A stretch of DNA of 64,000 bases from Fomitopsis serialis (taxonomy: Eukaryota; Basidiomycota; Agaricomycetes; Polyporales; Fomitopsidaceae): assembly GCF_022376445.1 (NCBI RefSeq), contig NW_025955128.1, positions 1 through 64,000 on the forward strand, given 5' to 3'. Position numbers and translations under genes: made by a program. Positions 1-64,000 of this stretch are shown in pieces. Every line of letters begins with the position of its first letter. The stretch's first letter is position 1. Below the pieces are notes generated by a model that was not told the DNA's origin, made no database searches, and saw only the letters and a program-made list of their open reading frames with translations.

Positions 1-1740
1 TGCCCTGTATGTCACACCTCGTGACATACACTGATCACAACTGATCGACAGTGTACAATACAGTACACATGGCTGACTCTGGAACGTGAACAGCCGGGCG
101 AGGTCACTGGGCACCATACAACGCAACATCGACTGCACCTCCTGTCCGTCGCCGACCTGCTCTGACCATCCACCCCGTCGCTTCCCCACCCATCGCCCAT
201 GCGATTCATCCTCCGCCGTGTCATCCCATCTATCACCCACAGCCTCCCATGCCTCGCCCGCATTGATCAACGTGGGCTCCTCCAGCCCGCGGCTAATGGG
301 TATAGCCAACTGGTCAATCGGGCGACGGCTTCTGCGCGACCTCGCAAGCAGACGGGGAGCGTGAAGACGCCGGGAGAGAGAACAGGTACAGCATTAGCGA
401 TACTCAGCGGGATGGTGGGCAAGGCACACACGTACACATTGATGTGGTCGGCCTCCGGCAATTTGGAGATCTCGTGGGGTTTTGATCCCGGCGCGACACC
501 GACGTGCTGGCCTTCATTCGATCCTGATACAGCATCCCCGAGTTGTGGGTGAACTAGAAAAACTGCAACCCCTGTCGGCAGCCAGACGACGGCTTGTTCG
601 CAAGAGTTAGCGGGTACAGTGCAGTTTGCACTCGGTGACGCACTGCCATCTGTACCCGCTCGCCGCCATTTGTACCCACCGACGTACTGTTTGTGCTGGT
701 TGACGCGTCGCCGTTCGCACTCACCGACGTGCCGTTCATACTGGTTGACGTGCCATTCGACACGCTCTGACGAAAGCCGGTCTGAGGTGGGTAGTAGATT
801 AATGCGTGTGCATAGATAATCAAATCAGGCATGCTTACCTGATTGGTTTCACTCCTGAATGCATCTCGGAGTGTCCACCGTTGTCTTCCGTACAGAGTTG
901 AACGTTGAACATGAAAGCCGGACGGTAGAGTTACAGTAGCATGCGGAAGTGAGGCGAGCCTTGCGGGCGCCCGTAAACTCAACGTTTGTACCTATTTGTT
1001 GCCTCACCGCATTGGGCAACCCCGATGTGCTCGGGCTGTTCCTGGCCAATCAGAACACGTTTAACGGTCCTACTTAGGCCTGCAACATACCTGTGATTTG
1101 TGATTGGGACGTTTCCGCACCGTGTATGCATGTATTGTATGCTGGAACGGGGATTAGATACATGTTTAGTAGCATTTACGACAGCAGATGAGATGTAGGA
1201 CAACATTCTCGTGTTCAATAAGGATGTTTAGTGTACTGTCCTGGTTTTCAGTCGAGTCTCGAGTCGTTAGTAATGGGTGTTCAGCCGAGTCTCGAGTCGT
1301 AATGAGTGTTGCGGCGCGATACATACTGGACTCGGTGATAACAGTTTCATTGTATACATAGGTTATATTCTGCCATTACAGTTCATTGAACTTTCAACAT
1401 TGCCCACAAACACGATGTTTTCAAATTAAACAAAGCAAACGAACGGATCTATTCTATGTCTTGCGTGCGCCCCGGCCCTGCCCACCGTCGCGGTCACCCA
1501 CTTCTCGCTCATGCGCCCACCTTGCGTTCAGTGACCGTGCTTGCGTGCTAGGCATTCGCCCTGCACGCTCGCGGTCGCCGTGCGTGTGGTGCTAGTCCGC
1601 GCCCTATGCTCGCCTGCCCTCTCGCCCTCGCCCTCTCACCCACTTGTCCTCTCGCCCGTCCGCCCTCCCAGTTTCCCGCTCACCTGCTCGTCCGTCTACC
1701 CACCCGCTCGTCTGCTTGTCAACGCATCCGTCTGCTCACC
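1..1740. other. no supported gene; short tandem repeat
   Basis: No ORF here has convincing coding character and no splice-consistent gene was found. One short direct tandem repeat of about 32 bp is visible around 1250-1313, built on the motif CGAGTCTCGAGTCGT. Confidence 0.5.
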
Positions 1741-1744
1741 CACT

Positions 1745-1915
1745 GGTCCACCCGCCGCTCGTCCACCCACCGCTCGTCCACCCGCCGCTCATCCACCCGC
1801 CGCTCGTCCACCTGCCGCTCGTCCACTCGCCCGCCCGCCCTCTCCGAGTCGTCCATCTGCCCGCCCGCCCGCTCGTCCACCCGCCGCTCGTCCACCCGCC
1901 GCTCGTCCACCCGCC
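1745..1915. repeat. 15-bp minisatellite
   Basis: About nine copies of a 15-bp unit close to CGTCCACCCGCCGCT occur in two blocks (about 1745-1830 and 1873-1915). The surrounding C-rich, stop-poor sequence opens long overlapping ORFs in three plus-strand frames (about 1541-2673). I read that as a composition artefact rather than a gene. Confidence 0.8.
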
Positions 1916-2799
1916 CACTCATCCGTCCGGCCCCCTGCTCTTCAAGTTCATCTGCTCGCGCGCCTGCGTTTGTCGGCTGCGTCTGCGTGCTGGGCATTTG
2001 CTCAGCGCGCTCGCGGTGGGCATGTGCTGTTGCCTGCCCGTCTGCCTATTCTCCTACCTATCCGGGTGCTCACCCGTCCGCTTACCTGTCCATCAGCCTG
2101 CAGCGCGCGCGCGTATCCGCCTGCCCGCCCGCCCGCTCACGCGCTCGCGCTCGCACCCGTACCCGTGGTCCGCCAGTCGGTTGCGTTTGCACACGAGGCA
2201 TTAGCCCTGCGTACTCGCGGTCGACGCGCGTGTCGTGCTGCGCATCGCCGCGTCCTGTGGCTACAGTCAGCTCCGTTGCTCGTGTGCGTTTGCACTCACT
2301 TCGAAGCCCGATCTATGCTGACCGTCCCGTTGTCCGTTCGTTGTCGTACGCGCTATGCTGTAACGATGTCAGTGACCGACAGGCACACAGGATGGTGGAG
2401 GTCGCAAACAGCGGGCGAAACCGCTCGCCGCTCGCTCGGCTCGTTGCAGGCTTCCGGGATTGGCCGAAATCGACGCCACACAGTGGGCAGGGCGGCGGCG
2501 CAGGGGATTCGAGATCGTACCTGATCTCAGATGCGCTGACCCCGATGTCCATCCATATGGGGTATCCTCGCATCGCGCGCCAGTGGTACCGCCCGCCGGG
2601 GACGAAGGGGCCGGACTGCCCCGGGGTAGCTGCCAAAACGGGTAACGACCGACGGCGCCTCGTTCATACATGACGGCGCCTCGCTTTTACATGAGCGAGT
2701 GGCAGCTCATGTATGAAAACAGCTGCAGGTAAGTACTGGAGTTTATGTATGATCACTCCGTGCTCACTACAAGGATCTTATACAAACTTATGCCTATAT

Positions 2800-3565
2800 G
2801 GCCTGGCTCAACGCTCACAGCGTCCACCATCCCGCAGCTGCAGCAGCCCCGTCGCAGCCCCGCCATCACTGTCCGTCCGAGGTCTGCCCGGAACGAAGGG
2901 ACCCGCCAGCTGGCGGGTTGAAGCACGGCGGCTTAGCCCGCGAGGACGTCTGCCAGGTCGACATGGGAGTCGACATAGGGTGTCGGCGCGACGAATCCCT
3001 GCGGAACGTTGGCAGGATATCGCTTCTAAGCGTGGATATGTAAGTGCATTCTCTGCGTGTCCTTACGCAAAGGTGACCTCTACGCAGGAGACCGTCGTCG
3101 ATGGCGGATTCATCGCCACCCGAAAGCGACCCACAGGTCCAAGGCGCCGACCACCTCCGTTTCACGCCCTCGACCGTGGACGGGACAGTGTCAGCGATCG
3201 CAGCGTAGCGGGTGGGTCGTTGGCGCAGCTAAGCAGCAGAAGACGAGGGCGGCGAGCTCCAATTCGCGCGGCCGGCGGAGCGGTACGTTAGGAGGGCCGT
3301 GCCCGGGCGCGAAGAGGTGCGCGGCGTGAAATGTCCATATCATTCGATACTAACCTGTCGTCCTTGATGGACAGCAAATGCCTTACCATGTACTTGCCGC
3401 GCCGAATGCGCTGGCAAAGACAACGCTTGGCGCGAAGACACTCGAAATGCAGTCCACGCCTCGCCCGCCCGTCCGTCGCCCCCGTCTCGTCCCGGTCGTC
3501 CGTTTTAGTTTCGACCATGCGTTGATGACCGGGAGGTGAGCTCCCGCTCTCGAAGAGCGGTAGAG
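2800..3565 (+). repeat. dispersed repeat R1, copy a (5' truncated)
   Basis: First of four copies of a ~1-kb dispersed repeat (others near 10.86-11.86, 36.85-37.81 and 41.37-42.44 kb). The shared core starts at CTCAACGCTCACAGCGTCC. The shared 3' end carries GTTTCGACCATGCGTTG followed by a small hairpin ending in GAGCGGTAGAGC. This copy lacks the leftmost ~180 bp seen in the others. No transposase or intact conserved ORF was recognised, so it may be a non-autonomous element or the relic of a gene family. The plus orientation is arbitrary and aligned to the other copies. Confidence 0.75.
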
Positions 3566-4254
3566 CGCCCTTACTCAATCCTCGAACCGCCGTCCGATAT
3601 ACCCGTCACGTTCCGTCCGGTTGAATGCGTCACGGCGCGGACCGTGTACACTGAACTCCTTGGTAGCTTCTGCGGCCGCGTCACGACCGTGCAGCCGTTG
3701 TCTTTGGACAGCAATGATTTAATACGACCACTCGGCATGACCTGACCTACTGGTCGGCAGCTGGATAGGGCTGAGTTGGTTAGTGACGATGTCTTAGCAC
3801 CCTCGTACCCCACGTAGCCTTCGTTGGGTATGGGCCCTGGTGAGGCATCCTCCGTTTGAGAAATGGAGCAGTATTGTAGTGCACTGGCTATCATACGGCT
3901 CAGGTTGGCTCCGCCGCGCTTCACACCCCCTAGGCACCCAGGCAATCCAGGTGAAGGGTCCATTCAGCCAGTAGAACGCGTACTTTGCGCTCTCCAGCCA
4001 CGCGGACGTGGCAACAATGCGCTCTCGACCCTAGCGACCTGTCCAGGTGAATGTCTTTCACTTACCGTCGCGTCGCCGTGTCGCCTGACACCGGTTTCAC
4101 TTCGACAAAACAAGGGGAACAATGGGTCTTGGCAATTCGGCGACCGCCCAGCCACGTTCCTCTTCATCTGCTGCCACGTTTGGCCAATGGGCGTCTCCCT
4201 TCGCGCAGTGGGTCAGCTCGCGATCGGCCACTTCCTCAAAATGCTGCTGCATTG

Positions 4255-4470
4255 TTCTACCCATTCTGGTCGCGTCACAACGGGCACTTGCACGCGGAAG
4301 GTGTCTATTCTTCGGATACCGCCCGTTCAGGCGTGAAGTGATTATGGTCGCTGTCGCCATAGTTCTACCCATTCTGGTCGCGTCACAACGGGCACTTGCA
4401 CGCGGAAGGTGTCTATTCTTCGGATACCGCCCGTTCAGGCGTGAAGTGATTATGGTCGCTGTTGCCATAA
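4255..4470. repeat. 108-bp tandem direct duplication
   Basis: A 108-bp segment starting TTCTACCCATTCTGG is present twice head to tail (4255 and 4363) with about one mismatch. The period is a multiple of three, so it would duplicate 36 codons in any frame, but I could not assign a convincing gene around it. The rest of 3566-5096 holds no supported gene. Confidence 0.85.
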
Positions 4471-5096
4471 AGTCGTCGACTTTCTGCATTCGAGTCTCAC
4501 AACCCTTGATTACTGGGCCCTGTTGAACTTTCTGTCCCGAGTCATGTTCGAACCGAAGAAACCTGTAGACTTCGAGATCATCAACACACCTGCTCCTGCG
4601 ATCGAACTGGAGATAGATGTACGTTGGGTCCTTCGTATATCCTAAGTATTAACCACTTACATGCACTTTCAGACCCCGGACAACATGCGACCGCACTTCG
4701 TGGTTTTGCGACATCGATACCTCCCCCGCACACCTTGCGTTGCAAAGTTTGTAAAGGACCTTCTGAGCCCCCGTCTTCGACTCACTTCCCTTATAGCTAC
4801 GCCAACGCTGCCGCGCAGCGGATGGGCCAAATTCGCGGCTCAACTGGCTTTCAGTACACTCTCCTCGGGGCCTCGGTATGTGGCTATTGCGTGGATATAT
4901 CAGCTCACTAAGTCGGCTTTCTGAACAGTTTAAGGAGCCTTCGAACGGCCCCAGTGGCAAGTCTGCGGTTTGCCCTCCAGTCTCACAAGATGGCCCTGCG
5001 CTTCACGAGAAACGAGCTATGACACCAAGTGGTACAACAGGGTATGTCCCGAGCTCCATATCTATGCCGCCCGCTGCTGAAGGGTTGAGCATCCAG

Positions 5097-5538
5097 CAAC
5101 GAAGGCGACGCTCATGCTCGCGAAGGCACTCCGTCCCCTGATGACTCGCTACCGACACCTGCGCTGCCCCGCGGATCCGTTCTTCCCCCCGGAGTTCAGT
5201 ATTTTGAACGCAGCATGTACAGGCGTACCGAAAAAGTGTGCTGGTACCAGTCCTCCGGCGCGAAGCTGATCGAGGCGCCCCCGGACAAGCTGGCAGCCCA
5301 AGAAGGGAGTATCTACATCCATGACCGTGGCGACAAGGAAGATCAGCAGATATGGCTGTGGACCGACGGCAATTGGGTCGCCGCATCGCCCAATTGTGCC
5401 CACCCGTCCCTCAGCGATTACAGATTAAGATTCACGGCCAACGGTGAGCCGCGGTGGGTCACAGCAAAGACGATTACGACGTACCAAGGTCGTCAGAAGA
5501 AGCGCCTGCGGGAGCAGCCCGTGATCGACCCGCCCTGA
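5097..5538 (+). CDS. probable terminal exon of an unrecognised protein
   Basis: An open frame runs from a plausible 3' splice site (CATCCAG ending at 5096) to a TGA at 5538, giving about 146 residues. The first part is Ser/Pro-rich and disordered. The second, from the Met at 5215, looks like a compact domain rich in Trp and charged residues (WYQSS, WLWTDGNWV, RWVTAKT) with a basic C-terminus. I do not recognise the family. Upstream exons probably lie in 4.1-5.0 kb, where several short frames have protein-like composition, but I could not join them with confidence. It could also be a gene fragment. Confidence 0.35.
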
Positions 5539-5955
5539 CCACAGCCATGGACGTACTCTTCGCTTTCGCACCCAGATTGCGTTGTAGGCCTTCCTGTCCA
5601 TGTACTCCTTTAGATCCCCCCTTCCGTCTGGTATGCCTTCCGTGCTCTCATCCGTTTGTTACGCCCTCCATGCTCCCCTCCGTCTGTTATGCCCCTCCAT
5701 TGCCTAGTTTATGGTACTCTTTGTTGTAATCCTCCGCCATACAATTACATTCTCGCGACGGCATACGAGTGATTATGCGAGCTTGGCGCGATCCCATGTG
5801 AAGCGGAGAAGCGGACCTTAACGGAAGTCGTGCGTAACATGTGGCAGAAACGAGGATGCGCACTGATCTACATCAAGCGCTGCGGCGTCACCAGAGACCC
5901 CCTTCTCTTTCAGCGACATTCCCTTTCATCTCGAGTGGCTAACGGAAGGTACAAT

Positions 5956-7285
5956 ATGCTCTACGTTTTTGCTGTAAGTACCCTGACTCTGCTCATTGCT
6001 GAAGGTCTGAAATTCTCCATAGCGCTGCCTTGTATATTTCATTCTTATCGCCGTACTGTTTGTGGGCGCAGAAATTCTGCTGTGGCACGGATCACCCAAA
6101 CCGCATATTCGCGCTCACGTCGATGGGAACGCCATCGCGGGCTCGAGTCAGCATACCATCCTGCAGTCTTTGTACACCAATACCAGCAGACGCGCTGTCT
6201 GCTCGTTGAGGCCACTCGACCGCCTGAACAAAGAATGCCGCCTTCATCCACCCCCGTTCTCCAAAGGGACATTCGTGGCATACTATCAACTGGTCATAGA
6301 CGTTCAAGAGGAGTGGTTGAATGGTCTAGCGGCCCAGGTGCGTAACAGAGCTGTCAGACGACTCATTGGATAACCTTGCTGTGCAGGTGAGGGGCAGGTA
6401 TGAGCTCGCACTAGCGATCTTTACCGCAACGAAGCACATTTACCACTCGAGGGTCGGCTTTATCCACACCGATGGCCACTCGAATGGAACCCAAGCGTTG
6501 TCTGCCCCAGTGGCTGCAGTTATCGAGAGTGCAGACACAGCGATCATGAAGCTAGTCGGACTGACTGTTGACATCGAGGCGTTGCTTCGCGGGTACGCCT
6601 ATTCCCTACAGTCTATTAGTGGGACGTGACAATGCTTATGGCTCGCTAGAACCATTGGACTACGATCCCTGCACATCCGCTTGCTGGCATCAATCCGCGA
6701 TCATGTCGACTCCTCCGCTTCCCGGGTTCCGTACTTCTTTGTCTTTGACCTCGACGTGGATAGAGTCCTGTCCAACGTCTTCTGGTCTACCTACGACGCT
6801 CTCACCCGGCCAGGAGACCAACTCCTGCATGACGGGGAGCTCGTCTTATCTTCCTTAGGCGACCTCGCCATGGACCTCGAGCGGCTGATGAACTCGACCA
6901 TGGATCACTGCGGTGATGCAGCCCCGCCGAAACGGCCGAGCATTATGGCCGGTCCCTTCCCTACGCTGCCATCACCTGTGGCATTTCGCCAGCGCGCCAA
7001 CTGCCAGCACATGGCGCAAACCATCACCCTTTCCATGGTGGAGATTCAGCGCGGTGTAGAGGACGTCCTAGGCTCTTGCTGTTCGTGCATGAGGTGGAGA
7101 ACCTGTACGAGATGGTGAACGCCGTAGATGCTCGTCTACGGGCTGGTGGAGCCCTCGAACGCTCGTTCCAGGATTTACTAGAGGATCTCGTTGATGGTAC
7201 ACCCGCACTTCATGCCACCAACGATAACGTGCGCCGACTACATGCCCAGTACGCTTTCCTAACCGCTCGTCCTCTGTTCTTTTAA
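5956..7285 (+). CDS. hypothetical membrane-anchored helical protein, with a frame break
   Basis: Exons 5956-5973, 6023-6337, 6387-6592 and 6650 onward splice in phase. The protein begins MLYVFA and continues into a hydrophobic stretch (CLVYFILIAVLFVGAEILLW), a likely single N-terminal transmembrane anchor. A long, mostly helical, charged region follows without recognised motifs. Near 7060-7076 the frame of exon 4 runs to a stop, while the protein-like continuation (HEVENLYEMVNAVDARL, ending at 7285) lies one frame over. That means an unresolved intron, a sequence error or a disabling frameshift. It converges with the gene at 8383-9593, which has the same plan (N-terminal TM then helices), so both may belong to one lineage-specific family. 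The function is unknown. Confidence 0.5.
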
Positions 7286-8170
7286 ATACGTATGCTGTAC
7301 TGGTGAATCTTTCCTACTTCACGGTTCATTGGCTTGGCTTCGTCGTGTTGATCACTCATTGAACCTTCCTCCTCTGTCTTGTCATATATGTCACGTTTTC
7401 ATCATTGTATATATGTAATTTGCTCCGGCTAGACATCGCACCATTGGAGTTCGACCCGTCTGTATGCGCCCACGCGCCCAGCATGCCACGGTCGTGCCTA
7501 CAGATACCTCCACTTCCACCGGCTTGGCTCGCGCATATTGACAAAACCCGACGCGGACTGAGCCGCTCCGAGAGGCCCGCCGGGTGGGCAACTCGAGGCC
7601 CTAGAACCATGCATAGGCGGAAGGAAGCCTGAGGAAAGAAGCGGGGCTCGAGGGAGTCGCAGTTCTGGGCGACGCTGAGGGCGAGTATGCTCGGTCTCTA
7701 GTCGCGTCCTCGGCTGGCCGGTGGCTGGGAGCAGGCCTTCCAAGGGAGGTCACGAATCTGCAGTATGTAGTACTACGGCGCGGGCGAGCAGGCGCCGCAG
7801 GTCAGTACTTCAGTGTGCGACCCAAATTGAACCTACTCCGACCCGCGCGCCGTCAGGCGATGGATCAATCGATCATGCGTGGATCGGGATCCGGTGCATG
7901 CGCCTCCTCCTCCCTTTCTTGGACTTAGGTGGCGCTGTTAAACGCCCACACTTGTCCGCCTCAGCACGATGGCCTGGCTTACCCCGTCTCTCGCCCTCCG
8001 CTCCCGCAGCCCTACATGCGGACTGGACCACTGACTCTGCGTCCTGGTCACGGCTCCTTAGACTACGCGTCCGGGACCAACAATTCCTCAACACTCTAGC
8101 ATTGTCCGATTTGGCGCGCGAGTTCCACGTACGACGACATTCGCGAAATAGGGCGACAGGAGACTGCAAG
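7286..8170. other. no supported gene
   Basis: This intergenic stretch between the convergent genes holds open frames on both strands, but none with splice support or recognisable motifs. Confidence 0.4.
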
Positions 8171-8175
8171 TAAAC

Positions 8176-8335
8176 TTTGGACGGCATAGCACGGGACAAT
8201 ACGGGAACATAGGGCGCCATGGGATGATATGGGACGGCATAGGACTGCATAGGACGACATGGGACGACATGGGACGACATGGGACGACATGGGACGGCAT
8301 AGGGCGACATGAGACGGCGTACGACTGCGGTATGA
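8176..8335. repeat. 10-bp minisatellite
   Basis: About 15 head-to-tail copies of a decamer close to GGGACGACAT or GGGACGGCAT, degenerate at both ends and exact in the middle. They lie just past the stop codon of the minus-strand gene ending at 8383. On the minus strand the unit reads ATGTCGTCCC. Confidence 0.9.
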
Positions 8336-8382
8336 CAACAAGCAACCTGCGAGACAGCATACAACGAATTCGGCGGATAGCA

Positions 8383-9593
8383 TTACTCCTCAGGGATGCC
8401 TACCTCCGGCGGGCTGCGGTGACGAGCGACCTCCCATTGGCCGGATCCCTCGAGACCAGGACGCACTTTAGCTGCATTCAACCTTTCCAACCCACGGGAA
8501 AGGACGTCGAGCACTATCTCCGGGTCCGGGTCCGGGGACGGCGTGGTCGCCATACCGCCCTGTGCGACGACTGCCCGTAACTCTTCCACCTCCCGTTGCA
8601 TGCCCTCCAACGTCGTCTGGATGCTCCTCACGAATCGTAGCGAGCGTTCGGTGTATTCGCCTACACGATCCAAGAGGCGCGTGTTGTAGGCCAGAATGCT
8701 TCTTCGTCGTTCGTTGAGTCGCAGAACAGACAGTAGCTGCCCCTGGAATTCATGTTCAGCCATGCGCGCCTCTCGTTTCTCGTCCGCAAGAACTGCACCG
8801 ATGGACACGAGGTCGGCATCGAGGCCGCTGACCTTCATCAGCGAGGCGCCGCTAGCGTACATCAAGTCCCGTAGGACCCTTTCATACGTCTGGACGGCCG
8901 TGTCGAACACCTGCGAGAATTCCGGAAATTCGCAGATTTCCTCGATACCGGAGCCCAGCGTCGAAATCTTCCGGCAAGCTTTTCCGGAATGCGGTAACGA
9001 CGATCGCGGAGGGCTACGAATGAGGCGGTACATATGCGCATTGGTCGACGTAATTCTGCCAGGATATGTGAGTGCGGTTTACTCATTGTATGAAGCAGCT
9101 CTACTCACTGATCGAATGCCGTCCCGATCTTGGCGGACAGCCGCTGCAAATCACGACTGACGGTGAGGGCATCTTCAGCGAACTGCTGGATGAGACCAGC
9201 CAGTTCGACGTTGTAATCGAGGTCGCTAGAGCGGATGACATTGATCAAGTCCACCGATAGGACACGAGCCTCCGTCAAGTCCATAACGATATCCGCATTT
9301 CCTCGCGACTCGACCGAGATGGCCTCGAATCCAGCAACCTGCGATTCGATAAGTCGGGGCAGCGCTGCCCACACGGTAGTGTTTCGCTCGGGCTGCTGGC
9401 AGAAGTGTGTCGTCGAAATCAAGCTAAACGTGCAAACGATCTTCGAGTCCGCCAGGACCTGGTTGTACAGCGCAAATGCGACGTAGCAGAAAGCGACTAC
9501 AATCACTGGGAGTTGCACAAACAGGAAGGTCTGATGCTTATGTTGAGCGGCGTTGTCCACGATACAGAGTTCCATGGGGGCGTCACCTACCAT
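8383..9593 (-). CDS. hypothetical membrane-anchored coiled-coil-like protein
   Basis: Two exons, 9593-9109 and 9055-8383, join in phase 2 across a 53-nt GT-AG intron to give about 385 aa. The N-terminus has a hydrophobic segment (FVQLPVIVVAFCYVAFALY), a likely transmembrane anchor. The rest is rich in Leu, Glu, Arg and Gln with long stop-free helical stretches (for example ERSLRFVRSIQTTLEGMQRE) suggesting coiled coil, and ends in a Pro/Asp-rich tail. A 42-nt in-frame segment near 9400-9441 has GT...AG ends and could be a further intron. An upstream Met in the same frame (9755) exists; I prefer 9593 because the anchor then lies near the N-terminus. The family is unrecognised, with the same plan as the convergent gene at 5956. 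Confidence 0.55.
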
Positions 9594-10085
9594 TCTGTTC
9601 GAATGACGGTTGTCAGTGATCGCTCTACTATACTGGCGGAGCCACTGGACTGACCTGCGAAGTACTCGACACTCAGAGTGTTGTTTGTGCATGAAGATGG
9701 CGGTTGAAGTTGAGAAGAGACTCTCCAGTCGCTTGCCTTTGTACGTCGCGTGCACGACGCATGCCTAAATTTCGCTTTCGAACAAAGCGGCCGATAAGCC
9801 CTGCGCGTCCGACACCACACAGTCTTTTTCACGCATAACCTCCTTATGATTATTTCCTTTCGCATGTACGCACTTGCCTGACCGCGACTCTTTATTAGTT
9901 TCAAGCCTTGGATTAGCACAACGCAAGGGTGAGCATCGGCAGGCATGACTGCCTCCTCGTGGAACGCCACTGACCAGCGACACAAAGGGCTTTGAAGGTC
10001 AAAAGGATGCTGCGGCCGCCGCCTCTCTCTCATCCCTGTTCGTCGTTCGTATCCGCCGTCAGCACTGGTGGTCCCATCCCTAGTT
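9594..10085. other. no supported gene (probable divergent promoter region)
   Basis: This lies between the starts of a minus-strand gene (9593) and a plus-strand gene (10086). No separate coding signal was recognised, and it probably holds both promoters. Confidence 0.4.
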
Positions 10086-10704
10086 ATGCCCAGCCTATCT
10101 TTTAATGGAGTAAGTGCCTCAACAGATGTACGCTCTGTAAGGTATTGAACCTCCCTTTATCTCACCTTCAGGATATTCTCCTGCTGTCGGCGTTGTACTA
10201 CCCAAGCGATGGACTGCTCGAACGATCCGTCCCCGTTGTGACGACGTTCGAAGGAGGGAGGAACTGGGTCGACGTGGAGCGCATCATGACGCGCGACTTC
10301 CAGATCTTCTCCCGGACTATAGCAGTCCGTGACGACCAGGACAAGCTACATCGTTTCATGCTGTTTTGGCAGACCCAAACGCACGATAGGCATCCTCGCG
10401 CTCTCCGCATTAACGAGCCGGCGAAGGCAGTCGTCCCTGGACATACGTTCCGGGGTGATCTCCTCATCATGCGTATCGGTGTACGTCGTCCATACACACA
10501 TCTCACAGATAGCGGGGAGAAGGCGTTTGCACGGGCGGCCCTTCGAAGGTACGTACACGACAAATAACCCACGTCTGGCATTCGCTAACAAGGATGACAC
10601 CCACCAGATTCCTGGATACCGCGACGCATATTACGGAGATGCGCCAGGCGAACAACAGCGACATCCGCACGATCATGCCAGCAGACCTGGACGGGCATGT
10701 CTAA
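10086..10704 (+). CDS. hypothetical protein, 165 aa
   Basis: Three exons (10086-10109, 10172-10548, 10608-10704) join in phase across introns of 62 and 59 nt to give 165 aa starting MPSLSFNGDILLLSALYYP. Middle exon features include YPSDGLLERSVPVVTTFEGG and a stretch with FMLFWQTQTHDRHPRALRI, which looks like a real globular domain, but I do not recognise the family. There is no signal peptide or TM segment. The 3' flank shares about 120 bp with the 3' flank of the gene at 16325-17652. Exon junctions were chosen by frame continuity. Confidence 0.6.
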
Positions 10705-10859
10705 TCCAGGCTACTGTGGCTGCGCGCAGTCAAACGGTTGCTGTCAGCGATTCCGTTTTGTTACCCATATCTCCTTCCCCCATAGTTTCAACACCACCCG
10801 CGTCGCCCGTCGTCTGATTGTTCTACTGCATCCGTCATTGTAAATGTAAAGTGTCCTGA

Positions 10860-11865
10860 CCTCTAATATTACTCGCCGACTGTCACCATGAGTTCCTCCG
10901 AGTCGCGTCGCCACGCAACTCGGGGAGTCGATATGTTTTCGAGTTCGACAATGAGGACGTCGCGGCGCTAATGACGGCTTACGTCATGCTCTCACGCCCC
11001 GCGACCTCAGCGCTTCAGTCCGACGACTTGCAGCCCGTCATGCTACATGCGGCGGCGCTCAACGCTCACAGCGTCCACCATCCCGCAGCTGCAGCACCTC
11101 CGTCGCAGCCCCGCCGTCGTTGTCCGTCCGAAGCCCGCCCGGAACGAAGGAACCCGCCAGCCGGCGGGTCGAAGCACGGCGGCTTAGCCCGCGAGGACGT
11201 CCGCCAGGTCGACATAGGAGATGCGCGACGACTCTCTGCGAAACGTTGGCAGGATGTCGCTTTTATGCGGAGTCCTGTAAGTGCGCTCTTCGCGTGTCCT
11301 TACCCGAAGCTGACCATTCGCGGGGGACTGTCGTCGATGGCGGATTCATCGCCACCCGAAAGCGACCCACAGGTCCTAGGCGTCGACCACCTCCGTTTCA
11401 CGCCCTCGACTCTGGACGGGGCAGTGTCAGCTACGCGGGTCAGTCTCAGCGATCGCAGCGTAGCGGGCGCTGATCGTTGTCGCAGCAACAGAAGCAAAGT
11501 CGGCGAGCTCCAAGTCGCGCAGCCGGGGGAGCGGTACCGTAGGAGGGGCCATGCCCGGGTGCGAAGAAGAGGTGCGTGGCGTGAAAATTCTCCTTCACTC
11601 GATGCTAACCGTTGTCTTCGATGTATAGAAAACCCCTTACCACGTACTTGCCGCGCCGAATGCGCTAGCGAAGGCGACGCTTTGCGCGAAGATATGCGAA
11701 CTGCAGCCCACACCTCGCCCGCCCATCCGTCGCCCCGGTCTCGCCCCGGTCGTCCGTTTTGGTTTCGACCATGCGTTGATGACCGGGCGGTGAGCTCCCG
11801 TTCTTGATGAGCGGTAGAGCGAACCTGCTCGGATGTCTCGCTGGCTCCGCCAGGCCACCCACGCG
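10860..11865 (+). repeat. dispersed repeat R1, copy b
   Basis: A full-length-looking copy. The left end matches copies c and d (CTCCG...GCGACTC, then a GCGGCGCTAATGACG-like block). The core with CTCAACGCTCACAGCGTCC starts near 11057, and the 3' module GTTTCGACCATGCGTTGATGACC starts near 11762. An internal GTAAGTGCG...CAG stretch in the same place in all copies looks like a fossil intron, so R1 may derive from a once-spliced gene. Long ORFs across it (for example 10971-11807) are not conserved in frame between copies. Confidence 0.8.
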
Positions 11866-11869
11866 TCTT

Positions 11870-12399
11870 GCGCCTCACACTGCCCTCAGGTTTCAGTGCT
11901 CAACCGTGGACCAATGCCAGCGTGGTTATTGCGCGGGGCCTTAATATTTGACCTGTGCTGACAACGGCAGGAATACAGTTTGTGTAAGCAATTCTTCTAT
12001 GAGTATGTCTGACCGATATTCTGACAAAATATAACCGCGGCGCCTTCGGACTGTAGGTCGAACGGACCTATACATGGTAAGATAGCGATCGCAACTGTTA
12101 CGACCTCGGTTACTACAGTCAGGTGTAGGTTTGGGTCGTGTGATATGGTCAGCACGATGATGTGGCAGTGGCACACCTGGCATTGTGGTGCGTGGGCAGA
12201 TCTGGGCGCCGCACAATGCAAGACCTCAGTCATAAGAGCGCGCAGAAGAACCAGGGGCTCCCCGACATCGTAGGTCTTTACGTTGACTTCACGGCGACAC
12301 TCTTGGACATAGTAGGCGATCCTACACGTACGTGTCTTCCTCGTCGTGTCACCGTCGGGCACTGAGGCAGTCCACATTCGTTGCAGCACCTCTATTTGA
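11870..12399. other. no supported gene
   Basis: Short frames only, with no recognisable motif or splice-consistent gene. Confidence 0.4.
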
Positions 12400-12738
12400 A
12401 TGATGAATCCTCAAGCATTGATTAGTCGCATTGCCGACTGCCCTGATCGCACTACGGCAGGCAGCCCTGGCGAGACCTTGGATGTCGCCATCGCTCCTTG
12501 CGCCACTGAAGTTGACCTGATCGCGAAGCCCGCGACCAAAGCTGCTGTTAACGACCCCGTTGACTATCGCCCCGCTGTCTATGAAGCTGGCAGCGATGTA
12601 TCTCTCCTCATCATACCGGGCCAAGGACCGAAATCACAAGCAGACATTGACGTGTTTCTGCGGCCGCTTGTGAGCCAGGTTTCCGTGGCAAGTCTTCGTT
12701 CTGTTCTCGCCGGACGAGTTGCTAATGCTCTATTTTGA
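12400..12738 (+). CDS. possible small hypothetical protein
   Basis: An uninterrupted 112-codon frame starts MMNPQALISRIADCPDR. It has even, protein-like composition for about 90 residues and then weaker composition, so the real gene may splice out near 12678 (CAG|GTTTCC). No family, signal peptide or TM segment is recognised. It could be chance. Confidence 0.25.
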   Translation: MMNPQALISRIADCPDRTTAGSPGETLDVAIAPCATEVDLIAKPATKAAVNDPVDYRPAVYEAGSDVSLLIIPGQGPKSQADIDVFLRPLVSQVSVASLRSVLAGRVANALF

Positions 12739-13179
12739 CAGCCACTGATACGCGGACCTCAAAGGGACGGGCGATGAGATGCTTTTCCGTCAGTACGACG
12801 TGCGCGAGGTCAATGAAGAAGCAGGAAGGTTCGGATGTGCCCTACGTACTGTTGATCGTTCAGAGGCTGAGTGGAGAACAAATGTATTACGATAGGAGGT
12901 CCAGGATGCGGTGATAACAAAATGAACAGTGTGTAGAAACTTCGGGGCTTGACGAACGTGAATCGAATGTCATGCAGAGGAGTACCGCTATTGGAGGTGA
13001 GTCGGTGTGGCATGGGAATCAATCCTCGCATCGACGACAATAAGACAGGTGGACCCGTGGTCAGATACAGTGCGCAAGAACCACCTGATGAGTGCCAATC
13101 TCGGATTCAGTCCGCTCGTTGCTATGTCACCACCCTACACACAAACAGAGGAGGGCTCGTCAGGTACATCTTCAGCGCG

Positions 13180-14050
13180 TCATTGACTTTCTTCTTGACG
13201 AAGAGGCGGATGGACCAATAGTCTTCCATCTACAAAGCGATTAAGAAATCTGCACAAGGGAGTCGTCTTGGCTCTTACCACATGAGGAACTCGCACAACA
13301 TAAACTTCCTTCGCCCCTTCCAACTTGCCGTGGTAGTGGTCGTACAAGTAATCTTGCGAGTAGTCAGGCCTCGTCGCAGACAGATAAAACGTAGCGCACA
13401 TACTGTAGATAACTGGGTCGAGTTCGTGGCTCAGTTCCCCGTCATTGTCGACGACACACTGAAAGTCTACGAAGAGCGAACTGCCTTCGTCCGTCTTCCC
13501 GTCGTCATGTGCGCCATTCCCTCCCACGGGAGTCCCCACATTTGTACCTTGTTCAACGGTACCAACCTGCTGGTCATATTGGGTATCCGACTCGTCCTCA
13601 CCTTGCAATCGCGCATCGCCATTCAAGTCATTCTCCGATAGTTGGTCATTGAGCGACAACGTTGACATGTTGAGCGTACCGGGTACGTCAAGGGCCTGCG
13701 GAGCTCCGTCATGGCGGGCCCGGGACTGACTATCCGCATCACCATATGCATCCGATGGAAGATTTTCGCCGTCGTCCGATTCACAGACATCGAAGGACAG
13801 CCTGCTGAAGTCGCCTGACGAGCTTGTCCATTCGATGATGAACGCTGGCTCCCCGTCTAGCTCAAAGTGGCGCTACGAACAATCATTTCACTATATGTAG
13901 TAGGTTCACGTCATGGTGAACACCACTCACGATACGAGCACGGACCTCGAGGTGGAGTGCATCCCCCGGCAAGGCGGAGTGGTCCAACACCGCATACGTG
14001 AGGATGACCTTCTCGTCGGTCACGTCTATGTCATCGAATACTGCGGGCAT
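13180..14050 (-). CDS. hypothetical protein, 270 aa
   Basis: Two exons, 14050-13931 and 13872-13180, join in phase 0 across a 58-nt GT-AG intron (GTGAGT...GTAG). The N-terminus starts MPAVFDDIDVTDEKVIL and, with the start of exon 2 (ELDGEPAFIIEWTSSSGDFS), could be a beta-rich domain. The middle (about residues 75-165) is acidic and low-complexity. The C-terminal 90 residues look globular again (RPDYSQDYLYDHYHGKLEGA). There is no recognised domain or catalytic motif. An upstream exon cannot be excluded. Confidence 0.5.
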
Positions 14051-16324
14051 GGTGTACGTGTGGCAGCGAGATCTTGAGACAAATGGACTTATGCAGATGT
14101 TGAGGTCACGGTGTGCAGACGTGGACATTTGCAGATCAGTGGACGTATGCAGATGTGCGCCTACCTACGCGGCCTTGTGACAGTTCGAAATCTTGCATTG
14201 TGCCTTATCTAGTGGCTCCCCAGTCAGAAGAGCTGCAGCTGCCTTGTCTTCTAGATCTGCAGCGATTTGGGTCTATGTTAAGCGCTTGCGCGCCTTCGGT
14301 CCGCTAGTGGCGCTGAAAACGCAATGACGTTACTCCTACGCCGCTACTTACTTGAAGTATACAAGGGCGGCCTGCAAGTTGCTGCACACTCGTCCACACA
14401 GCCGTGTCTCGGGTCGTTCCTGATTGTCACGTTCCCCTCTGTCTGTGTTCGCCTGCCGCTCGCTCCCCGTGTCGACATGCCGCTGCGCAGGCGCTGCAAG
14501 ATAGCACTTCCTCCGCCCTCTTGCAACCGGAAATCGAGCCTGACGGTCATAGGTGAGCACTTAGTGCAGACGGTAGAGGAGCTGATCAGGTTTCTTCCGG
14601 GGAGACACGTTGCTCAGCTACATCGAGTCACCCGGGAGTCACCGACGTGAGCACCAGACGCAGACCACGAACGAGTAGCGCGTAGTACGTACCAGCATCA
14701 AAGTGGAGCCGAGTCCATGTCGTCAATGCGTGCAACACGGACCAGTTGATAACGCGGTAGATGAGTAACGGTCAGCTCCCGTGGACACCCAGGACAGACA
14801 GACGGGCCCGTTCGCAGGAGACGGGGGCGCGCACATCGGCCCGCTGTACACTTCAAGACCACGCCGTACACGGCTGCAACGAGCTCCAGCGACGGCGTGC
14901 CAAGGGCATTGCTGGAGGCTCGCAAAGAATGCTCGTGCAGGGAGGAAGAGAGGTATCAGCGAATGGGGCCAGCAAACCAGGTGAGTGTGCAGCTTGTAAC
15001 CTTCGACCTTGTAGCTGACCCCGACAAGCGAATGCTCATCAAGGACGACTGGATGGAGACAAACGCGACGGACACGGCCCCGGTGCTTGCGCGCGCAAGC
15101 GACACAAGCCAAGCAGTAACCGGACGAACCAACGCGCCGGCGGGCGGGCGAATAAATAGGTGGATGAGTGAGCAGATGGACGGACGCGGATCCTGAGGAT
15201 GTACCTCGGGAAGCTCGCGCAGCAAGAGGAGGAAAGGAGGAAAGTTACGGCGCGTTGCCAGACCTGATGCATATCGCACATGGCGCGAGGACCGACGGCA
15301 GACACGACACGACGCAGAAACAGGTCGAGAGTGCAATGTGGCAGAAGGCGGGGCCCGTCATGCGTGCCCTCGCTGTTCTGGTAGGCGCTTGGGAACATCT
15401 CGGAAAGTGAGTGCGTTCGCTTCTTCTTTTGGCATCCCTCAACGTACGTTGCTAGTGTCCTACCCCGTACTGCGCCGTCCTCGCACACGCTCCGCCTACG
15501 GTTCATGGTGCTGGTAGTATCGGTCATGGTAGCGACCACAGCCATTCCGGCAGCTCTGTTCGTCAGGGCTTATATGACGCGCGTACAAGTCTACAGTTGA
15601 AGGAGACGACCACGAGCCGCCAGGAATACGGAGCGGTCGCCTGTGCCCGTGCCCACGCCAACAGGCAATCCATGAACAAGACGCCCGTCGTGTGCCCTGC
15701 TGACCACGAAGATGGCTTGTCCATCGCTCGGGACGACATACGTCGTACCCGCTGCTACACGTCGGATGCGCGTCGCTGTACGTCTGACGTGGTCCGTCCA
15801 TCTACGACCGATAATAGCGTAGTACTTACGTCCATGTCAAGGTTTTCACTCGATGTACATGTTGCCAAGATAGCGACGTGTCCTGCGCACGCACGCGCCG
15901 TTGGCACACTTTCGGGCCCCTGATCCCGCATGGCGGCCGACGTGTCGGGCCCGCACTGCATCATTCCAATCAACGTTACACTATTACGGCTGAATGGAAC
16001 GGTTCAAGCAAGTATGACGGCCCACTCAGGGCGGACGAACTACTTACAGCAATTGAAAGCGACGACTGGCACAAGTTAAGTTCTACTGTAAGTAACAGCG
16101 TATCATCAGGTCGATCGCGAAGCTTCGAAGTCTAATGCGAGCGCTAAGACTTAATCAGAGCGAAGCGATCTTCATCTTGCATTGTGCCGTCGACGCAAGC
16201 ATGATTGCTTTATGATGCAAACACGATAGGGATGATTCGAAGCAGCTTGTCGAGCCTTTCCCATCCTCCTGTGATCGACCTGCTCTACCACTCCCTCCAC
16301 TAGCGACAACACCGGTACTACACG
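14051..16324. other. no supported gene; fragments of repeats
   Basis: Many short frames exist but none could be built into a convincing gene. A block near 15120-15190 (GGCGGGCGGGCGAATAAATA and following GGATGAGTGAGC) resembles the block near 28703 and 39644 in the duplicated segment, so some of this stretch is repeat debris. Confidence 0.4.
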
Positions 16325-17652
16325 ATGTCTGCCACCTCCGACGCGGCACCGACTGTAGATGTCTGGAGTCGCGAGGCTCTCAGTATTTTAGAGGCGAATA
16401 TCACAGATGCAGCGAGCGCTATTGATTCTGCGCTGCTACAGTGAGTATGCGGACGACTACTACGGATAGATTTTGACGCAACAGCCATTCTTTCTCAAGG
16501 ACTTTCCGCGACCTTCATTTCGACGATCTTGAGATGCTTGAGCCCCGCTCCTTGCCTACGAAATACCTCAAAAAAAGGAACGCACATCACCGAAGACACC
16601 TCATCTCCAAGTTTGAAAGAATACTCGACGAATTTCATGAGAATTACTCCGGAGAAGACATGCAGAATCTTTTCCTCGGCCTGTCTGAACGCTCCTTGAA
16701 CCTATCTGCACTGCAGACGCAGGCGAGTGGGCAGCCATGCCGAATAATGTATTGACCAAGCCACTCATGCCACTCCTAGCTCCAGGACAGACTGCTGGCT
16801 TCTCTAGGCGACGAACGCGATGTACGCGTGCCTCATAGGCTCCAGAGGCACACAGAGCGCCTCATCTCCCTTGAATCTGAGTCTGATTATCTGCGGCTAC
16901 AAATTGAGCACTGCTCTGCATCGTTTTCTATGTTATTCATGCCTCAGGTACGTCATCTATTCTTAAGGCTTGTATTTCATGGCCGTGAACACCTGTGAAC
17001 TAGGATGTGGCCCGACAACTGTTTATCAGGCCACTGATCAATCTTCCTGAAGACTTCACGCAAGGCCTAGTTGAAGCCAGAACTATACTGTCCGATATCA
17101 ACGGGCTGACCGTGGAACGTCGGCGGCTCCGCAATGAGACAGTAAAACTCTTCAGTCGGACGTTTGCAGAACTAACTGCAGCGAACGACAGACCGCCGCA
17201 ACCTGCGAGGAACGGAATCATCCAACAACACTTTGCTCGGCTGTGGGACATCAGACAGGTCCTGACAACTCAGCACGAACAGATGGAGCATTTGAGAAAG
17301 AAGCTTGTGGTGAGCCATTCATTGCGTTGTCCAAGCAGCAGTGGAAGAAACATATCATTGGCCACACAGGTTCAAATCGGTTCCTTGATCGCTGCCCCAG
17401 AATTCCTCCCGGATCAGGCTGGCTCGCCGATCAACGTAGTTGATCTCAGAACTGCCCTTCAGGCATTCATCGACCTCTGCCGGGGTGCTCGAGCACACAG
17501 CAGGGTATGTAACACCATTCCTTTAGACGCGCAGACGCATTAAGTTCAAGCTATGCCTCCGGGCAAACCTTACAGGGCTGCGATCGCGCAATCAGCTGCA
17601 GCGAAGAGCTGCTAAATCTCTTGAACAGAGATATGCATGCAAATTGATTTGA
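16325..17652 (+). CDS. hypothetical helix-rich protein, 356 aa
   Basis: Six exons join in phase: 16325-16440, 16485-16722, 16780-16947, 17004-17309, 17370-17504, 17545-17652. Intron 2 appears to use a GC donor (CAG|GCGAGT), because only that junction keeps the frame open. Intron 4 is 60 nt and in frame, so it could be retained. The product starts MSATSDAAPTVDVWSREAL and is rich in Leu, Glu, Arg and Gln with long predicted helices (LRLQIEHCSASF, TVERRRLRNETVKLF, EQMEHLRKKLV), suggesting coiled coil. No TM or signal segment is seen. The family is unrecognised. Its 3' flank shares about 120 bp with that of the gene at 10086. Confidence 0.6.
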
Positions 17653-17978
17653 CATCCCTCACCTCCACCTACACATTGTGTTGCCCGTCGTCTCTTTGTT
17701 CTACTGCCTCCACCGTTGTAAAACTAAAGTGTCCTGATTTCTGATACTACTCATATACCGGCACCATTAGTTTCTCAGAGTCGCGTCCGTGCGCGACTCA
17801 GGACTAGCACTAAGCAACGAAACAAAGTGAGTGGCGTGCCACTTTGAGGTAACAAAAGCGGGTTTTAGTTACCACTGGCGGCTTCGAAGCACGGTTCGAG
17901 CGAAGCCACACATGGACAGCAGGACGATGTAATGCGATTGATTTGAGCAACTAGACAGCGGGGATAATAGATTGTATA

Positions 17979-20168
17979 CTACGGGAGATAAACTAGTCGC
18001 ACGGGAGGACACGGCAGACGGTGGAACTTAGACGTGAAGGTTTTGACATAAAATTTGAGTGCAGTGGCCTCGACGGCGTCGAAGTGCCCCACATCATCGC
18101 ATTCCCCGATGGTGACTGCATTGGCTCGTAATACCTCGGGGACCTGTGGCCACGCGCTCATGACCAATAACAAAGCCTGAAGGTTGCCCCGGCGACTCTG
18201 CCACCCTTCTTCGCACGTCGGTGTCCAACAGAAGGCGGGGGAGGACACGTCAATGACCGAGAACGCGGTTTGATGAACCGACGACTGCCACACTCGAGCA
18301 ACGCGCTGTTCACGCTCCCACTTGCGAAACACGTCGTCCGAATAGTCGACTAGAATATTGTCGAGGGCGCGCAACTCGCAACGCCAGTTTGTCTCGTAAA
18401 GCTCCCAAACCACCATAGCCAAGAACGATTTGTTGGTTCTTGCGGCATCGAGATTGACTTTCATCCCACGAAACCACGACACGTCGGCTTCGTTGTACGA
18501 CAGCAGAGATCCGCCTTTGGCGAACAGCCGACGTACGCACTGCAGTCGCTCGTAGAGGTAGTCACGCTTTGGCACCTCCGAAGTTGTCTCATGGCCCGGT
18601 AATCCATCCTCGCTCCTAGTCTTGTCCGTCGCGTCCGGCTCGTCGAGACGATAATCGCCGTAAAGGGCATGACGCCAATCGGCGATGCGCAGGGGTGTGC
18701 CACTGATGGCGGAGTCGACGAGGCGGTGCCTGCAGTACTCACGAATGCGCGTGAAGTTGTGCAGATAACGCGTCTTCTGACTGCTAGCCTGGAAGATGAC
18801 GAAGGGCGGTGGGAAGTAGTATTCGGCCGCCACACGCGGCGGGAACGGCAATGGAGGAAGCTCGGACAGAGCAGCCGTCCAGTTGGGACTGAGGGTGACG
18901 AGCTCGGCAGGAGGAGCCTTGAACGTAGTCGCGGGGTGTGGATCCGGCGACTTCTCCGTCACTCGGCCTCTGCGCGAGCGTTTACCCCTCTTCTTGGCGT
19001 TGCGTGTCTGTGGCGGCGCCTTGGAACCAGACAGCATTGCCGGGGTCGAGTCATCGCCCTTGAACCGTTTCGCTTCCCTCTCCGTGCCGTCGGGCCGAGC
19101 GACGACCTGGAGCCGAGGCAACGCCGACGAGCACAGTAGGTTGCTCACAAAGAGCACCGAGGGCTGCGTCCAGCGAGCCGGGTCTTGATGCGTCCCGTCG
19201 GGGTCATACCATGACTTTGGAATGCGGGGCCAGGCGGGTTCATCCTTCAGCTCAGTATTCCACGCACGAGGTTTCACCACCTTGCGGATATAGAGATTGG
19301 CAGTCCATGGCCGGATGTACCAGAACGGCAACCCTATGCGATAGAGGAGTTGGGCGGCGGCGTCATTGCGGACGAAAGCGCCGAGGACCTTCAAGACAGG
19401 GTGAACACGGTTGTGTGTGTTGGCGATGCGACTGACTAGGACAGTGAAGTAGACCGTCAGACCAGAAAGCTCGAGAATGAGACGGTGAGCCATTCTCGCC
19501 GTCACCAGGGCGTGCTGCTCGGTGCAGGGGAGCGCTCTGAGACGGTCGACAGCATTCCTCAGCAGGAGGCATAGCATCGCACCCAGCCTCCTATCAACAC
19601 CCGATGAGGCATTGAAAGTCGCTGGGTCGCGACGCCGAGCGGCGGTTTCGGCCTGCTCGTAACGCGAAATGACCGCGACTGCGATTGAATATAACTCGTT
19701 CAGGACCTCCCCCTTCAGATATCCAAACCCCAGAACCCCGCATGTCTTCGATTCCTCCCACGGATCGTACCCAAGACCATCGTACACTTGCGACCCCGGA
19801 GCATACTCTGAGTTGCTAGTGGGAATACATGCGTGGTGAACGCAATGTTCGTTGTATAGCTGAGGCCAGCGTGTGTACTCCTGGGGTCCCCAGAGGCCGT
19901 CGCTGAACGTCACGATCTCGCGCCCAGAGATACGCGGAAATTCGGGAATCCAGGTCATACAAGGGGTGGTGATGATGTTGCAGTCGTCGTCTGCGTCTGC
20001 TGCACACTCGGCGTCGAATGGACCCAGGTGCGAGCGCCGTTCTATATCACAACACGCTCATTAACGAACCATAGAGATCAGAGCTTGTGTAGCCATACCT
20101 GACGCAGGCGAGGGGGTCAGCCCGAAGTTGAAGATTTGTATGGGTCGGTGAAGATTGGCATCCGCCAT
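17979..20168 (-). CDS. hypothetical protein, 710 aa, basidiomycete-specific type
   Basis: The first exon, 20168-20099, encodes MADANLHRPIQIFNFG. It joins in phase 1 across a 57-nt intron (GTATGG...GATATAG, branch-like TTAATGA) to one long exon, 20041-17979. The product is 710 aa. An acidic N-terminal stretch (about residues 36-45) is followed by a helical domain containing GLPFWYIRPWTANLYIRK, a Lys/Arg-rich patch (KKRGKRSRRGR, about residue 380) typical of a nuclear signal or nucleic-acid-binding linker, then a Trp/Tyr-rich C-terminal domain. I recall large families of similar uncharacterised proteins in polypores but cannot name a domain. A fragment resembling its C-terminus (EAxAxxFYVKxF) appears near 29110, suggesting decayed relatives nearby. 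Confidence 0.8.
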
Positions 20169-20712
20169 AGTGGAGACAACTACGGCACGATATATTACTC
20201 GATTCAACGATTTGGAGGAAGCACATAAGCCTCATACCAGTATACTATGTCCGCAAGCCGGTTCAGATTCATAGAGAACATATGAGGAGGCATCCGCACC
20301 TTTTTTACGCGTTATATCAACTCTAAAGGGCGTCGTCTTGCAGAGGGACGACGCGTTCTCGAATTTGTCAGGTCTGGGCAATGCTGACCGCAGTCGCGCA
20401 GACGTCAGCAGCTTTCGGTGGTGAGACACATGACGAATAGTCACCAATTGGAGGTTCGCGACACGTCTTGACGCGAGGCAGTGGTCTTGCGGCTTTGGGT
20501 CGAAGTGTCCAACGAGAAGCCCCGGCAGCAGATACACTGCGCCAGAGCCACGTTCGCGCAGGAAGATCGGAATCTAACCTGGCCGCAGAACGATGTCTCG
20601 AAAGGGTGCGAGAGCGAGAGAGGAAGCACGGAAATGAGATGCAGTCAGAGGAAGCTTCAGCGCGGCGAAGTCGGAATCGGAGTCGACGTCGAGGTGGGAA
20701 GTTGGGATCAGT
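20169..20712. other. no supported gene
   Basis: Upstream of the 710-aa gene; probable promoter plus unassigned sequence. Overlapping frames at 20468-21053 run into the duplicated segment and the LTR and are not gene-like. Confidence 0.4.
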
Positions 20713-20962
20713 GCAAGCGCTTGTTCAAGTTGTTGGCGTCTACCCGGCCACCCGAAGTCGCCTTGAGCGCTTGTGCCCCCACCACGCTCCTACCGTCTAC
20801 GTATACGCCGACCTCCCTTCCTATGCCGACCTCTGAGTCTGGCCTCTCTCGAAAGCGTTCGTGCCTTGCTATGTCTACCTCAGCCTCTCTCTCTATGCGT
20901 CAGTTCTGGTATCACAGATGTCCGCTTTGGTTTCGACCATGCGTTGATATCTGGGCCGGGGA
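20713..20962 (+). repeat. left arm of the duplicated segment, interrupted by the LTR element
   Basis: Matches 39053-39273 with substitutions and small indels (shared AAGCGCTTGTT, GAGTCGCCTTGAGCGCTTGTG-like blocks and GTTTCGACCATGCGTTG). The match stops exactly at the 5' LTR and resumes after the 3' LTR at 28269, so the element was inserted into this segment. Confidence 0.85.
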
Positions 20963-21165
20963 TGTAACGGATATTCCCGTTACGGTATATCTTATCTCGT
21001 ATGATTGTTCTTGTTTGTTCGAGGGCTCGTATGGCACGCCAGCGCACCTATGAGACCTCAGTCCTTTACCATCCTCATCGCCCCATGTATGCTACGTGTA
21101 GACAGTCCCTCTGAATAGAGACTGGGTACAGCGCATACCGGGCCCGAGGATTAAGGGACGCTACA
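20963..21165 (+). repeat. 5' LTR, 203 bp
   Basis: Starts TGTAACGGATATTCCCGTTA (itself a short inverted repeat, TAACGG/CCGTTA) and ends GGGACGCTACA. I found no difference from the 3' LTR when reading the two side by side. Confidence 0.95.
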
Positions 21166-21177
21166 CTTTTTTGCGCT

Positions 21178-21198
21178 CCAGAACAGCTTCTGTTCTGG
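21178..21198 (+). other. perfect hairpin in the element leader
   Basis: CCAGAACAG, loop CTT, CTGTTCTGG: a perfect 9-bp stem with a 3-nt loop, 12 nt after the 5' LTR, where a primer binding site would normally start. No TGG-initiated tRNA complement lies directly next to the LTR. The hairpin could act in priming, dimerisation or packaging; this is inference. Confidence 0.75.
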
Positions 21199-21286
21199 GG
21201 ACTATCTACTCTAGGCAACAACCTGGAAACTTCGAATTTCTATGCTTTACATCAAAACCTAGTCGACTTCGCAACCACTCAAGAAG

Positions 21287-24200
21287 ATGGCTGGATCGAC
21301 AACCCACTCTCCCAAGCACTCACGTAGTACTCGGGAGGCCCACCGCGCGAAGGTCGATGCGAAGGTCGATGGAATTCTTGACAGTTTTGCGAAGTTCTTG
21401 AAGAGTATTCCGGTCGAGACACGAGCTACCCCCGATAGGCGGTTCCGGACACTCGATGACTCGATGAAGCATCTAGATGATGCTATCACATCGTTCAGAC
21501 GCTCCGTGGAGCAGGACAACGAGTCCAGACGTCACCGTCGCACGACCTGCCGGACTGAGCTCTCCGACCCCGAGAACTCGTCCGGAGCACTCGCGGAGCA
21601 GGCACCGTCCGACCGCGAGGTCGAACGCACAGCACACGCAGAACTGTTCGAGCCCAAGGTCGAGCCCATTCAGAGCTGCCAGGAGAACCCGACTCCGCCT
21701 GTTCTAACCGAGCCACAGGAGCTGGAAAGCTCTCCGACGAGTGGTGCGCGCACCGAGATCGACAGCGCTGCCGCTGTTGAGCCCGTGTCTGAGCCCAAGG
21801 GGCCGCGTCCTGAGCAGATCGAGCCCGACATCGAGACTGCTCAGAGATGTCCGGAGACTCCGTCTCCGATTGCTCCCAGTGAGCTGACCAAACTCGGTAC
21901 CACACTCAAGAGTGGTGCACGCGCCCGGTTCGACGACGCCGCCGTCGCCGAGACCGAGCCCAAGCCCCAGTTGTCCGACAAGGCGACTCGGCCCTACGCC
22001 CGGGAAGGCATAGGGACGCGACCTTACGTCGCATCCCCGGATGTAGGCGAGCTTTTGCTCGTAGATCCACATGTCGCGTGCTCAGAAATGAGCCGCGACT
22101 CAAAATATATGATCGCGCCGGACGACGTGCCCGACGCGGCCAGCATCGAGCTCGACACTCAACGCGTCGAGCGTCACGCGCCCGCGCCGAGAGCGAGCAC
22201 TCCCAGAGTTAGCGCTGGAAGTGCTCCTCACAATGCTAACCGCCACTTCGACCTTCACTCTGGCAGCCACCGCCCGCGGGCAACCGCATTCCAACCCGGG
22301 TTGCACTTCCCAACGGAAGTGCGAGCCGCGGACTGTCCTTGGACAGTTGTACCCTTTGCGGTTCAGCTAAAGGACCGACCGGTCAGTATCGACTGCCATC
22401 TCGCGGTCGACACCCCCTTTGGTGACGACTACTCGCGCGCGGCCGCTACCCAGGAAGACTTGCACTTCCTACCGGAAGTGCAAGACTTCGGACTCTCCAA
22501 GACGGTTGAACCGCACTCGGTATCGTTGGCACGCCTCGACCGGTCCCCAGAACAGGTCGACTGCGCTCAACCTCAGGATAGGCACGAGCGTCCGTCTGGC
22601 GGGCCAGACGCACACGCTGTTCCAATGGACGTGCAAACTTGCGTTCGCGGATCCGGATGGCCAGCTGAACTACTGACAGTTCAACTGGCGGCGCCCAATG
22701 ATCTGGCACCTCACGGTGCCAGACCGCGATCTACTTCCTATATGACCACGATCCTCGACTCTCGGAACCTCGCTTCGGACTCGAGAAGCTCTGTCCTCGA
22801 CCCCGGCACCATCTGTTCGACCCTCGAAGGTTCTGGCGACACGCAACAGAGCCGCGCGGCCCAGGACTCGTACGACGCGCGTGCAAGTCCAGCGCCGAGC
22901 AACAAGGTCGAGAAGAACGTGCAGAACGGGGAGCGAACAGGAACCAGGGAGATGAGGAAGAGAGAGGAGGGGGAAGGGTGTGGGGCGAGCAAGAAGAACG
23001 AGCACAGAGGCTCAATGGACGCAGGTACGCCCGTGTTGAGCGTATCCCACTCGCCACCGCCTCCTTCTCCAATGCCCACACCGGCACACGTATCGACGAC
23101 CACAGAGGTCGTCGTGCGTGTCGCAGGCCATGGAGACGGCATGTACGCGTTGCGGGACGACCTAATGGTCGTGCCCATCGCCCCGGTTGTGCTACGGGAC
23201 GACCTTATGGTCGTACCACCACCGTCGCAAAGCGACACAGTGGACGTTCAGTCCCGCATATCGGACACGTCCCGACCTTTGCTGACCGACCAGCACACTG
23301 TACCGACCAGTGAAGGTACGTCCTCGATGGACGTACCTGTCTCGATACCTCCATCCCCAATGCCCGCGCCAGCAGGCGTATCGACGAACGAGAAGTCCGT
23401 CGTACGCACTGCTGGCCACGAAGATGGCATGTATGTGTTGCGGGACGACCTAAGGGTCGTACCCCCCGCCCCTCGAGGCGGTATGCCTGTAACACGGGAC
23501 GACCTCGCGGTCGTACCGTCTATTCCGCTAGGCGGCACGGCGGACGCGCAGCATTGCACGTCCGAAGTGCCCCATCGAGCATTCACCAGCCGTCGCGTAG
23601 CGAACTCGAAGCTCGATGGTATGTCCATACTGGACGTACCCAGTCCTTCCCCGGTTCTCTCGCTAGTACCCGAGCCAGTGTGCATGTCGACGAACGAGAA
23701 GGCTGTCGTGCGCACTACTGGTCACGGAAACGGCAGGTACACGTTGCGGGACAACCTCGCGGTCGTTCCGTCCACTTCGCAAGACGACACGGCGGATGCA
23801 CGGTGCTGCGTGCCCGCCTTGTCCCGACCTGTCATGACCGACCCACACGAAGGATCGATCAGTGAAGAGGTCGTTGTGCGTGCCGCAGGCCATGAAGACG
23901 GCACTTTCGTGTTGCGGGACGACCTGATGGTCATACCCGCCACTTCTCGAGGCAGTACACTTGCGATACGGGACGACCTCGCGGTCGTACCATCCAATCT
24001 GCAAGGCGACACGGCGGACGCGCAGCGCTGCACGTCCGACGTTTCCCAGACAGCTTTCATTAGCTGTCGAGTAGCGGGTTCGAAACTTGAAGCGTGCGTA
24101 TCGACGAACACGGAGATTGTCGTGCGCACCGCTGGCCACGAACACAATACAATCATGCCCCAGAACGACCTTGAGGTCGTACCCGAGCGTTCGAGTTCCT

Positions 24201-26494
24201 CGCTACCGTCTCCACTCCCATTACGGTACGACCTCGCGGTCGTACTCTTCAATTGGCAAAGCGAGACGACGACCGAGCGCCATCCCACAATCTACGTACC
24301 CTGCTCGGTCACGAACGACAGTCGCGACGTAGAGGGTACGTCGAATTCATGGCTCGATATACACGCTACCGGCAAGCACTGGCACAGAGGGTCGAGAAGT
24401 ACAAGTACGCTCTCGGCGGACGTACTTACCTCGACGCCTGCTGCACCCATGCTCGTGTCCGTGCCCACGCTAGCGAGCGTCACGGTGAACGAAGAACCTG
24501 TCGCGCGCAACACCCACGGCTCGTCGGGCCACCGTCTCTTCATCTCCGCCTTCATGATCACTTGTGATCATGGAGATGACATTACGCTCACATCTCGGGA
24601 CGACCTTCAGGCCGTACCGGGACCCGTCATTCGCCACGGCGAAGTCGGGTACGCACAGTGCTCTCAGCAGCCCGAGATCGCCGTCGGGTCTGCTCAATGC
24701 CACCTGGAGGCACCATCCCAAGGTGCCCCGGCCCAAGCGATGAAGCCAGGCATCACCCCGAAGGATGATGCACGCGCCGAGCTCGACACGTCCGTCATCG
24801 AGCTCGCATCCGAGCTGAACGAGTGGTGCGTTGAGTCGACGCATCTCCGCACTCGGGAGGGCATAGGCACACAGTACCATAATAGTACTGTGTACAGCGG
24901 GGACGAACCCGTACGTGTAGATACACCCGTCGCGCGCTCAGAGATGAGCCGCGACACAAAAAATGTATTATTATTATCGGACGACGTGCCTGCCACGACG
25001 AGCAGCCTGCTCGACGCGACGCGCGACGCGCTCAACGCTACAGGCGTTGGGTGTCACGAGCCCGTGGCGAGCGACCCGAGCGCTAGCGCCCACCGCACTA
25101 CACTCGACCGCCACCACCGAACCCTCGTTCTTGACCTCTTCCACTCTCTGGGCAGCCACCTCGAGCGCCCGTCTGGCGAGCCAGACGCGCGCGCCGCCAC
25201 GCGAGTGCGAACTCGCGTTCGCAACTGGCTGGTTGACTTAATGCCAGCCCAGTCAGTGGCAGCCGACGACCTGGTACCTCGCGGTACCAAATCGCCACTT
25301 CCTCCCTCCCCGGCTCCTCACCTCACCACTTTCGGTTCGCGCATTCACTCTGGCGACCGCTACCGCGGCTTTGGCGACATGCTACCCAGCAGCGCGACTC
25401 AGGACTTGAACACCGCGCGTTCAAGCCCAGCGCCGAGCTGCAAGGCCGAGCGGACCACGAGGAACGCGGATAGTGGAGGCTGCAAGGAGATCCCGAAGGA
25501 ACAAGAAGGGTGCGAGGAACGGACGAAGGGTCAGGGGGAGGAAGGGTGCGGGGCGAGTAGAGAAAGCGAGCAGGAAGGCTCGCAAAATACAGGTACGCCC
25601 TTACTGGACGTACTCAACTCGCCTCCGCCTGTGTCAGTGCCCGCGCCAGCGTGCGTGTCGACGAACATGGAGTTCGTCGTGCGCACTACGGACCATGAAG
25701 ATGGCACCTCCGCCCCCAGGGACGACTGCGAAGTCGTACCCAATGTCCCGCACGGCAGTGCATCCGTGCTGCGGGACGACCTCGCGGTCGTCCCACTCAT
25801 CTCGCAATACGACATGGCGGACGTGCAGTACTGCACGTCCGACGTGCCTCACCATCCCACGACCGGATGTCGAGTAGCGGGTACGCCCCAGATGGACGTA
25901 CCCACCTCGACACTTCATCCCTTGCCCGCGCCCATACCAACAAGCGTAGCGACGAACGTGAAGTTCGTCGTACGCATGGCTGGCCAAGAGGACGGCATGT
26001 TCACGCTGCCGGACGACCTATTGGTCGTGCTTTCCGATACGCAAGGCCGCGCGCCAGTATTAGAGGACGACCGCGAGGTCGTACATTTCAATGCGCAAGG
26101 CGGCATGATGGATCAGCAGCGATGCAGGTCAGAGATGCCCCATCCAGCGTCGACCGTCCGTTGTGCAGCGCGTACGTCTAGCCTGCCGCTAGACGTACAC
26201 GGGGCTTATGACCACCCCTCGTCGATTGCCCCTGACTTCTTGTCTGGCAGCTATATCGCTCGTCCACCCACAACGCAACACGGCCTGCACGTCCTCACGG
26301 AAGTGCAGGCCCTGACTGGCCCAGTGCAGCTGAACCTCCTTTGGTTCAGCTGGCAGAGTCGTGGGTTCACCTCGACGACAGATCCAGCAGCCCCCAATCG
26401 CGCGCGGCCGCATTCCGGGAAGACTTGTACTCCCAACCGGAAGTGCGAGCCCCCGGTAGCGTCAAGACAGCTGAACACCTCGCTGTTCAACTGA
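21287..26494 (+). CDS. giant repeat protein of the LTR element (ORF1, 1735 aa)
   Basis: A single uninterrupted frame starts MAGSTTHSPKHSRSTREAHR. The N-terminal ~90 residues look helical and charged (KVDGILDSFAKFLK, MKHLDDAITSFRRSV). The rest is acidic, Pro/Ser/Thr-rich and repetitive. A short motif close to VVRTAGHEDGMYVLRDDLxVVP recurs more than ten times. Larger blocks recur as two long units in ORF1: SEMSRDSK/SEMSRDTK and EGIGTRPY/EGIGTQYH mark the same place in each. A third unit continues in ORF2. No enzymatic or Gag motif is recognised. At the DNA level nearly every motif copy is a perfect inverted repeat, so some of the amino-acid repetition may reflect selection on, or a mutational origin of, nucleic-acid structure. 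Whether the protein is made is unknown. Confidence 0.75.
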   Translation: MAGSTTHSPKHSRSTREAHRAKVDAKVDGILDSFAKFLKSIPVETRATPDRRFRTLDDSMKHLDDAITSFRRSVEQDNESRRHRRTTCRTELSDPENSSGALAEQAPSDREVERTAHAELFEPKVEPIQSCQENPTPPVLTEPQELESSPTSGARTEIDSAAAVEPVSEPKGPRPEQIEPDIETAQRCPETPSPIAPSELTKLGTTLKSGARARFDDAAVAETEPKPQLSDKATRPYAREGIGTRPYVASPDVGELLLVDPHVACSEMSRDSKYMIAPDDVPDAASIELDTQRVERHAPAPRASTPRVSAGSAPHNANRHFDLHSGSHRPRATAFQPGLHFPTEVRAADCPWTVVPFAVQLKDRPVSIDCHLAVDTPFGDDYSRAAATQEDLHFLPEVQDFGLSKTVEPHSVSLARLDRSPEQVDCAQPQDRHERPSGGPDAHAVPMDVQTCVRGSGWPAELLTVQLAAPNDLAPHGARPRSTSYMTTILDSRNLASDSRSSVLDPGTICSTLEGSGDTQQSRAAQDSYDARASPAPSNKVEKNVQNGERTGTREMRKREEGEGCGASKKNEHRGSMDAGTPVLSVSHSPPPPSPMPTPAHVSTTTEVVVRVAGHGDGMYALRDDLMVVPIAPVVLRDDLMVVPPPSQSDTVDVQSRISDTSRPLLTDQHTVPTSEGTSSMDVPVSIPPSPMPAPAGVSTNEKSVVRTAGHEDGMYVLRDDLRVVPPAPRGGMPVTRDDLAVVPSIPLGGTADAQHCTSEVPHRAFTSRRVANSKLDGMSILDVPSPSPVLSLVPEPVCMSTNEKAVVRTTGHGNGRYTLRDNLAVVPSTSQDDTADARCCVPALSRPVMTDPHEGSISEEVVVRAAGHEDGTFVLRDDLMVIPATSRGSTLAIRDDLAVVPSNLQGDTADAQRCTSDVSQTAFISCRVAGSKLEACVSTNTEIVVRTAGHEHNTIMPQNDLEVVPERSSSSLPSPLPLRYDLAVVLFNWQSETTTERHPTIYVPCSVTNDSRDVEGTSNSWLDIHATGKHWHRGSRSTSTLSADVLTSTPAAPMLVSVPTLASVTVNEEPVARNTHGSSGHRLFISAFMITCDHGDDITLTSRDDLQAVPGPVIRHGEVGYAQCSQQPEIAVGSAQCHLEAPSQGAPAQAMKPGITPKDDARAELDTSVIELASELNEWCVESTHLRTREGIGTQYHNSTVYSGDEPVRVDTPVARSEMSRDTKNVLLLSDDVPATTSSLLDATRDALNATGVGCHEPVASDPSASAHRTTLDRHHRTLVLDLFHSLGSHLERPSGEPDARAATRVRTRVRNWLVDLMPAQSVAADDLVPRGTKSPLPPSPAPHLTTFGSRIHSGDRYRGFGDMLPSSATQDLNTARSSPAPSCKAERTTRNADSGGCKEIPKEQEGCEERTKGQGEEGCGASRESEQEGSQNTGTPLLDVLNSPPPVSVPAPACVSTNMEFVVRTTDHEDGTSAPRDDCEVVPNVPHGSASVLRDDLAVVPLISQYDMADVQYCTSDVPHHPTTGCRVAGTPQMDVPTSTLHPLPAPIPTSVATNVKFVVRMAGQEDGMFTLPDDLLVVLSDTQGRAPVLEDDREVVHFNAQGGMMDQQRCRSEMPHPASTVRCAARTSSLPLDVHGAYDHPSSIAPDFLSGSYIARPPTTQHGLHVLTEVQALTGPVQLNLLWFSWQSRGFTSTTDPAAPNRARPHSGKTCTPNRKCEPPVASRQLNTSLFN
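23157..26082 (+). repeat. recurrent ACGACC-N4-GGTCGT inverted repeats
   Basis: Perfect copies of ACGACC, four-base loop, GGTCGT start at 23157, 23199, 23445, 23499, 23973, 24165, 24228, 25776, 26013 and 26067. The loop varies (TAAT, TTAT, TAAG, TCGC, TTGA, TATT, GCGA). A copy at 25722-25737 has both arms changed (ACGACT...AGTCGT), so pairing is kept. The stem grows to 9 bp at 25773-25794. Each encodes DDLxVV or a variant. Confidence 0.9.
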
Positions 26495-27486
26495 CAGGCC
26501 CGCAATACGACCTTGACCTGCTCGACGAAGTGTTGGACCTCAATCCCGACTTGTTGAGCAGTCACCACCGTCTTCGCGACCCCGGCGCCTCTGCGAGTGC
26601 GCAGCCCGACGCTTGCGTAGCCCCAACGAACACGCGAGTTCGGGATTGCGAGGCGACTACTGCACTACCGACAGTGCAGCAGCCGGCGCTTACGGACTCC
26701 GACCGACCAGAACGGCTGTCCGACCGTCAACCCGACGAGAACTTCACAGTTCTCATCGAGGGTTCGATCCTAGGGACCCCTACCAAACTCCCCATCACCT
26801 CCTTCGCGGCCCCCGACATCGGTGGCGACTACGAGAGGCGTCACGAGTCGGAGCTCGTGCACGCACCCCGAAGATCGAGTGCAGGACGGACGGAGGATCA
26901 GGGCGGGGTCGAGGTGGAGGTGGAGGAGATTGCAGAGGCAGGAGAGGCAGAGGAGGAAGGTCAGACAGAAGGAAGAGAGGGGGAAGGGCACGGCGTAGGC
27001 AAGGAAGACAAGCTTCCGTGCTCGGAAGACAAAAGTACGCCCGTACTGGACGTACCTCCCCCGCTTATATCGCCACCCCTTACACCGTCATCACCACTAT
27101 CGACGGCCACGACAACCACACTGGTTGTCGTGGCAATCACCGTGCACAATGGTGGTACGGGCAGACCACGGGGCGACCTACAGGTTGCTCCCGGCACGGC
27201 TAGGCATTGCGGTACGATCGGCGAGCGAGTCTGCTCGTCCGATGTATCCGACATCTTCACAGCTCACGCGCAGACGACGAGTTCCTCGCTCGACATCTAC
27301 GCTGAGGTGCTTAGCAGTGGATCAAACAACGAGTACCTCAAGGTACTCGCTGCGCATTCACCACCTCCTATCCCACTACCACCACCTGTGACGATCACGA
27401 CAATCAACGTGGTTGTCGTGGCAGTCACCACGTATGACGGTGGTACCAATGGCCTATGGATGTATTACGAGCTGCACCCGGCATGA
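26341..27486 (+). CDS. second ORF of the LTR element (ORF2, -1 frame, 381 codons)
   Basis: This frame overlaps the end of ORF1 by about 150 nt and lies in the -1 frame relative to it. Its start, SRAAAFREDLYSQPEV, matches SRAAATQEDLHFLPEV in ORF1, so it is the frame-shifted continuation (third unit) of the same repeat protein. A Glu/Gly-rich low-complexity part follows, then STPVLDVPPPL, equivalent to GTPLLDVLNSPPP in ORF1. The frame change falls on a 10-bp hairpin at 26327-26352. Either a disabling indel or translational frameshifting would explain it. After 27486 the frame breaks again (pieces at 27563-27904). Confidence 0.5.
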   Translation: MVQLAESWVHLDDRSSSPQSRAAAFREDLYSQPEVRAPGSVKTAEHLAVQLTGPQYDLDLLDEVLDLNPDLLSSHHRLRDPGASASAQPDACVAPTNTRVRDCEATTALPTVQQPALTDSDRPERLSDRQPDENFTVLIEGSILGTPTKLPITSFAAPDIGGDYERRHESELVHAPRRSSAGRTEDQGGVEVEVEEIAEAGEAEEEGQTEGREGEGHGVGKEDKLPCSEDKSTPVLDVPPPLISPPLTPSSPLSTATTTTLVVVAITVHNGGTGRPRGDLQVAPGTARHCGTIGERVCSSDVSDIFTAHAQTTSSSLDIYAEVLSSGSNNEYLKVLAAHSPPPIPLPPPVTITTINVVVVAVTTYDGGTNGLWMYYELHPA

Positions 27487-28053
27487 CGATGCATCGCGGT
27501 ACAATCGGTGAGCTTATTGCTCGACCGATGTATCTGATCGTTCTGCAGCCCACGCGCAGACGTTGGGCTTCCCCGTCGACGTCCACGATGAGGAAGTTGA
27601 CGGTGATTCGAGAAGCGAGTACCTCGTGGTACTCGTGCCAGTATCATTACCCTGCATTCCGATACCACCACCGATTGGTCACATCCAGTATGGTCGCGCA
27701 TCGACTCAGGGAGTGCTGAGCTCGCTGGCGAATGCGAGTACATTACAGCTCGGGTTGCGACCACCCTCACTGGTCCCATCACCATCATCCATGATGTATC
27801 TGGAGAATTCACAGTTCTCCGACCTGGGTTGCTATCATCATTCCGGGCTGCATAACTCCATTGAGTTATGTATGACGAGAGTGGACGGCCATGCTGCTCA
27901 CTGACACGAAGTAGCTTGTCGTTGTCTACAGTATGGCACCACCTCGGTCTGGCCTATTGCTACCACCGTTGTGTGGTAGCATGTACTTTCCTTTTCATTT
28001 CATTTCCTCTTTCTTTGTTTCTCTGGTTATCTCTGGGACCCGTGGTCGTGTCC

Positions 28054-28065
28054 AGTGGGGGAGGG
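28054..28065 (+). other. polypurine tract
   Basis: AGTGGGGGAGGG, purine except for one T, abuts the 3' LTR. This is the expected site for plus-strand priming in LTR retrotransposons and fixes the element's orientation as plus. Confidence 0.85.
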
Positions 28066-28268
28066 TGTAACGGATATTCCCGTTACGGTATATCTTATCT
28101 CGTATGATTGTTCTTGTTTGTTCGAGGGCTCGTATGGCACGCCAGCGCACCTATGAGACCTCAGTCCTTTACCATCCTCATCGCCCCATGTATGCTACGT
28201 GTAGACAGTCCCTCTGAATAGAGACTGGGTACAGCGCATACCGGGCCCGAGGATTAAGGGACGCTACA
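28066..28268 (+). repeat. 3' LTR, 203 bp
   Basis: Reads identically to the 5' LTR and ends GCTACA, followed directly by the second GGGGA target-site copy (28269-28273). Confidence 0.95.
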
Positions 28269-29218
28269 GGGGAACTCCTGCTCTTGTATGAGCAGTTGAG
28301 TGAACCTCACCGTTTTCACGAGATGCCGACCCTCCGGGCTCCAACATTCTACCCCACGAAGGCTTGAAGATGCTTAGCACCATTAAGTATCAGCGATGTG
28401 TGCCGCCTAGAGCCCGATGAACGCTGTACGCGCGATGGTCCCTTCGATGTTGTACCGAAGACATCAAAGGGCTGACAACCGATTCTCGATAATAGGCCCT
28501 GCTGTCCCCGTTTTGCAAAAACATGGTCGACGAATCACTCGCGTGTGACCTACCCCGCCGTAGCCGTGCGTGCAGGAACTGCACAGGTGGGTCTGATGCG
28601 ACCAGAGCAGTTCACATCTCCTGACGCCTCAGATCCATGCCCGCGACCAACGTACGCACCGCGTCTGACCTCGCATGCTCAATTTGCCTCGAGCGGACGG
28701 ACGAACCGGCGGGCGGGCGAATGAACAGACGGATGAGTGAGCGGATGTACGGACGGACGAGTTTGCGGGCGAGTTGGTTCTTTGCGAACGCACGACCTCT
28801 ACGGGACGAATTGGCGTCGCGAGTTGTGCGCCCTTGACTGTCTTCTCGCCGACCACACCAAGGATATCTCCGTCAAAAGTGGGAGCCCGAGCAACTAATC
28901 GTCACGATCTGGCACGGCTCGGCGCTCGAATCCGCCTTCTCTGCCGTCGTCGTCGAAGACTCCTCGCTTTGCTGGACCGTTGCCGGAGACCCCCAGTGGT
29001 GACATCGGCGAGCGAACATCTGCGCCTTCTTGGTCGCAATGAACGCCTGGCCGGACTCCACCCCCCTCCCCCGCTGCGAATGCAGATAAAGGGCGTTGAT
29101 ACGTGCGAGGACGTCGACGCTTTCCAATGAAACGGAGGCTGTCGCCATCCACTTCTACGTCAAGATATTCGATCGCGAGCCGCCGCTCAGCAGACAATGC
29201 AAGCCTGTGCCACATGAG

Positions 29219-29226
29219 TATATAAA
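29219..29226 (+). promoter_or_regulatory. TATA box
   Basis: TATATAAA, 41 nt upstream of the ATG at 29267; also present in copy B (40160-40167). Confidence 0.7.
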
Positions 29227-29266
29227 GCGAAGGCGAAGTCGACCAACGTGCAGTCAAGCAAGCCCC

Positions 29267-29966
29267 ATGTCCTCCCCTTCTCCCTCGTTCAGCACCCTCT
29301 CCGATAATGTCGTCGTCGTCCGCTCTGGGAGGCGCCCCGACAAGTAAGTTGGTTGCCCTTCCCTCATAAATTATAGCGCTGAGCATCAGTTGACAGAGGG
29401 ATATTCGTCTTCTATGTGGCGGATTACCGAATAGGAGGGGTCGTAACTATAGACGGCGCTCGCATCATGAGGCCTGGACGCCTCGTCTTCATCCCTCTCC
29501 CTGGCGGTCGTTGTGAGCCTGCCCTTCCGATTCTTTGCTGTCGATCCGCCACTGACGGCTACCTCCCGCAGATGCCTTCTTCTGCTGCGGGCCTCGCGAG
29601 GTGCGAGGAAGGCCGATCGGCTCATGGAACGTTCAAATCGTTGTCCAAGAGGTGAGCGCGCAGCCGGTTCAATGGCTCAGTCACTAAGTTGTTGTGTTAT
29701 AGCCCACATTGACCGTTTATTGGTACGATGAAGTGGCGGACAGGGTCTACTCGGTGACCATGTACGACGACGAGAGTTTCCGTACGCTTATGTACCACTG
29801 CTTCGGAGGGAGTGGCGACGGCGCTATCTCGCAGGGCGTTGTTAGCTCGCAGAGCACCAGGCCGTCCTGGCGCCACGCCTGTGGCGTCATCGTTGCATAC
29901 CTCGTCGCTCTTTATCTCTCCTACAAGGCTACTGCTGCTTATGTCTCGTTCACGAAGTACATGTAG
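29267..29966 (+). CDS. small membrane-protein gene, copy A, 178 aa
   Basis: Four exons (29267-29343, 29397-29512, 29572-29651, 29703-29966) join in phase across GT-AG introns of 51-59 nt to give 178 aa starting MSSPSPSFSTLSDNVVVV. The N-terminal half looks beta-rich (IFVFYVADYRIGGVV, GRLVFIPLPGG). The C-terminus has a hydrophobic stretch (ACGVIVAYLVALYLSYKA) followed by a short charged tail, which suggests a tail-anchored or single-pass membrane protein. Copy B (40208-40901) keeps all exons, splice sites and frame; its difference in exon 2 is an in-frame 6-nt deletion, so both copies look functional. I recognise no family. Confidence 0.75.
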
Positions 29967-30470
29967 ATGATCACCGTTTCCTGGATCTTCGAGGTCTTAG
30001 TTCAATTGTTTTCATTTTCCCTCCCCTCCTTTCCTTTCCGTTCCCTTCTCTTCCGTTCCTCCCCTTCCTTTCCGTTCCCTCCGTTCCCTTCCTTCCCCTC
30101 CTCCTCCCCTCCTCTCTTTCCTCTAGCACAATCACCGCATTGCCCATCGAATCACGCCGTAGTAATTTAGAATACAACCCGAGGACCTTCGCTCCTACAC
30201 CTCAGCCATGCCCCTTGTGCCACTGACGCTGCGCTTGCGCGGCCGTGCGCGAGCGACGAACGTGTGCGAGTGCCAGTGGGACGACGGCATGCATATTTCG
30301 AGCATGTTGTCCTCATTGTCGTCGCTGTGACCCAGACAAGCTCGGCCTCCGCTCGCGCGCGTCCTCCGCTCCCATCGCGCGTGCGCGCGTTGATCGGCGA
30401 AGCTCGAAGGCGTGCATGTGGGCGTCTACTGGCGGACGATTTCGATTAGTAGCGACGTACCGATAGCCCC

Positions 30471-31007
30471 GAGGCGACGGAGACCTTCTTCTACCTGCTC
30501 GGCCTCGGCTGCAGTGAATTGTTGGGTGCGTGTGCAGATGCGGTGGGCGAGGCGTGCGGGTGGGTCGCGGAGCGGGTGGTTCGATGGAAGGAGCAGAGCA
30601 GAGCAGGGCGCAGAGGCCGGGGAGGATGGCGGAGGTGAGGTTCAAGGTCCATAGCACGCTGAATAGGTTCAGGAAGGGGTATAGGTGCGTCGGGATGCTC
30701 ATCCGCGATACTAACGAGCAGTACGTGCGTTGCCATAAGATGCTCGATCCGTATCGGTCTGCGTTTGACTCTAGCCATGTCGGCTCGCCTGGTGCGGACG
30801 CGACCTCCGAGCCACCGCCGCATCGATGGTGCATACACATTTGTTTTCACTCGGCGCGCGCTTAGCGTCACTACGTGCGACTGAGAGCGACGCATACATT
30901 GATAGTGAGAGCAGCCTTCTTAACTGAAAGAGACAACATAAAGAGATGTAGATTACAGCGTGTTGTGAACTTGAAAAGGACAAGGCATAGACAGTCTCAT
31001 AACTCGC
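30471..31007. other. no supported gene
   Basis: Open frames on both strands over GC-rich sequence. One minus-strand frame (30840-30313) has a hydrophobic stretch but no splice or homology support. Confidence 0.35.
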
Positions 31008-31883
31008 TCAGTAGTAATCCGAGCCTAGCTCACGCATAGAGCGTGCACGCCGGATTGCCGGCACAGCAGTCGAGAGGTCCAGCGACAAGTGTTCCAGAGC
31101 ATTGACTGTGATGTTTGATCGCTGTTCCCCATTGATGTTCCCTTCAACTAAGAAGCGTATGCCCCAAGCACGCTGAGATCCTCGGTGCGTCAGTATGTTG
31201 TACACAGCATTGAATTTAATTTTACCCACCCTTTCGAAGACCTGGACAACGTGAATAGTAGTCGTAGTATGGGCAAAGTAGCCAAGGTTGATGCGCATGA
31301 AGTCTAAGGGTATATAACGTTAGGACAGACAGTATTGAGCCAAGGAGACTTCACTTACCGGACAAATTGTGTCGGAGGTGGCGCCTCCATTCGCGGCTCA
31401 ACTGCCCCGCCCGAGGGGGTCCGGGCTCTCTGTACACGTGAGGGTGCGTCATGGCGGTCGCTTGCGCGAGGACAGCACTGTTCTGGCTCGCCGACATAAG
31501 CTCTCTGCCCAAGAAGATCACTCGAGGGCACTCACCCATTCGTGACGTTCATAGGGACGATCAGCGACATTCCAATCGATCTCAACGCGATCTTCGACAA
31601 TGTCCAGCCACTCGAGGGCATAAGTGAAATAGTTACAGAGCAACCGGATGCGGTGCTGCCGTAATTGTCAATGAGTATTCAAGACTCTGTTGAGCATGAA
31701 TGAATTGAATCAGTGGCTCACCAGCACCCCAATGACCTGGCAATAGGTGACATGTGCCGGGATTCCAGTAATGTCGACAGGGGATAAAGTCACAAGCAGG
31801 GAGGCTGCAGAACTGATGTTTTCCAGTTCATCATCGGATAAGTAACGCGGGTTGGTGAGCTGGAGCCATCGGGGAGTGGCCAT
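31008..31883 (-). CDS. possible hypothetical gene
   Basis: Exon 1, 31883-31722 (MATPRWLQLTNPRYLSDDEL), joins in phase 0 to exon 2, 31655-31536 (HRIRLLCNYFTYALEWLDIV). A later exon of the form LSREWRRHLRHNLS joins in phase to the last exon, which contains FMRINLGYFAHTTTTIHVV and ends at 31008. The junction between 31535 and about 31420 is uncertain: no acceptor is fully convincing, so the gene may be decayed. No domain is recognised. Confidence 0.4.
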
Positions 31884-33699
31884 CCTTCGACAATTGCCAG
31901 GTGAGAGTTGAGGGACACCGACTCTCCAGCCGGTCGAATCTTATATAGTCACGCCAGCATGTGCTGCTTTGTCTGCGTACGAATCTGTTGATGGATGCGC
32001 AGATCCACCTGGCTGAGAGGTGTGGACAATGCAGTACAGTTCCAAAGTCACACCTTCGTGCCTTTTCGCTGCCCTTCTGGCCTCGATTTTCAATGCTAAG
32101 TCGTCAGGTAGGATTCTCAGAACGTTCAGACGGCCTGCCAGACTACCCAGCTTGTCACTGAGATCAGCCAGGACATATGGATCAACTCAATCATATTCTA
32201 TTGATCACTACTTACTACCGTATACAACTTACACAGACGGGCGCGGGCCCCGCACCCACGTCGACGACCTTCCTCACACTTTTAGGCCGTCAATTTCGCT
32301 TTCTCGACACCTCCATCCGACCGTTTTTGACCCATGGGGTCGAGAAATAGCGTCGCGGAGCCCAGAAGACGAGTAATCCGCAAGCTGGACGAAAAAGACA
32401 TGCTACGCGATGTTGCACGAGCGTCACGCGTGTGGCGCGAAAGCCTCCTCCTCGGACTTAATAGTTAGCGGGCAACTGCTTACTCAACGGTGAAAGTGGC
32501 GCTGGCGACGCGCCCTGAGGATGAGGCTTGTTGACCGGCACCTCACCCCCTCCTACTGCTAAGTAAAAGTTTCCCCCTTCGCTACGCCCGTTACCGACGT
32601 CAGTGCTGGCTTTCATCCGGTCAAACAGCGAGACTCCAACCTTGGGCATGTGCGCGCCGCGAAGACCAACGCGCCGATGAAGACAAGCCGCGAACCGGAC
32701 GCAACCGGCGTACGCAGTACTCGCCAATGTGAGCGCGGGGATCCTCTAGCCACTACAGTGGTTGCATATCCGCACTCGGGGAGCTTACTAGCTCGGGCCT
32801 GCAAGGCTGGATGGGGAGGCGAGTGGAGTAGTGCACAGAGGCGATCAAATTACGTTTCGCTGCCTCCAGGTACACTCCGTCATACTGCCACTGTCCGCGC
32901 ACAACACGTCCTCGTCCTCGTGCAGCCTGCGTGCAACGTCCCTGCGCCGCGAGAGGGCGCACACCCGGAGCGCCCGCCGCCTGCGCAGGTGCTATTGTAG
33001 TATCTCGACCGCGTCCTCCACCAGTCGACCAGTCACGCCATCGCCTGCTGCAATTTCTGCTCGTCGCCATCCCACCGCCTTGCCCTTGCCCCTCCCGTGC
33101 TCACCGCGATGCCAGGTCGACGCGCGCAGCCGAGACGAGCCCGCCGACATCTCGAATGCCCATGGACAGCGAACATGAGCGGGCGGGGAAGGAGCGCGAT
33201 GAAGAGCGCGTCCCAGTATTGACGCCATGCGGACGTGTATGTGGGCGATGCGAGAGGTGCGTACGTATGCTGGCGCTGCATGAACTGATGGCTAAGATAC
33301 AGTTGGCGATGACAGGCGGGTTGAGCGCAGCTGCGTCGATCTGTGTACGTGTGCACGGGGACTGAGCGGAGGTGGAGGCGGCGCGGTGGCATAGCAGCCG
33401 GGTGGCGGTGTCGTACACCAGGTCAGTTCTTATCGTTGGGCATGTGACGGTGAAGTGACCACTGGATGTGGGTGCGCAGGTTCCTCATAGTCGTCCTGAG
33501 CGCATACCACCGGATCTGTTCGCAATCCAACGGCGTCCTACGCAACATCTCGGTGGCAACCTCGACAAGGCATCTGCCTTCTTGCGCCCCAGTGCGTAGT
33601 CCGCTCCCTCCGTTCTCCCTCCCCTCGCTATGCAGCAGTCGCTGACTACTGCTGCTCGCGCGCAGTCATCCAAGGCGACGCAGAGATTCCGCACGACCC
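31884..33699. other. no supported gene
   Basis: Several short frames, one with a CGRVCGRCERC cluster at about 33220-33270 on the plus strand, but no buildable gene. Confidence 0.35.
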
Positions 33700-33714
33700 G
33701 CGCAGACCCGCGCA

Positions 33715-34740
33715 GCACCCGTACTCGCCGCCGCCGTCGTCGTCACGAAACTCGAGGCTCTAATCGACCTGGGCAGCAAGGAGATGCTATCCTTCGCGGA
33801 GCAACAGACCATCCAGGGGCAATCCAACGTGAATCGGCGGCATATGGATGGATTTTACCGTACCAATGGGCTGAGGGTCGCCAGAGAGGATGCGTGCATT
33901 GAGGGAGCACAGTCCACGCCTGTACGCCCGCAGGTAATGTTTAGTTTTCATCTTGAACTATAGCGGTTGGACTGACGAGGCGCAAGGAAAAATACGGCTG
34001 AAGGGTGGTCCCTCGTCTGCTCTGGACGTTTCCCTTGACGCAAGCGAGGACGGCGACTCGGACAGCAGCTTCTCGAGCTCGAACCTCCTCTTGACGCCTG
34101 CGCAACACGGAACAGATCATGTCGGTGCACATGGGGAATACGGGCCCTCGGGAAGTTTCCGGTCTGATCACGTACTCAAGGCCTCATGCAACATCCAACA
34201 CGCAGGGCGTCCAGTACCGCCGACGACGAACAGGATGAGAATGTGGCCTACCCATCGGGCCTCTAGTTGTCCACGGAGCTTCTCAGCTCCAGCAAGACAA
34301 GAACCGGAAACCGAGCGGCAGAACGATCCCAGTCAGCACTCCCCATAGCTTCGCACACCTTAGGCCTGCCTTCGAACTTAGAGACATCCTCCAGAGCTCG
34401 CTCCTCCGGTCCTGCAGCCCGGGCACGCGTTGTATGCTGTCAACCCCATGCAAGCCCATTCGTGGTACCCCGCTCAGGCGTATGCCGAAGCTGCAAACCC
34501 TGTCTATCGCCCTCATAAGCCGACGTTGTAGCCGCCGTACGTGCCCCCAGTCCCGAGTCTGCCGCAGGAAGGGTAGTGGGAGCGCGGAAATTCCATCACG
34601 ATGTTGCAGGATGCTATTGCTGCGCCTGCGTGTTCTACGGCATCGCTGGGAAGTAGTCAAGAGACGAACAAAGGCAAGCGGCAAGACTCAGATGGGCAGC
34701 GCGGCGGTCGGACGAAGACCTATTTCTGCAGGATGTAGGA
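33715..34740 (+). pseudogene. possible decayed gene
   Basis: Protein-like stretches occur on the plus strand in different frames: KLEALIDLGSKEMLSF and FYRTNGLRVAREDACIEG near 33755-33900, an acidic Ser-rich piece near 33960-34120, and AVNPMQAHSWYPAQAYAEAA near 34440. They are separated by stops and frame changes that I could not explain by introns. This may be a disabled gene of unknown family or a gene with exons I failed to place. Confidence 0.3.
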
Positions 34741-35220
34741 CTCGGCCGTCGAGCTTTCAAGCAGCAACCAAATGCCATAATTCGCGTCGACGAATTCTTC
34801 CGTCCCCTACGTATACATTTGTTCTCCTATCATTACTTTGACAAGAATGTAGCGGCGGATCCTGCGGTGTCTATACATTATGCCCAGGATATTGATCGCG
34901 CCTGCCCGAGGTGCCCTGACTTGTTCCGTGGATGGGTGCGCGAGCGAACGGGCGAACGGAAAGGCGAGCGAATGGGCGAACGAATGGGCGAACGAATAAA
35001 TGGGCGAAGGAATGATTGCGAATCAATGCCAGTCGATAAAGCAAGTACTGGGCCCGTGTACACTTATTTAGTAGCGACGTACCGATCAGTGGTCTTCGAT
35101 CTAGATCTAGGATAATCACATCGGTGAAAGTGCACGAACTCGGACGCACTGCCGGCGACGCACCCTGAGACTTGTTGCCCGGCACCTCACCGTCTCCTAG
35201 TCTCCGGTCGCCTCGATATC
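34741..35220. other. no supported gene; short degenerate repeat
   Basis: Near 34930-35010 there is a degenerate tandem of GCGAACGGGCGAAC-type units (on the plus strand GGCGAACGAATGGGCGAACG). No gene is seen. Confidence 0.5.
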
Positions 35221-36586
35221 ATGATTGGATCCTCAAACCACGTCGTGTCCAGCAGTATTGCCACGAAGATGAAGGAGGCAAACATGGCGATGGCGAAGGT
35301 AATGAGGGAGGAGGAGGAGGAGGAGGAGGAGGAGGAGGAGGAGGAGGAGGAGGAGGAGGAGGAGGAGGAGGGTCATGCCGCAGATGAAGACGTGGATGAA
35401 CTCGAGGAGAGCGATGTCGACAGCCCAGAACGTGCGGAGGAGCGGCGCCAAGTGAACATCAAGGTCAGTGTACCATACGTTCACACTTGTTGTGCCGTTC
35501 ACAACGTTCTCCGTTAGTTCCACGGCGACTATAGATGTGATTACTGCAAGCGTGCTGAGGAATGGGCACAAAAACGGGCAGCGAAGGTTGGGAAGGGCCC
35601 CAGTGAAATCACACCGTTCATTTGCACGATCTCTGGGAGACGGAAGCGTTGCGACTTCTGCTCAAAGGGCCGGCGCACACCCTGCTCGCTTCAGGTGAGT
35701 GTTTGCTCGTCCTTACGCCGCATTCAATGATGTGCTGAATTTTGGACACAAGCCATATCTCATCAACAATTTGGTCAGCGTCGATAAGGACCTTGTCGGC
35801 ACATACACAATCAACCACGCTCCCGAGGCCACAGTTACTGGCATCGAGTCCAACAACAAGATCTACTCGGCAGTCCGCGTACAGGACGGTTTGCCTCGAA
35901 CGAAGCGTATGACCAGCCCCGCAAAGCCCAAGCGCAAGAACGCAGTGAAAGCAGCGAAAAGGGTCGCAAGGGTTCGCAGCAGCGCAAGCCAGCCCCGCAA
36001 GCGTGCTCAGCCGCGCACACCTATCGCCACCTCAGTAACTGGATCGTCTTCGCATTCAAATGACTCGCAAAGTCATGTCGAGACCGATCTTCTGAGCCAG
36101 GAGGGATCTCGTCTCCGCAGCACTGCGGAGGAGGCCCTAGATGGCCTGTGCAGTGATGTCCGCAGACTCGAGAGCGAGATGTACGAACTTCGCAACACAT
36201 TGGAAGCCGAGCGGGCATTCCGGAAGGAGGTAGCAGTCGATCTCGCCAAACTTCGCAGTGAGATGGATGACCTACGCGCCGGCGCTGGTGTGCGCTCCTT
36301 GGCCGCTCTTGAACTGGATATATCAGCGTTCGTTGCCAAGGTTAGGAGGCAGTTGGGCAGTGTCGATGATCGCGATGATCTTGGCGTAAGTTCATGTCCA
36401 TGACTTATGTTTCCCCCGCTGATGACTGGTATGAACCCTGTTACCTGTTAGACGACCCATCAAGCGGCTTGTATGTCCAGTGAGCCTAGCGAAGGCAACG
36501 ACGGCCACGGTGCTACAGTGAATATAACTGCACCGATCATGGCACCCTCTGGTCCCAATGTTGGACATCGCACGGAGATCTCGTAA
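35221..36586 (+). CDS. Cys-rich, poly-Glu, coiled-coil protein (possible zinc-cluster type), 395 aa
   Basis: Four exons (35221-35463, 35518-35694, 35753-36385, 36452-36586) join in phase 0 to give 395 aa starting MIGSSNHVVSSSIATKMK. Order of features: a run of about 21 Glu (residues ~31-51) from a GAG repeat; a Cys cluster in exon 2, C-x2-C-x25-C-x8-C-x2-C-x7-C, resembling an extended Zn2Cys6 cluster; a Lys/Arg/Pro-rich basic stretch; then a heptad-like coiled coil (LESEMYELRNTLEAER, LAKLRSEMDDLRAG). This layout (Cys cluster, basic linker, coiled coil) suggests a DNA-binding regulator, but this is inference. Confidence 0.7.
35309..35371 (+). repeat. GAG trinucleotide tract
   Basis: About 20 uninterrupted GAG triplets inside exon 1 of the gene at 35221, coding for poly-Glu; its length is likely variable. 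Confidence 0.95.
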
Positions 36587-36849
36587 TGACACTATAGTGC
36601 CTTCGATTTTGGAGACAATACACAGTACATGCCGCTGGGTAGGTTGGTGCAATGCGCGACGTGTAGAGTACCGAGGCAGCTTCGCAGTGTGTATACTATC
36701 AGATTGTACTACGTGCGAGTGCAACGCACCCGCCGCGAAACGTCTATACTCGTTTACTTTCTTCGATGGCACGGCGTAGACCAATATTGTTTCTCCGTTA
36801 CGCCTACGGACAACACCAGCTCGCAATGTCGATAGCTCTTCTCCCACTA

Positions 36850-37810
36850 AGCAGCTCCTCCGCGCGCGACTCGGGGCGTCGATGCTCTATGTTTTCGAAT
36901 TCGCGATCGACATACTAGTAAGGATGTCGCGGCGCTAATGCCGACTTACGTCATCCTCTCACGCCTCGCAACCTCCGACGACTTGCAGCCCGTCGTGCTA
37001 CATGCGGCGGCGCTCAACGCTCACGGCGTCCACCATCCCGCAGCTGCAGCCCCGTCGCACCCCCGCCGTCGCCGTCACTGTCCGTCCGAGGCCTACCTGG
37101 AACGAAGGGACCCGCCAGCTGGCGGGTTGAAGCGCGGCGGCTTAGCCCGCGAGGCCGTCCGCCAGGTCGACATGGGAGCCGACATAGGGTGTCGGCGCGA
37201 CGAATCCTTGCGGAACGTCGGCGGGACGGGTCGCTTCTATGCGGGGAATTGTAAGTGCGTTCTCTGCGTGTCCTCACGCAACGCAAAGCTGACCTATACG
37301 CAGGAGACTGTCGCCGATATCGATGGCGGATTCACCGCCACCCGAAATCGACCCACAGGTCCAAGGCGACGACCACCCTCGTTTCACGCCCTCGATCGTG
37401 GACGGGATAGTGTCAGCTGCGCGGGTCATTCTCAGCGATCGCAGCGTAGGGCGCGTCGTTGTCGCAGCAAAGCGACAGAAGACAAGGGCGGCGAGCTTCA
37501 AGTCACGCAGTCGGTGGAGCGGTACCGTAGGAGGGCCATGCCAGGGCGCGAAGAAGAGGTGCGTGGTGTGAGATGTCTCCTCCATTCGATGCTCACCTGT
37601 CGTCCTCGATGGATAGCAAACACCTTACCACGTACTTGCCGCGCCGAATGCGCGGGTGATAGCGACGCTTCGTGCGAAGGTATCCGAACTGCAGCCCGTC
37701 CGTCGCCTCCGTCTCGCCCCGGTCGTCCGTTTTGGTTTCGACCATGCGTTGATGACCGGGCGGTGAGCTCCTGCTCTTGATGAGCGGTAGAGCGAACCTG
37801 CTCCTGGTCG
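36850..37810 (+). repeat. dispersed repeat R1, copy c
   Basis: Near full length, from CTCCTCCGCGCGCGACTC to the 3' hairpin module after 37736. It is closer in sequence to copy d (41.4-42.4 kb) than to copies a and b: it shares the GGTCGCTTCTATGCGGGGAA block and the same fossil intron. Confidence 0.85.
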
Positions 37811-37859
37811 TTGTTCATGCCCTCCCTCAAGTCGCGCTCTCAGTCTTTATTGCCCATCC

Positions 37860-39057
37860 TGCCGTCCCTCTGTCCTCCACACTGAGCCCGAGTCGATAAG
37901 ACACTCGTGTTATCCCCGCCCTCTCGTGTCGTTTCTTACGTCGGATCATCCGTTACGCCCGGCTGCCACCGCCTCCGCGAGCTCCCATACAGGCTCAGAG
38001 AATTCCTCACCTAGCCGCGGACGTGCCCGCACCCGTTGTTCAGGTCGGCTCGGAACTGCGGTCTGTCAAGGATGGGCCGGTGAAGCGAGTAGGTCGTTCT
38101 GTGTCGACGCCCCATGATGGACATGGCGGCACAGTTCCAAGTTCCAAAGGTCACAAGTGAAGGCCACGTTGTTCGACACGGGCACTGACTTCTCCTGATC
38201 CCTCTCTGACTCCCGCTGCCGCTTGGGTTCCCCCTCCTTCCCCATCACCCTGGCGGACGCGCCGTGCCTCTGCACCCTCGCCCTCCGCGCGCTCGCCTTC
38301 GACGACGAGCTGTTTGACACGTACTGCACCGAGCTGCCGTCTGACGGATACCACACGAAGCCGATGACACGCCCGACTCATCGCCAGAGAAGGGGATATT
38401 GATTTTAAAGATGTCGACCCCAGAGATCTTCCGCTCGTCCTGAAGCAAGTGAGCTTCGCTGTGCGCCCGGGGGGGAGGTACGTGCATCTCCGATGATCCC
38501 TTCATTCGCGCTCATCCAGTCGGCTAGATCGGCATCGTAGGTCGCACAGGCGCAGGAAAGCGCTTGCTCATGCACGCGCTGTTTAGGTACGCTGCTCTTC
38601 GTGCGGCGCGCATCCTCAGATTGATGTTTTCTCTAATGCAGCACGGTGAACATCGCCTGGAGATCGACGGCGTGGACGCGCGCTATATCGGGCTGAAGAC
38701 ACTGCGTGCGCAGCCGCCTTGCTCTCGTCCCGCAAGACAACGTGCTCTTCAAGGGAACACTCCGTCAGAACCTGTACGTCCACTGTCATGCACACCACGT
38801 TGACGATGCCTGATCAATATTCCCGTAGAGACTCAGAGGGCACCCGCACGGATGCGCAATTGATCTCTGCCATCCAGCCGACGTGGCTACTGCCGCAGAA
38901 CGGGGCGCATGACGCCGTGGCGGAGGCGAAGTTCAGTCTGGACTCTCTCGTCGGCGACGAGGAGAGCAACTACTCCGCTGGCGAGAAGCGGATGTTGGTG
39001 CTCTATCGGGCGTTGGCGAAGAACAGCCGCATCATCGTCCTCGTCTGGGATGTGTAA
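37860..39057 (+). pseudogene. ABC transporter (MRP/ABCC type) pseudogene, second nucleotide-binding domain, copy 1
   Basis: Recognisable order: a linker with SSPEKG; LPLVLKQVSFAVRPGG; Walker A at 38528-38586 reading IGIVGRTGAGKRLLMHALFR; HRLEIDGVDARYIGLKTLRAQ; LALVPQDNVLFKGTLRQNL (Q-loop); and a signature region NYSAGEKRMLVLYRALAKNSR. It is disabled: the Walker A Ser/Thr after Lys is Arg, the frame shifts between the two middle blocks, and the Walker B Asp is lost (VLVWDV). Only the C-terminal NBD is present. It is paralogous to the fragment at 42480-44660. Confidence 0.8.
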
Positions 39058-40159
39058 GCGCTTGTTGGCGTCTAGTACGGCACCGGAGGTCCGGCCAGAG
39101 TCGCCTTGAGCGCTTGTGCGCCCGCCCCGTCCTCCCGTCCTACGCCGACCTCTGGTCTCTTTCAACAGCATTCGTGCTCTGCTATGTCCACCTCAGCCCC
39201 TCTCTATGCCTCAATTCTGGTACAACAGACGTCCGCTTTGGTTTCGACCATGCGTTGTTATTTGAGCCGGGGAGCTCCTGCTCATTTATGAGCAGTTGAG
39301 TCAACCTCACCGTTTCCACGAGATGCCGACCCTCCGGGCTCCAACATTCTACCCCACGAAGGCTTGAAGATGCTTAGCACCATTAAGTATCAGCGATGTG
39401 TGCCGTCTAGAGCCCAATGAACGCTGTACGCGCGATGGTCCCTTCGATATTGCAACGAAGATATCTCAAGAGGCCGACAACCGATTCTCGACATTAGGCC
39501 CTGCTGTCCCCGTTTTGCAAGAACATGGTCGATGAATCAACCGAGTGTGACCCACCCCGCAGAAGCCGTGCGTGCAGGTGCCCGTGACCAACGTCCGCAT
39601 CGCGTCTGACCTCGCATGCTCGATTCGCCTCGAGCAGCCAGATGAACCGGCGGGCGGGCGAATGAACAGACGGATGAGTGAGCGGATGTACGGACGGACG
39701 AGTTTGCGGGCGAGTTGGTTCTTTGCGAACGCACGACCTCTACGGGACGAATTGGCGTCGCGAGTTGTGCGCCCTTGACTGTCTTCTCGCCGACCACACC
39801 AAGGATATCTCCGTCAAAAGTGGGAGCCCGAGCAACTAATCGTCACGATCTGGCACGGCTCGGCGCTCGAATCCGCCTTCTCTGCCGTCGTCGTCGAAGA
39901 CTCCTCGCTTTGCTGGACCGTTGCCGGAGACCCCCAGTGGTGACATCGGCGAGCGAACATCTGCGCCTTCTTGGTCGCAATGAACGCCTGGCCGGACTCC
40001 ACCCCCCTCCCCCGCTGCGAATGCAGATAAAGGGCGTTGATACGTGCGAGGACGTCGACGCTTTCCAATGAAACGGAGGCTGTCGCCATCCACTTCTACG
40101 TCAAGATATTCGATCGCGAGCCGCCGCTCAGCAGACAATGCAAGCCTGCGCCACATGAG

Positions 40160-40167
40160 TATATAAA
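40160..40167 (+). promoter_or_regulatory. TATA box
   Basis: TATATAAA, 41 nt upstream of the ATG at 40208, conserved with copy A. Confidence 0.7.
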
Positions 40168-40207
40168 GCGAAGGCGAAGTCGACCAACGTGTAGGAAAGC
40201 AAGCCCC

Positions 40208-40901
40208 ATGTCCTCCCCTTCTCCCTCGGTCAGCGCCCTCTCCGATAACGTCGTCGTCGTCCGCTCTGGGAGGCTCCCCGACAAGTGAGTTGGTCGCCCT
40301 TCCTTCATGAGTTGTACCGCTGAGCATCAGTTGACAGAAGAATTCTTGTCTTCTATGTGGCGGAATATCGACTGGTCGCAACTGTTGGCGGCGGGAGCAT
40401 CATGAGGCCTGGACACCTGGTCTTCATACCTCTCCCTGGCGGTCGTTGTGAGTCTGCCCTTCCAACTCGTTGCTCTCGGCCCGCCACTGACGGCTGCCTC
40501 CCGCAGATGCCTTCTTCTGCTGCGGGCCTCGCGAGGTGCGAGGAAGGCCGATCGGCTCATGGAACGTTCAAATCGTTGTCCAAGAGGTGAGCGCGCAGCC
40601 GGTTCAATGGCTCAGTCACTGAGTTGTTGTGCTATAGTCTACATTGACCGTTTATTGGTCCGATGAAGTGGCGGACAGGGTGCACTCGGTGACCATGTAC
40701 GATGACGAGAGTTTCCGTACGCTTGTGTGCCATTGCTTCGGAGGGAGTGGCGACGGCGCTATCTCGCAGGGCGTTGTTAGCTCGCAGAGCACCATGCCGT
40801 CCTGGCGCCACGCCTGTGGCGTCATCGTTTTGTACCTCGTCGCTCTTTATCTCTCCTACAAGGCTACGGCTGCTTTTGTCTCAGTCACGAAGTACATGTA
40901 G
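40208..40901 (+). CDS. small membrane-protein gene, copy B, 176 aa
   Basis: Exons 40208-40284, 40338-40447, 40507-40586 and 40638-40901 splice in phase to 176 aa starting MSSPSPSVSALSDNVVVV. The plan is the same as copy A, with a C-terminal hydrophobic segment (ACGVIVLYLVALYLSYKA). Most divergence from copy A is clustered in exon 2 (AEYRLVATVGGGSIMRPG against ADYRIGGVVTIDGARIMRPG) and is in frame, so the copies have diverged under coding constraint. Exon 3 is identical. The function is unknown. Confidence 0.75.
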
Positions 40902-41369
40902 AGGATCACTGTTTCCTGGATTTCGAGAGGCCTTGATCTTTTTCCCTTCCCTCCCTTTCTTCCCTTGCTCCTCTCACCCTCTTCTCTTTCCACAAGCGCA
41001 ATCGCTACGTCGCGCATCGAATCTCGCCGTAATACTGTAATTATGATTTAATGTGTTTCAATACAACCCGAGGACCTCTGCTCCTACACCTCAGCCATGC
41101 CCCTTGTGTCACTGACGTCGCATTTGCGCGGCTGCGCGCGAGCGACGAACGTGTACGAATGCCAGTGGGACGACATCATGCACATCTCGGGCATCTTGTC
41201 TTCACTGTCGTCGCTATGATGCAGAAGAAGCTCGCGCACGTCCTCCGCTCGCTCCAGCTGGCATCGGGCGTGCGCGCGTTGATCGGCGAAGCTCGAAGGC
41301 GTGCGTTGACATCAAGACATCCTTTCTGTGCTGCGACGACCTGAGGTGACGAGTCCGATCCACCATCTG

Positions 41370-42440
41370 GCTGTCCAAGCTCCTCCGCGCGCGACTCGAG
41401 GTGCCGATGTTTTCGAATTCGACATGAGGATCTCGCGGCGCTAATGACGAATTACGTCATGCTCTCACGCCCCGCAACCTCAGCGCTTCAGTCCGACGAC
41501 GCGCAACGCTCACGGCGTCCACCATCCCGCAGCTGCAGCAGCCCCATCGCACCCCCGCCGTCGCCGTCACTGTCCGTCCGAGGCCTACCTGGAACGAAGG
41601 GACCCGCCAGCTGGCGGGTTGGAGCACGGCGGCTTAGCCCGCGAGGCCGTCCGCCAGGTCGACATGGGAGCCGACATAGGGTGTCGGCGCGACGAATCCT
41701 TGCGGAACGTCGGCGGGACGGGTCGCTTCTATGCGGGGAATTGTAAGTGCGTTCTCTGCGTGTCCTCACGCAACGCAAAGCTGACCTATACGCAGGAGAC
41801 TGTCGCCGATATCGATGGCGGATTCACCGCCACCCGAAACCGACCCACAGATCCAAGGCGACGACCACCTCCGTTTCACGCCCTCGGTCGTGGACAGGAT
41901 AGTGTCAGTAGCGCGAGTCAGTCTCAGCGATCGCAGCGTAGCGGGCGCGTCTGTGTCGCAGCAAAGCAACAGAGACAAAGGGCGGCGAGCTCCAAGTCGC
42001 GCAGCCAGTGGAGCGGTACCGTAGGAGGGCTACGCCCGGGCGCGAAGAAGAGGTGCGCAGTGTGAAATGCAATCTCTCGTTCGATACTAACTCGTTTTCC
42101 TCGACGGACAGCAAGCCCCTTACCATGTACTTGCCGCCCCGGATGCGCTGGCGAAGACATCGCTTGCTGCGAAGATACCCGAACTGCAGCCCCCGTATAC
42201 GGGAGGCATTGCTATCCTTGAACCATATCGTTTCGTCTTGCGTTGGCAACGCAAGACGAAACGATCTGGTGCTTCCTTCGCATCGAGGTCTACACGGGGT
42301 TGTTTCCTTGGACTGGCTCCACGCCTCGCCCGCCCGTCCGTCGCCTCCGTCTCGCTCCGGTCGTCCGTTTTGGTTTCGACCATGCGTTGATGACCGGATG
42401 GTGAGCTCCCGCTCTTGGTGAGCGGTAGAGCGAACCTACT
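41370..42440 (+). repeat. dispersed repeat R1, copy d, with an extra insertion
   Basis: Near full length. It differs from the other copies by an insertion of about 120 bp at roughly 42190-42312, which contains a perfect 18-bp-stem hairpin (42227-42265). Confidence 0.85.
42227..42265. other. perfect 18-bp inverted repeat with 3-nt loop
   Basis: Arm ATCGTTTCGTCTTGCGTT, loop GGC, then its exact reverse complement. It is absent from the other R1 copies. Confidence 0.9.
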
Positions 42441-42479
42441 CGCTGTGGCGTAGTTTCTCAGTGTGTTTGTCTGTGCGCT

Positions 42480-44660
42480 TCTCACTGCTGCAATTCGTCG
42501 CCTGCGCGCGCTGGATGCAGTGAGCCGTAGGGTCGAGCGCGGGACGACCCGGTTCGCGTATGAGGTGCAGAGCGTGCTCAAGGCGGAGATGGCAGACAGG
42601 TGACCGCTCGGCCACGCAGGATATCACACTCTACGGTCTGGGGCGATTGGCCGTGAGTAATTGTCGACGAGTCCACTGCACTCGGTGCAAGCAAGGAGCC
42701 CGAGGAAGCGCAGCCTGAGCTGATGCAGGTACGCTGCTCCAGTATTTCCACTCTTCCCTCGCTCACAATGATACGCGCAGAATCGTTGACTGGCATTAGC
42801 GCCGTCCGTGCATACGGAGAAGAGGTGAGTATCGCACCGGAATGACACAGTCGTACCCGGGAACGTATGCCCGTGCAGGGCAGATTCGTTCGGAAGACGG
42901 AGCACGGCCTTGACGTAGAGAACAGGGCCCACTACATGGTCATCGCGACCCAGCAGTGGCTGAGCGCTCTGCTCGACCTACTCAGCGACATCCTCGTCCT
43001 CGACGTCGCGCGATTCACGGCCAGGTTCAGCCAGACGATCAGCCCGAGCAAGGTCGACATCGTCCTGTCGTACAGATTGAGCAATGCGTGCCTCTCTGCC
43101 CTCCAGCACGAGTTCGCGCAGAGTCTCAGCCGCACGGTGCGGTTCTCCGAAGTGGTAACAAGCATGCACGGTCCGCTCTTCCCGATGGACGAGGCACCCA
43201 CCCTTCAATCGCAGGCTCGTAGGAGCCGATCACAGCGAGAGCTCTTCGCCAGCTTGTTTGATTCGAAAGACTGCGAGGATGAGCGTGCGCTTGCTAAGGG
43301 AAGGCACGAGGTCGAAGCGGGCAAGCATGCAGGCGGAAGCCACAGGACGTGGATGTGTTGCAAGCGATCCTCATCGTCCGTGCCTAGCAGCGGGTCGGCC
43401 ATCTCCTCATCGGCATTGACCATCACCCAATTCTTGGTTCTCCTTCGGCAGCTGCAGCTCGGCGTCGACCGCTCTGACGACGCCTTCCTTCTCCCTGCAT
43501 TCTTCAAGTCGCCCTTTCAGTCTTTATCACCCATCCTGCTGTCCTCTGTCCTCTACACTGAGCCCGAGTCGATAACCTCGTGTTATTCCTGCCCTCTTGT
43601 ATCAATTCTTACGTCGGATGACCCGTCACGCCCGGCTGCCACCACCTCCGCGAGCTCATACAGGCACAGAGAATTCCTTACCTAGCTGCGGGCGTGCCCG
43701 CACCCGTGGTTCAGGTCGGTGTGCTTCCATTCCGGAGCTGCAGTCTGTCGAGGATGGGCTGGTGAAGTGAGTAAGTCGTTCCGGGTCGACGCTCATGGAC
43801 ACGGTGGCACGGTTACAAAGAGCGTGTGTGAAGGCCACGTTGTTCAGCATCGGCACTGACTTCTCTTGATCCCGCGGCCGTTCGGGCTCCCGCTCACCTT
43901 CCCCATCACCCTGGCGGTCGTGCCGTGCCTCTGCGCCCTTGCTCTCCGCGCGCTCGCCCTCGACGTCAGTGTCTTGCTCTCCGCGACAGTGGTCGACGAC
44001 GAGCTGTTTGACACGTACTACACCGATCTGCCGTCTGACGGAGACTACACGAAGCCGAACGACACGCCCGTCTCATCGCCAGAGAAGGGGGCATCGATTT
44101 CAAGGATGTCGACCACGGAGGTCTTCCGCTCGTCCTGAAGCAAGTGAGCTTCGCCGTGCGCCCAGGGGAGAAGGTGCGTGCATCTCCAATGGTCCATTCC
44201 TTCGTGCTCATCCTGTCGGCTGGATCGGCATTGTGGGTCGCCCAGGCGCAGGAAAGTGCTCGCTCATGTAGGCGCTGTTCCGGTACGTTGCTCTTCGTGC
44301 GGGGGGCCTCCTCAGATTGACGTTTTTCATGCAGCACGGTCAACATCGCCTGGAGATCGACAGCGTGGACACGCAAAATATCGGGCTGAAGACAGCCTTG
44401 CTTTCATCCCGCAAGACAACGTGCTCCTCAATTCCCGTAGAGACCCAGAGGGCACCCGCACGGATGCGGAATTGATCTCTGCCCTCCAGCGGACGTGGCT
44501 GCTGCCGAAGGACGAGGCGCATAACGCCGCAGCGGAAGCTCTCGTCGGCGACGAGGGGAGCAACTACCCCGTTGGCGAGAACGTGATGTTGGCGCTGTCG
44601 GGCGTTGGCGAAGAACAGCCGCATCATCATCCTCGTCAGTCTCGGTTCCGCCGTGCTCGT
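42480..44660 (+). pseudogene. ABC transporter (MRP/ABCC type) pseudogene, second half, copy 2
   Basis: Longer than copy 1: it retains part of the second transmembrane domain (ESLTGISAVRAYGEE near 42780; NRAHYMVIATQQWLSALLDL near 42920; SPSKVDIVLSYRLSNA near 43040), then an NBD. It is disabled: Walker A near 44224 reads IGIVGRPGAGKCSLM followed by a TAG stop, and the signature region (NYPVGENVMLAL) is followed by a frameshift. The 3' half matches copy 1. In intact ABCC proteins this half carries the second TMD and NBD of a vacuolar or plasma-membrane exporter. Confidence 0.8.
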
Positions 44661-44939
44661 ACAGGGGTTTGGGCGCTGATGTCGATCGTTATAGGACGAG
44701 GCGACGAGCAACTTTGGCATGGAGATGGACGCGAAGCTGTTCTCGGTGAATTGGTCATCGCGCTGAATGCGGTAGGTTTTACATATAATAGTCGGTAGTG
44801 TATAGTCGTTCTCAAACCGCTGTGTCGGTGGTCATGTTGCCGAAATTAGATCTAAATTGCTTTTACCATTAGTGGCCGCTAGTCGGTATCGAGCTGACTG
44901 TCAAGATCGCTGTGGATGTCAATACATGTCGTAGTTGGT

Positions 44940-45190
44940 ATCGTGTCCACTGTCGACGTCGCTGTTGAGATCGTTGTCGGGATCGTTGTCGACGTCCGGT
45001 CGCTGTCGACGTCGCGGTCGAGATCGCTGTCGACGTCGCGGTCGAATCGCTGTCGCGTGGTCGGTCGGTCGCGGTCGACATCGCTGTCGACGTCGCGGTC
45101 GAGATCGCGGTCGGTGTCGCGGTCGGTGTCGCGGTCGGATCGCGGTCGAGATCGCGGTCGATGTCGCGGTCGAGATCGCGGTCGAATTTG
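44940..45190. repeat. hexamer-based simple repeat (GTCGNN)
   Basis: Head-to-tail hexamers such as GTCGAC, GTCGCG, GTCGAG and ATCGCG run for about 250 bp. Long frames here are repeat artefacts. The rest of 44800-45820 has no recognised gene. Confidence 0.85.
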
Positions 45191-45823
45191 CTATCGTGTT
45201 GTCATGTACCAGGTCTGGAAAGTTCGTATATTATCTGAGTATTCTGAACGAGTACATATAGGATAGCCCTTCCCTGATTCATGCATGTCCTGGGTCAGGA
45301 AAGCTATCATTGTCTTACAATCTGTTCGAGAAAAGTGTGCGAGGAATATTTAGCGTGCTCTCGACGTATTTGAGCGGAACTTATTACGTGACCCATATTT
45401 GGGCAACAAACATTTGTATTGTATTGTACAATGTCCGACATCCGTGTATCTTTAGAATACTTAAGTAGTACCCACAATATTCTTGTGCAAAGTATTGTCA
45501 GGATTCTTTAGCTAATCATCACATGCCCTCAGCATATTCCTGCCCAGAACATCGCATTTTGCCCCCAGTGTCAGGCACTCTGGCGTTAGATCACGGGCGG
45601 TACTTATCCTGACATCCAGCGCCCCGCAATCGCAACAGCAGTCACAAAAGCTGTTCTAATCGCAATCAGTTGCCATCAAAGGTTCTGCAACCCTCTTCGC
45701 GCGATGACAAGTGATGTTGTGCTCGAGGGCCGACTCGGAGGCCTGTTAGTAAAGTCCAGGGCATACAGCTCCTGTCCAAATATGGTAATCACCCTCTGAG
45801 TCCGCACTTGGCTAGGCTCGTTC

Positions 45824-45891
45824 CCAGCCGTTCTGGCGAGAAGAGATTTAAACTCCGTCGTGGCACTCCTCGCGTTCGCCAGAACGGCTGG
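45824..45891. other. 16-bp perfect inverted repeat
   Basis: CCAGCCGTTCTGGCGA at 45824-45839 and its exact reverse complement at 45876-45891, with a 36-nt loop, about 160 bp beyond the stop of the DUF6589 gene. It could be a transcription-termination or 3'-end structure, or mark the edge of a mobile unit. Confidence 0.85.
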
Positions 45892-46048
45892 TATAATTGG
45901 GCGCGCTTTACCTGAGTACTCCCGTGGGAAACGGGACTTAGAGATATCGCGGCACGACCCATTGAGAGCTCATGAGCAGATGAACAGCCCGGGTCGCTTT
46001 CTGCGCAGAGGGCTTGTAGATAGGCTGTGTAACATATGAGAATGTAAT

Positions 46049-49000
46049 TCAAATACCAAACTCGAAGTTGTCGAGGCGGTCAGGGTCAAGTGCTACGTCG
46101 CCCGGCATATCAAGTGAGAACATGTTCTGACCCTCATCGTAATCTTCGTCTTCGCCATCGGAGTCCTCCTCTCCCTCCGGGTCGAACTCTGCATCCGAGT
46201 TCACGTCACTGTGTTGCTCAGCTACGATGTCCGAGAGCTGGACTGGAGCCTCAATATGAACATCACTTGCTACTCCAGTGGACGGCTGTGACTGTGGCTC
46301 CGAGGACTGAGGTGTTGCGGAAGATGCAGTCGAGCTATGCGTTCCGAGGCCTGGATACTTGCCGCCTGTAAGAGGCGTGGATTGACAGCGTGCTTGTAGT
46401 TTCGAGAACTCCTCGTTGAAGACTCCAAGTGGCCCCTCCAGAAGTTCGAGCCCAACAGTCAGCGCATCCGGTACAACAGGGTTGTCGTCGTCGATGGTGC
46501 GGCCAGGATGAAGTTCGTACACACGATGATGACGCAGGGAGTCCATGAGCAGCGTGATGTCCTTTTCGATGCTTGGATTGGTATGTTTCGATCCTATCTT
46601 CGCTCCGAGAGACGTGTTCATTTGGGTAGATAGGCGGCGCAGAATGTCAATGCATGGTGAGATCATCGCGAGCCACTCCCATGATGCATTGACCCCATGA
46701 GCCCTATATATTGTCTTACAGGTGCACCGTGAGCCATCAGCAATTCACTCTTTGAGATTTGCACCGTCAAAGTGCTCACTTTGATCCAGAAGTTCATGTG
46801 CTCCTGGAAGAGGTCAACCTCGACCCAGGAGTCCGGTTTCCCGGTCGGGTTGATGAGCCAATTCTCAAGCACAATCTTCCTGTCTCCGTGAGTACAAGGT
46901 TCTACTCGTCAGCAAGGCTTCTGTATGATCATCAGATGTGCACGACGTACCGTAGTCCCTCGGGCCATACATGAGTCAAATTGTGACACAGGAATAACAC
47001 TTCCTGCGCATACTTGGTACGTCCAGATCCTCGATATATCATGCCCAGTGCCTTCAGGAGCAAGACGACGTGGCCAGACACACCTGCCTTGATCGCGTCT
47101 GTGAGTGCACGCAAGACAAGAGCGTCACGCATAAATAAGAGTGCGTTCTCATACACCATGTCCCCTTGAAGACGGTCGTTTTCTCGAGGCGGTGGCTCGG
47201 CGCTGACTTGCGCTAAGTCATGCGACTGCTCTTCTGCCGCATTTCTGGCTGGCTGGGCCGTGGCGGTGGAGTCGGAGTCGCCTCTGCGACGGATTTCAGC
47301 AGCGCGTGCTGTGCGCAAGCGACTTACAGTGCGACTACTGGTATAGCGGTCCACTATCTCGGCCACGTGTGCTTGTAACTGTGTCCAGGACACATGTTTA
47401 CTGTAGTCTTCTAGGGATGCGCATGAACTGACCGCTTCCAGGCAGATGAGCACTCGAGCATAGAGCGACACGAAAATGAGATCCTGGCATGTGCGGAATG
47501 GTGGTAAGCTGGTGAGGGTGATGGGTTTTCGGTCGAGAACGGTGTTATGAAAGGCAAGTGAGCCGGGGTTGCGGTGACTCGTGGTATGTCCATAGTGCAG
47601 CTCCATGAAGCCGTGTACGCCAGCCATCTTGTAATGGAAGAATCCTGGCATGACGACAGCCCATAGAAATGAGTTAGAAAAGCTGTCATGCCCCGAGCGG
47701 TTCTTCATGAGAGTTCGAAGACGTGCGATGGACAACTGGTCGCCAGCAATGACCTGGACCACTTTGCCGAAGTCTTCGCTGCTCATGTCCTTGCCAAGCT
47801 CAGCAAGAACGGCCTTCGTCACCTCCGCATTTCCAACCGTGGTCGACTCGTCAATCTTCATGGAAGGAACAGGGTATACGTTGGTGCGGTGCAAAGGTAT
47901 GCGTGTGTCGAGCAGAGGGCCATAACCTTCAACATTGGCTTTGAAGCGCGCAAAATGCTCACCGCCATGAGCAACGATTATACGAAGGACGGCGCGCTGG
48001 AGGATCGCGTTGTAGTCCTGGCTCTCTTGAGGGGAGAAAAGAAGATCGCTGTACTTCAAAGGCGGCGCGTTCACGATGCTCGTCATGAGATCCGCGGTCT
48101 GCATGGCCTCCTCGCCCGCGCCGTAGAGCTCAAAGGCAGTTGCGCATGTTCCATTCTCCTGTGTGTCCTTACGACCCATTATTTGCTCCGCGATGCGGAA
48201 CACCATGTTGATATTGTCGTACACAAATGCGAGGAGACGCGTCGACGCGTTCGCACGTGCAGCGCGTCGACACGCATCTGAAAGGCGCTTGAGTATGCCT
48301 TCGACCCGCTTCTTCTTGGCTACCTTCGGTGCAGTGTCCCGGCCACTGTCCTCCTGCAGACTCTCGGCTTGACTCTCGGTACGAAGGTCCTCGAGTGCAT
48401 TCAGGATATCCGCGCTACCAGCCTGACCCTCATCTCCCGTTATCGCAAGCTCTTGCGCTCGGACGTCGTCCAGCTGTGCCCATATCAGATCGTCCGAGTC
48501 GACCGGCGACGCGGCTGCCAGTGGTGAACGCGTGTGGGAAGGACCCGCGAGGGCTTCCGGAGCTTGTTGTGAGTGCGATGTGCTGGGTGAATTGGCAAGT
48601 GCAGTGGTAGATGGACATGGAGCATGGGGTTGTCTCGGTGAGCGGGAGGGCACAGCTGTTTGTGAGTTAGTAGCCGGACGTGGACGGTGCAGAGTCTCGT
48701 CACTATCGCTGTCAGAAACCTCCGAGTCAGAGCTCTCCGAGTCACTGGCAGGTGTGGAATTCAGTGGCGAGGGTGCGTTCGGATCGTCTGGTTCGAGGCT
48801 ATCATCGCCGAGATTCGCGGTAAGGGAGTTGTAGCTGCAGCACAACCCAATGTGTGACAGGAGCTCAATCATCTGCCGTTTGGCCCCCGAAGTGTACGCG
48901 TACAGTGCGAAGATATTGCGTGCATAGTTGTTCTTTTGGCTGCGAGCACTGAGGCATATGAGGGCACTGGTAGCGAGATACTGAATTTGAGGTAAGTACG

Positions 49001-49778
49001 CATGTCGCTAGCGTGCATCCGAACATCTACTCACGTTCCGGTGACGTTGCATCCAGGTCGCTGTGGCCATGCGCTTTTGTCTTGCGGACGTACTGAATGC
49101 TGACAGGAGATCCATCATTGTCGGACAGATGCCACGAAGATCGCTGGCCAGCGCCTCGAGGCTGAAGTCCAGAGCGAAGTGTTCGTCAATCGGTCTCTTC
49201 TCCGTGCGCAGAAACCCGTCCTTGCACACTGTATGACCTTCCCGCGCCACCAGCTGCGCAACGTATGTTGTCGCCCACTTGCGCACGGTCTCCCTCCCAG
49301 TCATGCTGTTTCCAGAAGAGACCCACATATCTAGGATCTCCGAGACACCGGCTGTGTCTCGAAACAGGCCCCAGTATCGCTCCTTGCCGCGATAAAGGCT
49401 GGGATCCGACACATAACGGAGTAGATCAATGAAAGGTGTGTTGGTTTCCTCGAGTATTCCGAGAACCTGCAGGCAGACAGCTTGGCGGCGCGCTGTCCTC
49501 TCCTCTTCATCGGCTTCTTCTGCGAGCTGACGAACTTTTTCTCGGTCTGCCTTGTCCTTACGGCGGCGATCAGCAACCGTTCGTGCAGGGGACTCGGGAA
49601 GCATGGATGTATCGGACAAGACATGTTCATGTTCACTTGGGCCTGGCGAAATTCGATATAGTCCCGCAAACAACGCAGGGAGAGGGGGCTCGTGGTCATC
49701 AATGTAAGCAAGGTCAGATTCTGGCAATTCCGTGAGTGGCGACGAGGCGGGCAATGGGCTATGAATGTCTTGTGCCAT
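46049..49778 (-). CDS. DUF6589 protein, 1186 aa
   Basis: Four exons (49778-49035, 48980-46951, 46879-46720, 46675-46049) join in phase across introns of 54, 71 and 44 nt to give 1186 aa. The N-terminal ~250 residues are variable with a basic/acidic helical stretch (DRRRKDKADREKVRQLAEEA). Then comes the family-like block NIFALYAYTSGAKRQMIELL, and after an acidic Ser-rich insert the core: VYDNINMVFRIAEQ, DQLSIARLRTLMKNRSG and ELHYGHTT. The C-terminal part (ISPCIDILRRLSTQMN) ends in a very acidic tail. I recall these motifs from Pfam DUF6589, an uncharacterised domain common in basidiomycetes. The start at 49778 has a good context; a Met 15 codons upstream is possible. It is transcribed divergently from the helicase, suggesting a shared promoter. 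Confidence 0.88.
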
Positions 49779-49925
49779 GGTGTAGAGAGTTACAGTGAGC
49801 GGGCGTCGGGCAGTAAAATACAATGATCGACGTCAAGGTAGTTCGGACGAGCTGACAGGCGCTTCGTTGACAGTGATTTTTTGTCTCGATCACTCCACCG
49901 GACTCTTCATTGCACTCAACACTCC
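49779..49925. promoter_or_regulatory. bidirectional intergenic promoter region
   Basis: Only 147 bp separate the start codons of the DUF6589 gene (minus) and the helicase gene (plus), so the two must share promoter DNA. No clear TATA box was seen. Confidence 0.6.
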
Positions 49926-52900
49926 ATGGCGCGCGGTCCTGCAAAATATGCCTACAAGCTACGCCGTCCTAGTGGCGAACCAACGCAGCAGCACCAACGT
50001 CCAAAGTTGACAGCAGAACAGGTCCAGGAGCTTGCGCAGCTCATGCAGTCACGGTTTCGCTGGAGCAGCGAGCCCCGTTTTTTTCAGATTGAGGGTGTAA
50101 AGGCGCAAATTGAGGGTGTCGATGCGATAATCCAGGCCCCAACAGGCTCAGGCAAAACAGCTATAGCAGCGGGTCCTCACCTCTGGCCGGGTAATGCTGG
50201 GAAGACAACGATAATGGTATGCCCACTTCTCGCATTAGAGGAAGAGATGGTACGTAACCTCATGTCTTGCTGGTAAGTAACTCCTCTCATTTTACTCGCT
50301 AGGTGGAGACCTTCAAGACGGAATTTGGCTTGACTGCTGTTGCTGTCAATGGCCAGAATACTCTCTCACAAAATAAGCAGATTATGCAGGTCAGTCAGTT
50401 CAAGTTCACAAGCCATAAGAACGGTATTGGCCCGTATAGCCTGCACTGACGATGTGTCACATCTAGGGCATTCTCCGTGGACAGTACCGTATCATCCTCA
50501 TATCCCCCGAAATGCTACAGTCACGGTCATTCAAGGATCGAGTGCTGCGCAACACCCAATTCATGCGACGTGTACTCAGTGTAGTCGTGGACGAAGCACA
50601 CTGTCTCTCTCACTGGGGCGCCGACTTTCGCAAAATGTATGCGAGCCTTGGATCTATACGTGCGTTCCTTGCACCAGGTACTCCTATCATTGCTGTCACA
50701 GCCACTCTCACCGCTCGCGTGCGCCGCGATCTCCATACCAAACTTCACTTCCCAAAAACCGGCAGCCGTTTCGTCAATGTGGGAAATGACCGCCCGAATG
50801 TCTCGATCATCGTTCGTGCATGCGAGCACCCTCAGAATACACTCGCCGATCTCGATTTTATTCTGCCAGACACCATCGCAACCCCGCATGACATCCCGAA
50901 AACGTACCTCTATGTCGACAAGATCGACACCGGCAATGCCATCATAGATCACCTTGGAAAACTCCTTCGACAGCGCAATCCCACACTCTACGAATTGGGA
51001 GTTATACGCCCGTTCAATGCGACCATGTCTCCCGAGTACCGCTCTCACGCCATGGCAGCTTTCCGCAACAACCCTAACTACGCCAGTGGAGATGTGACAG
51101 CAGACAACATAAAGATAGGGCCCATACGTATTTTGGTGTGCACGGATGCTGCTGGCATGGTATGTAATGTGCTTCTACCCTTCATCTGCTCGTATTCTAA
51201 CATATCTGGCCGCCACGAGGGATGTAACGTGCCCGATGTAGATGTCGTCATCCAATGGAAGTTGCCTGCGACACTGTCCAATTTCATACAGCGAGCGGGG
51301 CGTGCCGCACGCGCACGGAATAGGACCGGGATTGCAATCCTCCTGGTCGAGCGTTCCGCGTACTCCATCAACCTGCAGGTGACGCCTCAGGAAGACGAGT
51401 CGAGCTCAGCCCCAAGGTCGAACAAAAGGCGACGTGGGCGTAAAGCACCCGGGCCGCCAAAGGATGGTCGCAAGAAAGTGCCGAAAGACTATGCCAAGCG
51501 ACACGGCGTCAACCGCGGCAGTAGTGCAGGCTCAAACAGCGACGGGATTCTCAACCCCGCTGACCAGCCAAAGATCAACCATGACGCAGAAGACGAGGGT
51601 CTTCTAGCTTTCGTACAGAGCACCCAATGCCGCCGGAAAATTTGGAGGGAGATCTACGAGTGCCCTGCATCAGGTATGTACCTGTAGTACTTTCGACAGC
51701 TCCTAACAGAGGCAGCTGAACTCCGTATGCCATTCAGGACACGACACAACCCTTCCCGTACCATGTTGTGACGTATGTGATGCGTCACTGTTGGATCGCG
51801 CACGACCGCCTGTGGTCCAAAGCACGCGCAGAAATGCCAAACAGAAGGTGGGCCTCCCTGATCCTGCAGCACAGACGGTGTTGGAAGAGTGGCGCGAGAC
51901 CAAGCTCGACGAAGACCATCCACATGCACTGTTTGGCACCACGGCCATTCTTAGTGACGCGCTCATTGAACGGCTAACCTCTGTGGGACCGTTCACGCGT
52001 ACCAAGGCCACAACAATGCTCAAGACGTGGCTATGGCGCGACCGATATGAAGATGAGTTGACTGCCCTCCTGCTATCCCTACCCATCCATTCTATTCCAA
52101 AGCCCACGAAGACATCTTCGAGCGGGAGCAATACCACCAAAGCCTCGTCAGTCGACAAGAACGTACAGGCCAGCAAACGTACTGTCACTGCTGACGGAGA
52201 TACTGCATTGGCACCTGGCGGCCACGAGCGTTCATCAAAACGCGCACGTCGTACTCACGACGCAGAGCAGGTATGTTGAGGGCATTCCTCTCACTCATTG
52301 GCATCCTGACTCGGACAATGCATAGATTCAATCTACTAGTACATTGACGCCTCCGAGGTCGGGGACTGTACACCCCATCCCAAGTCCCAGTCCCTTCACA
52401 CATCATCCAGGCCGACCTTCTATGCCGTCTGTGGCGACCCACACACTTCCCTCAACATCCTCGCATTCATCGCATCCTGCCGCTGCACCACCCTTCTCAT
52501 CTCTGCCGTCTTTACATTTCCCATCTCATCCTCCGGCGACCCTCTTCCAACCCAGTACACCGCGCCAAATGTTTGCAAGCGATGTTCCACAAGGGGCTGG
52601 TCCATCTCGGCACGTACAGGCATCCTATGGAAGCCATCAGTTGCCCATTCACCCGGTCCCGTACCACGGATACACGGCTCCCGCGACGCCGGACCCTCAA
52701 TGGTCGCACTCGTGGCACTCAGCAGCATGGCAGCCATCACCACATCCTATCCCCTACTCACCAGGTGCTCCGCAGCGCGACTCCATGGACGAAGGGGCTA
52801 GCGCAGCCATCTTCAGCACACAACTCACCTCCGAGAACTACCTCGCTTTCCAGACGAGCAGGGGACGAGGCCGAGGGCGCGGGCGCGGGCGAGCGCGGGG

Positions 52901-52949
52901 CATGAGCGCAGCCGCAGAGCGAGGCGGGGGCAGCACTGCCGGCGAATGA
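49926..52949 (+). CDS. RecQ-like DEAH helicase, 904 aa
   Basis: Six exons (49926-50249, 50303-50389, 50467-51159, 51220-51673, 51738-52270, 52326-52949) join in phase to 904 aa. Motifs: Walker A QAPTGSGKTA (~70-79); DEAH box VVVDEAHCLSHWG (~176-188); TATLT; the RecQ-type helicase C region VCTDAAGMGCNVPDVDVVIQ; motif VI FIQRAGRAARA (~390-400). Beyond the helicase core a Cys pair motif PCCDVCD (~528-534) begins a C-terminal domain with FTRTKATTMLKTWLW. A Pro/Ser/His-rich tail ends in an RG-rich stretch. I see no typical HRDC domain. By family knowledge RecQ enzymes are ATP-dependent 3'-5' DNA helicases; related subtelomeric or mobile-element-linked RecQ genes occur in fungi. The neighbouring DUF6589 gene is a likely partner. 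Confidence 0.88.
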
Positions 52950-54880
52950 CGATGTGTATAGGTTCTCTGTACCGGATTACATACACTCAGTACCATCTGA
53001 CGTGACTAAAAACATACCGTGCGCAACACATGGTTAAAGGCGTACAGGATGCTCAGGTCTGCTTGCGACCGCAAAGCGCGATGCGTGAAATCTCTAAGTC
53101 TCGCTTCCCACGGGGGTACTGGGGTAAATGGAGGCCAATCTCGCCAGTCGTTAGAGGCCCCCACCTCCTTTTCGCACTCCGATTCCTTTCCTGGCTTTTA
53201 CCGTTTCCAAAAGGAGGAGTGCCGGAAAAGGTGGTGGCGGGACTCAACGACTGGCTTGCGAGTCTAGAGTTGACGCGAAGACTCGCGAAGACGTCGATTT
53301 CCGACTACGTTCAGCGCGCTGCACAGGACACACTCGCTCGTTTCTACGTACTTACGCCGATCGTCGCGACGTACTGTGATAACATTCGGCGCCGGGCCGT
53401 TGCAGTCTCCACAACCGCCGGGATACTGCTACTTACACGAACGAATTTCATCAGATCGTGAGTGCCCGTTTCCAATGGTGAGTGTAGGCTGCACTGCTAT
53501 CCCCTTCTGTACTCTCAGGCCTCCTTCTTTCATTACGGGATTGTGTTTGATCGAGGTGATAGGCTTGAACGTTCGAACCATACCCTAATAGGCTAGTAAC
53601 GAGGCCGCCGTCGTCGTTCCCGACGTTCACCGGAACAGTTGCACATCGCGATTGCATTGTGATGTAGGTGTCAGTCATGATGCAGCCAAAGTTGTAGATT
53701 GTTCATTTTTCATATGCATACAGGCGCCACTTGGCGTTCACCACATACGACTTCGAGATCGGTACCCCAATTATGGTACGTCGCAGTCGATTGGATGATC
53801 CTCAGGGTGCTAACCTTCTATTGGACGCTTTCTGGCTCGCATCGCACTGGGAATACTCGGGCTGTTTGATCTTGGAACTGACTGCCAGTGATGCAGACTT
53901 CCTCGATGTAGTAGGTTGACAGCTTGCCACGCAGGCGCACGTACCTGTCTCGACGGTCTCCATGTCGGGGTTTCCTCGCACAAAATCCGCTTCTCTGATG
54001 TTTGTCTATCCGTCATGTTCCTCCAACGGTTCGTCGTCTAGTGAAGGGCCGCTGGTGTATTGCAACGGAAAGATGTGGTTGCGGACCTCCGCCTTTGGCC
54101 AGCGCGTCTTGACCAAATTTCACACATCCACACCATCGGGTATCAGTGACGGCTTTTCAGGCAGGAACGTCGCTGTCCAGATGTCAATACGAGGACCGCG
54201 AGATGATGGCCTAAGATGGCAACTGCTCCGAGTGTGTCAAGGGTGGGTGGATGATTATGTCAAGAATTCCGACAGTCGACGGCTGACGGCGCTTTGGGTT
54301 CTGCGGACCATCGCCGATCATAGCGAGCGGACGTGCTCGGCGGAGACACTTCGATTCCGCCTGCTCATTCTTCTGTTAATTCTGTATATAGGAACTGGAC
54401 ACTGCATCGCAATGGTAAGGGTACGACCTGTCACGGCACGATATGACAGGCTGCGATCACTGTATGCGCTAGCCTGTGTCCGGCGGTAGCAGGGTCCCGC
54501 CGGCAAGAGCTAGAACACAAGACAATCCAATACAGATCGTGGACGCGGTACGCAATAGATGGCACCCACCCAATACTAGGACTGGTGTATTTCACATCCA
54601 GCCTTCCGATTTGCTTCCAACAAACGGGCGTCGAACACCACTTTCCTCTACCGGAAGTTGGCCCTGGGGACCTGCATGACGCTCATTGATGCAAGAGTGA
54701 GTCAAGATACGCGACTCGGAGACGCATTGACAGCGGGTACAGCCCGCTGTGAACGGGGTGACACGGGCACGAATATGGGCGGGACTGGGTCTCCGAGTCC
54801 GTGGACATGTTCGCCTCTATTGTGCCAGCGCTTTGAATGATATTTCCACTGTGACTGTTGTGCCGTCTGAGGCTGTCTGA
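52950..54880. other. no supported gene
   Basis: Several frames of 60-175 codons (for example 53962-54489) but no recognisable motif and no convincing splice chain. A small gene could be hidden near 53730-54500. Confidence 0.35.
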
Positions 54881-54886
54881 TCGTCC

Positions 54887-54894
54887 TATATAAG
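54887..54894 (+). promoter_or_regulatory. TATA box of the acyl-CoA oxidase-like gene
   Basis: TATATAAG, 45 nt upstream of the ATG at 54939. Confidence 0.65.
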
Positions 54895-54938
54895 ATAGAC
54901 GTAACCGGACACACGACAACAAGACTTCTCGCGACAAG

Positions 54939-57071
54939 ATGTGGCCTACCGAATCGCTGTTGAATACCGAGTTGTGGCAGCCTGAGGCTTCGCAGGCATC
55001 GGCCTCGCAGCTGGGCGAGGTTTCATACCTCCGTGCTGAATCCATCTCCAAGGCTTATGGTAAAGTCTCCGTCCATCATGGTCGTACCACGTATCTGACA
55101 GACATGTAGGACTGACATTGAAGGATGTCGCGACGCTGACACCGAAATTCTGGAAGTTGCACCAAGATCCGATTCTGTGCATCGACGGCGCTGCGACCAC
55201 CTTGCTGACTATCCACTACAACCTGTGTCTCGGGACGATCAGTACCTACCTGCCTCACAGGAAGGATCTGTTCCCGCTTTCGCAGAGCCTCGCCGAGTAC
55301 CAAACCATGTGGGTGATTCGTCTGCCTTCCTCGTATTGCGTGCTCACAACCCGTGTAGTGGTCAATTTTGTCTTACCGAAGGTTGGAAGATGTTGATTCT
55401 AACAAATGAATGCACGCTGACGCGCGGATAGTTGGCCATGGTCTCGACGCCTTCAACTTGGGGACCACGGCGACCGTTCAGCCAGATGGCAGTTTCGACC
55501 TGCACTGTCCCACGGCAGCGAATGCCAAGTGAGCGCATCCGACTCGTAGCACAGTGTGGAAACTGATCCGCCTACGTCAGATACATGCCGCCCACCATTC
55601 CTGTGCTCGGCCGCCCGTGTGTTGCGGTCGTCTTCGCGCAGCTTGTTGTCGAAGGCGAGAAAAGGGGTATACGCCCTTTTCTCGTTACGCTGAACGACGG
55701 CAAGACCATGTCCAAGGGGATCACCGCTCAGTGAGTATTCTCACAAGTTGGTCCCATTCAAACACCGTGTCTGATGACGACAACAGGCTTGTCCCTACTC
55801 GCCACGGCGCCACGCCCGTCAACCACGCCATAACCCGATTCGAGCATGTCGCCCTGCCCTCCTCCGCCCTGCTCGGCCGCCTCGAGAAGTCAGACTCGCC
55901 GCACCAGGACTTCCTCGGCGCGATCTGGCGCGTCGGCGTCGGCACACTCTCCCTGAGCGCGATCTCCATCCCCGCGCTGCAGGTCGCCACGCACATCGCG
56001 TTCAAGTACTCCGTCCGCCGCAAGATCGGCGGCCCCGACGGCGCGCCGCTGCCCATCATCTCGTTCCGCACGCAGCAGATGCCTATCTTCTACGCGGCCG
56101 CGCAGGTGTACGTCCTGAAGGCACTCAGCAAGCATATCGTTATGCGCTTCGCGGACACGACGGGCGATCCCCGCGTGAGGCACGCGGCCGCGACGATCTT
56201 CAAGGCGGTCACGATGCGCCAGTGCCAGAATCTGCATCTCGCGCTCTCCGAGCGCTGTGGCGCTCAGGGTCTTTTTGCGTACAATCAGATCGTGTCGCAG
56301 CTGGTCTGTACTTCTGTTACTACTCCTTATGGGGCTTCACTTACGACAGCTCTGCAGAGCGACTTCCGGGGCATCGTTATTGCTGAAGGTGACATCCTAG
56401 TGCTTTCCATCCGTGAGTTGATAGTGCATCGCGTTTCACACACGAGTGAGGGTTGACGTCCGCGGTTGCTTCTAGGACTGGCCAGCGAGCTGCTCCTCGG
56501 GCGGTACACCCTTCCGCCCGCCGCGGACACAGAGAGTATCCTCGCGAAGCACGAACGCGCGCTCTTCGACGAATGCCGCGACATCGCGAAGACGCACGGC
56601 CACCGTAGCAAGACCTTCGCGTCCCTCGTTCTTCCCCGCTGCCTGTCCCTGGTGGAAGCCATCGGAGCGCGCATGGCGTACGAGGCGGCGCTCGCCGAGG
56701 GCGTTCCGAAGCCGCTCGTCGATCTCTTCATTTCCCATACAGTCAAGGAAGATCTCCCTTGGTACGTCGAAGCAGGGCTTCTGACTCGCGCCGGCCATAT
56801 GGAGAAGGAGAACGACGCCTTCGAGGCAGCGGTTCCTGTGATGCCGGGGTTCATTGACGGTATGGGCGCAGCGCCCTTCGTGCGCGCCCCCATCGTCAGT
56901 GATGCCAAGTGGGACCAGTTCTTGCAGACTCTCAGGGTGTTCAAGCCGTTCGAGGATGGTACTGCTACCGTGGAAAGCGCGCTCGATAAGGCTTTGGAAG
57001 AGCTGGTGATATCTTCGGAGCCCAAGCATGAGATAGATATCGCTGTCAAGGAAGTTTCTGTTGCAGTCTAG
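54939..57071 (+). CDS. acyl-CoA oxidase/dehydrogenase-like flavoprotein, 585 aa
   Basis: Eight exons: 54939-55059, 55110-55308, a 23-nt micro-exon 55359-55381, 55432-55528, 55581-55730, 55787-56303, 56358-56412, 56476-57071. All join in phase to 585 aa. The micro-exon supplies GQFCLTE, which with the next exon gives FCLTEVGHGLDAFNLGTTAT, the FAD/substrate-binding loop of this family. Further family marks are GATPVNHAITRFEHVALP and YSVRRKIGG in the middle, and FRGIVIAEGDILVLSIRLASELLLGRY in the C-terminal half. Acyl-CoA oxidases use FAD and O2 to make 2-enoyl-CoA and H2O2, usually in peroxisomes. No C-terminal SKL-type signal is present (it ends VSVAV), so targeting is unclear. It lies upstream of two P450 genes in the same orientation. 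Confidence 0.88.
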
Positions 57072-58335
57072 ACTGGGCTCTCGTCGAGTATATTGTTCCT
57101 TGTGGAGGCGTGTTGTACTACTATTACTACTATGTATGACAGATGTGATGTACCGACAAATATTTATCATTGCAGTGCATAGGCCAATGATTAGTCTTAA
57201 TTCTGGGTTGTTTTGGAGCGGGAGTGGAAACCATCAATGAGGGTTGCGATGCCGCGTGCCCGAAGCCTATGTCACTTGCGTCCTTAACTTCGGCTGGAAC
57301 TTCCCTCGGGCGATGCTATCCATGATGCTGCAGGTCTCGCAAGGAACATTTGGCCAGTGAAACCCTCAACGCCCGCACCAGCCAGGCACGGAGACTACAG
57401 TTCGAGCGGTTACGAGAGTCCGGGAAGAAGGATCGACTAGGCTAGGGTCCTACGTCCAATTTGCATCCGGCAGGAACGGTAAATCGTTGATCTTATCTCA
57501 GATGCGGCCTCCGGCCTCTTCGGAGATCGGGATCATGATCGGGAAGCCGCACTTGCTCCCTGCCAATTGACGTGCACGTGGCATCCTTTGCCGCCGGGAC
57601 GCTTCGAAATGACTTGGACTCGGAGTGAGCGCTGAGAGCTTCCGGTTGGCCTCGGATCCCATTGCAATAGTGTTGATTGTACTAGGTAGATATTACTTCG
57701 CCTAGGCCAAACCCTGGCGGTCAAATGGAGTTCCTGTAGCTGATGGGTTGCGGCAGCTACTTGATGGGGCGCTCTCCTCATGAGACCTTACTGGAAGGTC
57801 TATTCCCGAATATCGGTCATTTTCTCACCCGACGCGGTGTTTTCAACTACCTACTTACCCACAGGGCTGCAGCTTTAGGTAACTCGGAGTGGTCGCCGCG
57901 CTCTCATGAAGGTAGTCCGCTGCCTTCAAGATTCCGAAGGAGAGCGCCATGACTAGTCGGCGGTGATGTCCTGTCACACGGCGATGTCCAGGTCGCGGCG
58001 CCTCGCCAGAACGAGATACTGGATTGCGGGATGCAGTAGTATCAATGGTCCCCGGATTGGCAGAGGTGTGTATTTCACACTGCAACGAGTTGAAGATAGC
58101 GACTCAATGGCAATATGCTCGATTGATAGGCCGTGTTCCAAATTACAGGGCATCAAACACGCAACAGTCCTTCCGGGGTCCTGGGGCAGCAGTGGCCAGG
58201 TCTGCGAAGCTCCATCCAGAGGAAGGCGTCTCCTGGTCGTGATCCAAGGTGTGTATTCCTCAGAGGAAAGCTAAGTCTCGTTGAGCACATTAACCTTCTC
58301 CCCAGGACGCATCGCTATCCCACCTGCCATCCTCG
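57072..58335. other. no supported gene
   Basis: Intergenic region between the oxidase and the first P450, with only short frames. The frame just upstream of 58336 is open back to a CCCCAG, so an additional 5' exon for the P450 is possible. Confidence 0.4.
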
Positions 58336-60816
58336 ATGAAGCCTCCCGTCTTCTATCTAATCAGCGGCCTCTGGCCTCTCTTGCTACCTCCGGTGGTGCT
58401 CTCAGTACTTGCTCATGTCGCGAAGGACCAGACGGGTTTTGCTTTGCCCACACCCGTCGTCGTTGTCCTCTGCATCCTGAGTATCCCGGCAACTTTCGTC
58501 ACGGTGAACTTCATCGTTATGCGCGCTCAGATGCAGAGGGCAGCGAAGTTTGGTTCAGCCCTTCCGCCTCAATGGGAAGGAAAGTGGATCGGAAACCTCG
58601 ACGTGCTCATTCGCTTCCTGAAAGCGTGGAAGGAGGGCTACATAGGTAGTGTACCGTGCACGCCTTGCTGCTCGTCTGCCACTCAGCCAACATACAGGCG
58701 ATCGCCACCTCGATGGTGTCACGAAATTGGGTTCTGTACTAGGACATCGTTTCATGGGCGATTACGCGACGTTCACGACGGAACCCGAACACATCAAGGT
58801 AGGACTCAGCCAACTGTAACGATAGGGCGACGTGACTTATCCGGGTCGTCTCGTAGATCATCCTTGCGACGGACTTCAATAATTACATCAAGGGCAAACG
58901 ATTCCGAGTCGCTATGGAGTCTGTCTTAGGTTCCGGCGTCTTCAATTCCGACGGAGACATGTGGAAGTCAGTGGGACTTGCTCCATATACGCACATAACA
59001 CTGATTTAGCGACAGGTTCCACCGCGGAATGACTCGACCTTTCTTTGCGCGCGACCGCATCAGTCACTTCGCGATATTTGACAGGCACGCAGTACGTGTC
59101 TCCAGACAACCTCGAAGTGGCCAGCAACCGCTGACACCTCCATCAATCACAGGAGGACCTCGTCGCTAAGCTGAAGGAACGCCTGCGCGGCGGGTACCCT
59201 GTGGACTTCCAGGACGCCATCTCGCGCTTCACCCTGGACTCCGCCACGGAGTTCCTCTTTGGCGCCTGCGTGAACTCGCTCTCCGCCGGCCTGCCGTACC
59301 CGGGCGACGCGTATGCCGGGCACGCAAAGGCGTCCGACGACCCCGCGGAGAAGTTCGCGCGGGCGTTCGCGGAGGCGCAGTACGTCGTCGCGGGGCGCAG
59401 CAACACCGGCGATGCCTGGCCGATGTTCGAGCTCGCGGGCGACAGGTCGAAGAGGCCGATGGCGGTCGTGAATGCGTTCATCGAGCCTGTGGTGAACAGG
59501 GTGCTTGCAAAACATCAGCAGATGAAGGCGGAGCGTGAGGCGGCCAGTCATAGCAGCAAGGAGGAGATCGAAGACCACGATACTCTCCTGGACTACTTGG
59601 TCCGGCAGACATCCGGTACGTTGACACTCCTGCATGAGAATTTCGCTCACAGTATCGCAGACGTCTCTGTCTTGAAGGATGAGACTCTGAACATGTTGGT
59701 AGCTGGACGTGACACGGCAAGCTTGATTTCACAGCTCGTCTCGTAAGTCTTCTGACTAGGGAATCTGGCAGACTGCTGGTCTCTTGACCTTCACCGCGTA
59801 TTTCCTCGCGATGTATCCGAACGTCATGGCTCGTCTGCGTGAAGAGGTGCTTTTGACGGTAGGTGCCTCCGCACAGCCGACATTCGACAACATCAAGAAT
59901 ATGAAGTACTTGCGTGCTGTGTTGAACGGTGAGTAACATGTCTTATTGCATTACATTTACCGCTTAAACTGGTCCCCAGAGACTCTCAGGTTGTATCCGT
60001 TGGTGTAAGCATCTCATACCCTTGGGATGGTCTTGAAACTGACCACTCGATCGCGCTCTGACAGACCTTGGAACGTCCGGTCAGTGGACGCCTATACTGT
60101 GCGCGTTCACCCACGTTACTGACCCATGTGAACTGTAGGGAATCGGTGCACGACACGACCTGGCCCTCTCCGCATCCCGACGGTAAACCGATATTCATCC
60201 CCGGTGGTACGAGGTGAGTTTGCGATGTCGTTGTCGTATATATAAACCTCACATGAATCTGTCAGTGTAATCTACTCTGTGTTCATGATGCAGCGACGCA
60301 AGGATCTGTGGGGGCCTGATGGTACGCTAAGGAACATTCGCCTGGCTGGCATGTGCTCATGCCCGCGACGATGCAGCCGAGGAGTTCGATCCGGAGCGAT
60401 TCCTCGACGAGCGTGTCAAGAAGTACTTGATACCTAACCCGATGATCTTTGCTCCCTTCAATGCCGGTGAGATCTTTCCTACTTGAAATGATGCGCATTC
60501 CTCAAGGCAAACATCTTAGGTCCCCGTATCTGCCTTGGTCAACAGGTTCGCACCGTGTTATACTCCTCGTCGCAGGACTGACCCTACTGTTTTTCAGTTC
60601 GCGTACAACGAAGCGAGCTTCGTCTTGATACGACTTCTCCAACAGTTCTCCGCGTTCCACCTCGCAACCGAGTACCAGCCGCGCGAGACCCATCCGCCGG
60701 CTGACTGGGCCTCCTGTGAAGGTCGGAAGGGGATTGAACAAATCTTCCCTCGTAGCCACCTTACTGCATACTCCTATGGCGGTTTGTGGCTTACGATGAC
60801 TGAAGCAGACGATTAG
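58336..60816 (+). CDS. cytochrome P450, CYP63-like, 592 aa
   Basis: Fourteen exons all join in phase: 58336-58645, 58698-58798, 58857-58966, 59016-59091, 59153-59615, 59661-59716, 59772-59928, 59980-60004, 60065-60079, 60139-60213, 60266-60321, 60377-60466, 60520-60545, 60598-60816. Intron 6 (59717-59771) uses a GC donor; this yields a canonical I-helix AGRDTTAG (~368-375). Other motifs: an N-terminal hydrophobic anchor ([14 protein letters not shown]), a second hydrophobic stretch near residues 37-62, [39 protein letters not shown] (ExxR, ~425-431), and heme loop [11 protein letters not shown] with Cys ~516. The middle motifs are typical of CYP63 of white-rot fungi, ER-membrane monooxygenases linked to hydrocarbon and xenobiotic oxidation. 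Start chosen at the first Met before the anchor. Confidence 0.9.
59717..59771 (+). other. GC-AG intron in the CYP63-like gene
   Basis: ACG|GCAAGC...CTGGCAG. Using the GC donor restores DTTAG in the I-helix; the GT further in (GTAAGT) leads to a frame with an immediate stop. Confidence 0.8.
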
Positions 60817-61595
60817 ACTGCGGCGGGCGAAGGGCGGTGATCGGCTCCTCTTTCTGGATCGACTAGAATCCAGTTGTTTTGCAGAGGAGATGCGTCGTTG
60901 ACAGATGTAACAATCATATGGTACTCAGGCAATGTCACCCTCTCGAGCTAGTGTGATTCCGGTGTGCGCACTCAGTATGGTTAACACGGGCGATCGGATA
61001 TGCACACCAAACCTGGCGGAACGGTCGCTGTTTACGCGTTCAGGCGGTGCTCCGGGACAGATTGGGGTACAATGGCAAGTCGTCGCCAATGAAGTGATCC
61101 GACGCGTAGTCCATGAGAAGTTGTAAGTCACTTACATACAACCGCCCGATGCCTGGATACAGATACCTTGGCGAGGTCTCGATCTCCCGGAATTCGATAC
61201 ACAGCGCTCCGTGCACCGCGGCGGATCATCGAAATGCGTGAGAGAGAGCCAGGGGAATGGAGGACTACGGACAAGATTCTTCTTCGGCGCCGCCATCTAG
61301 GTACGCATCTCCCGGTGCGTAGAACTGTCCAAAACGCTCATCCAGGAGATTCATGAGGCACTCCTGATGCCGACGCCCTGATATGCAGTAAGATATGAAA
61401 TGCAAACGCCGCCATCATCCGCTTGACGGCTGCAACAAGTGGACAAAGGGCTTTCCTGGGGTCCTGGTGCTCAGCGCAGCTCTTTGGACGTGTCACGAAG
61501 TAACGACTAACCTCAACATAAAACTGCGTTATGGTATATGAATACGCAGACATTCGTAAGGGTAGCGCAGCTTTCAGCTTTCAGTTCCTCTTGCA
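60817..61595. other. no supported gene
   Basis: Intergenic; no recognisable gene or RNA. Confidence 0.45.
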
Positions 61596-63785
61596 ATGGC
61601 TACCTTGAGGGTCGCCGCAGACGCGACGTCCGCCAACCTTTTCACTTTCAGTGCGGTAGCAAGCCTGGTATGTCCTTAGCACTAGTCTCAAGGGACGACA
61701 TACTGATATCCACCGTTAAGACAACTTGTCTGTACTTGCACCGTTTCGATGTACGGGGAGACGTCTTCCTGGCGTATCTCTTGATTGTGTTTGCGTCGAC
61801 CGCATCGCTGCTCTCCCATGCGGGCTTGGGCACTTTTGAAACGTTGATCCAAACGGCTCAGGCGATGGGTCTGTACATTGGATGCATGACCGCCATCACA
61901 GTCTTGTATCGCATCTCGCCCTTCCACCCGCTCGCCGCCTTCCCTGGACCACTTATCAACAAAGTGACGGCCCTCAAACTTGCCCACATTGTCTGGTCCG
62001 GGAAACGATACTTGATCATCAAGGACCTACATGAGCGGTACGGCTCCTTCGTGCGCACAGGTGAGTACTCGTATCACGCCGTTACTAGGGAGAAAATCGC
62101 TGACTGACCTTTACCGCAGGTCCCACTACGTTGTCGATCAGCAGTCCCAACGCAATTATGCCGGTATATGCTTCGCCCCATAGCATGGACAAGAGCGAGG
62201 CATACCGACCTGGAAGATTTCACCCCGGAGGTCTCTTCTTCATACGCGAGCGCGACGACCACAATAAACGGCGCAGGATCTGGGCTCCCGCATTCTCCGC
62301 CCCCGCGTAAGCGTGTGTTATTCTACCAACGCTGTAGCGATTGACAACCGCGTGTACAGTGTGGAGCACATGTTGAGCGTTGTAAACAAGCGGACGCTAC
62401 AGATGCTGCAGTGCATAGAGCGACGGCGTACCAAGGAAGGTTTGCTCGATATGACAGAAGTCATACGGCATTGGGCCTATGATTTGATGGTCAGTTATTT
62501 TCCATACTATACTACCTACGGGCTCACCTTCGCCAACGCTGTCTTGTAGGCGGACATTACATTCGGCAAGGCATCTAGGATCGTAAGCTCAACTGCCATA
62601 TAATCAACAAATGATGTGACTGACGATGTCGCGTAGGAACTCATGGAAGATGGGGATCCGCATGGTGTCGTAGCAAGCGTGCAGAACGCCACGGTCCTAT
62701 TCGAGACGTGAGTGTCCTGCAACTTCTCTTCAATCTTGCTCTGACACAAACTAGACTCGGAGAGATACCACCCCTCTTCGACGTTATGTGGTACCTGCCC
62801 GTCACGAAGGATGTGCATGTCCTTGACAGAATCTCTAAGAATATCATGGCTGAACGTAAGAATGCGCCTGGGCAAGAAGATATCTCGGCTCACTTGGTAA
62901 GCCTTTCCTCGGTATGTCTCGGGAGCCGTCCTTTGCTGACTGTACCGCAGCTCGGTGAACTCGGCGGCGAGCGTCTCAGTGACGAGGAACTTGACCTTGA
63001 TGCTACATTCTCCATCGTCGCCGGTATGCAGAAATATTGTTGTTGAGTCGGCGTCGCTCATTGATTCATAGGATCGGACACCACTGCGGGTAGTCTCACC
63101 CTGCTGATGTTTTATTTGCTCAGAGACCAGGAGACATATGCCAGGTTGCGCGCGGAGCTCGACCAGCATTTCTCTTCTCCCGAAGAAGCGAATGACTGGA
63201 AGAAACTCGTAGAGCTTCCGTACCTGTTCGGCGTCGTGCACGAAGGGTTGCGTTTGGGAACGCCGTTCCCGGGCCTGCCGCGTGTAGTGGCCAAAGGCGG
63301 GGTGGTGATCGACGGCAAATACGTCCCCGAGAAAACGATCGTTGGAGTACCGCCGTACGTTCAGCAAACTAGTCCCGGTGAGTAAATTTGGCACGCAAGT
63401 GAAACGCATGGTAAACGGTTGAATTCCTGAACAGAGAATTTCTATCCGAACCCTATGGAGTTCCGCCCTGAGAGATGGTCTCCAGATGGTCTGGGGCCGT
63501 CGACAGTGACCAAGAAGAATGCAATCATGTGCTTCTCGTCTGGTCAGTACATGTACAATCTATAACGGATCTGCGCACTTACTCTCTCGAGCAGGCCCGT
63601 TCAGCTGCCTAGGCAAGACCTTCGCTATTCGTGAGATCCATCTAGTCGTCGCGAAACTCGTACTTGCTTTCGACATGCGTCTGGCACCCGGCTTCGACGA
63701 GCAAGCATGGATGGACGGATGCCTCAATATGCGGACGACTCTGTTCAAGCATCCGCTCATGATCACAGCGACTCCCAGGCACTAA
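61596..63785 (+). CDS. cytochrome P450, basidiomycete type, 550 aa
   Basis: Eleven exons join in phase: 61596-61667, 61721-62060, 62120-62306, 62360-62489, 62550-62582, 62637-62707, 62755-62896, 62951-63023, 63072-63377, 63435-63542, 63595-63785. An N-terminal hydrophobic region (VFLAYLLIVFASTASLL and following helices) precedes a Pro-rich hinge (FHPLAAFPGP). Other motifs: the typical block RERDDHNKRRRIWAPAF, I-helix AGSDTTAG (~349-356), ExxR EGLR (~407-410), PERW, and heme loop FSSGPFSCLGK with Cys ~492. In the heme loop the usual Arg two before Cys is Phe. The protein is different from and only distantly related to the CYP63-like neighbour. I cannot name the CYP family. The substrate is unknown. 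Confidence 0.87.
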
Positions 63786-64000
63786 TGGGAGCACACCTGT
63801 GAGGACTGAGAGTGGGCAGCTTGTAGAGGACCAGATGTGTCATAAAAGCGCTTGTCGTTCTTTTATGGTCGGCAACGGAGACTACAAATGTCACGTGGTG
63901 GAACTTGTAACTGCATCTTGGTCGAGTAGCGGCGTTACAGTGAATGCCTTTCGTGAATGTAACATCAGTACTGCAACTTCTCCGTCTACATCGAAAAACG
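63786..64000. other. 3' flank of the second P450; nothing else seen
   Basis: Short AT-richer stretch after the stop, probably containing the transcript 3' end. Confidence 0.4.

Follow-up and report, generated by a model that had tools for sequence, protein, structure and literature searches.

The interior of an LTR retrotransposon of Fomitopsis serialis is saturated with short perfect hairpins, and this saturation is a trait of a clade that includes Gypsy-type relatives bearing reverse transcriptase (RT). The element lies in a window of 64,000 nucleotides, the whole stretch of DNA analysed. Its interior may well be kept by selection so that the genomic RNA folds on itself as a genome-scale ordered structure (GORS), though we regard this as an even call. 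Folding of this kind could shield the RNA from RNAi and other host RNA surveillance and make it compact enough to be packaged in particles, which RT-bearing Gypsy-type relatives would supply in trans as helpers. On this reading selection would act on RNA and not on cDNA or on both strands, with shielding together with compaction as the presumed benefit.

Anatomy of the element

The element (20963-28268) is bounded by two identical 203-bp LTRs (203/203; TG...CA) and by a target-site duplication, GGGGA, on each side. Sequences at the primer-binding-site (PBS) and polypurine-tract positions beside the LTRs are conserved, and their putative roles follow from position. Features are listed with their coordinates and strand.

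20958-20962, unstranded: left target-site duplication (GGGGA)
20963-21165, plus: 5' LTR, TG...CA, equal to the 3' LTR across 203 bp, with its own hairpin at the 5' end (20964-20983)
21166-21179, plus: putative PBS, by position, CTTTTTTGCGCTCC, common to the family and 1 base off in RT-bearing relatives
21178-21198, plus: hairpin directly inside the 5' LTR, stem 9 bp, loop 3 nt, perfect in 9 copies
21287-26494, plus: open frame of 1735 codons without a Pfam domain
22303-22322, plus: hairpin, 8 bp, 4-nt loop; other copies pair here as well
22459-22484, plus: hairpin, 11 bp, 4-nt loop
22702-22723, plus: hairpin, 9 bp, 4-nt loop
23314-23338, plus: hairpin, 10 bp, 5-nt loop
24553-24572, plus: hairpin, 9 bp, 2-nt loop
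25199-25218, plus: hairpin, 8 bp, GCGA loop; pairing preserved in copy L023 by a two-sided change
25272-25289, plus: hairpin, 7 bp; copies sharing the stem core have homologous loops TCGC, TCAC and TCCC
25818-25841, plus: perfect palindrome, 24 nt
25950-25970, plus: hairpin, 8 bp; pairing preserved in L021 by a two-sided change
26172-26198, plus: hairpin, 11 bp, 5-nt loop
26327-26352, plus: hairpin, 10 bp, 6-nt loop
27106-27134, plus: hairpin, 13 bp, 3-nt loop; loop inverted here between the near-identical L014 and L016
27851-27870, plus: hairpin, 8 bp, in the tail past the ORF; pairing preserved in L023 and L026 by a two-sided change
27958-27981, plus: hairpin, 9 bp, 6-nt loop; five copies with 1-2 complementary double changes plus at least one broken pair
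28055-28065, plus: putative polypurine tract, by position, GTGGGGGAGGG
28066-28268, plus: 3' LTR, with hairpin 28067-28086
28269-28273, unstranded: right target-site duplication (GGGGA)

No RT, RNase H or integrase is recognisable, with no Pfam family in the 1735-aa frame or in a 381-aa frame; among the matches listed (at least 147 to RVT_1 and at least 104 to RVT_2), none lies, by inspection, between any of 32 LTR pairs. Rfam gave nothing above its gathering score for 20900-28320 of the window (a single sub-threshold match, E 0.23), and a PDB search gave 0 matches. Protein homologues were found only in F. serialis (4 matches from 7982 candidates scored, and 1 in another search) by word-based comparison, which distant relatives may escape.

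Hairpin density and the coding frame

Perfect hairpins with loops of 0-8 nt were counted without overlap in the interior (21169-28065). Stems of at least 6, 7, 8, 9 and 10 bp number 57, 33, 23, 13 and 6, against dinucleotide-shuffle means of 15.0, 3.9, 1.1, 0.3 and 0.1, and none of 200 shuffles reaches any of these counts. Seven other window stretches of equal length hold 1-8 stems of at least 7 bp and 0-4 of at least 8 bp. An earlier note, made from the sequence alone, had claimed dozens of perfect inverted repeats above chance, and the excess proves stronger than it claimed. All 11 of its example hairpins are present, with small corrections to several: 22702-22723 replaces 22703-22724, the stems at 24553-24572, 26172-26198 and 27106-27134 are 9, 11 and 13 bp rather than 8, 10 and 12, the palindrome spans 24 nt (25818-25841) rather than 22 (25819-25840), and the last hairpin has 9 bp at 27958-27981 rather than 8 bp at 27959-27980.

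The statement that coding alone does not explain the hairpins is borne out on two counts. Within the ORF (21287-26494), 44, 25, 17, 9 and 5 stems of at least 6, 7, 8, 9 and 10 bp stand against 14.6, 4.5, 1.3, 0.5 and 0.2 in codon-preserving shuffles, 0/200 of which reach any of them, so that the excess holds in the codon-preserving comparison that had been proposed. The tail past the ORF (26495-28065) is also enriched, with seven stems of at least 7 bp against 0.8 in shuffles (0/200 reach this), although its single stem of at least 10 bp is reached by 2/200.

These results bear on the very unlikely view that the inverted repeats are a by-product of the protein, arising from codon bias or from peptide motifs (RDDLxVVP-like) that recur. 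Some hairpins do lie in repeated units and the long frame holds most of them; however, codon-preserving shuffles abolish them, they extend past the ORF, and all three pairing registers are represented (72, 123 and 149, homologous hairpins of 13 copies being counted each time). The frame itself is maintained, 86 of 115 gaps in six comparisons being multiples of 3, and its amino acids are weakly constrained. A protein-driven origin is therefore ruled out as the main cause by the shuffles, the registers and the weak constraint. Given a frame that stays open while its amino acids are little constrained, selection on the interior appears, in the window's lineage, to be mainly for a fold that can be translated.

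Loops of 4 nt are the commonest and those of 0-1 nt are depleted, whereas shuffles give a flat length distribution. This, with diverse stems, tells against binding of a dimeric protein, one of three ideas raised by the earlier note. Palindromic sites for such a DNA-binding protein would account for the perfect symmetry and for the lack of G.U preference described below; nevertheless, inspection of the hairpin list reveals no common site, and we give the idea very little credence. GNRA loops outnumber GNYA, by a smaller difference once paralogues are collapsed; they occur at 28.6 of 78 locations where 6.7-8.7 would be expected (8.7 of 42 with paralogues collapsed, against about 2.3 for shuffled hairpins). 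Regular spacing of hairpins is absent in four of five copies (a fraction of 0.25-0.61 of random placements being as even or more so), the fifth, L010, giving 0.036.

Copies and RT-bearing relatives

Copies were chosen by similarity to window positions 22303-22603, and 19 of the 32 LTR pairs were covered. All 20 sequences (the window's, 18 complete interiors and 1 partial; 68-100% identical) carry 27-39 stems of at least 7 bp and 17-28 of at least 8 bp. None lacks the hairpins, and their density is similar throughout. The flanks of the same loci are nearly free of them: 50.5 kb of flank holds 14 stems of at least 8 bp, whereas 126.8 kb of element holds 477.

Some Gypsy-type relatives that carry RT and an almost identical PBS are also hairpin-saturated, which makes the feature a clade trait. 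L039 and L040 carry 37 and 35 stems of at least 8 bp in about 7.5 kb, and the pol of L040 holds 21 such stems against 0.97 in codon-preserving shuffles. The feature thus extends beyond the window's element to relatives that bear RT. Other RT loci examined are without hairpin saturation. RT-bearing L041 and L048 have 17.5-21% excess folding energy yet few perfect hairpins, and of 30 hairpins in L040 a single one is perfect in L041.

The LTR ends and PBS shared with these relatives suggest that the window's element is a non-autonomous partner of Ty3/Gypsy elements, which might act as its helpers in trans. The 3' part of the LTR with the PBS matches RT-bearing L040 at 77.8% identity over 72 columns, and a PBS variant one base apart occurs at six places; at three of these (C12, C374 and C805) RVT_1 follows on the same strand, 4.0-4.5 kb downstream. 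In L039 no Pfam domain, hence no Gag, was detected in the frame ahead of pol, which weakens the case for a helper role.

In a rather improbable alternative, many of the hairpins are scattered signals for packaging or Gag binding, each of them a site that the helper's Gag would recognise. Copies without RT would presumably require packaging in trans, and several hairpin motifs occur more than once in the element. However, the stems are diverse, with no single loop or stem motif, the loops invert and vary more than the flanks, and the pol of RT-bearing relatives is equally full of hairpins.

Folding energy

Folding of 240-nt fragments gives an energy excess over shuffles of 15.6-23.3% throughout 16 copies, compared with 0.4% in flanking DNA and 3.0% in ten other RT loci, and of 15.5-18.2% over codon-preserving shuffles of three ORFs. 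In the RT-bearing L039, L040 and L047 the excess is 27.8, 29.0 and 31.7%. Scrambling the hairpins alone lowers it from 16.1, 17.2 and 22.2% to 6.5, 9.0 and 8.5%, whereas scrambling an equal amount of other sequence lowers it only to 13.3, 15.0 and 18.2%. The earlier note's interpretation is partly supported. Of its three ideas, RNA folding has the best support, since loop lengths, the conservation of stems, their complementary double changes and the folding energy all point to hairpins that form.

Conservation and covariation of stems

Divergence between copies is 6.8/7.4% in stem arms, 18.2% in flanks and 24.8% in loops, and synonymous divergence is lower inside stems in 14 of 16 copy pairs. 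Complementary double changes number 298 against 27.4 expected (11-fold) among 16209 pair cells, with 1599 one-sided changes. Of 1058 stem column pairs, 107 show at least two Watson-Crick types, compared with 23-38 when the partners are slid; sliding also lowers the share of paired cells from 80% to 19-30%, although defining the pairs from the same copies favours the unslid version. Recent changes are nearly as frequent in stem columns (0.134 per column) as in others (0.155), so stem constraint is visible mainly at longer times.

Selection on the plus-strand RNA alone would be expected to favour G.U, and the evidence against that reading is that G.U is no better tolerated than A.C in stems. Pairwise cells give 456 G.U and 711 A.C; by location the counts are 170 and 226 (A.C/G.U 1.33, bootstrap 1.13-1.57), polarised recent changes are equal at 39 each, and near-perfect hairpins have 73 A.C and 30 G.U, compared with 54 and 34 in shuffles. 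The A+C-rich plus strand accounts for part of the A.C excess, and we therefore claim no minus-strand function; it does not account for the missing G.U preference, and plus-strand RNA is thus not singled out as the selected molecule.

Selection may alternatively act on cDNA in single-stranded form, or equally on the two strands (sense RNA with antisense RNA, or RNA followed by minus-strand cDNA), for example to prevent strand annealing or to protect cDNA in reverse transcription; we think this improbable, if the strongest of the alternatives. It would fit the lack of G.U advantage, an energy excess that is alike on both strands, GNRA-type loops in both orientations, and loops that invert and persist. 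Such symmetry is weak evidence, however, since a perfect Watson-Crick hairpin is identical on either strand; the percentage excess is higher on the plus strand in 9 of 11 sequences, mostly slightly, and preference for GNRA over GNYA is RNA-like.

Loop inversions and template switching

The earlier note's third idea was that the hairpins were left by template switching. Strand exchange across a hairpin can happen, as is shown by loop inversions that include a very recent one; the stems, however, are conserved, with no turnover within the family. Reverse-complement loop pairs number 8 against 2.5 in permutations (3/2000 reach this; two locations overlap), and 4 against 1.0 expected when at least three differences are required (30/2000). 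Between L014 and L016 there are 19 differing sites, and their sole cluster is an exact inversion within a 12-bp stem. These inversions are what would favour a mutational drive, in which RT template switching creates and repairs perfect inverted repeats without benefit, an origin that we consider unlikely. Quick correction of one arm from the other predicts that double changes be common, whereas they occupy 298 of 16209 cells against 1599 one-sided changes. At least three changes in one arm with none in the other occur in 1 of 440 comparisons, so clustered one-step changes of an arm are almost absent, and among 17 close copy pairs a single one shows such an inversion. Hairpins do not act as recombination hotspots: among 209 switches, 112 gave usable breakpoints (no nearby gaps, interval at most 60), and 23 of these intervals touch a hairpin against 24.9 expected.

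Relation to known systems

LARD interiors are usually described as non-coding. The window's element resembles LARD/TRIM-type non-autonomous LTR retrotransposons in its intact LTRs, target-site duplication, PBS and polypurine-tract positions, lack of a detected RT and RT-bearing relatives with nearly the same PBS, and differs in its long open frame (1735 codons) and hairpin saturation. The pol of L040 has the Ty3/Gypsy order of RT, RNase H and integrase with a Tf2-type SH3 domain (RVT_1, RT_RNaseH, Integrase_H2C2, rve, SH3_Tf2-1); the window's element shares LTR and PBS similarity with it and has none of those domains. Structured regions of Ty1 and retroviral RNAs, which serve packaging and dimerisation, are local, whereas here the whole interior is involved. 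RNA structure or Gag-RNA contacts do serve an LTR element in those systems, according to the part of the source available (PMC8396678).

The GORS of positive-strand RNA viruses is similar in its genome-long energy excess over dinucleotide shuffles and its consecutive stem-loops across coding sequence, and genome-wide excess over order-shuffled controls is also found here. In the portion of the viral study available, based on 350-nt fragments, the excess is 7.5-10.7% in HCV, 12.5% in human pegivirus, about 15% in SARS-CoV-2 and 23.4% at the highest, and pairings are poorly conserved among related viruses (PMC7642675). The present hosts are instead LTR retrotransposons, with 15.6-23.3% in RT-less copies and about 28-32% in L039, L040 and L047 (240-nt fragments), and the stems of the window's family are perfect, short, conserved and covarying. 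No hairpin-saturated or GORS-like LTR retrotransposon was found in the titles and abstract openings of open-licence PMC literature.

A bolder reading, offered tentatively and as less probable than the folding explanation that we favour, is that the clade evolves its whole genome as strictly Watson-Crick hairpins obliged to form on both strands, sense RNA and complement alike, an armour against sense-antisense pairing and RNAi. Non-autonomous members would be almost pure fold, their frame staying open over thousands of bases although the protein itself is of little importance, and RT-bearing members would exceed the folding excess of the RNA viruses compared in that portion of the study.

Genome-wide RNA folding is known from some RNA viruses, its purpose being debated; in the present retrotransposon clade it is as strong or stronger. 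Because diverged copies share one genome, natural variants of the same folded sequence can be compared by the dozen, and RT-bearing elements of that genome that lack the structure serve as controls. The system allows a test of whether such folding responds to RNAi, and of which molecule selection acts on, RNA, cDNA or both.

Hairpin-loop inversions occur in chloroplast DNA, and the loop reversed between intact arms in L014 and L016 resembles them, here in retrotransposon copies.

Hairpin saturation of the element and its copies

Hairpin saturation is real and strong in the window element, as the earlier note had proposed, and is a trait of a retrotransposon clade that extends to relatives bearing reverse transcriptase (RT). 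No account of such a hairpin-saturated element was found among the titles and abstract openings of open-licence literature. The window, part of contig C77 of a 66-Mb assembly (806 contigs), contains the following features:

20963-28268, window element; identical 203-bp LTRs, GGGGA flanking both ends
20964-20983 and 28067-28086, hairpin at the 5' end of each LTR
21166-21179, conserved sequence CTTTTTTGCGCTCC at the primer-binding site (PBS) position, directly after the 5' LTR
21287-26494, long ORF of 1735 codons, with no Pfam match
before the 3' LTR, purine tract
17979-19958, minus strand, adjoining 659-aa open frame, with no Pfam match

A usual PBS begins with TGG, complementary to the tRNA 3' end; the sequence at 21166-21179 begins otherwise.

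All 11 hairpins given as examples in the earlier note are present, with small corrections. The interior holds 57, 33, 23, 13 and 6 perfect stems of at least 6, 7, 8, 9 and 10 bp (loops of 0-8 nt), compared with 15.0, 3.9, 1.1, 0.3 and 0.1 in 200 dinucleotide shuffles. The corresponding counts for the ORF are 44, 25, 17, 9 and 5, far above the 14.6, 4.5, 1.3, 0.5 and 0.2 of 200 codon-preserving shuffles; no shuffle of either kind reaches any observed value. Hairpins do continue beyond the ORF, with seven tail stems of at least 7 bp against 0.8 in shuffles (0/200 reach seven).

The LTR 5'-end hairpin sequence is present at 75 LTR starts in the assembly (≤3 mismatches allowed; 62 exact; none for a reversed control), sorted by inspection into 32 pairs and 11 singles. 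The two LTRs of one pair (G000:C257:285604-299523) are separated by 13.7 kb, roughly double the usual spacing, and possibly enclose a nested insertion. Twenty loci were chosen among places similar to window 22303-22603, yielding 18 complete interiors and one partial (L017); L019 was excluded, its second LTR falling outside the stretch analysed. With the window, the set comprises 20 sequences (19 of the 32 LTR pairs and one partial copy) of 68-100% pairwise identity. All 20 are hairpin-dense, carrying 27-39 stems of at least 7 bp and 17-28 of at least 8 bp (about 4 and 1 in shuffles), and the flanks are sparse: 477 stems of at least 8 bp occur in 126.8 kb of element vs 14 in 50.5 kb of the same loci's flanks. 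Eighteen loci have two LTR starts, and both LTR ends were resolved in 10 of them (seven were left out, six with other end letters and L009 incomplete; L024 was mis-ended). In each of the 10, as in the window element, the two LTRs are identical and the 5-bp duplications match, indicating that the diverged lineages among them moved recently.

Constraint on stems and folding

For the stems, 11 copies were taken as representatives, giving 1877 comparisons of hairpins and 16,209 pair cells. Divergence is 6.8 and 7.4% in the stem arms, 18.2% in flanks and 24.8% in loops; in 14/16 copy pairs, synonymous sites diverge less within stems than outside them. Double changes keeping complementarity number 298 against 27.4 expected, counted from related sequences rather than independent events. 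At least two Watson-Crick types occur at 107 of 1058 stem column pairs (23-38 with partners slid), these pairs being derived from the very copies then scored; 60 of 103 varying hairpin locations hold such a pair. Recent changes per column are nearly equal in stems (0.134) and other columns (0.155), and stem constraint therefore shows mainly at longer times.

Folding energy was computed for 240-nt fragments of 16 copies, excluding four near-identical sisters. The excess over dinucleotide shuffles is 15.6-23.3%, compared with 0.4% in 109 flank fragments and 3.0% in 141 fragments from ten RT loci; against codon-preserving shuffles, three ORFs show 15.5, 15.7 and 18.2%. About half of the excess, or more, is lost when only the hairpins are scrambled. 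Values in excerpts of PMC7642675 are 7.5-10.7% for HCV, 12.5% for human pegivirus and ~15% for SARS-CoV-2, with a maximum of 23.4%, a comparison that is approximate because fragment sizes differ.

We commit to the reading that selection would maintain a self-folded genome of the element, which may serve for shielding or compaction. The proposal that the hairpins fold the RNA gains from the energy excess, conserved stems and complementary double changes, but G.U is tolerated in stems no better than A.C. Loop lengths peak at 4 nt and are depleted at 0-1 nt, whereas shuffles are flat; single-strand hairpins are therefore favoured over duplex palindromes, and binding of a dimeric protein is disfavoured. 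GNRA loops outnumber GNYA in both orientations, an effect smaller without paralogues. Energy excess is alike on both strands, the percentage being higher on the plus strand in 9/11 sequences, mostly slightly. Plus-strand RNA is the natural candidate for the selected molecule, but cDNA or both strands alike may be selected instead.

Changes within hairpins

Template switching was also suggested as the origin of the hairpins, and loop inversions show that strand exchange across a hairpin can occur. Eight pairs of homologous loops are exactly reverse-complementary vs 2.5 expected (3/2000 permutations reach 8), including 4 with at least three differences vs 1.0 expected (30/2000). Between copies L014 and L016 there are 19 differing sites, of which the sole cluster is a precise inversion enclosed by a 12-bp stem (corresponding to window 27106-27134; 16 sites differ otherwise); this is a recent strand exchange at a hairpin, at the DNA or reverse-transcription step. 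Against the proposal, three or more changes confined to a single arm occur in 1/440 comparisons, and breakpoints are neither enriched nor depleted at hairpins.

Reading frame

With stems excluded, 13/16 copy pairs have a dN/dS of 0.59-0.77; the other three, all within copies L023-L027, give 0.43-0.50. The neutral value is 0.76 (0.66-0.86; 20 simulation runs with the observed mutation spectrum, stops rejected); seven pairs fall inside this range and nine below, a local-identity filter pushing estimates downward. Gaps are multiples of three in 86/115 cases (six comparisons). These values and gap lengths indicate that the window lineage holds its frame open with amino acids weakly constrained; the frame may be kept open to avoid mRNA decay or for a disordered protein. 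Frames among the copies reach 2210 codons, and related proteins were found from Fomitopsis serialis only. Copies L021-L028 share a conserved C-terminal domain, with no trace in the window's copy and 11 other sequences; the only relative found is the protein P0003.

RT-bearing relatives

By inspection, no LTR pair encloses any of the listed matches to RVT_1 (at least 147) or RVT_2 (at least 104); 150 of 159 RVT_1 candidates were scored. A PBS variant one base away occurs at six places, three of which (contigs C12, C374 and C805) are followed 4.0-4.5 kb downstream by RVT_1 in the same orientation. Loci L039 (C374) and L040 (C12) match the window element at 77.8% of 72 columns that span the 3' part of the LTR and the PBS. 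They carry 37 and 35 stems of at least 8 bp, with energy excesses of 27.8 and 29.0%. The L040 pol encodes RVT_1, RT_RNaseH, Integrase_H2C2, rve and SH3_Tf2-1, and holds 21 such stems vs 0.97 in codon-preserving shuffles. Gag was not found in L039, as the frame upstream of pol has no Pfam match.

Locus L047 (93% protein identity) has 17 stems of at least 8 bp and 31.7% excess; its divergence from L040 is 3-7% in stems and 13% in flanks. The Gypsy pol gene of L039, L040 and L047 bears perfect hairpins along its length, with ~28-32% folding excess. The signal declines in more distant pol genes, to 21.1% in L041 and 17.5% in L048 (two stems of at least 8 bp each) and 13.9% in L042 (three). Sense-strand excess is 5.5, 6.5, 10.5 and 7.9% in L043-L046 (L045 and L046 were also folded on the other strand). 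In four further RT loci the excess is 1.2-4.7%. L041 has a perfect counterpart for one of L040's 30 hairpins, and divergence is 22% in stems and 25% in flanks; at this distance, therefore, hairpin positions turn over and the folding excess persists. L039 and L040 also have a hairpin at the same LTR 5' place as the window element, with a different stem.
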